From Candidatus Methanoperedentaceae archaeon (GTDB lineage: Archaea > Halobacteriota > Methanosarcinia > Methanosarcinales > Methanoperedenaceae), in the NCBI GenBank assembly GCA_003104905.1, contig PQAS01000034.1, positions 12,917 through 57,437 of the forward strand: DNA of 44,521 nt, written 5' to 3'. The position numbers were made by a program, and so were the translations under genes. The notes under the pieces were generated by a model, which had not been told where the DNA came from, did not search any database, and was given only the letters and a program-made list of their open reading frames with translations. Positions 1 through 44,521 of this stretch are shown here, in pieces (within the stretch, counting starts at the first letter, position 1; each line of letters starts with the position of its first letter).

Positions 1-11
1 TTGTAAATGGC

Positions 12-93
12 GTAGTTACAGGCGCCTAATAAAAACGATGGGTCGAAGGAGACTGAGGGTACTAAAGGCATTAGGCGCCCGGTCCTACAGCAA
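12..93 (-). ncRNA. Putative structured small RNA, copy 1 of a tandem pair
   Basis: This 82-bp core is identical to the core at 222-303, while the sequence around each copy has clearly diverged. A perfect 10-bp inverted repeat (GGCGCCTAAT with ATTAGGCGCC) and an outer GTAG/CTAC pair would fold the element into one long stem with a pyrimidine-rich apical region on the minus strand. A TATA-like box lies upstream on the minus strand at the same distance in both copies, which is why I chose this strand. No credible open reading frame is present. The apical strand carries TCTCCTTCG, complementary to Shine-Dalgarno-type GAAGGAG, so a ribosome-site-pairing regulator is possible but is inference. The 3' end lies close to the window edge. 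Confidence 0.5.
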
Positions 94-113
94 TATTGAT
101 GATGATTTAATAG

Positions 114-124
114 TATTTAATATT
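114..124 (-). promoter_or_regulatory. TATA-like box for RNA copy 1
   Basis: The plus-strand sequence TATTTAATATT reads AATATTAAATA on the minus strand. It begins 20 nt outside the 82-bp core, the normal place for an archaeal TATA box relative to a start at or just inside the core. The same 11-mer sits at the identical distance from copy 2 although the intervening 20 nt are largely different. Confidence 0.5.
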
Positions 125-221
125 AACTGATATATTCTTTCATGTAAATAATTATACTCATAATCATAATTGTTCCGAAGTGAATAAATAAACAAATACA
201 AAAAATTCTATTGGAAAAGGT

Positions 222-303
222 GTAGTTACAGGCGCCTAATAAAAACGATGGGTCGAAGGAGACTGAGGGTACTAAAGGCATTAGGCGCCCGGTCCTACAG
301 CAA
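222..303 (-). ncRNA. Putative structured small RNA, copy 2 of a tandem pair
   Basis: This is the second identical copy of the 82-bp core, offset by exactly 210 bp from copy 1. The stem arms are at 231-240 and 280-289, with the outer GTAG/CTAC pairing at 222-225 and 295-298. Just past the core on the minus strand is a run of six T (plus-strand A at 200-205), which could terminate the transcript. The gene would lie directly downstream of gatD on the same strand, but it has its own TATA-like box, so independent transcription is likely. The family is not one I recognise. Confidence 0.5.
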
Positions 304-323
304 ACTGTATAATGTTCTTCTAC

Positions 324-334
324 TATTTAATATT
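324..334 (-). promoter_or_regulatory. TATA-like box for RNA copy 2
   Basis: This is the same TATTTAATATT 11-mer, again separated from the core by 20 nt of unrelated sequence. Conservation of box and spacing, with divergence between them, is the main argument that the repeats are transcribed on the minus strand. Confidence 0.5.
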
Positions 335-373
335 TACCTATATATTCTATAATTAAAATAATTATAATCATAC

Positions 374-1627
374 TCATAATGAACAAGTGCTTCGAGTGAG
401 CTCACCAGCGATATTGGTATGCATCATGACTTTTACCTTGTCATTATTTTGGGTCTGCCCCAAAACCCACATTAATTTCACCAGAGCTACCTCAGACAGC
501 ATATCTTCACTCTCGATTGCACCTGCTTTCAGTATATCTCTGCCGGTATCATAAACACGATCGCATACCCTCCCATTTATGCATTGTGAAGTCATAACCA
601 CCGGAATCCCTGCATTTGTGACCGTTTTTATAAGAGGGATCCACTCAGTAGAGACATGACCCAGACCTGTACCTTCAATCACAATACCCTTATATCCGGA
701 ACCCGAATGGAAAAGAAGAGATTCATTGCTTGCGCCTGGAATATATTTTATCAGGGCGCATTTGGATTCAAGCTTATCATGTATCGCAAGTTTTTTTTCT
801 CCCCTTTTTACATATGAAGATCCTATTTTAATAACTCCGGATGGATATTCAACATACCCTATAGGCCTTGCATTTATCGACTGGAAAGCATCGCGCCTGG
901 ATGTATGCATCTTTCGAACTTTTGTTCCCCTGTGGATATAGCAGAAATCATCACTGGTTGAGCCATGCATCACAACACAGACCTCGGCTATGTCACTTAT
1001 TGCAACTTTAGCTGCACATATTGCATTCATGGCATTATCGCTGCTTGGCCTGTCCGCACTTCGCTGGGAACCCACAAGTACAATGGGAACCGGTGTCTCG
1101 ATCATAAATGAAAGTGCTGCAGCAGTGTACATCATGGTATCTGTGCCGTGGGTAATAATAATGCCATCAGCGCCATTTTTTATTTCCTCATATACTGCCT
1201 GTGCCAGCTCTATCCAGTATGATGGCCGCATATTTTCACTCAGAATGCTGTAAATCATCCGGCAGTTATAATTTGCTATTTCTTCAAGTTCGGGAATTGC
1301 GCGAAGAACATCATCTGCCGAAAATTGTGAATTCACAGCTCCCGTGCGATAATCTATCTTGCTTGCAATGGTGCCGCCGGTTGAAAGTATTGAGATATTG
1401 GGAAGCTTTTCATTTTTCTTCTTTCCAGGATGAACTGTCCCGGAATGAGGAGAGGTTTCTTCTTTCTTTTCAAGCAGGGTTATATACGCTGATTCCTTTT
1501 CTATCCCGATATTATAACCATTTTTTAATTTTAAGACTATCCTGTCCGTCTGTGAAGGCATCAGTGTTCCCTCATACTTCACACCTTTTCTTTCCACACC
1601 AACTTTATCGTATATTTCTGCCTGCAT
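374..1627 (-). CDS. gatD: Glutamyl-tRNA(Gln) amidotransferase subunit D
   Basis: GatD is the asparaginase-like subunit of the archaeal GatDE amidotransferase. It releases ammonia from glutamine so that GatE can convert mischarged Glu-tRNA(Gln) to Gln-tRNA(Gln) in the cytoplasm. The 417-residue product has the family length. It begins with a small beta-barrel-like domain (residues about 1-60, including YEGTLMP) followed by an L-asparaginase domain. Nucleophile motif STGGTIAS is at 82-89 and the second catalytic motif HGTDTM lies near residue 160. GatE is not nearby, so the two subunits are encoded apart or beyond the window. The start is the ATG at 1625-1627, where the barrel domain begins. 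Confidence 0.95.
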
Positions 1628-1740
1628 GATAATCCCTTATTCTAAATCCATAATAGCTAAAGACAATAAAAAACTATGCTAGATCCACCAATACTCTTAT
1701 GGCTCATCAGACCAGAAATATTAATCATTGGGAGGTTTTC

Positions 1741-1923
1741 ATGTCGACTCTTGAGAAAAGAAAAACATATTCTGAAAAATGTCCGGTATGTGGTGGTGAG
1801 GATCATCCGCTGGCTGATGAGACCATATGTTTTGACGAGCTTGCGCCCAATGCTCCTGTCATTGCCGAGGTCAGTCCGGGTCATTGGGTAAAAGTTGTTG
1901 AGCGCAGGCCGGCAAAAACATAA
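1741..1923 (+). CDS. Small zinc-knuckle protein, function unknown
   Basis: This 60-residue product has one CPVCGG knuckle near residue 14 and an acidic middle. I do not recognise a named family. I chose the ATG at 1741 because GGGAGGT at 1730-1736 is a strong ribosome-binding site at the right distance; an upstream in-frame ATG at 1699 has none. The gene is just upstream of the DUF1464 gene in the same direction, with about 30 bases between them, so the two may be co-transcribed. A single CxxC pair could bind zinc only with other ligands or as a dimer. Confidence 0.6.
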   Translation: MSTLEKRKTYSEKCPVCGGEDHPLADETICFDELAPNAPVIAEVSPGHWVKVVERRPAKT

Positions 1924-1955
1924 ACATTAATGAGATAGTATGATAACTTGGGGAT

Positions 1956-2999
1956 ATGGTGCGAGTAATTGGCATAGACCCAGGAACAAAAAGTTTTGAT
2001 CTTTGCGGACTTGATGATGAAAAAATAATTCTTGATGTATCAATATCCACAAAGGATATAAACAAAGATCCTGCGCTTATTTCAAATATCATACTCGAAA
2101 CGGAGGTGGATCTTGTTGTAGGACCCTCAGGTTTTGGGATTCCGGTCACTAACATCAAAGATATAGGGGAGAGGGAATTATTTCTTATGTCGCTTATCAA
2201 AAAGGATGACAAGAAAAGTCTCCTTGGACTTCGCGCATCCATAAAGCAGATGCAAAATAATAAACTTCCAGTATTTTTTATTCCGGGAGTAATACATCTT
2301 CCTACAGTACCATCCTACAGGAAATTGAATAGGATCGACATGGGTACGGCGGATAAACTATGTTGTGCGGCTCTGGGAATACGTGACCAGGCTTCAAGAT
2401 ATAATATAGGATACAACGAAACCTCTTTTATATTGCTGGAAATGGGATTCGGATATACTGCCGCCATTGCTGTACAAAATGGAAAGATCGTGGATGGTAT
2501 TGGCGGTAGTACCGGAAATATAGGTTTTTTGTCACTCGGAGGAATGGATTCCGAGCTTGCTTATCTTTTGGGGGGTTTCAATAAGGAGCTTGTATTTAAA
2601 GGAGGGGTTGAGAAACTCACAGGAAGTCCTGAGAATTTGATGCAAAATAAAGACGCTTTGAATGCCTATCTTGAGAGCGCAATCAAAGATGTACTTCAGC
2701 TTACGGCATCTGTTGATACACGGGGAATACTTATCTCAGGCAGGATATCGAGAGTTGAAGGCATTTTTGATGAAATGAAACGCCGCATTGATTTCGCCAA
2801 GGTAAGAAAGCTTGAAGGTTTTGGGACAAAGACCGTTAAGGAAGCCGCCCAGGGTGCTGCTATCATAGCAAATGGTCTTGCTGGTGGAAGCTATTCGCAG
2901 CTTATTGAAACGATGCAGATAAGGAAAGCTAGAGGGACATCACTTGATCATATATTGCTGCCCGAAATAGAAATCATCAGGAAAGATTACAATATTTGA
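1956..2999 (+). CDS. DUF1464 family protein (ASKHA-fold, kinase-like)
   Basis: The 347-residue protein resembles the archaeal DUF1464 family, annotated elsewhere as a predicted butyrate kinase-like protein. The N-terminus VIGIDPGTKS is the phosphate-1 loop of the acetate kinase/Hsp70/actin fold. Glycine-rich segments around GGSTGNIGFLSLGG (about residue 180) and a C-terminal ISGRISR segment fit the same fold. The substrate is unknown. The start could be ATG 1956 or the in-frame GTG at 1959. GGGG ends about two bases before the ATG, so the GTG has more plausible spacing. The two tRNA genes follow directly. Confidence 0.75.
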   Translation: MVRVIGIDPGTKSFDLCGLDDEKIILDVSISTKDINKDPALISNIILETEVDLVVGPSGFGIPVTNIKDIGERELFLMSLIKKDDKKSLLGLRASIKQMQNNKLPVFFIPGVIHLPTVPSYRKLNRIDMGTADKLCCAALGIRDQASRYNIGYNETSFILLEMGFGYTAAIAVQNGKIVDGIGGSTGNIGFLSLGGMDSELAYLLGGFNKELVFKGGVEKLTGSPENLMQNKDALNAYLESAIKDVLQLTASVDTRGILISGRISRVEGIFDEMKRRIDFAKVRKLEGFGTKTVKEAAQGAAIIANGLAGGSYSQLIETMQIRKARGTSLDHILLPEIEIIRKDYNI

Positions 3000-3010
3000 G
3001 GCACAAAGCT

Positions 3011-3020
3011 TTTTAAATAA
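3011..3020 (+). promoter_or_regulatory. TATA box of the tRNA-Arg gene
   Basis: TTTTAAATAA lies about 26-35 bases upstream of the mature 5' end of tRNA-Arg, the expected position for an archaeal TATA box. It may drive both tRNAs, which are 32 bases apart. Confidence 0.55.
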
Positions 3021-3045
3021 ACAAAACATCTGGGAGTTCCGCGCT

Positions 3046-3120
3046 GGGCTCGTGGCTTAGCTTGGATATAGCGCCGGGCTTCTAACCCGGATGTCGAGGG
3101 TTCGAATCCCTCCGGGCCCG
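3046..3120 (+). tRNA. tRNA-Arg (anticodon TCT)
   Basis: The acceptor strands GGGCTCG and CGGGCCC pair over seven positions with one G-U. The anticodon arm CCGGG-CTTCTAA-CCCGG presents TCT, which reads AGA/AGG. The T arm GAGGG-TTCGAAT-CCCTC is canonical. The discriminator is G and no CCA is encoded. Confidence 0.95.
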
Positions 3121-3152
3121 CTTAAAAATATATCCCTGCAATAATCAAAAGC

Positions 3153-3224
3153 GCCTCGGTGGCTTAGGGGTATAGCGCGTCCTTGGTAAGGACGAGGTCG
3201 AGGGTTCAAATCCCTCCCGGGGCT
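3153..3224 (+). tRNA. tRNA-Thr (anticodon GGT)
   Basis: Acceptor strands GCCTCGG and CCGGGGC pair fully. The anticodon arm CGTCC-TTGGTAA-GGACG presents GGT (Thr, ACC/ACU). The T arm is GAGGG-TTCAAAT-CCCTC. The discriminator is T, usual for archaeal tRNA-Thr, and CCA is not encoded. An integrase remnant begins 62 bases downstream, so this gene is a plausible historic attachment site, but I found no second copy of its 3' end. Confidence 0.95.
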
Positions 3225-3286
3225 CATTTTAACCACGTTCAACGCCTTCGGCTTTATTAGCCGACAATCAAAAAGAGGCTAAGAAC

Positions 3287-4296
3287 ATGGTAGAAGATAT
3301 TCACAACAGGGTTAAGACTCTGGATAGAAATACTGACAGATACATATCAAAGCTTTTTGCTGATGACCAGGAAGATGCCAGGCGTTTTATTAACGATTTA
3401 CTGGCTCAGGGATATTCAGCGGGCAGGGTGGATAAATACCTCTCATCATTGGTCAGTATTAGCAGAATGCTTAACGCATCTTTCAATGATGCAAAAGAAA
3501 CTGATATCAAGCGGTATGTGGCACAACTGGAAAAAAGTGAATATGCTGAGTGGACTAAACACGATTCAAAGATAATCCTGCGGGTTTATCTTCGCTATCT
3601 GGGGAAGGGAGATATAATCACATGGATGAAAGTTAAACCGCCTAAAAACGGTAAGCTGCCTGAGGAAGTCTTAGCAGAAGATGAAATAAAAGGAATGGCT
3701 GAGGCTGCATATACTTCAAGGGATAAGGCATTTATCCTTTCATTCTACGAATCAGGCACACGGATAGGGGAATTTTTGCCGATGAAGTTGAAGCATGTCA
3801 GCTTTGATAAATACGGGACAGTATTCAGGGTTACAGGGAAGACAGGGGATAGGCGCATAAGATTGGTGGCATCTACTTTATCCTTACAGGCATGGATAAA
3901 TGAGCATCCGCCCAAGAACAATCCTGATGCTTATCTATGGTGCAAGACGCCTGCGCCTAATAATCCAAAGTGGAAAAATAATCATTTGAGTTATGGTTTT
4001 ATTGGCAGGCTTCTTAATGAGCTTGCGGTAAAAGCAGAAATAAGAAAAGCCGTTAATCCTCATGCCTTCAGGCACAGTAGGGCTACTTTCATGGCAAAGC
4101 ATCTTAAAGAGCCTGAAATGAGGGAGTTCTTTGGCTGGGGCAGAGATAGCGAAATGCCAGCGGTGTCTATGTGCACTTAAGCGGTAGAGATGTGGATAAT
4201 TCGGTTTCAGCAGTTTATGGCATTAAAGAAGCTGCAAAGAGCAGCGAACCGATTATCAAGACATGGATATGCCAGAGATGCCAGGAAGCATTGTAG
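3287..4296 (+). pseudogene. Tyrosine recombinase (XerC/D-type integrase), frameshifted near the catalytic Tyr
   Basis: The first frame (3287-4180, 297 residues) encodes a SAM-like N-terminal core-binding domain (about 1-110) and a catalytic domain with the Arg motif GTRIGEF and the HAFRHSRAT box. It then ends abruptly at EMPAVSMCT. The expected ending, VYVHLSGRDVDNSVS with the nucleophilic Tyr, is present in another frame from about 4165 and runs to TAG at 4294-4296. A one-step frameshift near 4157-4167 therefore separates the Tyr from the rest. The downstream zinc ribbon usual in archaeal relatives is cut after CQRCQ, where transposase sequence begins. This is a disabled element integrase unless the shift is a sequencing error or programmed. 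Confidence 0.8.
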
Positions 4297-5180
4297 ATGT
4301 GTCGACATTGAAGAATACAATTAAGAAAATCCAGGCATGTGGAATTCAAGATTATACCTTGATAATGGATAGGGGATTTTTCTCAACACCAAATCTGGAA
4401 GAAATGGTCAACAGTGGACTTTCATTCATAATACCGCCCTCAACGACGATGAAAACTGTAAAAGAGGCAATATCTATCATCCATTCATCAATTTCTAACC
4501 CCAACAATCTTAACATTTATCACGATGAGCCATTGTTTGTCAGTCCAGTTACTATCAATATAGGAGAATTTGCCGTAGAAGGCTATACATATTATGATCA
4601 AAAACGAGAGCAGCAGGAACGGCAATCATTTTATAGGAGATTGTACGACACGGTTGAAGCTCTTAGAAAAATCGAGATCAGATCATGGATGAATCCTCTC
4701 GATGTTTTCAAAGAAATAGCAAAGAAAAATGCTCAATATATTGATTGGAAAGTCAATAATAATCGATTCGAAGTGGAACTGAAAAAAAATGCTGTTTCAC
4801 AGAGGGTAAACAGGATGGGGAGATTTATTCTTCTTTATAATGGAAAATTTGGATGGGAAGAATGCCTGTCGCTTTACAGGAGCAAAGACGTGGTTGAAAA
4901 AGGATTTGATGTAATGAAAAATGAACTCGATGTAATGCCAGCAAATGTAAGAAAAGACAGTACTATGAGAGGATATTTGTTTATCTGCTTCCTGTCGTTG
5001 ATTTTGAGGATGCGATTGATGAAATTGATGAGGGAAGCAGGTTTATCGAGTAAGTATTCAGTCGAAGCGTTGGTCACAGAACTTGAGAAGAACAGGGTAA
5101 TGATATTGCCGGATGGAACGCAGATTGTGACTGAACAAACGAAGAGGCAAAAAGAAATATTTAAAGTATTATGTGCCTAA
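4263..5180 (+). mobile_element. IS4/IS1634-type transposase, N-terminally truncated
   Basis: The 305-residue open frame matches the C-terminal two thirds of an IS1634-like DDE transposase. Visible are PGSIVDVSTL, the second catalytic Asp in IMDRGFFS (about residue 40), and the Y-(2)-R-(3)-E-(6)-K-type signature in YRSKDVVEKGFDVMK with the catalytic Glu. The N-terminal part with the first Asp is absent: homology begins at about 4268-4275, right where the integrase zinc ribbon breaks off. The product cannot be a complete transposase. The apparent ATG at 4263 is fortuitous. I did not find terminal inverted repeats. Confidence 0.8.
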
Positions 5181-5244
5181 CCGAAGGGGAACTCAGGTTG
5201 GAACAAAAGATGATTTAAATTCTCATTGGGGTACACCTGTTTGC

Positions 5245-5484
5245 TCATTCCATTAATCTAATGAACTCTTCTCTTGTAAATCCTGATTGCTTAATAATTG
5301 ACATCAAAGTTCCCTTTGGTATAGGATCTCTTATTGGAACGATAACGAGATACTTTTCTCCATGATCCCCTACTCTAACCAATGCAATATGACTACCTTT
5401 CCCCTTAATAGGGGCATAATCAAATCCAGCTTTAAGGAGACGTTTTATGACCTTATTTGAGGAAATAGAAGGGAGTTTGCTCAC
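5245..5484 (-). CDS. hicA: HicA-type mRNA interferase toxin
   Basis: The 79-residue protein fits the HicA/YcfA family, small double-stranded-RNA-binding-fold ribonucleases that cleave mRNA during translation. The signature is near residue 32, with GKGSH supplying the catalytic His, followed by the strand VIVPIRDPIPKGTL. The gene overlaps the upstream hicB-like gene by four bases (ATGA), the usual coupling in a toxin-antitoxin operon although here the antitoxin gene is first. It lies in a decayed mobile-element region, typical for such modules. Confidence 0.85.
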   Translation of the reverse strand: MSKLPSISSNKVIKRLLKAGFDYAPIKGKGSHIALVRVGDHGEKYLVIVPIRDPIPKGTLMSIIKQSGFTREEFIRLME

Positions 5485-5726
5485 ACTGCCACACCAAAAG
5501 TGGAAGTGAATTTATTTGGCGAATGTAAGGACGCGGCAAAATCATTCAAAATTCCCAGAGCTTTGGCATTCTCAAGATATAATTCAACAGCCTCTTTCAG
5601 GTTTTCAAGGGCTTCTTCTGGTGTGTCACCTGCACTGGCAACTTCAAGTTCAGGGCATTTTGAAACATAAACATCATCTTCCTGCCAGATTATAGCTGTA
5701 ACATTTAATTTTTCCATGCTTTTCAT
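5481..5726 (-). CDS. hicB: HicB-like antitoxin
   Basis: The 81-residue product shows the HicB partial RNase H-like fold: a strand with a bulky aromatic (AIIWQEDDVYVSKCPELEVASAG) followed by the helix TPEEALENLKEAVELYLENA. There is no obvious C-terminal DNA-binding domain, so it resembles the short HicB form that neutralises HicA by contact. The start is ATG 5724-5726 or the in-frame ATG at 5715-5717. An A+T-rich TATA-like sequence centred near 5752 is about 26 bases above the first ATG, consistent with leaderless transcription. Confidence 0.8.
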   Translation of the reverse strand: MKSMEKLNVTAIIWQEDDVYVSKCPELEVASAGDTPEEALENLKEAVELYLENAKALGILNDFAASLHSPNKFTSTFGVAV

Positions 5727-6183
5727 ACTTATAAAAGGGTTTCCTGTTATTAAATTTTTGGTTTAATTCTTTCCCGTTCTTAAATACTAAACATGCGCCT
5801 GAAAAGAAAAATAGAACCTCCGGGATACCGATAGATGCCTCACTATGAGCATTCGCACCGGGATGCCTTTCGGACTTCAGTCAGAGGTCATTGACCATCC
5901 GTATTCGTTCTCATGCTCCAGAAAGGCAAAGTGCATTCCAGGTTGCTTTTGAAATGCTGAAAGCTAAGCTATTAATTTTATCTATTCTACTCTATAAGTT
6001 CGTTAGATAGATATGCGAATCGAATTTTCGGATATACTCTTAGTGGATTATTTCACGATTTTTGACTATTCAATTATGGTCAAATTATCGAGCCAAAAAT
6101 ATAATTTCATAAATGCGATATGAGCGGTTTATTTGGAAGGGAAGGCATATCCACTTCACCCTGAAGCACTTCAAGTTAAAGGC
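5727..6183. other. Intergenic region without a supported gene
   Basis: About 450 bases follow hicB. The part at 5790-5985 has coding-like composition, but every frame on both strands is interrupted and I recognise no family. It may be debris of the island. The remainder to 6120 is A+T-rich with no clear structure. Confidence 0.4.
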
Positions 6184-6345
6184 TCACACAACCTTTTTCA
6201 TCACCAACTCCCCTCGGTCAATGATCCATTTGATCTTATCCCCTTTCCCTATTCCCACAGCCTGAGCCAGCACCTTAGGCACGGTTACTTTAAGCTGACC
6301 TTTAACATCATGTACTGTGTATGTTTTCTCTTTCGCTTCAATCAT
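6184..6345 (-). CDS. AbrB/SpoVT-type small DNA-binding protein
   Basis: The 53-residue product reads as a swapped-hairpin AbrB domain: a first strand (KTYTVHDVKGQLKVTVPK), the loop helix VLAQAVGIGKGDKI and a final strand pair ending VMKKVV. Such proteins act as transcription regulators or MazE-like antitoxins. GGTGAT lies just upstream of the ATG at 6343-6345, a good ribosome-binding site. No toxin gene is adjacent, so it is an orphan. An inverted repeat directly upstream (6357-6374) is a candidate autoregulatory operator. The nearby HicAB pair reads in the same direction. Confidence 0.8.
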   Translation of the reverse strand: MIEAKEKTYTVHDVKGQLKVTVPKVLAQAVGIGKGDKIKWIIDRGELVMKKVV

Positions 6346-6356
6346 GCATTCATCAC

Positions 6357-6374
6357 CATACTGATATTAGTATG
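6357..6374. promoter_or_regulatory. Inverted repeat upstream of the AbrB-type gene
   Basis: CATACTGATATTAGTATG has perfect 6-bp arms (CATACT/AGTATG) around an A+T-rich centre. It ends 12 bases before the AbrB-type start and overlaps the region where its promoter or transcript start should be. A self-binding operator is plausible. Confidence 0.4.
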
Positions 6375-6541
6375 ATTTTCAGGTATTAAAGGCTAAAGCT
6401 TATATGAGTTGGAGTGGTGATATATCCTGAGGCTTTTAACGTGGATTAATGCTGTCCTCCCGGGGCTTCAAAATACAAGTTCAATTTTTTTTACTTTCAC
6501 TTTGCTCTCCGAGGGTTTTATTCGAGTAGTGTGAAGTAAGA

Positions 6542-6813
6542 ATGTTGTACAACCATGAAATGAACCTCAGAGCAACTGAGGAAAGAATAACAAAACATCT
6601 ATACGAACTAAAGATACTGGCAGAGCTATTTAATAGAGCGGATGGACAGAGCAGAAAGCACGAAAAGAGATTATAAGATCCTGATCAGAAAGCTCTTCAG
6701 GTGGATGGAAAAGGGTATATTTGGCAGCTCTGGGAATAATTGGTCTTTTCGTTTGGGCTGGTTTTCTCGTGGGTCCGGTGCTTGCATTATTGGCAAGTGT
6801 CATTTCTGAATAA
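6542..6813 (+). pseudogene. Possible decayed small membrane-protein gene
   Basis: Three frames in succession look coding. From 6542, 44 codons read MLYNHEMNLRATEERITKHL and on to a stop at 6674. Near 6663-6707 another frame gives KRDYKILIRKLFRWMEK. From about 6709 a third frame gives a hydrophobic helix, LAALGIIGLFVWAGFLVGP, ending at TAA 6811-6813 without its own start codon. A small protein with a charged N-terminus and one C-terminal membrane segment, broken by two frameshifts, would explain this. No family is recognised. Confidence 0.3.
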
Positions 6814-6852
6814 AACAACAATCATTTAATCAAAGAGGTATAATCATTTATT

Positions 6853-8196
6853 ATGTTCTCAAATGAAAAAATAGAGACCATGAGTAGGGGCGATTTAGAT
6901 GCTCTAATTGAAGAGCGAATACGCTATACTGTAAAGTATGCCAGCGAAAACTCGCCTTTTTATAAAAAGTGGTTCAGAGAGCACGGAATAAATCCCCATG
7001 ATGTTCGCACACACGAAGATCTCAGGGAATTGCCAATAATATCGGGAAAGACAATTAGAGAGAACCAGCCGCCAGAACGTTCAGATTTTCAATTCAGAAG
7101 CGTAAATTGGAAGGATGTCTTCACACTTCATGAGACATCAGGAACCAGTGGGACCCCAAAAGCGTTCTTTCTCACTTGGGATGATTGGGAACGATATGCT
7201 GAAAAATATGCCAGGAGCTTTATCTCACAGGGTTTTGGCTCTGGTGATAGGGTGATTGTTTGCGCGTCATACGGTATGAACGTTGGTGCAAATACAATGA
7301 CACTTGCTGCGCGTGATGTTGGAATGACGATCATCCCCCTGGGGAAGTGCACATTTCAATCCCGCGTCATAAAGAGTTATAAGCCCACCGGGATAGTTGG
7401 CAGCGTTTTCAAACTTCTGGGACTTGCTAGGCAATTGAGAAATGAAAATTTAACTCCACAGGAATCAGGCATCAAGCGCCTTGTCGTCGGAGGGGAGAGT
7501 TTTGCCGATGAGTCGCGTGCATACCTTGCCGAGGTGTGGGGTTGCCCGGTCTATAACACCTACGGAAGCACGGAAGGAACTATGTGCGGTGAATGCGCCG
7601 ATCTCTCCGGGCTTCATGTGCCTGAAGACCTGGTTCATCTTGATATCTATGATCCTGGAATGAAAAACTTTGTACACGACGGGGAATGCGGCAGGGTAGT
7701 CCTTACTACGCTTTTGCCCGTGGGTGGAAAATCCGGGACCCTGTTGCTGAACTATGATACCGAAGACACTACCGTAGTGGTCACAAGAGAACGATGCGCC
7801 TGCGGAAGAACGCATATGAAGATCACTAATCCCCAGCGTGAATCAGAGACCTTCTGGGTCGCAGAAACACCCTTTAACCGTGTTGATGTGGAGCGTGGTG
7901 TGTTCCAGCGCGAGAATATGGAATACCTTACAGGTGAATATGAGGCTTTCCTTTATGGTGGCGATGATGAAAATGATACTATTATGAGAGTGAGCGTGGA
8001 ATGTCTTGACAGGGATAAGTGTGATAAAAAAGCTATTGAAGAGAACTTCCTACGCGCATTTTTCAGATATAAACCGCTTCTTGAGGAAGCGCATTCAGAA
8101 CGAACCTTCAAGATAATTTTTAACTTTGTACGTCTTCGAGATCTGGAACTCTACCGGATAAAGGGTAGACCAAAGCGCCTGGTAGATAGAAGATAG
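6853..8196 (+). CDS. Adenylate-forming ligase of the PaaK/coenzyme F390 synthetase type
   Basis: The 447-residue protein belongs to the phenylacetate-CoA ligase-like branch of adenylate-forming enzymes. The ATP-phosphate loop is TSGTSGTPK (about residues 95-103), the adenine motif is YNTYGSTEG (about 236), and CACGRTH with upstream Cys residues resembles the metal site of this branch. In methanogens close relatives are coenzyme F390 synthetases, which adenylylate the deazaflavin F420 in response to oxygen or redox stress. That is the likeliest role in a Methanosarcinales relative, but the sequence alone cannot exclude an acyl-CoA ligase. AGAGGT lies about 13 bases above the ATG. TspO follows 29 bases downstream. 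Confidence 0.75.
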   Translation: MFSNEKIETMSRGDLDALIEERIRYTVKYASENSPFYKKWFREHGINPHDVRTHEDLRELPIISGKTIRENQPPERSDFQFRSVNWKDVFTLHETSGTSGTPKAFFLTWDDWERYAEKYARSFISQGFGSGDRVIVCASYGMNVGANTMTLAARDVGMTIIPLGKCTFQSRVIKSYKPTGIVGSVFKLLGLARQLRNENLTPQESGIKRLVVGGESFADESRAYLAEVWGCPVYNTYGSTEGTMCGECADLSGLHVPEDLVHLDIYDPGMKNFVHDGECGRVVLTTLLPVGGKSGTLLLNYDTEDTTVVVTRERCACGRTHMKITNPQRESETFWVAETPFNRVDVERGVFQRENMEYLTGEYEAFLYGGDDENDTIMRVSVECLDRDKCDKKAIEENFLRAFFRYKPLLEEAHSERTFKIIFNFVRLRDLELYRIKGRPKRLVDRR

Positions 8197-8225
8197 AGAT
8201 ATGTATCAAATAATGGAGAAAATAT

Positions 8226-8714
8226 ATGACAAACAGAAATGTATCTGATTCGATCAAAATAATTGCAAGCATTACTATATGTCTTTTCGCGGGTTTTCTT
8301 GGTTCGGTTTTCACGACACCGGCGATTCCAACATGGTATGCAACGCTCATTAAGCCGTCTTTTGCTCCTCCCAACTGGGTATTCTTTCCGGTATGGACCA
8401 CTCTATTTGTGATGATGGGTATCTCGCTCTATCTGGTATGGCGAAATGGTCTGGAAGATAAACAAGTCAAAAAGGCTCTTGTCATATTTGCAGTCCAGTT
8501 GATCCTAAATGTGCTCTGGTCGGCGGTTTTCTTCGGTTTCCGGTCACCTTCTGGAGCGCTGGTAGAAATTTTTGTCCTGTGGATCTCAATAGTATTTACG
8601 ATAAGGATTTTCATGAAAGTCTCAAGGACAGCGGGTCTTTTGCTCCTCCCATATTTGATCTGGGTAAGTTTTGCCGCTTTCCTTAATTTCATGATATGGA
8701 GACTAAATAGTTGA
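8226..8714 (+). CDS. tspO: TspO/MBR family membrane protein
   Basis: The 162-residue protein has five predicted membrane helices and the TspO/peripheral benzodiazepine receptor signature: WYATLIKPSFAPPNWVFFPVW (about 37-57), QLILNVLWSAVFFGFRSP (about 92-109) and WVSFAAFLNFMIWRLN at the C-terminus. TspO proteins bind porphyrins and sterol-like ligands and act in tetrapyrrole or oxidative-stress responses. GGAGA lies about eight bases above the ATG. It follows the F390-synthetase-like gene closely, so a shared stress response is conceivable. Confidence 0.92.
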   Translation: MTNRNVSDSIKIIASITICLFAGFLGSVFTTPAIPTWYATLIKPSFAPPNWVFFPVWTTLFVMMGISLYLVWRNGLEDKQVKKALVIFAVQLILNVLWSAVFFGFRSPSGALVEIFVLWISIVFTIRIFMKVSRTAGLLLLPYLIWVSFAAFLNFMIWRLNS

Positions 8715-8972
8715 GATTGTGGAGCATACACCCAAAATATCTTGATAGGATCGGACTGATAGCATTGTGGAGAGAGGCAATACTTGCTCAGAAAGTTTTG
8801 AAGGGAGAAACAAAAGGATACAGACATCATCCACAGTTGATAAGATTCAAAAGCCATTGCGACCCTGAAGGAGCTATTGGGAAGTATTTGCTTGAGGTAT
8901 GGAAAGCGTTCTATCAAAGAAATTGATTGTCATCCGATGTTTGAAGTCACAGAAGGTGAGATAGAGGCATGA
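8711..8972 (+). pseudogene. Pyrimidine dimer DNA glycosylase, truncated
   Basis: Starting at TTG 8711, which overlaps the tspO stop by four bases, the frame reads MRLWSIHPKYLDRIGLIALWREA and continues through KGYRHHPQLIRF. This is the N-terminus of the Pyr_excise (endonuclease V-like) family, which starts base-excision repair of UV photodimers. The frame ends after 71 residues at 8926, well short of the family length. A shifted frame continues with IDCHPMFEVTEGEIEA to a stop at 8970-8972, so at least one frameshift is present, and the C-terminal part is missing. Confidence 0.6.
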
Positions 8973-9038
8973 GGAGAAACTAATAATGTGAGTTCCAATT
9001 TTTTGATTGGAATCTATCTTGAAAATGAGAGTGGGAAT

Positions 9039-9122
9039 ATGATATTAATAACAGGAGGAACAGGTTTTGTTGGAGGCCATCTTGTGAATCGGCTGTCACA
9101 GGAAAAAATTCAATCGCGCTGA
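9039..9122 (+). pseudogene. N-terminal fragment of an NAD-dependent epimerase/dehydratase
   Basis: Twenty-seven codons read MILITGGTGFVGGHLVNRL and then stop. This is the Rossmann dinucleotide-binding start (GGTGFVGG) of the extended short-chain dehydrogenase family. Nothing further of the domain follows, so this is a remnant. A hairpin (TTCCAAT/ATTGGAA, 8993-9012) lies just upstream. Confidence 0.6.
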
Positions 9123-9250
9123 AGTGAACATGTACTTTAACTCCCTCCCGGAGCTTCCTGTTATTAATGCGAATAGGGGGCGTAGGTGATATTAATTCAT
9201 TGTTTTTCAAAAACAATATTTATTTGTCGTTGTGGACCTTTGTCATATTT

Positions 9251-10924
9251 ATGTTCAGACATGAAATTATCATAGTTGGGGGCGGTCTTGCAGGATTGCG
9301 CGCTGCTTTATCCGTAAGATCCGCTGATGTAGCCGTTATATCAAAAGTCCATCCCCTGCGTTCGCATTCTATTGCCGCGCAGGGTGGAATAAACGCTGTT
9401 CTTGGCAGCAATGACAGGTGGGAAGACCATGCTTTTGACACTATCAAGGGGAGTGATTATCTTGCGGACCAGGATGCTGTGGAAGTACTCTGCCGGGAAG
9501 CACCTGCCCGGGTCATAGAGATGGAAAACTGGGGAACGCTCTTTTCAAGGAAAGAAGACGGCAGGATAGCACAGCGCCCCTTCGGAGGTGCAGGATTCCC
9601 CCGGGCAGCATATGCGCAGGACAGGACAGGTCACCACTTGCTGCATACCATGTATGAACAGGCGCTCAGGAAAGATGTCAAATTTTATGATGAATGGCTC
9701 ATAACCCGGCTGGTAGTTGATAAAGGAAGATGTGAGGGTGTTACAGGATATAATATTGCGAATGGGAATTTGGAAGGCTTCCAGGCAAAAGCTGTGATAT
9801 TTGCGACAGGAGGTTACGGCAGGATATACAAACATTCCACTAATTCGGTAATTAACACCGGATCTGGTTGCGCTGTGGCATATCGAGCGGGAGCTTCCCT
9901 TGAGGATATGGAATTTGTGCAGTTCCATCCCACAACCCTTTACAGTACAAATATCCTTATCACTGAAGGAGCGCGCGGGGAAGGAGGATACCTCGTGAAT
10001 AAGGATGGTGAGCGGTTCATGAAGCGGTATTCACCGCATCAGTTAGACCTTGCTCCAAGAGACATCGTGGCGCGCGCCATCCAGACCGAGATAAATGAAG
10101 GCAGAGGATTTGAGGGCGGATATGTTCACCTTGAACTTATGCATCTTGGGACGGAAAAAATCCAGGAACGTTTGCCGGGAATCAGGCAAATATCTATTGA
10201 TTTTGCCAATATCGACCCGATTGAAAAACCAATTCCGGTCAGGCCAGGACAGCATTATTCCATGGGAGGCATCGCTTCAAATAAGCACTGCGAAACATCG
10301 ATTCTGGGATTCTATGTGTGCGGGGAATGTTCCTGCATCAGCGTCCATGGAGCGAACAGGCTTGGTGGGAACTCCCTTCTCGAAACACTTGTTTTCGGAA
10401 AGATATCAGGAGAAAATGCAGAGAATTTCGCAAATTCGAATACGTTCGGTGAAAAAGAATCGATTGACAGAGCAATAGAAGAGGAAAAGAAAAAAATATC
10501 AGGATTATTAGAACGAAAAACCGGGGAGGAATTCTTCAGGATACGAGATGATCTCAAAACAGTTCTTGATGAAAAAGCAGGAATATTCCGGAATGAGGCG
10601 GATTTAACAATCGCTATTGATAAGATCGGGGAACTTAAAACACGTTACGGGAATATATATATCCGAAATAAGGGAACTATTTTCAACCAGGAACTTGTAA
10701 ACGTTATCGAGCTTGAGGGAATGCTGGATGTTGCACAGGCGATATGTTCAGGAGCAAAAGCCCGCAAAGAAAGCCGCGGGTCCCATTTTTGCCTCGATTA
10801 CCCGGTAAGGGATGATACTGGTTGGTTAAAACATACGCTGATTACATTCGCACCGGATGGCCCACGAATTGATTATAAATCGGTAAATCTTAAGTTGTTT
10901 GCGCCCAAACCAAGAGAATATTGA
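9251..10924 (+). CDS. Fumarate reductase/succinate dehydrogenase-type flavoprotein subunit
   Basis: The 557-residue protein has an N-terminal FAD-binding GGGLAG motif (10-15) and [12 protein letters not shown], where His39 is the probable covalent FAD ligand. It also has the substrate-site motifs [17 protein letters not shown] and PRDIVARA, and [11 protein letters not shown] near the FAD end. These mark the SdhA/FrdA/TfrA family, which interconverts fumarate and succinate. In methanogens the partner may be the CoM/CoB thiol:fumarate reductase subunit TfrB. No iron-sulfur or anchor subunit gene is adjacent. I start at ATG 9251, the beginning of the Rossmann fold; an A+T-rich box at 9212-9221 suggests near-leaderless initiation. 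An upstream in-frame ATG at 9167 adds unrelated residues. Confidence 0.85.
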
Positions 10925-10993
10925 GGGTTTTTGTTACAGGATAGAAATCGATATATACTCTGAAACCTTCAAACATAAAAACCAGGAGACAAT

Positions 10994-11737
10994 ATGATGC
11001 AGTCACCACAAACAGGATATGATAGTGCTATAACCGTATTCAGCCCTGATGGGAGGCTGTTCCAGGTAGAATACGCACGTGAAGCTGTGAAAAGAGGAAC
11101 AACAGCATTGGGAATCAAGGCAAAAGACGGTGCGGTCTTATTGGTAGATAAGCGCGCAGCCACAAGACTTGTGGAGATGGAATCTATTGAGAAGATTTTC
11201 CAGATTGATGATCATATCGGTGTGGCAACGTCTGGATTGGTAGCGGATGCGCGCGTTCTTGTAGATTTTGCCCGTGTACAGGCCCAGCTAAACAAGACCA
11301 CTTATAGTGAGCCTATTGGTATTGAAACCCTCGCTAAAGAGATATGCGATTTCAAGCAGTCCTACACTCAATCAGGCGGAGTAAGACCATTCGGGACATC
11401 TCTTCTTATTACGGGAGTAGAAGGGGATGAAACACGCATTTTCGAAACCGACCCCAGCGGAGCATTGCTTGAATATAAAGCCGCAGGAATTGGCTCAGGA
11501 AGAGCCGAAATAATGGAAATCCTTGAGAAAAAATATACAGAAGATATCGATCTGGATAATGCTATTGTTCTCGGACTTGAAGCGCTTGCAAACGTAACAG
11601 AAGGCCCCCTGAATGAATTAAATATTGAAATTGGGATAATCGAACTCTCAACGAGAAAATTCCGGAAGCTGATCCCTTCGGAAGTAAAAAAATACGTATC
11701 ACGTGTCCCCAAAGTTGAGAAGGGAAAGAAAAAATAA
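10994..11737 (+). CDS. psmA: Proteasome alpha subunit
   Basis: PsmA forms the outer seven-member rings of the archaeal 20S proteasome, gating substrate entry and docking the PAN ATPase. The 247 residues fit the family. The alpha-subunit signature [21 protein letters not shown] is at about 8-28, and the protein ends in a lysine-rich tail. AGGAG just upstream sets the start at ATG 10994, with a second Met following directly. A TATA-like ATATATAC at about 10949-10958 fits a short leader. Confidence 0.97.
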
Positions 11738-11781
11738 CCTGACCATAAGTTTTTTATCCAAATTATCCTTTTTAGAATAGC

Positions 11782-12906
11782 ATGGTGAATTTCGAAGAGA
11801 TTGAAGCGGTTTATAAAAGACTTGAAAGTAAGCTTACGCCTGATGAATTCAGGTCAAAAGTCGAGACGAAATTCATGGAAATGAATGGTCTTTGCGATCC
11901 AAAGACTGCCGCTATGCTTGTCGCAAGCGAACTGGGAATGAATGAAACCGTTAAGATCAAGGATATAACTGCCGATAAGGGCAATATTATTTTTGTTGCA
12001 AAGGTGATATCCGTTGGGGATATCAAGGAGTTTTCACGCGATAATGATACTATGGGCCGCGTAGTAAACCTGAATCTTGCGGATGAAACGGGCTCTATAA
12101 GGGCTGCATTATGGGACGAAGCAGCTGACCTTGTGAAGATCGGAGATATAAAAATGGGGCAGGCTATCAAAGTTAAAGGATTCATAAAACAGGGGCAGCG
12201 CGGACTCGAAGTGAATGTGGGAAGGGGTGGGAATATTGAGACTGTGAAAAAAGAAGTCCCGGTGAATTTTAAATCCCATAAGATCCATGAGATCAAAGCT
12301 GGGATGAGCGATCTCAATGTTCTTGGCAAGGTACTTGATCTCGGAAAGGTGCGCACATTCGCACGAAAGGATGGAAAGACGGGTAAAGTCGCAAATATTA
12401 CAATAGGGGATGACACAGGAAAAATCCGTCTCACGTTATGGGACTCAAAAGCCGAATCCCCAGGTGTCAATGTCGGGGATATCGTAGAGATCATGAATGC
12501 ATATGCGCGCGAAAATACATTCAGCAACTCCACAGAACTGCAGCTGGGTTCCGGCGGGGGAATTGCAAAAAGCAGCGCCGATGTTAACTATAAGGAACCG
12601 CTCACGCCAATAGCCGATATCGGTATTAATTCTGCTTACAGTGTGGCCGGGCATGTTTCCGGAATAGATGAAATGAGGGAATTCGAAAGGCCTGACGGCA
12701 CGAAAAGCAGGGTATCGAATATTTACATATCGGATGTCACGGGGCGCATAAAAGTGGCCCTCTGGGCTGAACATGCAGAGCTTGTAAATGAAATTGAGAT
12801 CGGAAGCGAAATATGCATTGTGGACGCTTTTGCAAAATCAGGAAGGAACGAGGAAGTGGAACTCAGCGCCGGGGCAAGGACAAGCATTCGGATTATTCGT
12901 AAATGA
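11782..12906 (+). CDS. RPA-like single-stranded DNA-binding protein with three OB folds
   Basis: After a helical N-terminal region (1-50), the 374-residue protein holds three similar OB-fold repeats at about 55-155, 165-265 and 275-372. Each repeat carries the strand pattern KVISVGDIKEF / RVVNLNLADETGSIRAALWDE or its counterparts. This matches euryarchaeal replication factor A proteins, which coat single-stranded DNA in replication, repair and recombination. No zinc finger is present, so it resembles the RPA1-type of Methanosarcina more than zinc-finger RPAs. radA lies downstream in the same direction, a functionally fitting neighbour. Confidence 0.9.
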   Translation: MVNFEEIEAVYKRLESKLTPDEFRSKVETKFMEMNGLCDPKTAAMLVASELGMNETVKIKDITADKGNIIFVAKVISVGDIKEFSRDNDTMGRVVNLNLADETGSIRAALWDEAADLVKIGDIKMGQAIKVKGFIKQGQRGLEVNVGRGGNIETVKKEVPVNFKSHKIHEIKAGMSDLNVLGKVLDLGKVRTFARKDGKTGKVANITIGDDTGKIRLTLWDSKAESPGVNVGDIVEIMNAYARENTFSNSTELQLGSGGGIAKSSADVNYKEPLTPIADIGINSAYSVAGHVSGIDEMREFERPDGTKSRVSNIYISDVTGRIKVALWAEHAELVNEIEIGSEICIVDAFAKSGRNEEVELSAGARTSIRIIRK

Positions 12907-12921
12907 GTCTTAACGACACTG

Positions 12922-12945
12922 TTCTCCAGTGGAAATCATGGGGTG
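12922..12945 (+). promoter_or_regulatory. Isolated ORB-like origin recognition box upstream of radA
   Basis: The stretch CCAGTGGAAATCATGGGGTG (within 12926-12945) matches the box at 20909-20928 beside orc1/cdc6 at nearly every position (CCAATGGAAATAATGGGGTG). It combines the dyad CCANTGG with the downstream GGGGT tract typical of Orc1 binding sites. It lies in the 180-bp gap between the RPA-like gene and radA, about 8 kb from the predicted origin. Confidence 0.6.
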
Positions 12946-13046
12946 CATCATCATAGCGGAAAAATTGCGATAAAAACATCATGAATATTACTTTCACCCC
13001 GCTCTCATAAGGTTTATCTCTATACTCGCCAAGATAAAGAACAACT

Positions 13047-13074
13047 GTGCACCAAAATAAGTAAAACGTGCACC
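13047..13074 (+). repeat. GTGCACC direct repeat in the radA leader region
   Basis: GTGCACC occurs at 13047-13053 and 13068-13074, exactly 21 bp apart, or two helical turns, just upstream of the radA ribosome-binding site. The spacing suits a dimeric regulator on one face of the DNA, or the repeat may be chance. Confidence 0.3.
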
Positions 13075-13086
13075 GGAGATAACAAC

Positions 13087-14064
13087 ATGGTCGAAAGAAA
13101 AGGACTGGAAGATTTACCGGGCGTAGGTCCGGCAACAGCAGAGAAATTGAAAGAAGCAGGTTTTGGCTCGATAGAGGCCATAGCCGTATCATCCTCATCC
13201 GAACTGGCAAGCATTGCGGAAATTGGGGAATCAACCGCACAGAAGATCATTAATGCGGCACGCCAGGCCGCAGATGTTGGGGGATTTGAAACGGGTGATA
13301 TTGTTCTTGAACGCAGGAAACTTGTAGGAAAGCTCAGCTTTGGCACAAAGGCCCTTGATGATCTCATGGGCGGAGGGGTTGAGTCCCAGGCGATAACGGA
13401 GTTCTACGGCGAATTCGGATCGGGAAAGACCCAGGTTGGCCACCAGATGGCAGTGAACGTGCAGCTTCCAAAGGAAGAAGGAGGACTTGAAGGATCGGTA
13501 ATAATTATAGACACGGAAAATACCTTCAGGCCTGAAAGGATCACCCAGATGGTGATGGGATTATCAGCAAAAAAAGGGAAAGAATATGATCCTGAGGAGT
13601 TCCTGAAAAACATCCATGTTGCAAAAGCCTATAATTCAAACCACCAGATACTGCTGGTGGATACTGCAAATGATCTTGCCTTAAAATTGAAAGATACCGA
13701 CAGGCCGGTGCGCCTCATGATAGTAGATTCCTTAACAGCTCATTTCAGGGCTGAATATGTGGGGCGCGGAACGCTGGCAGACAGGCAGCAGAAGCTCAAT
13801 AAGCACATGCATGACCTTATGAAATTTGCAGGTCTTTATAATGCGGCCATTATAGTTACAAACCAGGTGATGTCAAAACCCGACGCCTTCTTCGGGGACC
13901 CTACAAAACCCATAGGCGGGCATATTGTGGGACACACTGCCACATTCAGGCTGTATCTTCGAAAATCCAAGGGCGAGAAGAGAATAGCAAGGCTTGTGGA
14001 CTCCCCCAATCTTCCTGAAGGCGAGGCGATATTCTCGGTCACTACGGAAGGGCTTAAGGATTAG
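13087..14064 (+). CDS. radA: DNA repair and recombination protein RadA
   Basis: RadA is the archaeal RecA/Rad51 recombinase, forming filaments on single-stranded DNA for strand exchange. The 325 residues include a helix-hairpin-helix N-terminal domain ([20 protein letters not shown], 7-26) and a linker with GGFETG (65-70), the likely polymerisation segment. Walker A GEFGSGKT is at 108-115, Walker [12 protein letters not shown] is near 215, and L1/L2 loop regions follow. GGAG lies about eight bases before the ATG. No intein interrupts the gene. Confidence 0.97.
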
Positions 14065-14151
14065 GCGGGAAATATATAGAACGATTGAGAATTTACGGCT
14101 AACTGGTACGAACTCTAGAGTGAGTTCGTGCAGTTCGGTTTGGTGCGATTG

Positions 14152-15738
14152 ATGGAAGATATAAAGAATTTTTTAACAATAAAACAAGCAAGCGAATGGG
14201 CAAGTAAATTATTAAATAAAAAAGTTACACCTTCAAATATATCGTATCTTATTCAATATGGTAGAATTAAGAAAATTGGAAGCAATGGCGACACATTAAT
14301 AGTCAAAGAAGAGCTAGCTAAATATTACGAATCCTATTTAGGTAAAAGAGAAACAGCATGGAAAGGGCAATTGGGGGAGGATTTAAATTGGTCTTTATCC
14401 TTTGATTATCTCAAAGAAGCAGATACCACCAAGCATGTTCATAGGTTACATCCTTATAAAGGTAAATTCATTCCTCAATTAGTGGAATATTTCTTAGATA
14501 GCCACTTAGATGAATTTAAGAAAGAAATTTATTTCAAACAGGGGGATATAGTGCTTGATCCATTTTGTGGTAGTGGAACTACTTTAGTGCAAGCAAATGA
14601 ACTCGGAATGCATGCTATCGGGATTGATGTTTCTACTTTCAATGCACTGATCAGCAATGTAAAAATAGGAAAATATGATTTTTTAGATTTGGATTATGAA
14701 CTAAAAAAAATTACTAAAGCATTAAGTAAATTTATTGTTGATTCGAACACAGTTGTATTTGAAAATAAATTAACGCAAGAACTCACAAAGTTCAATAACA
14801 AATATTTTCCTTCACCTGAGTATAAATATAAAGTGGCATTTAAGGAAATTAATGGGGATGAATATGGGGCCGAAAAAGAGAAAGAATTCTTACCTATTTT
14901 CTTGAATCTAATAAAAGAATATGATATTAAATTAATGCAGGATAAATACGACAGTTTTTTAGATAAATGGTATTTACAGCACATAAGGACTGAAATTGAT
15001 TTTGTCTGCAATCTGATCCATCAGATAAAAAATCCATCTACAAGAAAAGTTGCAAGTATTATTTTAAGCCGTACTGTTCGTTCATGTCGTGCCACAACTC
15101 ATGCCGATTTGGCCACGTTAAAAAATCCCATAACTGCCACATATTATTGTTCCAAGCATGGTAAGGTCTGTAAACCTCTGTTTTCTATTCAGAGTTGGTG
15201 GGAACGTTATAGTAAAGACACCATTAATCGTTTGTGCCAATTTAATAACTTAAGAACAGATACATATCAAATTTGTTTAACAGGTGATTCTAAAACAATT
15301 GATATTTTTCAAGAGTTGGAAAAGAAAAATCCAGCAGTTTCCGAATTGGCAAAAAATCAAAAAATTAAAGGAATTTTCTCAAGTCCTCCTTATGTGGGTT
15401 TGATTGACTACCACGACCAACATGCTTACGCTTATGATTTATTTGGTTTTGAAAGGCGTGATGAATTAGAAATAGGTCATCTTCTTAAAGGACAGGGTAA
15501 AGAAGCAAGAAATTCTTATATCCAGGGAATTTCAGATGTTTTAAATAATTGTAAAAGGTTCTTAGCAGAGGATTATAACATACTTTTGGTTGCAAATGAT
15601 AAGTATAATTTATATCCAATAATTGCAGAAAAATCAGGAATGCAAATTGTTAAACAATATAGGCGTCCTGTATTGAACAGAACCGAAAGAGATAAAGGAG
15701 CATATTCAGAGATTATATTTCATTTTAAGGAGAAGTAA
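14152..15738 (+). CDS. Type II DNA methyltransferase (amino-methylating)
   Basis: The 528-residue protein begins with a winged-helix-like segment (FLTIKQASEWASKLL...SNISYLIQYGRIKKIG) resembling MerR/excisionase DNA-binding domains. It then carries the S-adenosylmethionine motif LDPFCGSGTT (about 135-144) and the catalytic motif SSPPYVG (about 410). SPPY favours N4-cytosine methylation but N6-adenine is not excluded. The roughly 270 residues between the motifs probably hold the target-recognition region. It should protect the host from the nuclease two genes downstream. I prefer ATG 14152 to the GTG at 14128. The gene is strikingly A+T-rich compared with radA, a sign of transfer. Confidence 0.85.
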   Translation: MEDIKNFLTIKQASEWASKLLNKKVTPSNISYLIQYGRIKKIGSNGDTLIVKEELAKYYESYLGKRETAWKGQLGEDLNWSLSFDYLKEADTTKHVHRLHPYKGKFIPQLVEYFLDSHLDEFKKEIYFKQGDIVLDPFCGSGTTLVQANELGMHAIGIDVSTFNALISNVKIGKYDFLDLDYELKKITKALSKFIVDSNTVVFENKLTQELTKFNNKYFPSPEYKYKVAFKEINGDEYGAEKEKEFLPIFLNLIKEYDIKLMQDKYDSFLDKWYLQHIRTEIDFVCNLIHQIKNPSTRKVASIILSRTVRSCRATTHADLATLKNPITATYYCSKHGKVCKPLFSIQSWWERYSKDTINRLCQFNNLRTDTYQICLTGDSKTIDIFQELEKKNPAVSELAKNQKIKGIFSSPPYVGLIDYHDQHAYAYDLFGFERRDELEIGHLLKGQGKEARNSYIQGISDVLNNCKRFLAEDYNILLVANDKYNLYPIIAEKSGMQIVKQYRRPVLNRTERDKGAYSEIIFHFKEK

Positions 15739-16121
15739 TGGATAGAATTACAACGAGTCCTATTACTGATTTTTTAAATCAGCACGAGATTAAATCCGAA
15801 TCAGAGTCAAATAATTTTGAAAAGTTTTGTAATTATTCAATAATATCTAAAGAATATAAGAAAATAAATCTTTTTTGTGATAATATCATTAATATATTAA
15901 ATGATCCAGATAACAGTTTAGAACTGTTTAATAACGTTTTAAAAATTATTGACAAATCAGGTATTGATATCAATAATCAGAAATTACTTTACCAAAAAAG
16001 TAACACAGATTTATTATTGTCGACATATAAATCCATATATCCTAAAGTTAAAGTAGGGACTGAAACAGAAGAAAAACCAGAAGCAATAGAACTAACAAGA
16101 AATTCTATTATTTCTAAATAA
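15738..16121 (+). CDS. Unknown protein within the restriction-modification module
   Basis: The 127-residue product overlaps the methyltransferase stop by one base and lies directly before the endonuclease gene, so all three are probably translated from one message. It is hydrophilic, rich in Asn, Ile and Lys, probably helical, and shows no Cys-His motif, helix-turn-helix or nuclease motif that I recognise. It could be a controller, an inhibitor or a subunit of the nuclease; none of these is supported by a motif. Confidence 0.65.
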   Translation: MDRITTSPITDFLNQHEIKSESESNNFEKFCNYSIISKEYKKINLFCDNIINILNDPDNSLELFNNVLKIIDKSGIDINNQKLLYQKSNTDLLLSTYKSIYPKVKVGTETEEKPEAIELTRNSIISK

Positions 16122-16149
16122 TATATTATTGCAAGGTTCTGGAGTATTA

Positions 16150-17244
16150 ATGATTGAAGATGCCAAAAAAGAAAGAATTGCAATTGAAGTAATAAAAACT
16201 TTGTTTTCAAGGTTTGAAAACTTCCCAGAAGATGCATCTAATAATAGAAACGCGCCCTTTCATGAAGCATTCTTAAGAGCTTTTTCAGACAAGTTAGGTA
16301 ATCGTGTTTCTGACATACCATTTTTTATTAGCTTGAGTAGTTGGTTACATGGATTGAATACCACATTGGGTCAATCATTTTTTGAAAGTGTAGCTCATAT
16401 CCTTTCTGACGGTTATAAAAAGAATTTTACAGTCAGAGGAAACTCTCTTTTGAAAGTGACGCAAATCCAAAAAAGAGCTATTTCGAATATCATAACTGAA
16501 TTAAAAAATAATACTGAATCACCTGATCTAAATCGTGAATGTAATTTGATATTCAATGTTTCAACTCTACCTGATTTAGAAGCGAATAGTTTTACTGTTG
16601 ATGTATATTTAGAATCGAGTACAAAAATAATTGCCATCGAACTAAAATCTGTTAGACCAAACTCAGGTGAAATGGGTGGAGAAAAACAAAAAATATTGCA
16701 GGCAAAAGCTGCACTTTATAATGAATTTCCTGGAAAAGAAATAAATTTTTATATTGGATTCCCATTTGATCCAACAAGCAATAATCCTACAGGTCATGAT
16801 AAAGTAAGATTTTTAGATTACTTAGTTGATGGCAGCAAATATTTTGCTTTAGATGAAGTATTGTTGGCTAATGAACTCTGGGATTTTCTTTCTGGGGATG
16901 CTAATACAATGGAGCAAATTCTTGAAATAATTAACGCAATTGCAACAACTGAATATATAAATAAATATAATTATTTAAATGAAACTTCAAATAGCATGAA
17001 TGATACTGAAAATTATAAAAAATTACTTCAAAAATGGTCTATATTCACGGAAATGGATTTGCTTGAGAATAATTCAATAATTTTACAGGAAATCAGAGTA
17101 AATTTAAAAGCGGAAAGAATCTTCAAACAACCTATTTTTAAAAATGGAGAATATAATCAAAACAGATATAATTTTCTCAAATCTCTAAATGAAGAAAAAG
17201 ATCGGAGTAGTTATGGCATTCAAAGCTATCGTAGTGGATATTGA
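16150..17244 (+). CDS. Type II restriction endonuclease, TdeIII-like family
   Basis: The 364-residue protein resembles the TdeIII/MjaII family, whose known members cut GGNCC. I see the N-terminal pattern ASNNRNAPFHEAFL, then LGQSFFE, and a PD-(D/E)xK-like core (TVDVYLESS...IIAIELKSVRPN at about 160-185) with Asp and Glu-x-Lys. The specificity is inferred only from family resemblance. GGAG at 16141-16144 precedes ATG 16150; an upstream TTG at 16129 is less likely. The last ten codons overlap the start of the next gene in another frame, so the C-terminus is read from host sequence. Confidence 0.7.
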   Translation: MIEDAKKERIAIEVIKTLFSRFENFPEDASNNRNAPFHEAFLRAFSDKLGNRVSDIPFFISLSSWLHGLNTTLGQSFFESVAHILSDGYKKNFTVRGNSLLKVTQIQKRAISNIITELKNNTESPDLNRECNLIFNVSTLPDLEANSFTVDVYLESSTKIIAIELKSVRPNSGEMGGEKQKILQAKAALYNEFPGKEINFYIGFPFDPTSNNPTGHDKVRFLDYLVDGSKYFALDEVLLANELWDFLSGDANTMEQILEIINAIATTEYINKYNYLNETSNSMNDTENYKKLLQKWSIFTEMDLLENNSIILQEIRVNLKAERIFKQPIFKNGEYNQNRYNFLKSLNEEKDRSSYGIQSYRSGY

Positions 17245-17887
17245 CGGGACTATTACGTATAGCGACAGGCGTATCGATTGCAGAGCCGTTACGGCATTGC
17301 GCAGCCTTCAGGTTCCTGTTGTTATCGCCACAGGAAACGTGCTCTGTGTTGCGCGGGCGGTGGCAAAGCTGCTGGGGACGAGCGGAATCGTGATAGCCGA
17401 GAATGGCGGGGTTGTGGAATGCGGCATAGTTGAATCTGATGCATCGCATATGAAAGAGTGCATGGATGCCCTGGAGATATTAAAACAACATTTCCCTCTT
17501 GAGCGACTTGACCCTGAGGCAAGGATCACAGAGATAGGACTGCGGCGTAATTTTGATGTAAAAGAGGCAACAAAACTCCTGGGAAAGAATGCGCCTGTGG
17601 ATATTATGGATACGGGATTCGCGATACATATCAAAAGCAAGAAGATCAATAAGGGGACGGGGTTAAAAAGAATAGCAAAGCTGATGGGTCTTGATGCGCG
17701 GGATTTTGTTGCGATCGGGGATTCGCCCAATGATATCGAGATGATAAAAGCTGCCGGACTGGGTGTGGCTGTGGGGAATGCACATCCAGAGTTGAAAAAA
17801 GCAGCCGGGATGGTGACAAAGGGAGAGCATGGGGCGGGTGTGGAGGAGGCGCTGGGGGAGTTGAAGAGGAGAGGGGAAATTAATTAA
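17213..17887 (+). CDS. Phosphoglycolate phosphatase, archaeal HAD type
   Basis: The 224-residue protein is a Cof-like HAD hydrolase of the archaeal phosphoglycolate phosphatase type. Nucleophile motif VVDIDGTIT is at residues 7-15, motif II is VIATGN, a conserved Lys lies in the cap-to-core return, and the Mg-binding motif IGDSPNDIEM is near 165. It removes phosphate from 2-phosphoglycolate or a related small phosphoester. CGGAG at 17203-17207 sets the start at ATG 17213, inside the 3' end of the endonuclease gene, which probably landed here later. Base composition returns to the host pattern at this point. Confidence 0.88.
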   Translation: MAFKAIVVDIDGTITYSDRRIDCRAVTALRSLQVPVVIATGNVLCVARAVAKLLGTSGIVIAENGGVVECGIVESDASHMKECMDALEILKQHFPLERLDPEARITEIGLRRNFDVKEATKLLGKNAPVDIMDTGFAIHIKSKKINKGTGLKRIAKLMGLDARDFVAIGDSPNDIEMIKAAGLGVAVGNAHPELKKAAGMVTKGEHGAGVEEALGELKRRGEIN

Positions 17888-17893
17888 AATGGA

Positions 17894-18124
17894 ATGTCAT
17901 GCAGCGGAGAAATGAAAAAAGGAAAAACCACATATAAATTGAATAGACCAGGCTATCATTTACCTATCGATGATGTTCCAGCGTGGATATGTTCGCAATG
18001 TAACGAAGTATATTTTGAGGAGAACGTGGTTGACAACATTCAGAATGTTATCAAGATTCTTGACACTCAGGTAAATTTATCAGGGAACCTGCGACAACTT
18101 GAGCGCAGGAGTTTCAAAATATAG
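17894..18124 (+). CDS. YgiT/MqsA-like zinc-finger protein, possibly frameshifted at the N-terminus
   Basis: The 76-residue frame reads GEMKKGKTTYKL, then DDVPAWICSQCNEVYFEENVV, the pattern of YgiT-type zinc fingers found as antitoxins or orphans. The family normally starts with a first CxxC; here only one Cys (CSGEM) is in frame. The ATG at 17889, which reads MECH, lies in another frame, suggesting that an indel near 17900 has split the first knuckle. Translation could instead begin at ATG 17912 after GGAG, leaving a single CxxC. No toxin gene is adjacent. Confidence 0.6.
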   Translation: MSCSGEMKKGKTTYKLNRPGYHLPIDDVPAWICSQCNEVYFEENVVDNIQNVIKILDTQVNLSGNLRQLERRSFKI

Positions 18125-18231
18125 CCAACAAGAATTATATGTATTTGCCGCATAAATACCATATGAAACTTTTAAATTTTGATTATTCAAAGGGATCATT
18201 AGCCGTTTTCTTAAATAATCACCAGAACACG

Positions 18232-18273
18232 GATGACGCGGATTTTCACGGATCCGTGCGCATCCGAGTCATC
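18232..18273. repeat. 42-bp imperfect palindrome
   Basis: The arms GATGACGCGGAT and ATCCGAGTCATC flank a perfect CACGGATCCGTG centre, all symmetric about 18252.5. A further partial copy (AACGTCATCCGC) follows. The composition differs from the surrounding A+T-rich intergenic DNA, which suggests a small mobile or interspersed palindromic element. It lies between the YgiT-like gene and the Rsm22-like gene. Confidence 0.5.
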
Positions 18274-18349
18274 AACGTCATCCGCTTTCTAATTCAATCT
18301 ATCTGCGTTCGGTTCTTTGCCGTTCTTTTTTCAGTTGAGATCCTTAACT

Positions 18350-19816
18350 ATGACCTCTGAAATCCTCTCCCTCGCCAAATATCTCGCCTCCTCACGCCCT
18401 GAGTTCTCACTCTCTGAGATGAAACAGTACCTTAGCAGGAAATACGAAGAAGAACAGCTCTACGCTATCCTGAAAACGCATTTTTTTGATCTTGACCTTT
18501 TTTGCAGCCCCGACTATAAATGCACAAAACTTAAAAAGAGTCCTCTGCCTGCTGATGAAGTTGTAGTCAGGGAACTAGAGGCGCAGTTTAAGAATCCGGG
18601 ATTGCCTCTTCGCATCGAAAAACTGATCGAAACCTATATAGAAAAATCCTGCGGGAAGGACTGGCACAAAGGCGAAACAGCAGCGCTGATACGTGAGAAT
18701 ATCGTTAAGCAGAAAGAGGAATACTGGAACGGGAAAGGAGAATCCAGGTATCCGAAGATAAGGATAATATCATACCTGCTCTATCATTTCCCTGTATATT
18801 TTTGCCAGTACCAGTATCTCCTGCTTGAATTATTCAAAGCCGGATTACTGATGAACAAAATGAGCATTATTGATGTTGGCGCAGGTCCCGGGACAATAAC
18901 ACTTGGAACATTGGACTTCTTCAGGAAATTGCAGGATATCTATTCCAGGAATAAGATGGATGTTAAGATGAATATCAGGATAGGCTCGATCGAGCATGAG
19001 CCCCAAAATATTGAGTGTTATAAAGAGCTCACTTCCAATTTCCTTGCGGATGTCATAATTGATGAACCTGTCCATTCATTTATTGAAAACACACCTGTTC
19101 CTGAGGATGCCGATCTTATAATTTTCTCAAATGTCCTTGCTGAGTTAAAGACGCCACCGCATGAACGCGCTGTTATAGTGGAAAGAATTGCTTCATTAAG
19201 CAAAAATCCAACACTCCTGATCATTGAACCGGCTGACCTTGATAATTCAAAAGCCCTCAGGATCACACAGCACGCGCTTATCAACAAAACATTCAATGTC
19301 TATAGTCCATGCTCGTTCATCTGGGGAAAAATCTGCAGCGGCGTCAATTGCTGGAGTTTTCAGGAGCCTGGGAACATAAAGGTGCCTGGTTTCATGGAAA
19401 AGATCGCTGATACAACGGAGTCTTACAGATACTTAAACACGGATATGAAATTTTCCTGTGTAATACTTCGGAAAGATGGACTAATTAAACACACTTATCG
19501 TGCCAGGGGAAAATTTATGGCTCTTTCAAATCTGAAAAAACATATCAAGAAGCACATAAATGTTGCCGTCTCGGTCATGTCCGGAAATCTTGGGGATGAA
19601 AATACCCTCGTATTCAAAATCTGCGATGGAACAACTTCAATCCCCTGCTATGCGGTAATGCCCGCATACCATATGACTGAAAACAACAGGGTGCTCATTG
19701 ATGCTGTCTATGGGGATATAGTCGAGATATACGGCACTCTTGTCCGTGAGAACAAAGAACAATCTTCTATTAATCTTTTGATCACCAGAAATACAATTGT
19801 CAGTCTTGCAGGTTAA
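18350..19816 (+). CDS. Rsm22-like methyltransferase
   Basis: The 488-residue protein has a helical N-terminal domain and a Rossmann methyltransferase domain starting IIDVGAGPGTITLG (about residue 175). A Cys cluster, PCSFIWGKICSGVNCWSF (near 320), resembles the metal-binding region of the mitochondrial/archaeal Rsm22 family, and a beta-rich OB-like tail follows. Rsm22 proteins associate with the small ribosomal subunit and are putative rRNA methyltransferases or assembly factors. I start at ATG 18350, where the helical domain begins. The 3' end overlaps the convergent Sssca1-like gene by four bases. Confidence 0.65.
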   Translation: MTSEILSLAKYLASSRPEFSLSEMKQYLSRKYEEEQLYAILKTHFFDLDLFCSPDYKCTKLKKSPLPADEVVVRELEAQFKNPGLPLRIEKLIETYIEKSCGKDWHKGETAALIRENIVKQKEEYWNGKGESRYPKIRIISYLLYHFPVYFCQYQYLLLELFKAGLLMNKMSIIDVGAGPGTITLGTLDFFRKLQDIYSRNKMDVKMNIRIGSIEHEPQNIECYKELTSNFLADVIIDEPVHSFIENTPVPEDADLIIFSNVLAELKTPPHERAVIVERIASLSKNPTLLIIEPADLDNSKALRITQHALINKTFNVYSPCSFIWGKICSGVNCWSFQEPGNIKVPGFMEKIADTTESYRYLNTDMKFSCVILRKDGLIKHTYRARGKFMALSNLKKHIKKHINVAVSVMSGNLGDENTLVFKICDGTTSIPCYAVMPAYHMTENNRVLIDAVYGDIVEIYGTLVRENKEQSSINLLITRNTIVSLAG

Positions 19817-20220
19817 TCCTGCAGCAGTTTCAATATCTTTAATCCCTGCTCAATACATTCCATTTTATCTCTGGTTCTTCCAAGGTCTGCTTCGGTTTCA
19901 AGACTTACTGCCAGCTCCCTGACTTTACTCATGATCAAGTTACTTATTGCTGTTGCATCAAATGACCTGAGCGATTGAGATTCTGTTTTTGAAGATATGT
20001 TCTGCTCCTTTTTTTTCTGTCCTGTCTGTGGTTTCTCCGTTTTTCCTGTTTCTTCAATTATTTGTTTTTTTTCCTGGAAATCACATACTGGACACACAAT
20101 TTTTCCCTGATACCGAAACATCGGAGCTCCGCACTCATGATGTGTGGCAAGCATTGTTCCTCCTTTTTCAAGGAGTTTTGTAATTTTCTGGATCTTATCA
20201 TCTGAATCTTTTTCGACCAT
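19813..20220 (-). CDS. Sssca1/autoantigen p27-like zinc-ribbon protein
   Basis: The 135-residue product has the pattern LLEKGGTMLATHHECGAPMFRYQGKIVCPVC at about 16-46, the zinc ribbon of the Sjogren syndrome/scleroderma autoantigen 1 family. A charged linker and a C-terminal helix follow. One ligand pair is unusual: the first knuckle reads HHECG rather than CxxCG, so a His may replace a Cys. The role in archaea is unknown. GGTGAT just upstream sets the start at ATG 20218-20220 rather than an earlier Met. The divergent UPF0147 gene shares the intergenic region. Confidence 0.8.
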   Translation of the reverse strand: MVEKDSDDKIQKITKLLEKGGTMLATHHECGAPMFRYQGKIVCPVCDFQEKKQIIEETGKTEKPQTGQKKKEQNISSKTESQSLRSFDATAISNLIMSKVRELAVSLETEADLGRTRDKMECIEQGLKILKLLQD

Positions 20221-20297
20221 AGTATCACCGAAAGTCTTTTCAAGCAATAATCTTAATTACAGTTTTTGTTTCATATTTATACCCCGTGGTGATAACT

Positions 20298-20567
20298 GTG
20301 TCGGAAAATCCTAGCGAAGTCATAAAACAATGTACTGAAGTTCTGGAAAGAATCATCAGTGATGATTCGGTTCCAAGAAATATTAGACGTTCAGCAGATA
20401 CCATTAAAAATGTACTGTCAAATGAAAAACAATCATTGTCGAAAAGAGCGGCCATGGTTATTTCAAATCTTGACGATATGGGGAATGACCCGAATATCCC
20501 GATTCATACCAGAACATTGATTTGGGGGTTATCCAGCAAACTGGAATCGATACCGGTTGATCGATGA
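20298..20567 (+). CDS. UPF0147 family protein
   Basis: The 89-residue helical protein, reading SVPRNIRRSADTIKNVL and DDMGNDPNIPIHTRTLIWGLSSKLE, matches the archaeal UPF0147 family of unknown function. GGTGAT at 20288-20293 points to the GTG start at 20298; in-frame GTGs at 20286 and 20289 overlap the ribosome-binding site itself. Position next to the replication origin is a fact of this window, not evidence of a replication role. Confidence 0.88.
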   Translation: MSENPSEVIKQCTEVLERIISDDSVPRNIRRSADTIKNVLSNEKQSLSKRAAMVISNLDDMGNDPNIPIHTRTLIWGLSSKLESIPVDR

Positions 20568-20585
20568 CTTTTTTTCCAGCGTTAA

Positions 20586-20612
20586 CCTACCCTGTTGTTT
20601 CCACTGGAAATT
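20586..20612 (-). promoter_or_regulatory. ORB-like box 1 (inverted)
   Basis: Minus strand reads CCAGTGGAAACAACAGGGTA. It has the CCANTGGAAA dyad followed by a G tract and shares GGGTAGG with box 2. Confidence 0.7.
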
Positions 20613-20871
20613 TTGCTTTTCAAATTGTATTCTGTTTTAGTTTTGATTACTATACACTGCTGCGATTGGGTGTGCCGTCGCAACGTTTAACTTAGAGCCT
20701 TTTTGGACAGATAAATTTTTCGATTTTCTAAACAATTTTTTTTCATATTTTTAAACTTTATATTTATAATAAACTAAAACAGAAATGTTTATATACAGTT
20801 AATTAGTAACTGGGTCTCATCGGTTTTTAAAAATTTTCAAAAAAATTTGAATGAAATTGTTTTTTAAAAAA

Positions 20872-20897
20872 TCTCCACACGAAATAATGGGGTAGGT
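20872..20897 (+). promoter_or_regulatory. ORB-like box 2
   Basis: CCACACGAAATAATGGGGTA keeps the GAAATAATGGGGT half exactly as in box 3, but its dyad half is degenerate. It is followed by GGTTAT. Confidence 0.6.
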
Positions 20898-20905
20898 TAT
20901 CCTGT

Positions 20906-20929
20906 TTTCCAATGGAAATAATGGGGTGT
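20906..20929 (+). promoter_or_regulatory. ORB-like box 3
   Basis: TTTCCAATGGAAATAATGGG, followed by GTGT, is the best box here: a full TTTCCANTGGAAA dyad plus the G tract. Confidence 0.75.
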
Positions 20930-21037
20930 AAAGAAAAGATAATCCTTTTGCTTTCGGGACAAGAACATGGTCACTTTGAGTGAACCAATGTACAGAAGCA
21001 TCTTTTTCATTTGTTTTTGTCTCTTTTTTTTATCAAG

Positions 21038-21060
21038 TCCAATTGAAATAGAGGGGTATT
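21038..21060 (+). promoter_or_regulatory. ORB-like box 4
   Basis: CCAATTGAAATAGAGGGGTA keeps the spacing of dyad and G tract. It lies about 55 bases before the initiator start, so binding could also autoregulate the gene. Confidence 0.6.
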
Positions 21061-21114
21061 AACCATAAGTATTAAGCCCTATCCTTCCATTGGAGTGTTC
21101 TAGGAGGCCGAAGG

Positions 21115-22356
21115 ATGGAGACAAAAACGTCATCAATAAATGGCATTTTCGAAGACATGTTGATGCGTGAAAGTATTTTCGAAAATAGAGAGGTTCTAAG
21201 GTCAACATATACACCTGATTATCTGCCCCACAGAGGCGAGCAGGTAAAAGGATTGGCTACGATATTAGTTTCAGCTTTAAGAGGTGAAACCCCTTCTAAT
21301 ATCTTAATATATGGAAAGACCGGTACCGGTAAAACCGCTGTAGCTAAACATGTAGGGAAAGAACTTGAAAAAACAAGTGAAATGCATAGTGTTCCATGCG
21401 TTGTGGTTTATATCAACTGCGAAGTTGTGGATACTCAATATCGTTTACTTGCATCAATTGCACGGCATTTTGAGAAGGACATTCCCATGACAGGCTGGCC
21501 AACTGATCAGGTTTATACGGAATTAAAGTGTGCACTTGACTCGGATAAACGCATAGCAATAATAATTTTGGACGAAGTGGATAAGCTTGTTTGCAAAGGA
21601 GATGACGTGCTTTACAATCTTACTAGAATAAATTCCGACCTGAAGAAAGCTAAAGTCAGTCTTATTGGAGTAACAAACGATCTGAAATTCACGGAATTCC
21701 TGGATCCAAGAGTAAAAAGTTCACTTGGGGAAGAAGAGATAATTTTCCCCCCTTACGATGCAAACCAGATAAGGGATATCCTTAACCAGAGAGCACAGAT
21801 GGCTTTCAAGCCATTTGTCCTGGAAGAGACAGTAATTCCTCTTTGCGCGGCTTATGCAGCCCAGGAACATGGTGACGCACGACGGGCACTGGACCTTTTG
21901 CGTGTATCCGGAGAAATCGCAGAACGAATAAAATCAAGTAAGGTCCTTGAGGCACATGTCAAGCAGGCCCAGGAAAAGATTGAGATTGACAGAATAGTAG
22001 AGGTAGTGAGGACTTTGCCAAGCCAGTCTAAACTTGTTCTATTGAGCGTTGTTCTTCTTGGATACAATGGCGAAAGTAATCTTACGACAGGTGAAGCCTA
22101 TAATATTTACAAACAGATGTGCAGACTGATAGGAATTGAAATCCTGACCCAGCGAAGAGTTACAGATCTGATTTCCGAGCTTGATATGATGGGTATCCTG
22201 AATGCAACTGTTGTAAGCAAGGGAAGATACGGAAGAACAAAGGAAATATCTTTGAGCGTCCCTTCTGAAAGTACAAAAAGAGTTCTATTTGAGGATTACA
22301 GGTTAAAACCGCTGGAAGATTTCAGGCCGCCTAACCAGACAAAATTATATGCCTGA
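21115..22356 (+). CDS. Orc1/Cdc6 replication initiator
   Basis: This AAA+ initiator recognises ORB sites and loads the MCM helicase. The 413-residue protein has Walker A GKTGTGKT at 67-74 and Walker B IIILDEVDKL at 151-160. Sensor motifs follow, with IGVTNDLKFTEFLDPRVKSSL near 205 and GDARRALDLLR near 265. A C-terminal winged helix starts at about 310. AGGAGG lies about eight bases above the ATG. The gene lies immediately beside a cluster of ORB-like sites, which supports an Orc1-1-type initiator of this origin. Confidence 0.96.
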   Translation: METKTSSINGIFEDMLMRESIFENREVLRSTYTPDYLPHRGEQVKGLATILVSALRGETPSNILIYGKTGTGKTAVAKHVGKELEKTSEMHSVPCVVVYINCEVVDTQYRLLASIARHFEKDIPMTGWPTDQVYTELKCALDSDKRIAIIILDEVDKLVCKGDDVLYNLTRINSDLKKAKVSLIGVTNDLKFTEFLDPRVKSSLGEEEIIFPPYDANQIRDILNQRAQMAFKPFVLEETVIPLCAAYAAQEHGDARRALDLLRVSGEIAERIKSSKVLEAHVKQAQEKIEIDRIVEVVRTLPSQSKLVLLSVVLLGYNGESNLTTGEAYNIYKQMCRLIGIEILTQRRVTDLISELDMMGILNATVVSKGRYGRTKEISLSVPSESTKRVLFEDYRLKPLEDFRPPNQTKLYA

Positions 22357-22367
22357 AATCATATTTT

Positions 22368-22949
22368 TCATTTGAAGCATGCAAGATTCCCTCTCGGAAT
22401 CAGGGAAATACATCCGAGAACCGGTATCCTGATAAATATTGCTTTTCCGATCACCCATTCTTTTTTAATGGGCTGCATGTAACTTATACTTCCCTGCTGG
22501 TCATAGGCGGAATTGGTTTTGCTGTTATCACCTTTTGTAATGTAGCCTGCATGCGGGGCAGGAGGCCCTCTTGACCACATGGGATCTCCTTTTTCAACAT
22601 AATACATGGCACGATGAATAATTGGTGTAGATCCCTCTGTTCCATGCGGTTTATATAAGATGACATCGCCATATTCATCAAAGGATGAATATTCAATTTT
22701 TTTTCCCGCTTCATTTGTGATAATTTCGGTCCGATTGGCGCTTTCAATAAAAATGATATCACCAATCTGAATGTGGGGGATCATACTTCCACTTTCCACG
22801 GCTACCATGGGCGTATACAACCCCAATGCTATCTTTGAAACCGAGGCAAAAACAATTACAACGGCAAGTACAAAAACAAGATCCCTCAAAATTCCTGCCC
22901 AGAAACTATCGCTTTCTTTAAAATATTTTACTATGTTTTTTAGACCCAT
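22368..22949 (-). CDS. Archaeal type I signal peptidase, copy A
   Basis: The 193-residue membrane protein has one N-terminal membrane helix (about 20-42). The catalytic Ser motif VESGSMIPHI has Ser55 as nucleophile. IIHRAMYYV carries the His that replaces the bacterial Lys in the archaeal/ER class, and GDNSKTNSAYD carries the active-site Asp. It cleaves signal peptides of exported proteins at the outer membrane face. A close paralogue lies upstream in the same direction, 67 bases away, so the pair arose by tandem duplication. It converges with orc1/cdc6, with an 11-base gap. Confidence 0.9.
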   Translation of the reverse strand: MGLKNIVKYFKESDSFWAGILRDLVFVLAVVIVFASVSKIALGLYTPMVAVESGSMIPHIQIGDIIFIESANRTEIITNEAGKKIEYSSFDEYGDVILYKPHGTEGSTPIIHRAMYYVEKGDPMWSRGPPAPHAGYITKGDNSKTNSAYDQQGSISYMQPIKKEWVIGKAIFIRIPVLGCISLIPRGNLACFK

Positions 22950-23016
22950 AAACAGAGTGAGATAATATCAGCTAATATATTAAAACTTGCCCTTATAAAC
23001 ACAAAATTATAAATAT

Positions 23017-23601
23017 CTAGGTATTAAAACATGCAAGATTTCCTTTCACAGTGAGAGGAAGGCATCCTAACAGAGGAACCGGTCTGAGCCTGGCAACTCC
23101 GATCACCCATTCTTTTCTGACAGGCTGCAGATAACTTATACTTCCCTGCTGGTCATATAAAGCATTTGTCTCGTTATTATCTCCCTTTGTAATATAACCT
23201 GCAGAGGGAGCCGCAGGTCCTCCCGGCCACATAGGATCTCCTTTATCCACGTAATACATGGCGCGATGAATAACAGGTGGCAGCTCTTCACTTCCTTTTC
23301 TTTTGTATAAAATCACATTTCCGTAATATTCAAAAGATGAATATCCTGTTTTCTTGCCTTCTTCATAAGTTACTATTTCTGTTCGGTCCACATTTTCAAT
23401 AAAAATTATATCCCCGATTTTCAGATGAGGTGCCATGCTTTTACTTTCAACGGCTACCATGGGTGAAAAACGTCCCAGGGCAATGTATGAAACCGAGGAA
23501 AAGATTGTGAATACCATCAGTGTGAATAAGAGATCCCGCAAAAGCCCTGCCCAAAAATTATCGCTTTCCTTTATTACTTTTATTTTTTTTTTTATCCCCA
23601 T
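23017..23601 (-). CDS. Archaeal type I signal peptidase, copy B
   Basis: The 194-residue paralogue of copy A keeps all catalytic motifs: Ser in VAVESKSMAPHL, His in VIHRAMYYV, Asp in GDNNETNALYD. The start is ATG 23599-23601, matching copy A; an upstream Met at 23652 would add 17 residues without homology. The membrane helix is at about 20-42. Near-identical positions but different loop residues (for example SGSM versus SKSM) suggest divergence in substrate preference, which is inference. Confidence 0.9.
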   Translation of the reverse strand: MGIKKKIKVIKESDNFWAGLLRDLLFTLMVFTIFSSVSYIALGRFSPMVAVESKSMAPHLKIGDIIFIENVDRTEIVTYEEGKKTGYSSFEYYGNVILYKRKGSEELPPVIHRAMYYVDKGDPMWPGGPAAPSAGYITKGDNNETNALYDQQGSISYLQPVRKEWVIGVARLRPVPLLGCLPLTVKGNLACFNT

Positions 23602-23711
23602 GGCACATCTATAATGCATTAAGAAGTAATAATTATTGCGATTTTTCGGCAAACATGCATATTCATAGCAAGAAAAAAAAGAACCGTTTTATCCTCGAAA
23701 ACTTATATTTT

Positions 23712-24527
23712 CTAAATAATATATGTTTTTATCGCTTCTGCAAGGACATTATACGATATCCAGAGCATCCATACACAAATTGCCACGAAGATCATCGTGA
23801 ATATCAATTTGGCAAATCCCACAATCAAAATGTTATCTTTATTGGTGTGTTCAACATTTTCCGGGGTTTCTATAACCCGGTTCTTCATTGCTTCCTCATA
23901 TTCAAGAGGATGCTCATGGCGCAATTCCTCCTCAGGAATATTGCCTGTCAGCCATGAAAGATTTGGGAATTTATCAAAATGCTCATCGTAAAAGTGCCCT
24001 ATAAAGACAGCAATCGAAGCCAGAACTGCTTCCCATGTATGGAAAAGGTTCGCAATCTGGACAAGCCCGATAGGGAAATATTTCATGGCTTCGAAGGGCT
24101 GCCACATCAGCAATCCTGTAAAACCCATAATAACTGCCCCGAATCCTGCTCCGAAATATTCGAACTTCTGTTTCCATGTATATCTTCCGAATTTTGGATG
24201 TTCATCCGAATACCTCAGGAAATACTTTATCTGCTGCTTGAAGTCATCAAGGTCCTTGAGATTGAATAAGACGTCAAAACGCGGCTTTTCCAGGATATGA
24301 TAAACAACATGATACACACTTACTCCGATCATGACAAGGCCCGATAAATGATGTATCAGTGTTCTGTTATCGAATCCTCCAACGGATTCTATCATCAAAC
24401 GCGACCACCATTCTTCCGGGAACTTCAGTGGAAAACCCGTATACGCAAGCAAGATAAACGATACAAAAAACAATATATGCTGTATGCGCTGGTTAACTGT
24501 GAACCTTCTGAATTTTAATTCTGCCAT
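23712..24527 (-). CDS. Membrane cytochrome b (formate dehydrogenase gamma/cytochrome b561-like)
   Basis: The 271-residue protein has four to five membrane helices with His residues placed as haem b ligands: QRIQHILFF in helix 1, LIHHLSGL and VYHVVYHIL in helix 2, and LFHTWEAVL later. This resembles the cytochrome b subunits that pass electrons between quinone and periplasmic redox partners. GGAGG at 24536-24540 lies inside the end of the cytochrome c gene, and ATG 24525-24527 follows its stop by two bases, so translation is coupled. The two gene products probably form one quinone-linked complex; the electron direction is unknown. Confidence 0.85.
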   Translation of the reverse strand: MAELKFRRFTVNQRIQHILFFVSFILLAYTGFPLKFPEEWWSRLMIESVGGFDNRTLIHHLSGLVMIGVSVYHVVYHILEKPRFDVLFNLKDLDDFKQQIKYFLRYSDEHPKFGRYTWKQKFEYFGAGFGAVIMGFTGLLMWQPFEAMKYFPIGLVQIANLFHTWEAVLASIAVFIGHFYDEHFDKFPNLSWLTGNIPEEELRHEHPLEYEEAMKNRVIETPENVEHTNKDNILIVGFAKLIFTMIFVAICVWMLWISYNVLAEAIKTYII

Positions 24528-24529
24528 GT

Positions 24530-25378
24530 TCAATGCCTCCTTCTTATTTCGAATTTTGATGTAATCCCGAGGAAAATAAGCCCTATTGTGAATGAAAGTT
24601 CAAACAGGATCATGATTATGTAGAAATATGTCACAAGTTTCTTTGCGTCAATGGAAAGCAGTTTAACCGATTGTTCTTCATGTATCTTACCCCCTGTAAT
24701 AAATACATTATTTGCGCCCGTATGACATCCTTGCTTTCCGCAAGTTGCGGGCAAATTCGCCGGATTAACCGCCGATTTTGGATCACTTGCCTGCCTGGTA
24801 TCATGGTTTTCATGACAATCCGAGCACACTGCAAGTAACCTTCCCCCGCCTGCATATGATTTATAGTGGAAGGATTTCTTGTAAGTGTCGAACCTGTCAG
24901 TTTGTATGCCATAATATAACGCCTGCATCCTGGTCTGGTTCTCATGGCACTTTGCGCATGTCTCAGGTATATTTTCAAAATGCGTGGAAGAATTTGGGTC
25001 TTTTGATGAAAGGATATTATGTATTCCATGACAATCGGTACAAGAAGCTGCGGATCTTCCGTCTTTAAGTCTTTGCCAGTGAATGCTTTCTTCATAAACC
25101 ATGGTTTCATTTTCATGGCATTTCGAGCAAAAGTTAGTGACATTTACAGGTGTTGGTTTCCCCGTAAAATTCGTATGCATCACATTTATGGAAACCACAG
25201 TTCCGCTGATGTTTATGTCTCCTCCATGACAATCAGCACAGGTATTCTTATTAAAATGCACACTGGCCTTGTATTCATTTACCTGTGCAGGATGGCAGTG
25301 AAAACATGATTCATCAATATTTTCCTGCGCCGACGCTGTCGTCATATATAGAACCGCTATCAATACCAGGATCATCAT
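24530..25378 (-). CDS. Seven-haem membrane-anchored cytochrome c
   Basis: A signal peptide (1-18, ending ASAQ) precedes six CxxCH haem motifs beginning at Cys25, 47, 84, 113, 141 and 185 and one expanded CGKQGCH (CX4CH) at 213-219. A C-terminal membrane helix (about 248-272) follows. Repeated His-containing stretches (SVHF, ESIHW, SFHY) could be distal ligands. The protein should sit outside the membrane and exchange electrons with the cytochrome b encoded directly downstream. The gene begins 38 bases after the regulator-like gene. Expanded haem motifs like this CX4CH are uncommon and may need a specific attachment route. Confidence 0.92.
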   Translation of the reverse strand: MMILVLIAVLYMTTASAQENIDESCFHCHPAQVNEYKASVHFNKNTCADCHGGDINISGTVVSINVMHTNFTGKPTPVNVTNFCSKCHENETMVYEESIHWQRLKDGRSAASCTDCHGIHNILSSKDPNSSTHFENIPETCAKCHENQTRMQALYYGIQTDRFDTYKKSFHYKSYAGGGRLLAVCSDCHENHDTRQASDPKSAVNPANLPATCGKQGCHTGANNVFITGGKIHEEQSVKLLSIDAKKLVTYFYIIMILFELSFTIGLIFLGITSKFEIRRRH

Positions 25379-25416
25379 ATTTCCAATCCAGTTTCGAACT
25401 TCATTTAAATTTGGTT

Positions 25417-26859
25417 TTATTGAATTCGTATTACCACCTCACAAAAATTATCACCCTGAGATAATAGTTTTTGAACATCTAATACTGCTTTATTGCCGAA
25501 AGCGTAGTTCATTGCCCCGATAAATGTCTCCCTGATCGTATGGCAAATGCATTTATTGGGATCATCTTCAGCCCTGGCAATGCTGCATTTCCTGACAGTA
25601 TAAACCAGGTTTTTCTCGTCAAGAGCCCATTGGCTATCCCTGTGGAGTTTTGAGTCAATAATTTCAAAAGCTGTCTTAAAGGCTTCAAGGCTCCATTCTT
25701 TAATGCCATTCTCCTTTTCATATTCCTGCATTATGGATTTACCAAGTCTTTTTCCAAGGACAGAAAGAGATAATGGAATATCAGGAATTTCTTTTAGCCC
25801 GTTCAGATAAGTAATGAATATCAATAATTCCTGATCAAATCTATTGCTGCTGGTTTTCAAATTATCTATTAGTTCATTTATTTTAACGCCAATATCGGGC
25901 CTATGAGTAAGCACAATCATATTTGCGGTTGACTTTCCGTTGTAAAGATGGCCATTTGATTCCAGCAGGTTCAAAACGATCTTTTTTAGCTTATCTACCG
26001 CTTCCTTTATCCTGTAATTATGGAAAATTATCATTGTGTCATTTTCGATTTCCACCCTGTCAACGATCCTGGAATTTTCATAAACTTCTTTTATGAGACC
26101 AAGCAGATCTTTAAGAGGTATTTCCCGGATTGGTCTCTTTGAAAGAAATTCTATCGTCACTTCCCCCATTGGTATGTTATTAGCAAGTATATCCTCAAAA
26201 TAGTTTCTATGGACGGTAACCATGTTGTAATTGCTGAGTGTATGTCCTTTGACTATGGGGACCCAGAAATCAGGACGGCTCTTTACTGTCTTTAAAATTT
26301 CATTCATTCCCCCGAAAAAGGTAATTAAGCTTCCCTTTGATTCAGTCTTATTTGACCGGGATAACTCAACTTTTATGCACTCATTAAAATTGGCCACTGA
26401 CCGTATCTCGATCGGTGAGCGTTCCCGGGAATTTTTCACCAGGAACTGGGACACTATACCAGCAAGAAATTTAATTTTCCGGGGCGTGCCTCTTATTGTC
26501 AAAAGGACATCCGAAGGAAACTGGTCATTATCACATTTCAAAGAAATGTTTGCTCCCCACTCAAGTTCTATCAACCTCTGATTAATATTCTCTTCAAGTT
26601 TTTCTATGGAATGAATCAGCATCGGGTTGATCAATTTATCAAGAACCTCATCAGGAACCAGTATGTCATCGATCTCCAGAAGCATCCAGTTGAACAGTGA
26701 AGTATCTAACGCTGACGAATTCATTGCCGGATTATATTTTCCGGCCTGGTTTATCATATCCCTTAACGCAGCCCCCATATTACCATTATGTTTTTCTATA
26801 TAAGGTTCCATCTTTTTCAGATATTCATCATCAATGGAAATGTGTCTTGAAACGTTCAT
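25417..26859 (-). CDS. Regulator-like protein, RHH-like N-terminus and V4R-like C-terminus, copy 1
   Basis: The 480-residue protein begins SRHISIDDEYLKKMEPYIEK, then GNMGAALRDMINQ: a strand plus two helices as in ribbon-helix-helix DNA-binding domains. The middle 370 residues are mixed alpha/beta and unrecognised. The C-terminus, with CICHTIRETFIGAMNYAFG followed by QGDNFCEVVIRI, resembles the end of V4R (4-vinyl reductase-like) ligand-binding domains. Cys residues at KC, CICH and FCE could bind metal. A paralogue is at 30539-31981. AGAGGT precedes ATG 26857-26859, and a perfect hairpin lies just upstream. It is the gene before the two cytochromes, so redox-linked control is possible; the domain calls are by eye. 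Confidence 0.6.
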   Translation of the reverse strand: MNVSRHISIDDEYLKKMEPYIEKHNGNMGAALRDMINQAGKYNPAMNSSALDTSLFNWMLLEIDDILVPDEVLDKLINPMLIHSIEKLEENINQRLIELEWGANISLKCDNDQFPSDVLLTIRGTPRKIKFLAGIVSQFLVKNSRERSPIEIRSVANFNECIKVELSRSNKTESKGSLITFFGGMNEILKTVKSRPDFWVPIVKGHTLSNYNMVTVHRNYFEDILANNIPMGEVTIEFLSKRPIREIPLKDLLGLIKEVYENSRIVDRVEIENDTMIIFHNYRIKEAVDKLKKIVLNLLESNGHLYNGKSTANMIVLTHRPDIGVKINELIDNLKTSSNRFDQELLIFITYLNGLKEIPDIPLSLSVLGKRLGKSIMQEYEKENGIKEWSLEAFKTAFEIIDSKLHRDSQWALDEKNLVYTVRKCSIARAEDDPNKCICHTIRETFIGAMNYAFGNKAVLDVQKLLSQGDNFCEVVIRIQ

Positions 26860-26879
26860 GATACCTCTTAAAATGTTAA

Positions 26880-26908
26880 AGAGATCCTGCATTTTAAACA
26901 GGATCTCT
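26880..26908 (-). promoter_or_regulatory. Perfect 10-bp stem in the leader of regulator copy 1
   Basis: AGAGATCCTG and CAGGATCTCT are separated by nine bases, and the hairpin ends about ten bases before the AGAGGT ribosome-binding site. It lies between the small membrane gene and the regulator gene. It could act in attenuation, messenger processing or translation control. A weak T-rich stretch follows, so partial termination is also possible. Confidence 0.45.
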
Positions 26909-26955
26909 GCCCTCTTTCCCCCAACCAGTTCTCATTGATTTGATAATTGCTGATC

Positions 26956-27123
26956 TTAAGCGCTTGCTACTGATTGCATCATATACACAAAGATACCTGC
27001 TGGTATCAGGAACAATCCTCCTGCCAGGGCAGCAAGGAAGGTTTCTGCCGGGAGATAATATGCTGCTGACATAAAGGCCGCCGCAGCAATTGCAGCCACG
27101 ATATTTTTGGTTTTATTCTGCAT
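26956..27123 (-). CDS. Small two-helix membrane protein, copy 1
   Basis: The 55-residue product has two hydrophobic helices separated by YYLPAETFLAA, with GGLFLIPAGIFVYMM in the second. The N-terminal part of the protein at 30041-30343 is clearly homologous (YYYPAETFLAFTAGWLFIIPA). The family is not one I recognise. GGAGAGTGAT lies about five bases above the ATG and a TATA-like ATAATATATATT about 20-33 bases above. It precedes regulator copy 1, as the first gene of a four-gene run ending in cytochrome b. It is too small for an enzyme; a membrane sensor, peptide regulator or small subunit is possible. Confidence 0.7.
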   Translation of the reverse strand: MQNKTKNIVAAIAAAAFMSAAYYLPAETFLAALAGGLFLIPAGIFVYMMQSVASA

Positions 27124-27445
27124 ATGGGATCACTCTCCAATCTAATATATATTATGACATTATTAAAAAAGCATTTGATAATAAATTGTTAGAGAAACAG
27201 TGTAAACCGTCATATCTGAATTTTCATGGATTATTCTTACCAAATAAATAAAATCTATATATTATATAATTTAAATAGGCATTTTTTATTGGAATATTGG
27301 AATTGAAAAACCAAATTTAAATAATATTGGATAGAAAAATCCAAAAAATTAAAAGAATGGATATATCAAGCCAATAAAAATATTAAAATGTATTGAAAAA
27401 GCCATTGAAAAGTATGAATTTTTCATGAAAATTCACTTTTTAAGT
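27124..27445. other. A+T-rich promoter region with repeated TTGG/CCAA dyads
   Basis: This 322-bp gap lies between the end of the ATPase gene and small membrane gene copy 1. TTGG occurs at 27289, 27297 and 27327, and CCAA at 27311, 27341 and 27371. They form inverted pairs, the best being TTGGAT-(6)-ATCCAA at 27327-27344. The likely TATA box is at 27143-27156. Clustered short dyads suit a cooperatively binding ribbon-helix-helix regulator, but this is inference. Confidence 0.4.
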
Positions 27446-29980
27446 TCATTTAAGTTTGATATTGATCAGGCTAATCCACATTAAATTCAGAATTCCACCT
27501 GTCATTACGATTATCAGGTCGTCAAAATGAAGAATGGAAAAATGGAACAGGTCTCTGAAGAGAGGCACATATAATACTATAATAAGGGATAAAAGAGCTC
27601 CTTCGACTACCATCCATAATGCATTGTTGCCCGAATTGAATAATTTTAGAATATTCCTTTCCGATGAAAGATTTGAAATTATTAATGCCAGGTTGGCGAT
27701 CACAAGCATAGCAAAGGTAATTGTGCGAGCTTCGGTTTCTCCTTTGCCCATATATAATGCTAAAACAAATACGATCAAGGTAAAAAAAAGTACGCTCAAT
27801 CCCTGGAAAAGGCTTCGGAAAAGGTTTTTGGAATCAAATAGCCTCTCCTTAAGGTTACGGGGCGGTCTTTGCATGATATTGTTCTCATCTTTTTCAGCCT
27901 CAAAAACCACTGAACAGGCAGGGTCTATTATCAATTCAAGAAAAGCTATGTGGGAAGGTAAAAGAATAAGAGGTAACCCGAATAAGATTGGAAATAATGC
28001 TAAACCAGCAATGGGAACGTGAACCGAGAAGATATAGGTGATCGCTTTCTTGAGGTTGTCAAAGATCCTTCTTCCAAGCCGTACTGCAGAAACGATGGAT
28101 GAAAAGTCATCATTTAGCAATACGATCGCCGATGACTCTCGCGCCACATCCGTCCCTCTTTGCCCCATTGCGATACCAATATGGGCGGATTTGAGTGCAG
28201 GAGCGTCATTTACACCATCTCCTGTCATTGCGACTATTTCTCCGTTAGCCTTTAAAGCATTAACAATGGCAAGTTTTTGTTCCGGCACGACCCTCGCGAA
28301 AATATTAGTGGACTTTATTTTATCCTGGAGTTCTGTCACGCTCATTTGAGAAAGCTGTGGGCCCGTTATTATCCTGTCCGGATTCTTCAAATCTATTTGC
28401 CTGGCAATGTGCATGGCTGTTCCGGGAAAATCCCCGGTTATCATTATGACTCTCATTCCTGCTGTGTAACATTCAGAAACTGCTGCCGGGACAGAAGAAC
28501 GGACCGGATCCGTAAAACCAATCAATCCGATGAATTCAAAGTTGAAATCATGCTGCATTTCAGGAAAAATATCATCCTGGAACATGGCACGAGCAACACC
28601 AAGAACCCTCAGGCCATTATCTGCCATAGTCTGCACATGTGTCAACAGCTCTTTTTTATGCCCTTCATCCAGATGGCACAGATCTATTATTGCCTCCGGG
28701 GCGCCTTTAGCAGCTATTACATGCTTTTGCCTATCGTTTGATTCCCATACATTCGACAATGCCAGGAGATTTTTTGAGAGGGGATACTCCCTGACAAGTT
28801 TCCAGTTGCCATGAATATGTTCCGAATCCGAAAGATATTTTTCCATGCCATTTTTTATTTCCTTCTCGACAGGGTCAAAAGGGTCCACCTGGCTTGCAAG
28901 ATTGCTGAATTCAAGCAACTCATGGTACATTTCCGGGAGTGGAAGTTGTCCATTATTGGCGATGTCATAAATTTTGTCTCCGGAAAAAAGTGAGCTTAGT
29001 ATCATCCCGTTCATTGTAAGCGTCCCTGTTTTGTCCACACACAACACTGTGGCCGAGCCAAGGGTTTCGATAGCAGGCAATCTCCTTGTCAAAACCTGCC
29101 TTTTTGACATGCGCCACGCTCCCATGCTCAGGAAGATCAGCAAGACCACAGAAAATTCCTCAGGAAGTAATGCCATACTTAAGCTCACTCCGGCCAGCAG
29201 CCCGTTAAGCCAATCCCCCCTGGTCAAACCGTAAATTATCACTACCAGAATGCATAGTACAATCCCGGCGATGGCAAAAATACGTACAAGTTGTGAAGTC
29301 TCTTTCTTAAGCAGGGTATCTTCCTGGGTGATGGTTTGCAGGGCCTTTCCGATCTTTCCCATTTCCGTATGTATTCCCGTCCCTGTCACTTTCGCCATCC
29401 CGTGACCCTGGACAACAAGCGTGCCTGAGTAAACGAAGGGCATATCGTCCCCTCCCGGATTTGCAGGCTTTGTTTTTCCATCCCAGTCTGATTTTCGCAC
29501 TGCAAGAGATTCCCCCGTAAGCATAGATTCGTCTACAAGAAGGTTTGAACAAAAAAGCACGTTACCATCAGCAGGGATACGGTCACCCTCTCTTAATACA
29601 ATAACATCTTCCCTGACCACCTCTCTCCCCGGAATACGTCTTTGTTTTGCGTTCCTTATCACGAGCGCCCTGGGACTTGAGAGGTTTCTTAAAGTTTCTA
29701 ACGACCTTTCACTTTTTCTTTCCTGATAAAATGTTATTCCCACGACCACGAACACAAAAAAAAGCAGCATCAACGCGTCGTCTGGTTCTCCCAGGAAAAG
29801 ATAAATAACCCCGGAACCCAAAAGCAGCAGCAGCATAGGTTCCAGGAGGATATTTAACAGGATGCCTAATAAGCTCTGTTTTTTTTGAGAGGGCAGTTCG
29901 TTTTGACCTTCTTCCGCCAATCTTTTGGCAGCCTCTTCTTCCGTAAGCCCGATTATATTTTCAAGATTCAATTTTTCCAT
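27446..29980 (-). CDS. P-type cation-transporting ATPase (P2-like)
   Basis: The 844-residue pump begins with a cation-ATPase N-terminal domain (LTEEEAAKRLAEEGQNELP). Helices 1-2 follow, then the actuator with TGES (155-158), helix 4 with LLPEEFSVV (271-279), the phosphorylation motif DKTGTLT (Asp316) and the hinge MTGDGVNDAPAL. The C-terminus holds further helices with FLELIIDPACSVVFE. It resembles P2A pumps, but PEEF replaces the PEGL of calcium pumps, so the transported ion cannot be assigned. The genes around it encode paired small membrane and regulator-like proteins, which may control or modify it. A 60-base gap separates it from small membrane gene copy 2. Confidence 0.93.
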   Translation of the reverse strand: MEKLNLENIIGLTEEEAAKRLAEEGQNELPSQKKQSLLGILLNILLEPMLLLLLGSGVIYLFLGEPDDALMLLFFVFVVVGITFYQERKSERSLETLRNLSSPRALVIRNAKQRRIPGREVVREDVIVLREGDRIPADGNVLFCSNLLVDESMLTGESLAVRKSDWDGKTKPANPGGDDMPFVYSGTLVVQGHGMAKVTGTGIHTEMGKIGKALQTITQEDTLLKKETSQLVRIFAIAGIVLCILVVIIYGLTRGDWLNGLLAGVSLSMALLPEEFSVVLLIFLSMGAWRMSKRQVLTRRLPAIETLGSATVLCVDKTGTLTMNGMILSSLFSGDKIYDIANNGQLPLPEMYHELLEFSNLASQVDPFDPVEKEIKNGMEKYLSDSEHIHGNWKLVREYPLSKNLLALSNVWESNDRQKHVIAAKGAPEAIIDLCHLDEGHKKELLTHVQTMADNGLRVLGVARAMFQDDIFPEMQHDFNFEFIGLIGFTDPVRSSVPAAVSECYTAGMRVIMITGDFPGTAMHIARQIDLKNPDRIITGPQLSQMSVTELQDKIKSTNIFARVVPEQKLAIVNALKANGEIVAMTGDGVNDAPALKSAHIGIAMGQRGTDVARESSAIVLLNDDFSSIVSAVRLGRRIFDNLKKAITYIFSVHVPIAGLALFPILFGLPLILLPSHIAFLELIIDPACSVVFEAEKDENNIMQRPPRNLKERLFDSKNLFRSLFQGLSVLFFTLIVFVLALYMGKGETEARTITFAMLVIANLALIISNLSSERNILKLFNSGNNALWMVVEGALLSLIIVLYVPLFRDLFHFSILHFDDLIIVMTGGILNLMWISLINIKLK

Positions 29981-30040
29981 TCTTTCCGAAAAGAGGTTGT
30001 GAAAATAAATAAAATATTGTATTTTAACCTCTCAAGCAGT

Positions 30041-30343
30041 TCATTCAAAATTTCTTCTTGATTCCTCAAAAAGGACGCTTTCCTTTTCTCTCTTCAAGTC
30101 CATTTCACGGTGTGCAATGGCTTTCATAGCGTCTGTGGGCTTTACGGTCACTTCTATCATATGCTTTCTTTCACGTACATAAGTGATATATCCATAGGCC
30201 AAATATGCAACGAATGCTGCCGGGATAATGAATAACCATCCTGCGGTAAAGGCAAGGAAGGTTTCAGCCGGGTAATAATATCCGGATGCCATAGAGGCCC
30301 CCCCAAAAAGTATGGCAATAATGTATTTTATTCGATTATCCAT
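30041..30343 (-). CDS. Small two-helix membrane protein with soluble tail, copy 2
   Basis: The 100-residue protein shares the two-helix core of copy 1 (GYYYPAETFLAFTAGWLFIIPA) and adds a charged C-terminal tail of about 50 residues (KHMIEVTVKPTDAM and onward), probably cytoplasmic. It lies between regulator copy 2 and the P-type ATPase gene, 60 bases upstream of the pump and in the same direction, so it may be a pump-associated subunit or sensor. No clear ribosome-binding site is seen. The family is unrecognised. Confidence 0.7.
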   Translation of the reverse strand: MDNRIKYIIAILFGGASMASGYYYPAETFLAFTAGWLFIIPAAFVAYLAYGYITYVRERKHMIEVTVKPTDAMKAIAHREMDLKREKESVLFEESRRNFE

Positions 30344-30538
30344 ACAAGATCAATGTTAATTATCGAGTGACAAGGTTAAATGGATATTTGATGCCGGATT
30401 TAGTTATTATGAACTTCCGGCGCCAGCATAATTAAGATATGCACCTTTTGCGCCAATTAATCAGGAATATGTACTGCAGGGTACATAAAATAGAAAAAAT
30501 TAATGAACCAAAAATATCCCGACAATGGAGATTGTCAA

Positions 30539-31981
30539 TCAGGGCAATCGAATAACAACTTCGCACCTTTTATCCCCGCGGGATATCAATTTCCTGATTT
30601 CCAGTTCAGCCCGATTTCCAAAAGCATGATTCAATGCACCCTTGAAAGCTTCCCTGGAAGTATGACAGATATATTTGTCAAATCTGTTCCCTTCAGTTGC
30701 TATTTGACATTTCATTACCGTATATAATAGATTTTTCCCTTCTAATTTCCATTCACTTTCCGTATGCATTTTTGAATTTATTATTTCAAAAACAGTTCTA
30801 AAAGTTTCAAGGTCCCAGACCTTGATATCATTCTCCTTTTCATATTCCTGCATTAACGAACTTCCTATCTTTCGTCCTAAAGCTGTGAAGGATAATGGAA
30901 TATTCGGAATGTTCTTTAATCCTTTCAGAAAAGTCATGAACATCAGCAATTCCTGGTCGAAACTATTATTACTTGTTTTCAAATGGCCAACGATCTCGTT
31001 TACTTTTAAGCCAACATCCGGCCTGTGGGTCAATACTATCATATTGGCCGTTGACTTGGGTTCAAACAAATGACCATTTGCTTCTAAAAGCAAGACAAGG
31101 GTTTTTTTTATTTTTTCAATGGCTTCATAAGATCTGTAACTATGAAATATTATTAACTTATCGTTATCTATCTCCACTTTGTCAACTACCCTGGAAGTTT
31201 CATAGACCTCTTTTATCAATAAAAGCATTTCTTTTAAGGGTATTTCCTGTATAGGTTTTTTGGCCATGCTTTCTATGCTGATTTCACCCAGGGGTATATT
31301 ATTGGAAAGCAGATCTTCAAAATAATTCCTGTGAACAGTGACCATATTATAATTACTCAAAAGGTGTCTTTTTACTATTGCTTTCCAGAATGCCGGGTGA
31401 CTCTTTACCCCTTTGATCACTTCATCCATTCCCCCGAAAAAAGTAAGCAGGCTGTTAATTGCTTCTTTTCTTGTTGACCTTGCCAGTTCAACTTTAACGC
31501 ATTCATTCAAATTAATTACTGACATTATTTCAAGGGGAATTTTTTCAAGGGAATTTTTCACCAGATATTGTGATAATATTCGTGCCACAGTTCGTATCTT
31601 ATGAATCTCTCCTCTCAGTTCAATTAACATGCCGGAAGGAAGGTTATCATTGTCATATTTGAATTCAATATCAATATCCCATTCAAGTTCCCTGAACCTG
31701 CAGTTAAGACAATCTTCCAGTTTCCTTATGGAATTGATCAATATTGGGTCAATCAATTCATCCAGTATGTTGTCGGGAATAAGTGTCCCATCCACCTCTG
31801 TCAACATCCATTTGAATAGGGAACTATCTATTGCCGATGAATTATTCGGAAAAACAGACTTCCCGTTACGGTCGATTATCTCCCTTATCGCAGCACTGAA
31901 ATTCCCATTATGTCTTTCAAGCTGCGGTTTTAGTTTCTCGACACATTCTTTGTCAATGGATATATGCTTTGTAACGATCAT
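30539..31981 (-). CDS. Regulator-like protein, RHH-like N-terminus and V4R-like C-terminus, copy 2
   Basis: The 480-residue protein is a full-length paralogue of the gene at 25417-26859, equal in length, with long shared runs such as LSNYNMVTVHRNYFED and ANMIVLTHRPD. The N-terminal TKHISIDKECVEKL and GNFSAAIREIID suggest a ribbon-helix-helix fold. The C-terminal ICHTSREAFKGALNHAFG with RGDKRCEVVIRL is V4R-like. GAAAGGT precedes ATG 31979-31981; an earlier in-frame Met at 32059 adds 26 unrelated residues. A palindrome overlies its expected transcription start, so self-regulation is plausible. It heads the direction of the small membrane gene and the ATPase. Confidence 0.6.
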   Translation of the reverse strand: MIVTKHISIDKECVEKLKPQLERHNGNFSAAIREIIDRNGKSVFPNNSSAIDSSLFKWMLTEVDGTLIPDNILDELIDPILINSIRKLEDCLNCRFRELEWDIDIEFKYDNDNLPSGMLIELRGEIHKIRTVARILSQYLVKNSLEKIPLEIMSVINLNECVKVELARSTRKEAINSLLTFFGGMDEVIKGVKSHPAFWKAIVKRHLLSNYNMVTVHRNYFEDLLSNNIPLGEISIESMAKKPIQEIPLKEMLLLIKEVYETSRVVDKVEIDNDKLIIFHSYRSYEAIEKIKKTLVLLLEANGHLFEPKSTANMIVLTHRPDVGLKVNEIVGHLKTSNNSFDQELLMFMTFLKGLKNIPNIPLSFTALGRKIGSSLMQEYEKENDIKVWDLETFRTVFEIINSKMHTESEWKLEGKNLLYTVMKCQIATEGNRFDKYICHTSREAFKGALNHAFGNRAELEIRKLISRGDKRCEVVIRLP

Positions 31982-32079
31982 AACGAAACCTTTCTGGCAC
32001 TCGTAAGGTTTGTATAAGGCGTTTTCTTCCCCGTTTTGCCGTTTTCCCATTTTGCACAAAAAAAATTTTTCAGTTAGAC

Positions 32080-32097
32080 AAAACCTGAGGTGGTTTT
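32080..32097. promoter_or_regulatory. Palindrome at the expected start of transcription of regulator copy 2
   Basis: AAAACCTGAGGTGGTTTT has perfect 6-bp arms (AAAACC/GGTTTT). A TATA-like minus-strand GAATTTATAC lies at 32109-32118, placing the transcript start about 26 bases on, at the palindrome. That geometry fits a repressor operator. Confidence 0.45.
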
Positions 32098-32163
32098 ACC
32101 TATCCATAGTATAAATTCATTTCCTATCGTATATATTTTGCTATTTCAAAATCCGGAATTTTC

Positions 32164-33396
32164 TCAAAAATCACACAACGATCTCTGGGGTTCACATTCT
32201 TTCTTTGCTTTTGGGTGACAGGTATCCGAACATGGCAATTCAACACTTCCATACTGTCCTCCACCCCCCGGATGAACCTTTACATTCCCTTCCCTGAAAG
32301 CAATTATCGCACCAATGACCCGTGTGTCGAGTCCCGAATTTGAAATATCCGCATCAATGAGCACTGCCACTTCGGATCCATATTTATCGATAAGCGTGTT
32401 CCATACTGCCTGAACACCTTTTGTATTTGGGCCAATACCCAGGGCTTTTGCGATTATTTCAGATAAAGGTATGATGTGAATATACGGAGGCCTGTGATCA
32501 GGATAATGAGGTTTATCAAAAGATGCAAGTTCATTTACCCTGTCTTTTACTCCCTTTTTTATCCTGGCGCCGCATGAACATTTCCAGCTTTTCATGACGC
32601 TTTCCCTGATTGTATAATGCCGAAAGCACCGGATACATGCGCTTTCGTTGTATTTTCCCTCATCAGGAGGCATTCCCACATTAAGAACAGGTTTTCTTCC
32701 TTTTTCCCTTATTATAGCCATCTTCAGTTCATCAAAACTTATGTCTTTCATTTCAAACCTATTGAACTCACGTGCGAGCTTATTAACATAGGGGGAATGG
32801 GCATCTGAGTTTGACAGGTATGTGAGACATCGGAGTTCTTCAATTCTGTCCGCATATGATGTATCGGCGCTCAACCCCAGTTCTAAAAAATAAATATATT
32901 TTGCCATGTCCCCGTAGCATTCTTTGAGCGAATTATGATATGCATACATAGCTGTCCATGGCGTGAAAGCGTGAGCAGGCCCTATAAGAGCACCTGCTGA
33001 TCTTGCCATCTGGGCGATCTGTTCCCCATTCATCCTGACAACAGGCCTGCCGTCAGAGTCTATGTCTTTTGAATGGGGTTTCATTAATTCATATAATTCT
33101 TCTGCCTTGGAAATTGAAGGTATGATCAGGAGGTGATGCACCTGGTTAATATCCTCGATCTCAGTGGTAAGGATAAAACTCGCATCAGTCTTTTGATTGG
33201 CATTTATCCTGAAAATACCGTTTTCTTCCTTTAAAGTCTTGATCTGGGAAAGCCACTTCGGATGAAGGCAATCCCCTGTAGCCACAAGCTGGATGCCTTT
33301 TTTCATGGATTCTGAAGCTAAGGTAGGCAGATCCATTTTCGGGGATGTTGCCATGCTGTATTTTGAATGGATATGAAGGTCTGCATTAACTTGCAT
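32164..33396 (-). CDS. Endonuclease Q (PHP-domain DNA repair nuclease)
   Basis: The 410-residue protein matches the archaeal PHP-type family (TIGR00375) whose Thermococcus and Pyrococcus members are endonuclease Q, which nicks DNA 5' of uracil, hypoxanthine and abasic sites. The PHP metal motif DLHIHSKYSMATS is at 6-18, ATGDCLHPKW near 40, HLL/E residues near 85 and LSNSDAHSP near 195. A four-Cys zinc site (CIRC...CSCG) is near 250. The C-terminal part (YGSEVAVLIDADIS) is the DNA-contacting domain. Function is from family knowledge. Confidence 0.8.
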   Translation of the reverse strand: MQVNADLHIHSKYSMATSPKMDLPTLASESMKKGIQLVATGDCLHPKWLSQIKTLKEENGIFRINANQKTDASFILTTEIEDINQVHHLLIIPSISKAEELYELMKPHSKDIDSDGRPVVRMNGEQIAQMARSAGALIGPAHAFTPWTAMYAYHNSLKECYGDMAKYIYFLELGLSADTSYADRIEELRCLTYLSNSDAHSPYVNKLAREFNRFEMKDISFDELKMAIIREKGRKPVLNVGMPPDEGKYNESACIRCFRHYTIRESVMKSWKCSCGARIKKGVKDRVNELASFDKPHYPDHRPPYIHIIPLSEIIAKALGIGPNTKGVQAVWNTLIDKYGSEVAVLIDADISNSGLDTRVIGAIIAFREGNVKVHPGGGGQYGSVELPCSDTCHPKAKKECEPQRSLCDF

Positions 33397-33435
33397 GGGG
33401 GACTAATCGACTGTAAAAGATATAGTGCTTATGCT

Positions 33436-34488
33436 TTAACGCCACAAATCAATTAATGAATATTTTCGATTGCCACATCCTATTTTTTCTGCAGCTTTCA
33501 GATGAATTAATGGATCAACGCCCCAGACATGGTATATTGACCTGCCATTTATTTTCATTCTTTCATTTATCAGGTCAATTGTGGCAGCATCAAGAGCTAC
33601 CGGATCGGTCCCCGCGAGTATTCCAATGTCTTCCACAAAACGCTCGCCTGAAAAATTAAAACAATCACATCCCGGTGTAAGGTCATAGACCCAATTTATG
33701 TAACCGATACGCCCCTTGAGCGCTCTTATCGGGCCGAAAGCGGCTTCGCCCAATCTTTGTTGCATTTTTTCCGAAGCATCCTGCGGGGGGATGATGGCCT
33801 CTTGCTGGCAGGCATCAGCACAGGATAACTCACCGCAGCATTTTGAATGGTCTATTCCTGGCGGATCTATTGCTCCCCAGGGACAAACTTCCACGCAATC
33901 CCCGCATTTGATGCATTTTTCAGGATCGATGGATGGCCTTCCAACTTCATGAACCTTGATTTTTCCTGCTCTATCAAGGCAGCCCATCCCAAGGTGTTTG
34001 ACAGCTCCGCCAAACCCGGAAGCAGGATGTCCTTTCCCGTGAGAGACGACGATCATTGAATCGGCCTGGGCAATACATGAAGCCACAGTAATGCTGTCAA
34101 TGGCTTCTCCTTCGATCTTTATCTCTTTTCCATCTCCTCCTTTTAATCCATCTGCCACAATAAAGGGGGCATTCATGCCTGCATGAGTGAAGCCGTTCAT
34201 TGCTGCACCCTGGATGAGTTCTGCAGCATTGAGTTTCATACCTTTGTATAAGGTGGTCGTGTCTGTGACAAAAGGTATGCCGCCTTCTTTTATTACCAGG
34301 TCCACAACCGTTCTTATAATGACAGGTCTTACATGGGTTGTATTGCCATATTCACCCGGATGGATTTTTATGGCTACAATATCTCCCTTTTCTACAGGTG
34401 AAATTTCCGGAAAGATCTTCTTTATCTGCTCTGGCTGGTTTTCCTGTGGTCCTGTAATCCTGGCATCTTTGAAAATTATTTTATTCAA
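33436..34488 (-). CDS. DUF362 protein with ferredoxin-type iron-sulfur domain
   Basis: The 350-residue protein has an N-terminal DUF362 domain (GDIVAIKIHPGEYGNTTHVRP...HGKGHPASGFGGAVKHLGMGC) and then a ferredoxin segment. The segment holds a standard cluster motif CIKCGDCVEVCP (about 190-201) and a less regular second set, CCGELSCADAC. DUF362 proteins are iron-sulfur proteins of uncertain role, sometimes linked to cofactor or radical chemistry. GGAGTGAT lies directly upstream, so I take the TTG at 34486-34488 as start rather than the GTG at 34497, which overlaps the ribosome-binding site. Confidence 0.8.
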   Translation of the reverse strand: MNKIIFKDARITGPQENQPEQIKKIFPEISPVEKGDIVAIKIHPGEYGNTTHVRPVIIRTVVDLVIKEGGIPFVTDTTTLYKGMKLNAAELIQGAAMNGFTHAGMNAPFIVADGLKGGDGKEIKIEGEAIDSITVASCIAQADSMIVVSHGKGHPASGFGGAVKHLGMGCLDRAGKIKVHEVGRPSIDPEKCIKCGDCVEVCPWGAIDPPGIDHSKCCGELSCADACQQEAIIPPQDASEKMQQRLGEAAFGPIRALKGRIGYINWVYDLTPGCDCFNFSGERFVEDIGILAGTDPVALDAATIDLINERMKINGRSIYHVWGVDPLIHLKAAEKIGCGNRKYSLIDLWR

Positions 34489-34852
34489 GACTATCACTCC
34501 TATTTTGTTGTATATGCTGACAGTGTTAATGAATAATATGCTAATGATGTTAATGAATATTTTCGATAATTTTTAAAATGATAGTTTTAACCATTATGGA
34601 GGCTTCAATATCAAAAAAAGAAGATAATGAACAATATAAAACCAAATGAACTATTATAAAACCTATATAAACAGGATAAATCCAAAAACTTCCACTGCAT
34701 TTATAACCATTTACAACCATATAAACCAATGATAATGAGCATGAAGCCAACAATGCTAAACAGGCTATCGAAAAATACTTTGAGATTTCCGGAACAGAGC
34801 AAATATATTATTTTAGAACGAAATACTTATATATTGTGGATACATAGAATTA
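34489..34852. other. Intergenic region, A+T-rich with repeated TATAAACC-like words
   Basis: This gap separates divergent genes. Words such as ATAAAACC, ATAAACAG, TATAACCA and ATAAACCA recur at about 34635-34730, which could be a regulator array or low-complexity DNA. A start-less frame at 34725-34847 reads KQAIEKYFEISGTEQIYYF and looks like the tail of a lost gene. TATA-like CTTATATATT at about 34826-34835 should drive the next gene. Confidence 0.4.
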
Positions 34853-34912
34853 ATGGGGAAAAACGTTAGTCATCAAAATCGTAATAGCATTATTATCGGA
34901 GAGAGGGCCCAC

Positions 34913-35104
34913 ATGTTAGAAACTTCCAAGGAAAGGGTAAAATTATTGAAAGCGGGAATATCAGCCAGAAGAATAGAGCAAATGTACCTTAAGGCCAATA
35001 ATTTTAAAATTATAAATATTCCTGTGCTTTTTGAATCTGTCAAAATTATGCAGGAAAGTAAAGGATTTATTTATGAAGCATCAGCAGAGTTTGTAAACGC
35101 CTAA
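34913..35104 (+). CDS. Small protein of unknown function
   Basis: The 63-residue product is mostly helical and basic (SKERVKLLKAGISARRIEQMYL) with no motif that I recognise. GGAGAGAGG at 34897-34905 supports ATG 34913; the upstream in-frame ATG at 34853 sits about where transcription should begin. It precedes the ferredoxin gene by 39 bases in the same direction, so it may belong to the lipid-reduction operon. Confidence 0.6.
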   Translation: MLETSKERVKLLKAGISARRIEQMYLKANNFKIINIPVLFESVKIMQESKGFIYEASAEFVNA

Positions 35105-35143
35105 TAAAATATATATGGGCTGAATGCATTAGCATAGGAGCCT

Positions 35144-35317
35144 ATGAGTGTTAATGTCAATCGTTATAAATGCGGATATTGCGGAGCTTGTGTTGGGGTA
35201 TGCCCTGCAGGTGCGCTTGAACTTGTGGAAACCTGGATAGAAGTTAATGATACATGCACAAGTTGCGGTATATGTGCAAAGATCTGTCCCGTTGGGGCGC
35301 TGGCGGTTATTAAATGA
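35144..35317 (+). CDS. Ferredoxin with two [4Fe-4S] clusters
   Basis: The 57-residue protein has two complete cluster motifs, CGYCGACVGVCP (10-21) and CTSCGICAKICP (38-49). TAGGAG lies about six bases above the ATG. The stop overlaps the start of the geranylgeranyl reductase gene (ATGA), so the two are translationally coupled. In Methanosarcina a neighbouring small ferredoxin is reported to be the electron donor to this reductase; by that parallel it is the likely partner here. Confidence 0.93.
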   Translation: MSVNVNRYKCGYCGACVGVCPAGALELVETWIEVNDTCTSCGICAKICPVGALAVIK

Positions 35318-36492
35318 AGTCCAGATATGATGTTATTGTTGTAGGGGCGGGTCCCGGTGGTTCCATTACTGCAAAAACCTGTGCAGAAGCAGGGTTGGAT
35401 GTGCTTCTCATCGAAAAAAGGCAGGAAATCGGTGATCCGGTAAGATGCGCGGAGGGTTTAGGAAAAGAAGGATTAATGAGGCATATTCAACCCGATAGCA
35501 GGTGGATAGCCGCAGAAGTAAAAGGTTCAAAAATCCTTGCCCCGGATGGAACTGAGATAAAAATGTCCGAGGAAGCGTCAAGTGGAAAAGCAGGTTATAA
35601 TCTTGACAGGAAGGTTTTTGATCGGGCGCTGGCCCAAAAGGCGGCCATGGCAGGTTCCGAAGTCATGGTAAAAACAAGGGCTACAGGATTATTAAGAAAA
35701 AATGGACGCATATCAGGCATAAATGCAATGTATATGGGAGAAACACATGAGATCCGGGCTGATATCGTTATAGGAGCAGATGGTGTGGAATCCAAGGTAG
35801 GAAGATGGGGGGGTATTGATACCTGTTTAAAACCATCAGATATCAATACATGTACCCAGTTCCTGGTTTCAAATATTGATGCGGGTGAATACAACAAATT
35901 TTTCATGGGAGAAAAATATGCACCCGGAGGATACTTGTGGTTATTTCCAAAAGGCGAGCATACGGCAAACGTGGGCCTGGGAATAATAGGAAGCAAATGC
36001 GGTAATGTCAGGCCTATCACCCTACTCCATAAATTCATTGAGACTTATCTGCCGCAGGGCAAGATCATCGAAATGGTAGTGGGAGGCGTTCCTGTAAGCG
36101 GACCTATAGAACGGACGGTAGCAGATAATCTTATTCTTGTGGGGGATGCAGCCAGGCAGTCCGATCCCCTGACAGGCGGGGGGATCATCAATGCGATGGA
36201 TGCAGGGAAAATTGCAGGAGAAGTGTGTATCAGGGCAAAAGAAGAAGGAGATTATTCCGTTAAGACTTTAAAGGAATATGAAGATAGGTGGCGGGCCACC
36301 ATAGGCAAAGAATTGAGTAAATCCCTTATGGTCAAAAACCTCCTGATAAAGATAACAGACGAACAGCTAAACCAGCTTGCTCATTCTCTTTCAGGGATCG
36401 ATACAAGTAAAATGGCTTTGCCAAAAGTTCTGCCGATCTTGTTCAAGAAAAATCCGAAGTTATTGTGGGAATTAAGATCGCTCTTTATGTGA
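35314..36492 (+). CDS. Geranylgeranyl reductase (archaeal membrane-lipid saturation)
   Basis: This FAD enzyme reduces the double bonds of geranylgeranyl chains in archaeal ether lipids. The 392 residues include the dinucleotide-binding VVGAGPGGSITAKTCAEAG (8-26), the ERKRQEIGDPVRCAEG-type region with Cys near 47, the family motif GGYLWLFPKG near 208, and the second FAD motif LVGDAARQSDPLTGGGI near 275. Reducing equivalents probably come from the ferredoxin encoded just upstream. The downstream UDP-GlcNAc genes follow in the same direction after 48 bases. Confidence 0.92.
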   Translation: MKSRYDVIVVGAGPGGSITAKTCAEAGLDVLLIEKRQEIGDPVRCAEGLGKEGLMRHIQPDSRWIAAEVKGSKILAPDGTEIKMSEEASSGKAGYNLDRKVFDRALAQKAAMAGSEVMVKTRATGLLRKNGRISGINAMYMGETHEIRADIVIGADGVESKVGRWGGIDTCLKPSDINTCTQFLVSNIDAGEYNKFFMGEKYAPGGYLWLFPKGEHTANVGLGIIGSKCGNVRPITLLHKFIETYLPQGKIIEMVVGGVPVSGPIERTVADNLILVGDAARQSDPLTGGGIINAMDAGKIAGEVCIRAKEEGDYSVKTLKEYEDRWRATIGKELSKSLMVKNLLIKITDEQLNQLAHSLSGIDTSKMALPKVLPILFKKNPKLLWELRSLFM

Positions 36493-36540
36493 ATAGTTAG
36501 TTTCAAATGCATAGAAATGGTAATAACAGCGGAGACTGTT

Positions 36541-37749
36541 ATGAAAGCTTTAATTCTTGCTGCTGGTGAGGGATTAAGATGCCGTCCTCTCACGCTAGCC
36601 CGATCAAAGGTTATGCTTCCGGTCGCAAATAAGCCGATCCTTGAATATATTATTCGGGCGCTAGCTCAAAATGGTATAAAAGAAATCGTCCTGGTAATAG
36701 GTTATAAAAAAGAGCGAATAATGGATTATTTCAGGAATGGTATCGATTTTGGAGTAAACATAAGTTATGTTAACCAGGAAGCTCAGCTCGGCACAGCTCA
36801 TGCGATCAATCTTGCGGAGCCAATGTTTAATGAAAAGTTCATTGTACTTAATGGTGATAACCTGATAGATGAAGGAATAATCCGGGAACTGAAAAATGGG
36901 GCATCCGGGGATGTAACACTTCTTACCGTAATGCGTGAACAGACGACAGGATATGGCGTAGTATTGCTTGACAAAGGAAAGATCTCAAAAATAGTAGAAA
37001 AGCCCAGGGATAAAATAAGCCACCTTGTAAATACGGGCATATACATGTTCTCGCCTGCGATCTTTGAAGAAATAGACAATACACCGATATCAGAAACCGG
37101 GGAATATGCGATTACTGATACTATCCAGAGGATCATAGAACATGGGGGTTCAGTCACAAATATCACAAGCCGCGGGACATGGATAGATGCCGTACACTCA
37201 TGGGACTTATTGAAAGCGAATTCAGTAATACTTGGAAAGATCGAAGACTTGAAAACAGTGGGGGTGATCGAGAAAGGAGCTGTCATAATCGGTGATGTAG
37301 CTATCGGACATAATTCCGTGATCAGGTCAGGTTCGTATATTGTAGGACCGGTTGTTATCGGCAGAAATTGCAATATCGGACCAAGTACTACTATTTTGCC
37401 TTCAACAGCTATCGGAGATAATTGTTCAATAAGTTCATTCACGGAGATTGAAAATAGTATTATCATGAATGATGTGCGAGTAGGTGCAGGTTCATATATT
37501 TCAAATTCCATTATTGGGAGCAATAATTCTATCGGCCCTCATTTTATTGCCGAGGTGGGAAAAGACCTGAAAATAGAAATGAAAGGAATGCTGCACAGCG
37601 CGGATGAACTGGGAACGGTAATTGGTGACAATAACCTGATAGGGCCATGCGTACTTGTGAGGGCGGGAAAAATGATCGCAACGGGCTGTGCCGTTGATTC
37701 CGGGGTCAGAGTTACAAAAGACATACCCAAGGACTCGAGGGTCCTTTGA
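36541..37749 (+). CDS. GlmU-like sugar-1-phosphate nucleotidylyltransferase/acyltransferase, copy 1
   Basis: The 402-residue protein joins an N-terminal nucleotidyltransferase (MKALILAAGEGLRCRPLT, SKVMLPVANKPI, LNGDN at about 100) to a C-terminal left-handed beta-helix of hexapeptide repeats (GDVAIGHNSVI, GPVVIGRNCNIG, and others, about 245-390). This is the layout of archaeal bifunctional GlcN-1-P acetyltransferase/UTP-GlcNAc-1-P uridylyltransferases. The nucleotide loop is unusual: Leu replaces Thr in the GxGTR pattern, which the second copy keeps. GGAG precedes ATG 36541. It starts the UDP-GlcNAc operon. Confidence 0.88.
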   Translation: MKALILAAGEGLRCRPLTLARSKVMLPVANKPILEYIIRALAQNGIKEIVLVIGYKKERIMDYFRNGIDFGVNISYVNQEAQLGTAHAINLAEPMFNEKFIVLNGDNLIDEGIIRELKNGASGDVTLLTVMREQTTGYGVVLLDKGKISKIVEKPRDKISHLVNTGIYMFSPAIFEEIDNTPISETGEYAITDTIQRIIEHGGSVTNITSRGTWIDAVHSWDLLKANSVILGKIEDLKTVGVIEKGAVIIGDVAIGHNSVIRSGSYIVGPVVIGRNCNIGPSTTILPSTAIGDNCSISSFTEIENSIIMNDVRVGAGSYISNSIIGSNNSIGPHFIAEVGKDLKIEMKGMLHSADELGTVIGDNNLIGPCVLVRAGKMIATGCAVDSGVRVTKDIPKDSRVL

Positions 37750-37758
37750 GGTAAAAAA

Positions 37759-39573
37759 ATGTGCGGAATAGTAGGATATGTTGGAACAAGGTCGGCAAGC
37801 CCGATCCTGATAGATGCATTAAAAAGACTTGAGTACAGGGGATATGATTCTGCAGGTCTTGCCATTTTGACAGAAGATGGGATTTCCATATGTAAAACAG
37901 AAGGGAAAATATCTGACCTTGAATTAAAACTTCCCCGGATAGAAGGAACATGCGGCATAGGCCATACTCGATGGGCAACACAGGGTGCGCCAACCACCAT
38001 AAATGCGCATCCTCATGTTTCCGGCAATATCGCGGTTGTCCATAATGGAATTATTGAAAACTACCAGGAATTGTATGACTGGTTAAAGGAAGAAGGATAT
38101 GAATTTGTTTCGGAAACAGACACTGAGGTCCTTGCGCATCTTGCTCACAGGTATTATAAGGGAGACCTTGTTAAAGCTGTCATAGAAAGTCTGAAGAAGG
38201 TCAAAGGCTCATACGCTGCAGCCTACATATGCAGCGATTCAAAAGCGGTGGTAGCAGCAAGAAAAGAAAGCCCTCTGGTTGCCGCTGTGGGAAAGGGTGA
38301 GAATTTCATAGCTTCGGATGTTACTGCATTACTGAAGAATTCCAGGGATGTGATCTATATGCAGGATTTTGAGGTGGTTCGGTTGACCGGGGAAGATATG
38401 CAGTTCTTTGATTTTAACGGGGATCCTGTTCAAAAGAAAATAGAAACAATAGAATGGAATATCGAAGCAGCCGAAAAATCAGGATATCCACATTTTATGC
38501 TAAAGGAGATCCATGAACAGGTTACATCAGTGCACGATACGCTTCTGGGCAGGATATCAGAACTCAGTGGTGAGGTAATTCTTGGCGAGGTCACGCTTTC
38601 CAATGATGAGATAAGGGATCTTGACCGGATAGTGATAATCGCCTGCGGTACATCATATAATGCAGGGCTTCTGGGAAGATACCTTTTCGAGTCAATGGCC
38701 GGGATACATACGGATGTAGAAATAAGTTCAGAATTCAGGTATGCAAATCCAGTCCTGTCAGGATCAACACTTGTAATAGCCATATCGCAGTCAGGTGAGA
38801 CCGCAGATACAATAGCAGCAACAAGAGAAGCAAAAACCTATGGATGCCATACCCTTGCTATAACTAATGTGGTGGGGACAACGCTTTCCCGCGAAGTGCA
38901 AAATATAGTATATACAAGAGCCGGCCCTGAAATAGGCGTTGCAGCCACAAAGACTTTTACTTCCCAGCTTATTGCCCTGTATTTGCTTTCCATCTATTTT
39001 GCAAGGAAGAGAAAAAAAATGGATGTTGACAGGTCAAAACGTTTGCTAGTTTCAATGAAACAACTCCCTGGCATGATCCAGCAGATCCTGAATAACAAGG
39101 AATTGATCAAGAAACAGGCTATCCGGTTCTCAACAGCGCGGGATTATTTCTTTTTAGGCAGGTCCTTGAATTTTCCCATTGCCCTTGAAGGCGCATTGAA
39201 GCTCAAGGAGATATCCTATATCCATGCCGAAGGATATGCTGCTGGTGAATTGAAACACGGGCCTCTGGCTCTTATTTCAAAGGAGACGCCGGTGCTGGCG
39301 CTTGCTACCCGCTCATCAACATATGATAAAATGGTGAATAACATCAAAGAAGTTAAAGCCCGAAGCGCACAGGTAATAGCGATAGCATGTATGGATGATA
39401 CGGAAATAGAAAAATATGTGGATGCTGTTATAAGAGTACCGATAGCGGATGAATTGCTTTATCCGGTTCTATCATCTGTCGTTGTCCAGCTTCTTGCATA
39501 CAACAGCGCTGATGCACTGAGTTGCCCTATAGATAAACCCAGGAACCTTGCAAAAAGCGTAACGGTGGAATAA
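37759..39573 (+). CDS. glmS: Glutamine-fructose-6-phosphate aminotransferase
   Basis: GlmS makes glucosamine-6-phosphate from fructose-6-phosphate and glutamine, the first step to UDP-GlcNAc. The 604-residue protein has the N-terminal glutaminase domain with catalytic Cys2 (MCGIVGYVG), RGYDSAG, and HNGIIEN. Two sugar isomerase (SIS) domains follow, with [17 protein letters not shown] and the C-terminal signature LKHGPLALI. The chain ends LAKSVTVE as is usual. It follows the first nucleotidyltransferase gene by nine bases. Confidence 0.97.
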
Positions 39574-39575
39574 AT

Positions 39576-40868
39576 ATGGCTTTATTTGGTTCATCAGGGA
39601 TAAGGGGCCTGGCTAATAAGGAGATAACTCCGGAACTTGCACTTTCGGTTGGGCTTGCGGTTGGTTCGCTTCACGGGACAGCAGTGATCGCGCGGGACCC
39701 CAGAACGTCAGGAGAAATGACTGAACATGCTTTGATCTCCGGGCTATTGTCAGCCGGATGCAGTGTTACACGAGCAGGAATGGTCCCTACGCCCACTCTT
39801 GCATACGCTGCCAGGAATTTCGACTGCGGTATCATGATAACGGCATCGCATAATCCTCCTGAATACTGCGGAATAAAACTCTGGAACAGGGATGGAATGG
39901 CATTTGATTCCAGGCAGCAGGAAGAGATCGAATCGATAATACATAATAGGACATGGAAAACTGCGCAATGGCAGGATATCGGAAGGGTCTATGAAGCGGA
40001 CGTAATTGAAGACCATGCAACAATGATACTCAGTAAAGTTGGACGCGCCTCCTTGAAGGTGGTCATAGACTGCGGATGCGGCGCAGCTTCCGTAATAACT
40101 CCTTATGTACTCAGGCGCATGGGATGTACGGTCATTACTCTTAATTCCCAGCCCGATGGATTTTTCCCTGCAAGAAATCCCGAACCTATCGAGAAGAACC
40201 TGGAACTATTGAAAAAGGCCACTCTTTCATTTGGCGCCGATATTGGCATAGCGCATGACGGGGACGCGGACAGAATGATGGCAATCGACCCCGCAGGGAG
40301 GTTCATAGAAGGGGACAAGCTTCTTGCTTTCTTCGGGATCCGTGAAACAAGCTATAGTATCGTTGTGCCTGTTGATACCTCTATTATGGTCGATGACGTA
40401 CTCAAAAACCGAAAAATCTATCGAACGCGTGTTGGCGATGTATATGTTGCAGAAGAATTGAAAAAGCGAAAGGCTGAGTTTGGGGGTGAGCCCTCAGGCA
40501 GCTGGATATTTCCTGGGATTTCCCTGTGCCCTGATGGGATCCTGGCCGCGGCAAAGCTTGTTGAGATGGTGCAGAATGAAGGAAGGCTTGATGCCCTGGT
40601 AGATGAACTTCCGGCATATCCTATGATACGTGGAGATGTCCCGTGCAGTAATGAAAAGAAAGAAACAGCAATGAAAAAGATTGCCATTTCTTTAAGGAAA
40701 TTGGGAGAAGTCACGGATATTGATGGGATAAGACTGGACATGGAAAATGGCTGGATACTCGTGCGCCCCAGCGGAACTGAGCCCAAGATCAGGATAACGG
40801 CGGAAGCCAGGAAGGGAGTTGAAGAATTGTTTGCAAAAGTGCACAAGCTGGTAAGTGGTTTACTTTGA
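39576..40868 (+). CDS. glmM: Phosphoglucosamine mutase
   Basis: GlmM converts glucosamine-6-phosphate to glucosamine-1-phosphate through a phosphoserine intermediate. The 430 residues contain the catalytic serine motif [16 protein letters not shown] (near 88), the Mg-binding DGDADRMM (near 230), the substrate loop GGEPSGSW (near 305) and the phosphate-binding [11 protein letters not shown] near the end. It starts two bases after the glmS stop. The phosphomannomutase activity of some archaeal relatives cannot be ruled out, but the operon context points to glucosamine. Confidence 0.93.
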
Positions 40869-42055
40869 AGGCTGTAATTCTCGCGGCGGGCCAGGGTACA
40901 AGGATGGGGCCGTTGACCGTAAATACTCCAAAGGTCATGTTGCCAATAGCGAACAAACCCATTCTTTCGTATGTTATCGAATCAGCGAGGGATGCAGGGA
41001 TCAGGGATTTTGTGCTTGTGGTAGGTTATGGCGCCAAACTTATTAAAGACTATTTCAAAGACGGCTCTTTTATGGATGTGAGGATAGAATATGTTCACCA
41101 GGAAAAACAGATGGGCACTGCTGATGCTGTTGCCTCTGCGAAAGGATTTGTCGGCGATCGCTTCCTGGTATTGAACGGAGATATAATTGTGAATCCGGGG
41201 CATATAAAGAAGCTCACCCAATGCAGTTCAGATGCTGTGATGACAGCAAGACATGTTGATAATCCTTCCGAGTATGGCATACTCGAAGTCCGGGACAGGC
41301 ATGTTTTGCGGATCATTGAAAAACCAGCTGTCTCAACAACTAATCTTGCCAATGCGGGAATATATCTTTTCCCCTCATCAATTTTCGATGCTATCCACAA
41401 AACCCCGGTTTCGGTAAGAAAAGAATATGAAATAACAGATTCGCTCCAGATGCTCATCGATAAAGGAACAGATGTGGGCTTTATCGAACTTTCGGATAAA
41501 TGGATGGATATTGGCAGACCCTGGGACCTTCTTGATGCCAATGAATATTTCCTCTCAGGTTTACAGCCCGCGGCTGCGGGTGAAATAGAACCCTTTGCAA
41601 CCTTGAAAGGCAGCGTTTCAGTGGAAGAGGGCACGATCATAAGAAACGGCTCCTACATAGTCGGGCCTGTGATCATAGGCAAGAATTGTGATATAGGCCC
41701 CAACTGCTACATCCGCCCCGGGACAAGCATCGGGGACAATGCGCGCATTGGAAATGCGGTTGAGATCAAAAACAGCATTATTATGAAAGGGACGCATATA
41801 GGGCATCTGAGTTATGTGGGTGACAGCATAATCGGGGAAAGATGCAATTTCGGTGCCGGAACAAAGGTTGCGAACCTGAGGCATGACGGCAGGACCATAT
41901 GCGTGAAATTAAAAGGAAAAATTATGGATTCAGGACGGAGAAAGCTTGGAACCATCATGGGGGATGATGTTCATACAGGCATAAATAGCATGATAAACGT
42001 GGGAGCTGTTATTGAAAGTAAAATGATGATAGCGCCCGGGGAATTAATAAAATAA
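40865..42055 (+). CDS. GlmU-like sugar-1-phosphate nucleotidylyltransferase/acyltransferase, copy 2
   Basis: The 396-residue paralogue of the first operon gene has a canonical nucleotide loop ([13 protein letters not shown]), [18 protein letters not shown], and hexapeptide repeats ([17 protein letters not shown], among others) forming a left-handed beta-helix. It starts at TTG 40865, overlapping the glmM stop by four bases, so it is coupled to glmM. Since copy 1 has an altered loop, this copy is the better candidate for the uridylyltransferase step. The two could also divide the uridylyl- and acetyltransferase steps or act on different sugars. Confidence 0.88.
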
Positions 42056-42076
42056 AAAAATAAAAATTTTATTAAT

Positions 42077-42697
42077 TTATGTTATTTTTTCCAGCATTTC
42101 CGCGAAAGCGAGATTACCTGTAATTTTCTTGATCTTTATTTTTACAGTATCCCCTTTGACGGTGTTTGGCACATAGATCGTATACTTATCCTTTTTGGCG
42201 ATGCCGTCACCCTTGCTTCCCACAGCGTCAATCCTGACATCATAGGATTCGCCTTCGGACAGAGCTTCTTCTTTGGCTATGGATGTTGCCCGGCGTTTCG
42301 TTACTGGCCTGTGCGCACCGCATGCATCGCATCTTAATGTGAGTACCCTGTCACTCTTTATAAGGTGAGTATCGGGACGTCCGCATTCTGAGCAGGTTAC
42401 ATATTCTTTGACATATGCGTTAATGAGTTCCGAGATCATGCCTGTTGTCAATCTTCTCTGGAATATCGCCCTTGAACCGTCTATTTTCCCGGCTGTTCCC
42501 AGTTCACGGAGCAGGAATTTGAAAATATGCGAAGACTCGCGGTTCAATTTATCCACTATCACTGCAAAATTCTCAAGTACAGTTGTTTTGCCCTCTGTGA
42601 GGAGTTTAGGTTCAGGAACAACAAAACGCTCTCCCGAACTTTTAACTTCAGGCAAATGTTTTAATGCCCTGTCAAGGTTTGCCAGATAATCATTCAT
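42077..42697 (-). CDS. Translation initiation factor aIF2 subunit beta with C-terminal TRAM domain
   Basis: The 206-residue protein has the aIF2-beta core ([27 protein letters not shown]), the zinc ribbon CSEC...CDAC (about 102-128), and a C-terminal TRAM domain (about 148-203, [20 protein letters not shown]...VYVPNT-type). aIF2 delivers initiator tRNA to the small ribosomal subunit. The TRAM addition, an RNA-binding barrel, extends this copy beyond the usual length and is known among methanogen relatives. It follows the ribosomal L10e gene by 24 bases, and converges with the UDP-GlcNAc operon. Confidence 0.92.
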
Positions 42698-42721
42698 AAA
42701 GCAATACCCCGTTCATTGAGA

Positions 42722-43243
42722 TCAAGTAAGGACCAGTTCCTGGCCTTTTTCAACCACAAGGCTTATGGGAGTCGGTAATTTAAATCCAGCTGAGATCAAT
42801 GATTTCTTTGCAATTTTGAAATTGGCGGCAGAAACATATACGCTCATGACTTCCTGGCCTCTTCTTACCCTTGCCGCAGTTCCGATAGCTTTTCCGAATG
42901 CCAGTCTCATTCCCTGCGATACACGGTCTGCACCTGCGCCTGTAGCCTGCTTATTTTCACGCAGGACCTCATGCGGGTACACCCTTATCTTTAAATGATA
43001 ATTGGGCTGTCCTAAAGTATCAAGCAATATCCTGTTGGCTGAAATACGTGCTGATTCAAGTGCATTATGCCGGATCTGGCATTCTTCTTTTGCCACAAGT
43101 GTCAACTGGATAGGGAAATCCTCAGTTAAATTGCCCATGTCATAAGTTACTATCTTACTGCCCGGAACACCACCCATATATTCCCGTCTCGTATATGAGC
43201 GCTGCGTGATCTTCTTGTACATTCTTGCTGGTTTTCTTGCCAT
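42722..43243 (-). CDS. rpl10e: Ribosomal protein L10e (uL16)
   Basis: The 173-residue protein is the archaeal large-subunit protein L10e/uL16, which lies near the tRNA acceptor sites. It starts [20 protein letters not shown] and holds the conserved [26 protein letters not shown] and [16 protein letters not shown] segments. GGAGG about eight bases upstream sets the start at ATG 43241-43243 rather than an earlier in-frame codon. It is co-directional with aIF2-beta, probably in one translation operon. Confidence 0.96.
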
Positions 43244-43389
43244 TGAATAATCCTCCAATTAGTATAAAAATTTACAATAATCTGATAAATTATGTCTAAT
43301 TTGTCTGCTTAACATAGTAATATCCCCTTTATAACTATTGCTATGTATTGAAAACATAATTGTATGCAAAAAATGTGTTCTAAAATCAA

Positions 43390-44148
43390 TTATAAAAAAA
43401 AATACCTGGTTAATTCGGTTATCAAATCTCCATAAAATATCGATACATAGAAACCCAATGTTATTGGTATCATAAATGGCAGCCCGGGTGTGACCCAAAT
43501 ATCCTTGACAAGGCCCTTCTTTGACAAAATATTAAGCTCCTTTAAGACCTTTTCATCAATTTCCAGGCCGCCACGTTTAAAATAAAATTTGATATTATCA
43601 TTTATCTTTTCAAATCCTTCGATCATCTTAATATGTTTCTTACTGGAGAGTTCGCTAATCTGAGTTTTATATCCTATGAATGCGTAAAGAGGTTTATCGA
43701 TATGCAGACCCATTTTTGAAACATTATAAATAGCCAGGCTTAAAGGAACAACAATAGTGAGAAGAACTGCATTCTCAAATACCCCGAAGGCAAAGAAATC
43801 AGTAAAAAGCGGCAAAGGTCTGTTTACCGGAAAATCATAACCCAATATGGTCAATTCCGGATATGCAGGAAAAAATAAAGACAGGACAATAAGTGATTTT
43901 GCATCAGCCCCCCCAAATACGCCAAGTTGAAATAAAAGATACACAAAAATGAAGATCAATGCTGTAGAGATAAAGATCCTGGACAGGTAATCAATCCCAT
44001 AAACCAGGATGTCATATACGATGAAAAAAGATCCACCTGCAAGCATTATCTGCCATAGTTTATTTGTAACACGGCGGGTCTTAATATCCGTATAGCATGA
44101 ATAGACTAAAAAAGGCGTAATAAACAATATCTTTAATATATCCAGCAT
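43390..44148 (-). CDS. A24-family prepilin/preflagellin (prearchaellin) peptidase
   Basis: The 252-residue membrane protein has the two catalytic aspartates of the TadV/FlaK type: YTDIKTRRVTN (near 20) and FGGADAKSL (GxGD-like, near 78). Four to six membrane helices surround them, with a cytoplasmic region at about 165-225. It should cleave the class III signal peptides of archaellin or pilin subunits at the cytoplasmic membrane face. The loop between helices is longer than in minimal family members. No pilin or archaellin gene is in the window. Confidence 0.85.
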   Translation of the reverse strand: MLDILKILFITPFLVYSCYTDIKTRRVTNKLWQIMLAGGSFFIVYDILVYGIDYLSRIFISTALIFIFVYLLFQLGVFGGADAKSLIVLSLFFPAYPELTILGYDFPVNRPLPLFTDFFAFGVFENAVLLTIVVPLSLAIYNVSKMGLHIDKPLYAFIGYKTQISELSSKKHIKMIEGFEKINDNIKFYFKRGGLEIDEKVLKELNILSKKGLVKDIWVTPGLPFMIPITLGFYVSIFYGDLITELTRYFFL

Positions 44149-44160
44149 ATTCTTTTCATT

Positions 44161-44177
44161 GTTTTATATACTTATAA
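44161..44177 (-). promoter_or_regulatory. TATA box of the A24 peptidase gene
   Basis: The minus strand reads TTTATAAGTATATAAAAC. Its centre is about 22 bases above the ATG, implying a leaderless or nearly leaderless message. Confidence 0.5.
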
Positions 44178-44235
44178 ACTCATGCACATCTGAAGGCAAA
44201 CTATTTAGTCGAAAATACCAATATACCCCACTTTA

Positions 44236-44309
44236 GCCGTCGTGGCTTAGCCCGGCAAAGCGGCTGATTCGTAATCAGCAGACCGAGGGTTCAAATCCCT
44301 CCGGCGGCT
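44236..44309 (+). tRNA. tRNA-Thr (anticodon CGT)
   Basis: Acceptor strands GCCGTCG and CGGCGGC pair with one U-G. The anticodon arm GCTGA-TTCGTAA-TCAGC presents CGT (Thr, ACG). The T arm GAGGG-TTCAAAT-CCCTC is canonical. Discriminator is T and CCA is not encoded. CTCGTTTTTT directly after the gene is a likely terminator. Confidence 0.95.
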
Positions 44310-44521
44310 CTCGTTTTTTAAAAAAACAACCTATGGTTAGTATTGATACTATGCTTAAGCTGAGAATCTATCTGATAAAACAATTGCCATTTACATGCGT
44401 TGTTATAAGATTTGGATGTTATATATCAAAAACAAAGAAGCTACACAGCTTGTACCGTTAAAATTCCCACCATCGGAACTTTTCAATATATTAATCAAAG
44501 TAAAATAATTATATTAATATC
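44310..44521. other. Right-edge intergenic sequence
   Basis: After the T run following tRNA-Thr(CGT), I see only a 36-codon open frame (44351-44461) without a recognised motif or ribosome-binding site, then A+T-rich DNA to the edge. Nothing here is supported as a gene. Confidence 0.4.

Follow-up and report, generated by a model that had tools for sequence, protein, structure and literature searches.

Organization of the locus

The window, by which we mean the whole 44,521-nucleotide stretch of contig PQAS01000034.1 that was analysed, begins inside an array of near-identical repeats located where moaC (plus strand) and gatD (minus strand) converge, between their 3′ ends. Two cores, at 12-93 and 222-303, agree at all 82 bases with an offset of 210, and TATTTAATATT occurs at 114-124 and again at 324-334, separated from the core by 20 bases that have diverged between the two window copies. 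Within the cores, the arms GGCGCCTAAT and ATTAGGCGCC form a perfect stem of 10 bp. A sequence-only reading of the window had reported the 82-bp cores, the offset, the repeated box and the perfect stem, and all of these were confirmed, the coordinates to the base. Its tandem of two was correct in that both window copies are real, but the array in this Ca. Methanoperedens genome (G000) consists of four copies. The other two, at 12539-12632 and 12749-12843 of contig C34, lie left of the window, in part within the stretch of N (about 12835-12916) at whose edge the window starts. The tandem near-identical copies probably caused this assembly gap, and the true copy number may therefore differ from four. 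The end of the moaC-proximal copy falls at the moaC stop region.

Read on the minus strand, the order of elements is a TATA box, about 20-25 bases, paired arms round a large loop, and a U-rich stretch. The minus-strand fold had a predicted energy of -26.9 kcal/mol, compared with -16.7 kcal/mol for dinucleotide shuffles (z -3.6), and none of 200 shuffles folded as well. The features of the locus, with the evidence for each, are as follows.

200-303, minus: gatD-proximal sRNA gene, complete (covariance model match 302-209, 104.4 bits, E 1.3e-29; fold z -3.0 to -3.6)
300-303 (5′) and U-rich 216-213 or 205-200 (3′), minus: predicted ends of the gatD-proximal sRNA, the 5′ end near the first of these
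242-279, minus: loop of the gatD-proximal copy, 38 nt, near-invariant, GCCUUUAGUACCCUCAGUCUCCUUCGACCCAUCGUUUU (pairwise identity 0.991, 42 copies)
256-262, minus: UCUCCUU inside the loop, complementary to AAGGAGA, hexaloop predicted unpaired (Shine-Dalgarno hexamer counts, unpaired probabilities)
222-240, minus: stem 3′ arm, AUUAGGCGCCUGUAACUAC (compensatory changes against 280-298)
280-298, minus: stem 5′ arm, GUAGGACCGGGCGCCUAAU (compensatory changes against 222-240)
324-334, minus: TATA box of the gatD-proximal copy, AATATTAAATA (identity in 42 copies 0.96; spacer to the RNA 0.68)
358-380, minus: (NAT)n array ATTATGAGTATGATTATAATTAT, which precedes the TATA box and overlaps the stop codon of gatD (period-3 element, 47 aligned copies)
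374-1627, minus: gatD, Glu-tRNA(Gln) amidotransferase subunit D, the conserved neighbour that precedes the sRNA array and shares its strand (Pfam GatD_N and Asparaginase; synteny)
1-93, minus: second sRNA copy, its 3′ end leaving the window into the assembly gap (core identity; covariance model match 92-1, 97.2 bits)
32-69, minus: loop of the second copy, identical to 242-279
114-124, minus: TATA box of the second copy, AATATTAAATA
148-170, minus: (NAT)n array preceding the TATA box of the second copy, in a stretch that has no coding gene

Elsewhere in the window, two small adjoining ORFs on the minus strand (5245-5726) resemble, by eye, a HicA/HicB toxin-antitoxin pair, and they adjoin a transposase-like ORF at 4263-5180.

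Stem covariation and the RNA strand

Pairing in the stem was assessed in an alignment of 41 sequences. Changes on both sides were found at 12 of the 17 stem pairs, and the covariation score (0.358, against 0.212 when shuffled) was reached by none of 500 shuffles. In the true register 91.5% was paired, compared with 28-41% in all slid registers, and the variants of the stem include GGCGCC/GGCGCC, GGTGCC/GGCACC and GGTATCT/AGATACC, among others. The small-RNA family proposed from the sequence alone thus gains strong support, as the covariance search found homologues that keep the pairing through compensatory changes while their sequence varies. In the inner helix, 33 cells were G-U or U-G and 11 were A-C or C-A, and this excess of G-U over A-C favours the minus strand as the RNA. 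Within the loop, covariation supported no helix. A predicted GUC/GAC mini-stem there would present UCCUUC as a hexaloop, unpaired in the prediction; one pair of this mini-stem is broken in one copy and in a second paralogue type. On sequence grounds, we regard the element as almost certainly an sRNA gene.

Promoter and upstream array

The TATA box AATATTAAATA stands at a fixed distance from the RNA, and each copy appears to have its own promoter on the RNA strand. In this genome, AATATA-N6-AATATTAAATA without mismatch is found at three sRNA copies only, the promoter of the fourth being masked by N, and looser matches were no commoner than the control. A period-3 array, ATnATnATnATnATnATAATTAT, precedes almost every sRNA TATA box by 23-48 bp (47 aligned copies). 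Since this array also occurs where no gene lies upstream, it is not coding. Other (NAT)n arrays in six genomes were several-fold commoner than the reversed pattern, and no recognisable or coherent regulon was found among them. The upstream array resembles a Fur box, with 17/19 in L032. Regulation by Fur was considered and rejected, because all matches to the FUR family, from 16 of 31 genomes, were weak and partial, and the arrays elsewhere came without a coherent regulon. In one genome, G015 (L193, L195, L198), near-identical insertion-element-like genes (VVLGMDHRPFTSY...) have a (NAT)n array beside the start.

Conservation and age of the copies

Mean pairwise identity among 42 copies was 0.99 for the loop, 0.96 for the TATA box, 0.73-0.78 for the stem arms, 0.68 for the spacer and 0.32 for the 3′ flank. 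Such unequal conservation indicates that selection acts separately on promoter, pairing and loop. The 60 bases upstream of the gatD-proximal copy are 98% identical between G000 and G004, whereas they are only 72% identical to those of the neighbouring copy in G000, the cores being 100% identical. Because the upstream sequence is more like that of the orthologue than that of the neighbouring copy, the duplication predates the species split, and recent copying fails to explain the identity of the cores. Selection rather than recent copying alone, as the sequence-only reading had argued, accounts better for these values; purifying selection, possibly assisted by gene conversion of the core, keeps the copies alike.

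Distribution in Methanoperedenaceae

Between one and four copies of the sRNA, rarely five, are present in every well-assembled Methanoperedenaceae genome. The covariance model was positive in 30 of 34 genomes of the family and in all 21 whose completeness reaches 90% with contamination of no more than 5%; completeness is 63-74% in the four genomes that lack the element. With one genome per species, for about 85,000 species, an exact 21-mer pattern matched 32 contigs, all of them from Ca. Methanoperedens or Methanoperedenaceae. BLAST, the 21-mer scan and the covariance model thus concur in restricting the element to Ca. Methanoperedens and Methanoperedenaceae. Outside the family, among the genomes of the order (186) and the class (238), the covariance model yielded one false match, an order-level hit in G180 (E 0.0018) that is a low-complexity repeat, GAGGGTTT. 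A search of a phage collection gave zero matches to the element, and the matches in a plasmid collection (28 bases, E 0.1) were attributed to chance. No family in Rfam 15 matched the element, even at E 5, and the gathering threshold was not reached; in the literature searched, preprints and subscription journals excepted, no small RNA was described for Methanoperedens. The family is new, while its kind, a trans-acting archaeal sRNA, is already known.

The order moaC, sRNA, gatD was kept in all contigs that extend to those genes; the exceptions are a small number of additional chromosomal copies, which in some genomes lie near pheS/purA, hisA and hisS (gene names taken from translations). One extra copy, in G019 (L105:1243-3410), is near genes for a DtxR-type metal-dependent repressor and the cobalt-transport protein CbiQ. 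Three related genomes have a second, diverged sRNA type with the loop GUCUUUAGUAGCCUCAGUCUCUUUCGAAACAUCGUUU and an unchanged promoter layout (L101:2021-2115, L102:6172-6266 and L103:5743-5837).

A copy on a viral contig

The element was also found on the 54,970-bp IMG/VR contig IMGVR_UViG_3300037264_009246 (L066:1998-2096, minus strand). The loop of this copy is identical to the host loop, and its stem has little sequence in common with host stems, yet is paired nearly throughout. It is preceded by a TATA-like AATTAAATA, and the genes nearby encode a subtilase, a Kelch protein, an integrase-like protein, an MCM helicase and a clamp loader. The putative host of the contig was assigned from the RNA alone. 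Just past the viral TATA-like box, AATGATAATCATTAT matches the E. coli Fur box over 15 contiguous bases.

Function of the loop

Shine-Dalgarno-like hexamers were counted for 310 genes of this genome, from which stretches amounting to 400 kb were sampled. AGGAGA preceded 5.8% of starts, compared with 0.7% inside genes, and AAGGAG preceded 5.5%, compared with 0.6%. These are the two commonest such hexamers upstream of starts, and both are contained in AAGGAGA, the complement of UCUCCUU, which makes repression of translation in trans the leading, though unproven, mechanism. In this scheme, a free-standing gene on the minus strand, tandemly repeated and with its own TATA promoter, would produce an RNA of about 95-105 nt, in which a stem of at most some 17 bp may hold the 38-nt loop open and single-stranded. 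The RNA would most likely act in trans, UCUCCUU chiefly, together with the neighbouring C-rich ACCCUC and GACCC, pairing with the ribosome-binding sites of target mRNAs and so blocking their translation. The several copies could provide extra dose or differently controlled expression, and the virus may use its copy against the same targets. Computation establishes the RNA family, its structure and strand, the promoter and the occurrence throughout Methanoperedenaceae; transcription, RNA size, Shine-Dalgarno pairing, repression and use by the virus are inferred. Taken as a whole, from sRNA gene through pairing and copy dose to viral use, this scheme is one that we hold tentatively, with a little less than even confidence.

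Several findings count against this mechanism. Across start regions, the duplex energy of the whole loop did not exceed that of dinucleotide-shuffled loops (19 of 40 were as good), and the best duplex matches near starts were judged to be chance. A 20-mer with up to 3 mismatches matched only the four sRNA copies in its own genome, revealing no long antisense target, and three 14-mers with up to 1 mismatch gave non-copy matches in 31 genomes at about the level of a reversed control, with no recurrent site recognised. The second paralogue type reads UCUCUUU and one g2 copy UUUCCUU, variants which weaken a strict AAGGAGA rule. The earlier suggestion that the loop pairs with ribosome-binding sites thus retains circumstantial support from the commonest hexamers, while no target was found for it.

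The conserved loop is five times longer than the Shine-Dalgarno seed. Conservation well beyond the seed, together with the lack of a conserved target in these searches, leaves room for a protein- or ribosome-binding role. The main alternative, accordingly, is that a protein or the ribosome recognises the 38-nt loop in its entirety, the RNA being a global regulator, a sponge or an RNP component and the stem merely a holder. We consider this a real possibility, although a less than probable one: almost every loop base is conserved, in the viral copy also despite its unrelated stem, and no conserved long antisense partner emerged, but the element matches no known RNA family, and UCUCCUU fits the commonest Shine-Dalgarno hexamers. 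A bolder form, in which the RNA would be a lineage-wide global regulator with a loop that a protein or the ribosome would read as a whole and not through short seed pairing, and the virus would encode a stem-swapped mimic in order to control its host, seems to us unlikely.

Other explanations of the repeats

The position of the element directly 3′ of gatD on the same strand, convergent with moaC, could also suggest a cis element or a processed gatD 3′ UTR (for instance a terminator), or an RNA antisense to the 3′ end of moaC, at whose stop region the moaC-proximal copy ends. We find this improbable, as every tandem copy comes with a conserved TATA box and upstream array of its own, copies also occur at a distance from the two genes, close to pheS/purA, hisA and hisS, as well as on the virus, and termination needs no large invariant loop. 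Even less probable is the end of a mobile element, or an integration site, copied by recombination. Tandem repetition and the copy on an integrase-bearing viral contig are what such an origin would produce, but the syntenic position is fixed, orthologous copies are found across species, and the stems have changed in a compensatory manner. Because no host copy found has a stem like the viral one, the viral copy is not a captured att half. A mobile-element end was one of the cases that the sequence-only reading had named against itself, and the synteny of moaC and gatD, with few extra chromosomal copies, speaks against it. A small protein encoded in the loop region on the minus strand is scarcely credible, since the frame that reads AUGCCUUUAGUACCC from ATG in the copies of this genome has ACG in place of ATG in about half of the family and carries one extra base in the moaC-proximal copies of G000 and G004, and pairing, not codons, governs the changes in the stem. 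An archaeal H/ACA guide RNA was rejected, as the 3′ ACA box is not kept (CUACACC in some copies, CUACUCC in many others).

Comparison with known sRNAs

For a trans-acting sRNA that would pair with ribosome-binding sites, precedents exist in the same archaeal order. In Methanosarcina, loop 2 of sRNA154 and sRNA41 mask ribosome-binding sites, and sRNA154, which has two loops, is described as conserved in that genus (PMC5867862). Like the sRNA described here, sRNA154 and sRNA41 of Methanosarcina mazei are intergenic and free-standing (PMC5867862). Unlike sRNA154, with which it was compared by description, the present family has a covariance model that stays within Methanoperedenaceae among 238 class genomes. 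The rhizobial alpha-r14/NfeR1 sRNAs present an ultraconserved, unpaired anti-Shine-Dalgarno motif, CCUCCUCCC, on strongly differing stems, an arrangement that follows the logic seen here, with a motif kept identical and exposed while the stems differ (PMC10746234). They differ from it in being bacterial, in having three hairpins per RNA, and in a motif of 9 nt as opposed to the 38-nt loop here. No sequence relation between the two was seen, the Rfam search being without a match. LhrC of Listeria, also bacterial, is encoded by multi-copy, near-identical sRNA genes with C-rich stretches that bind Shine-Dalgarno sequences. As it is generally described, LhrC is alike in copy number and C-rich stretches, and different in structure.

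Ca. Methanoperedens couples the oxidation of methane to the reduction of nitrate and metals. The invariant 38-nt loop makes the choice between pairing and protein binding directly testable, and an sRNA that is universal, ultraconserved, multi-copy and virus-borne offers a handle on post-transcriptional control in these anaerobic methanotrophs.
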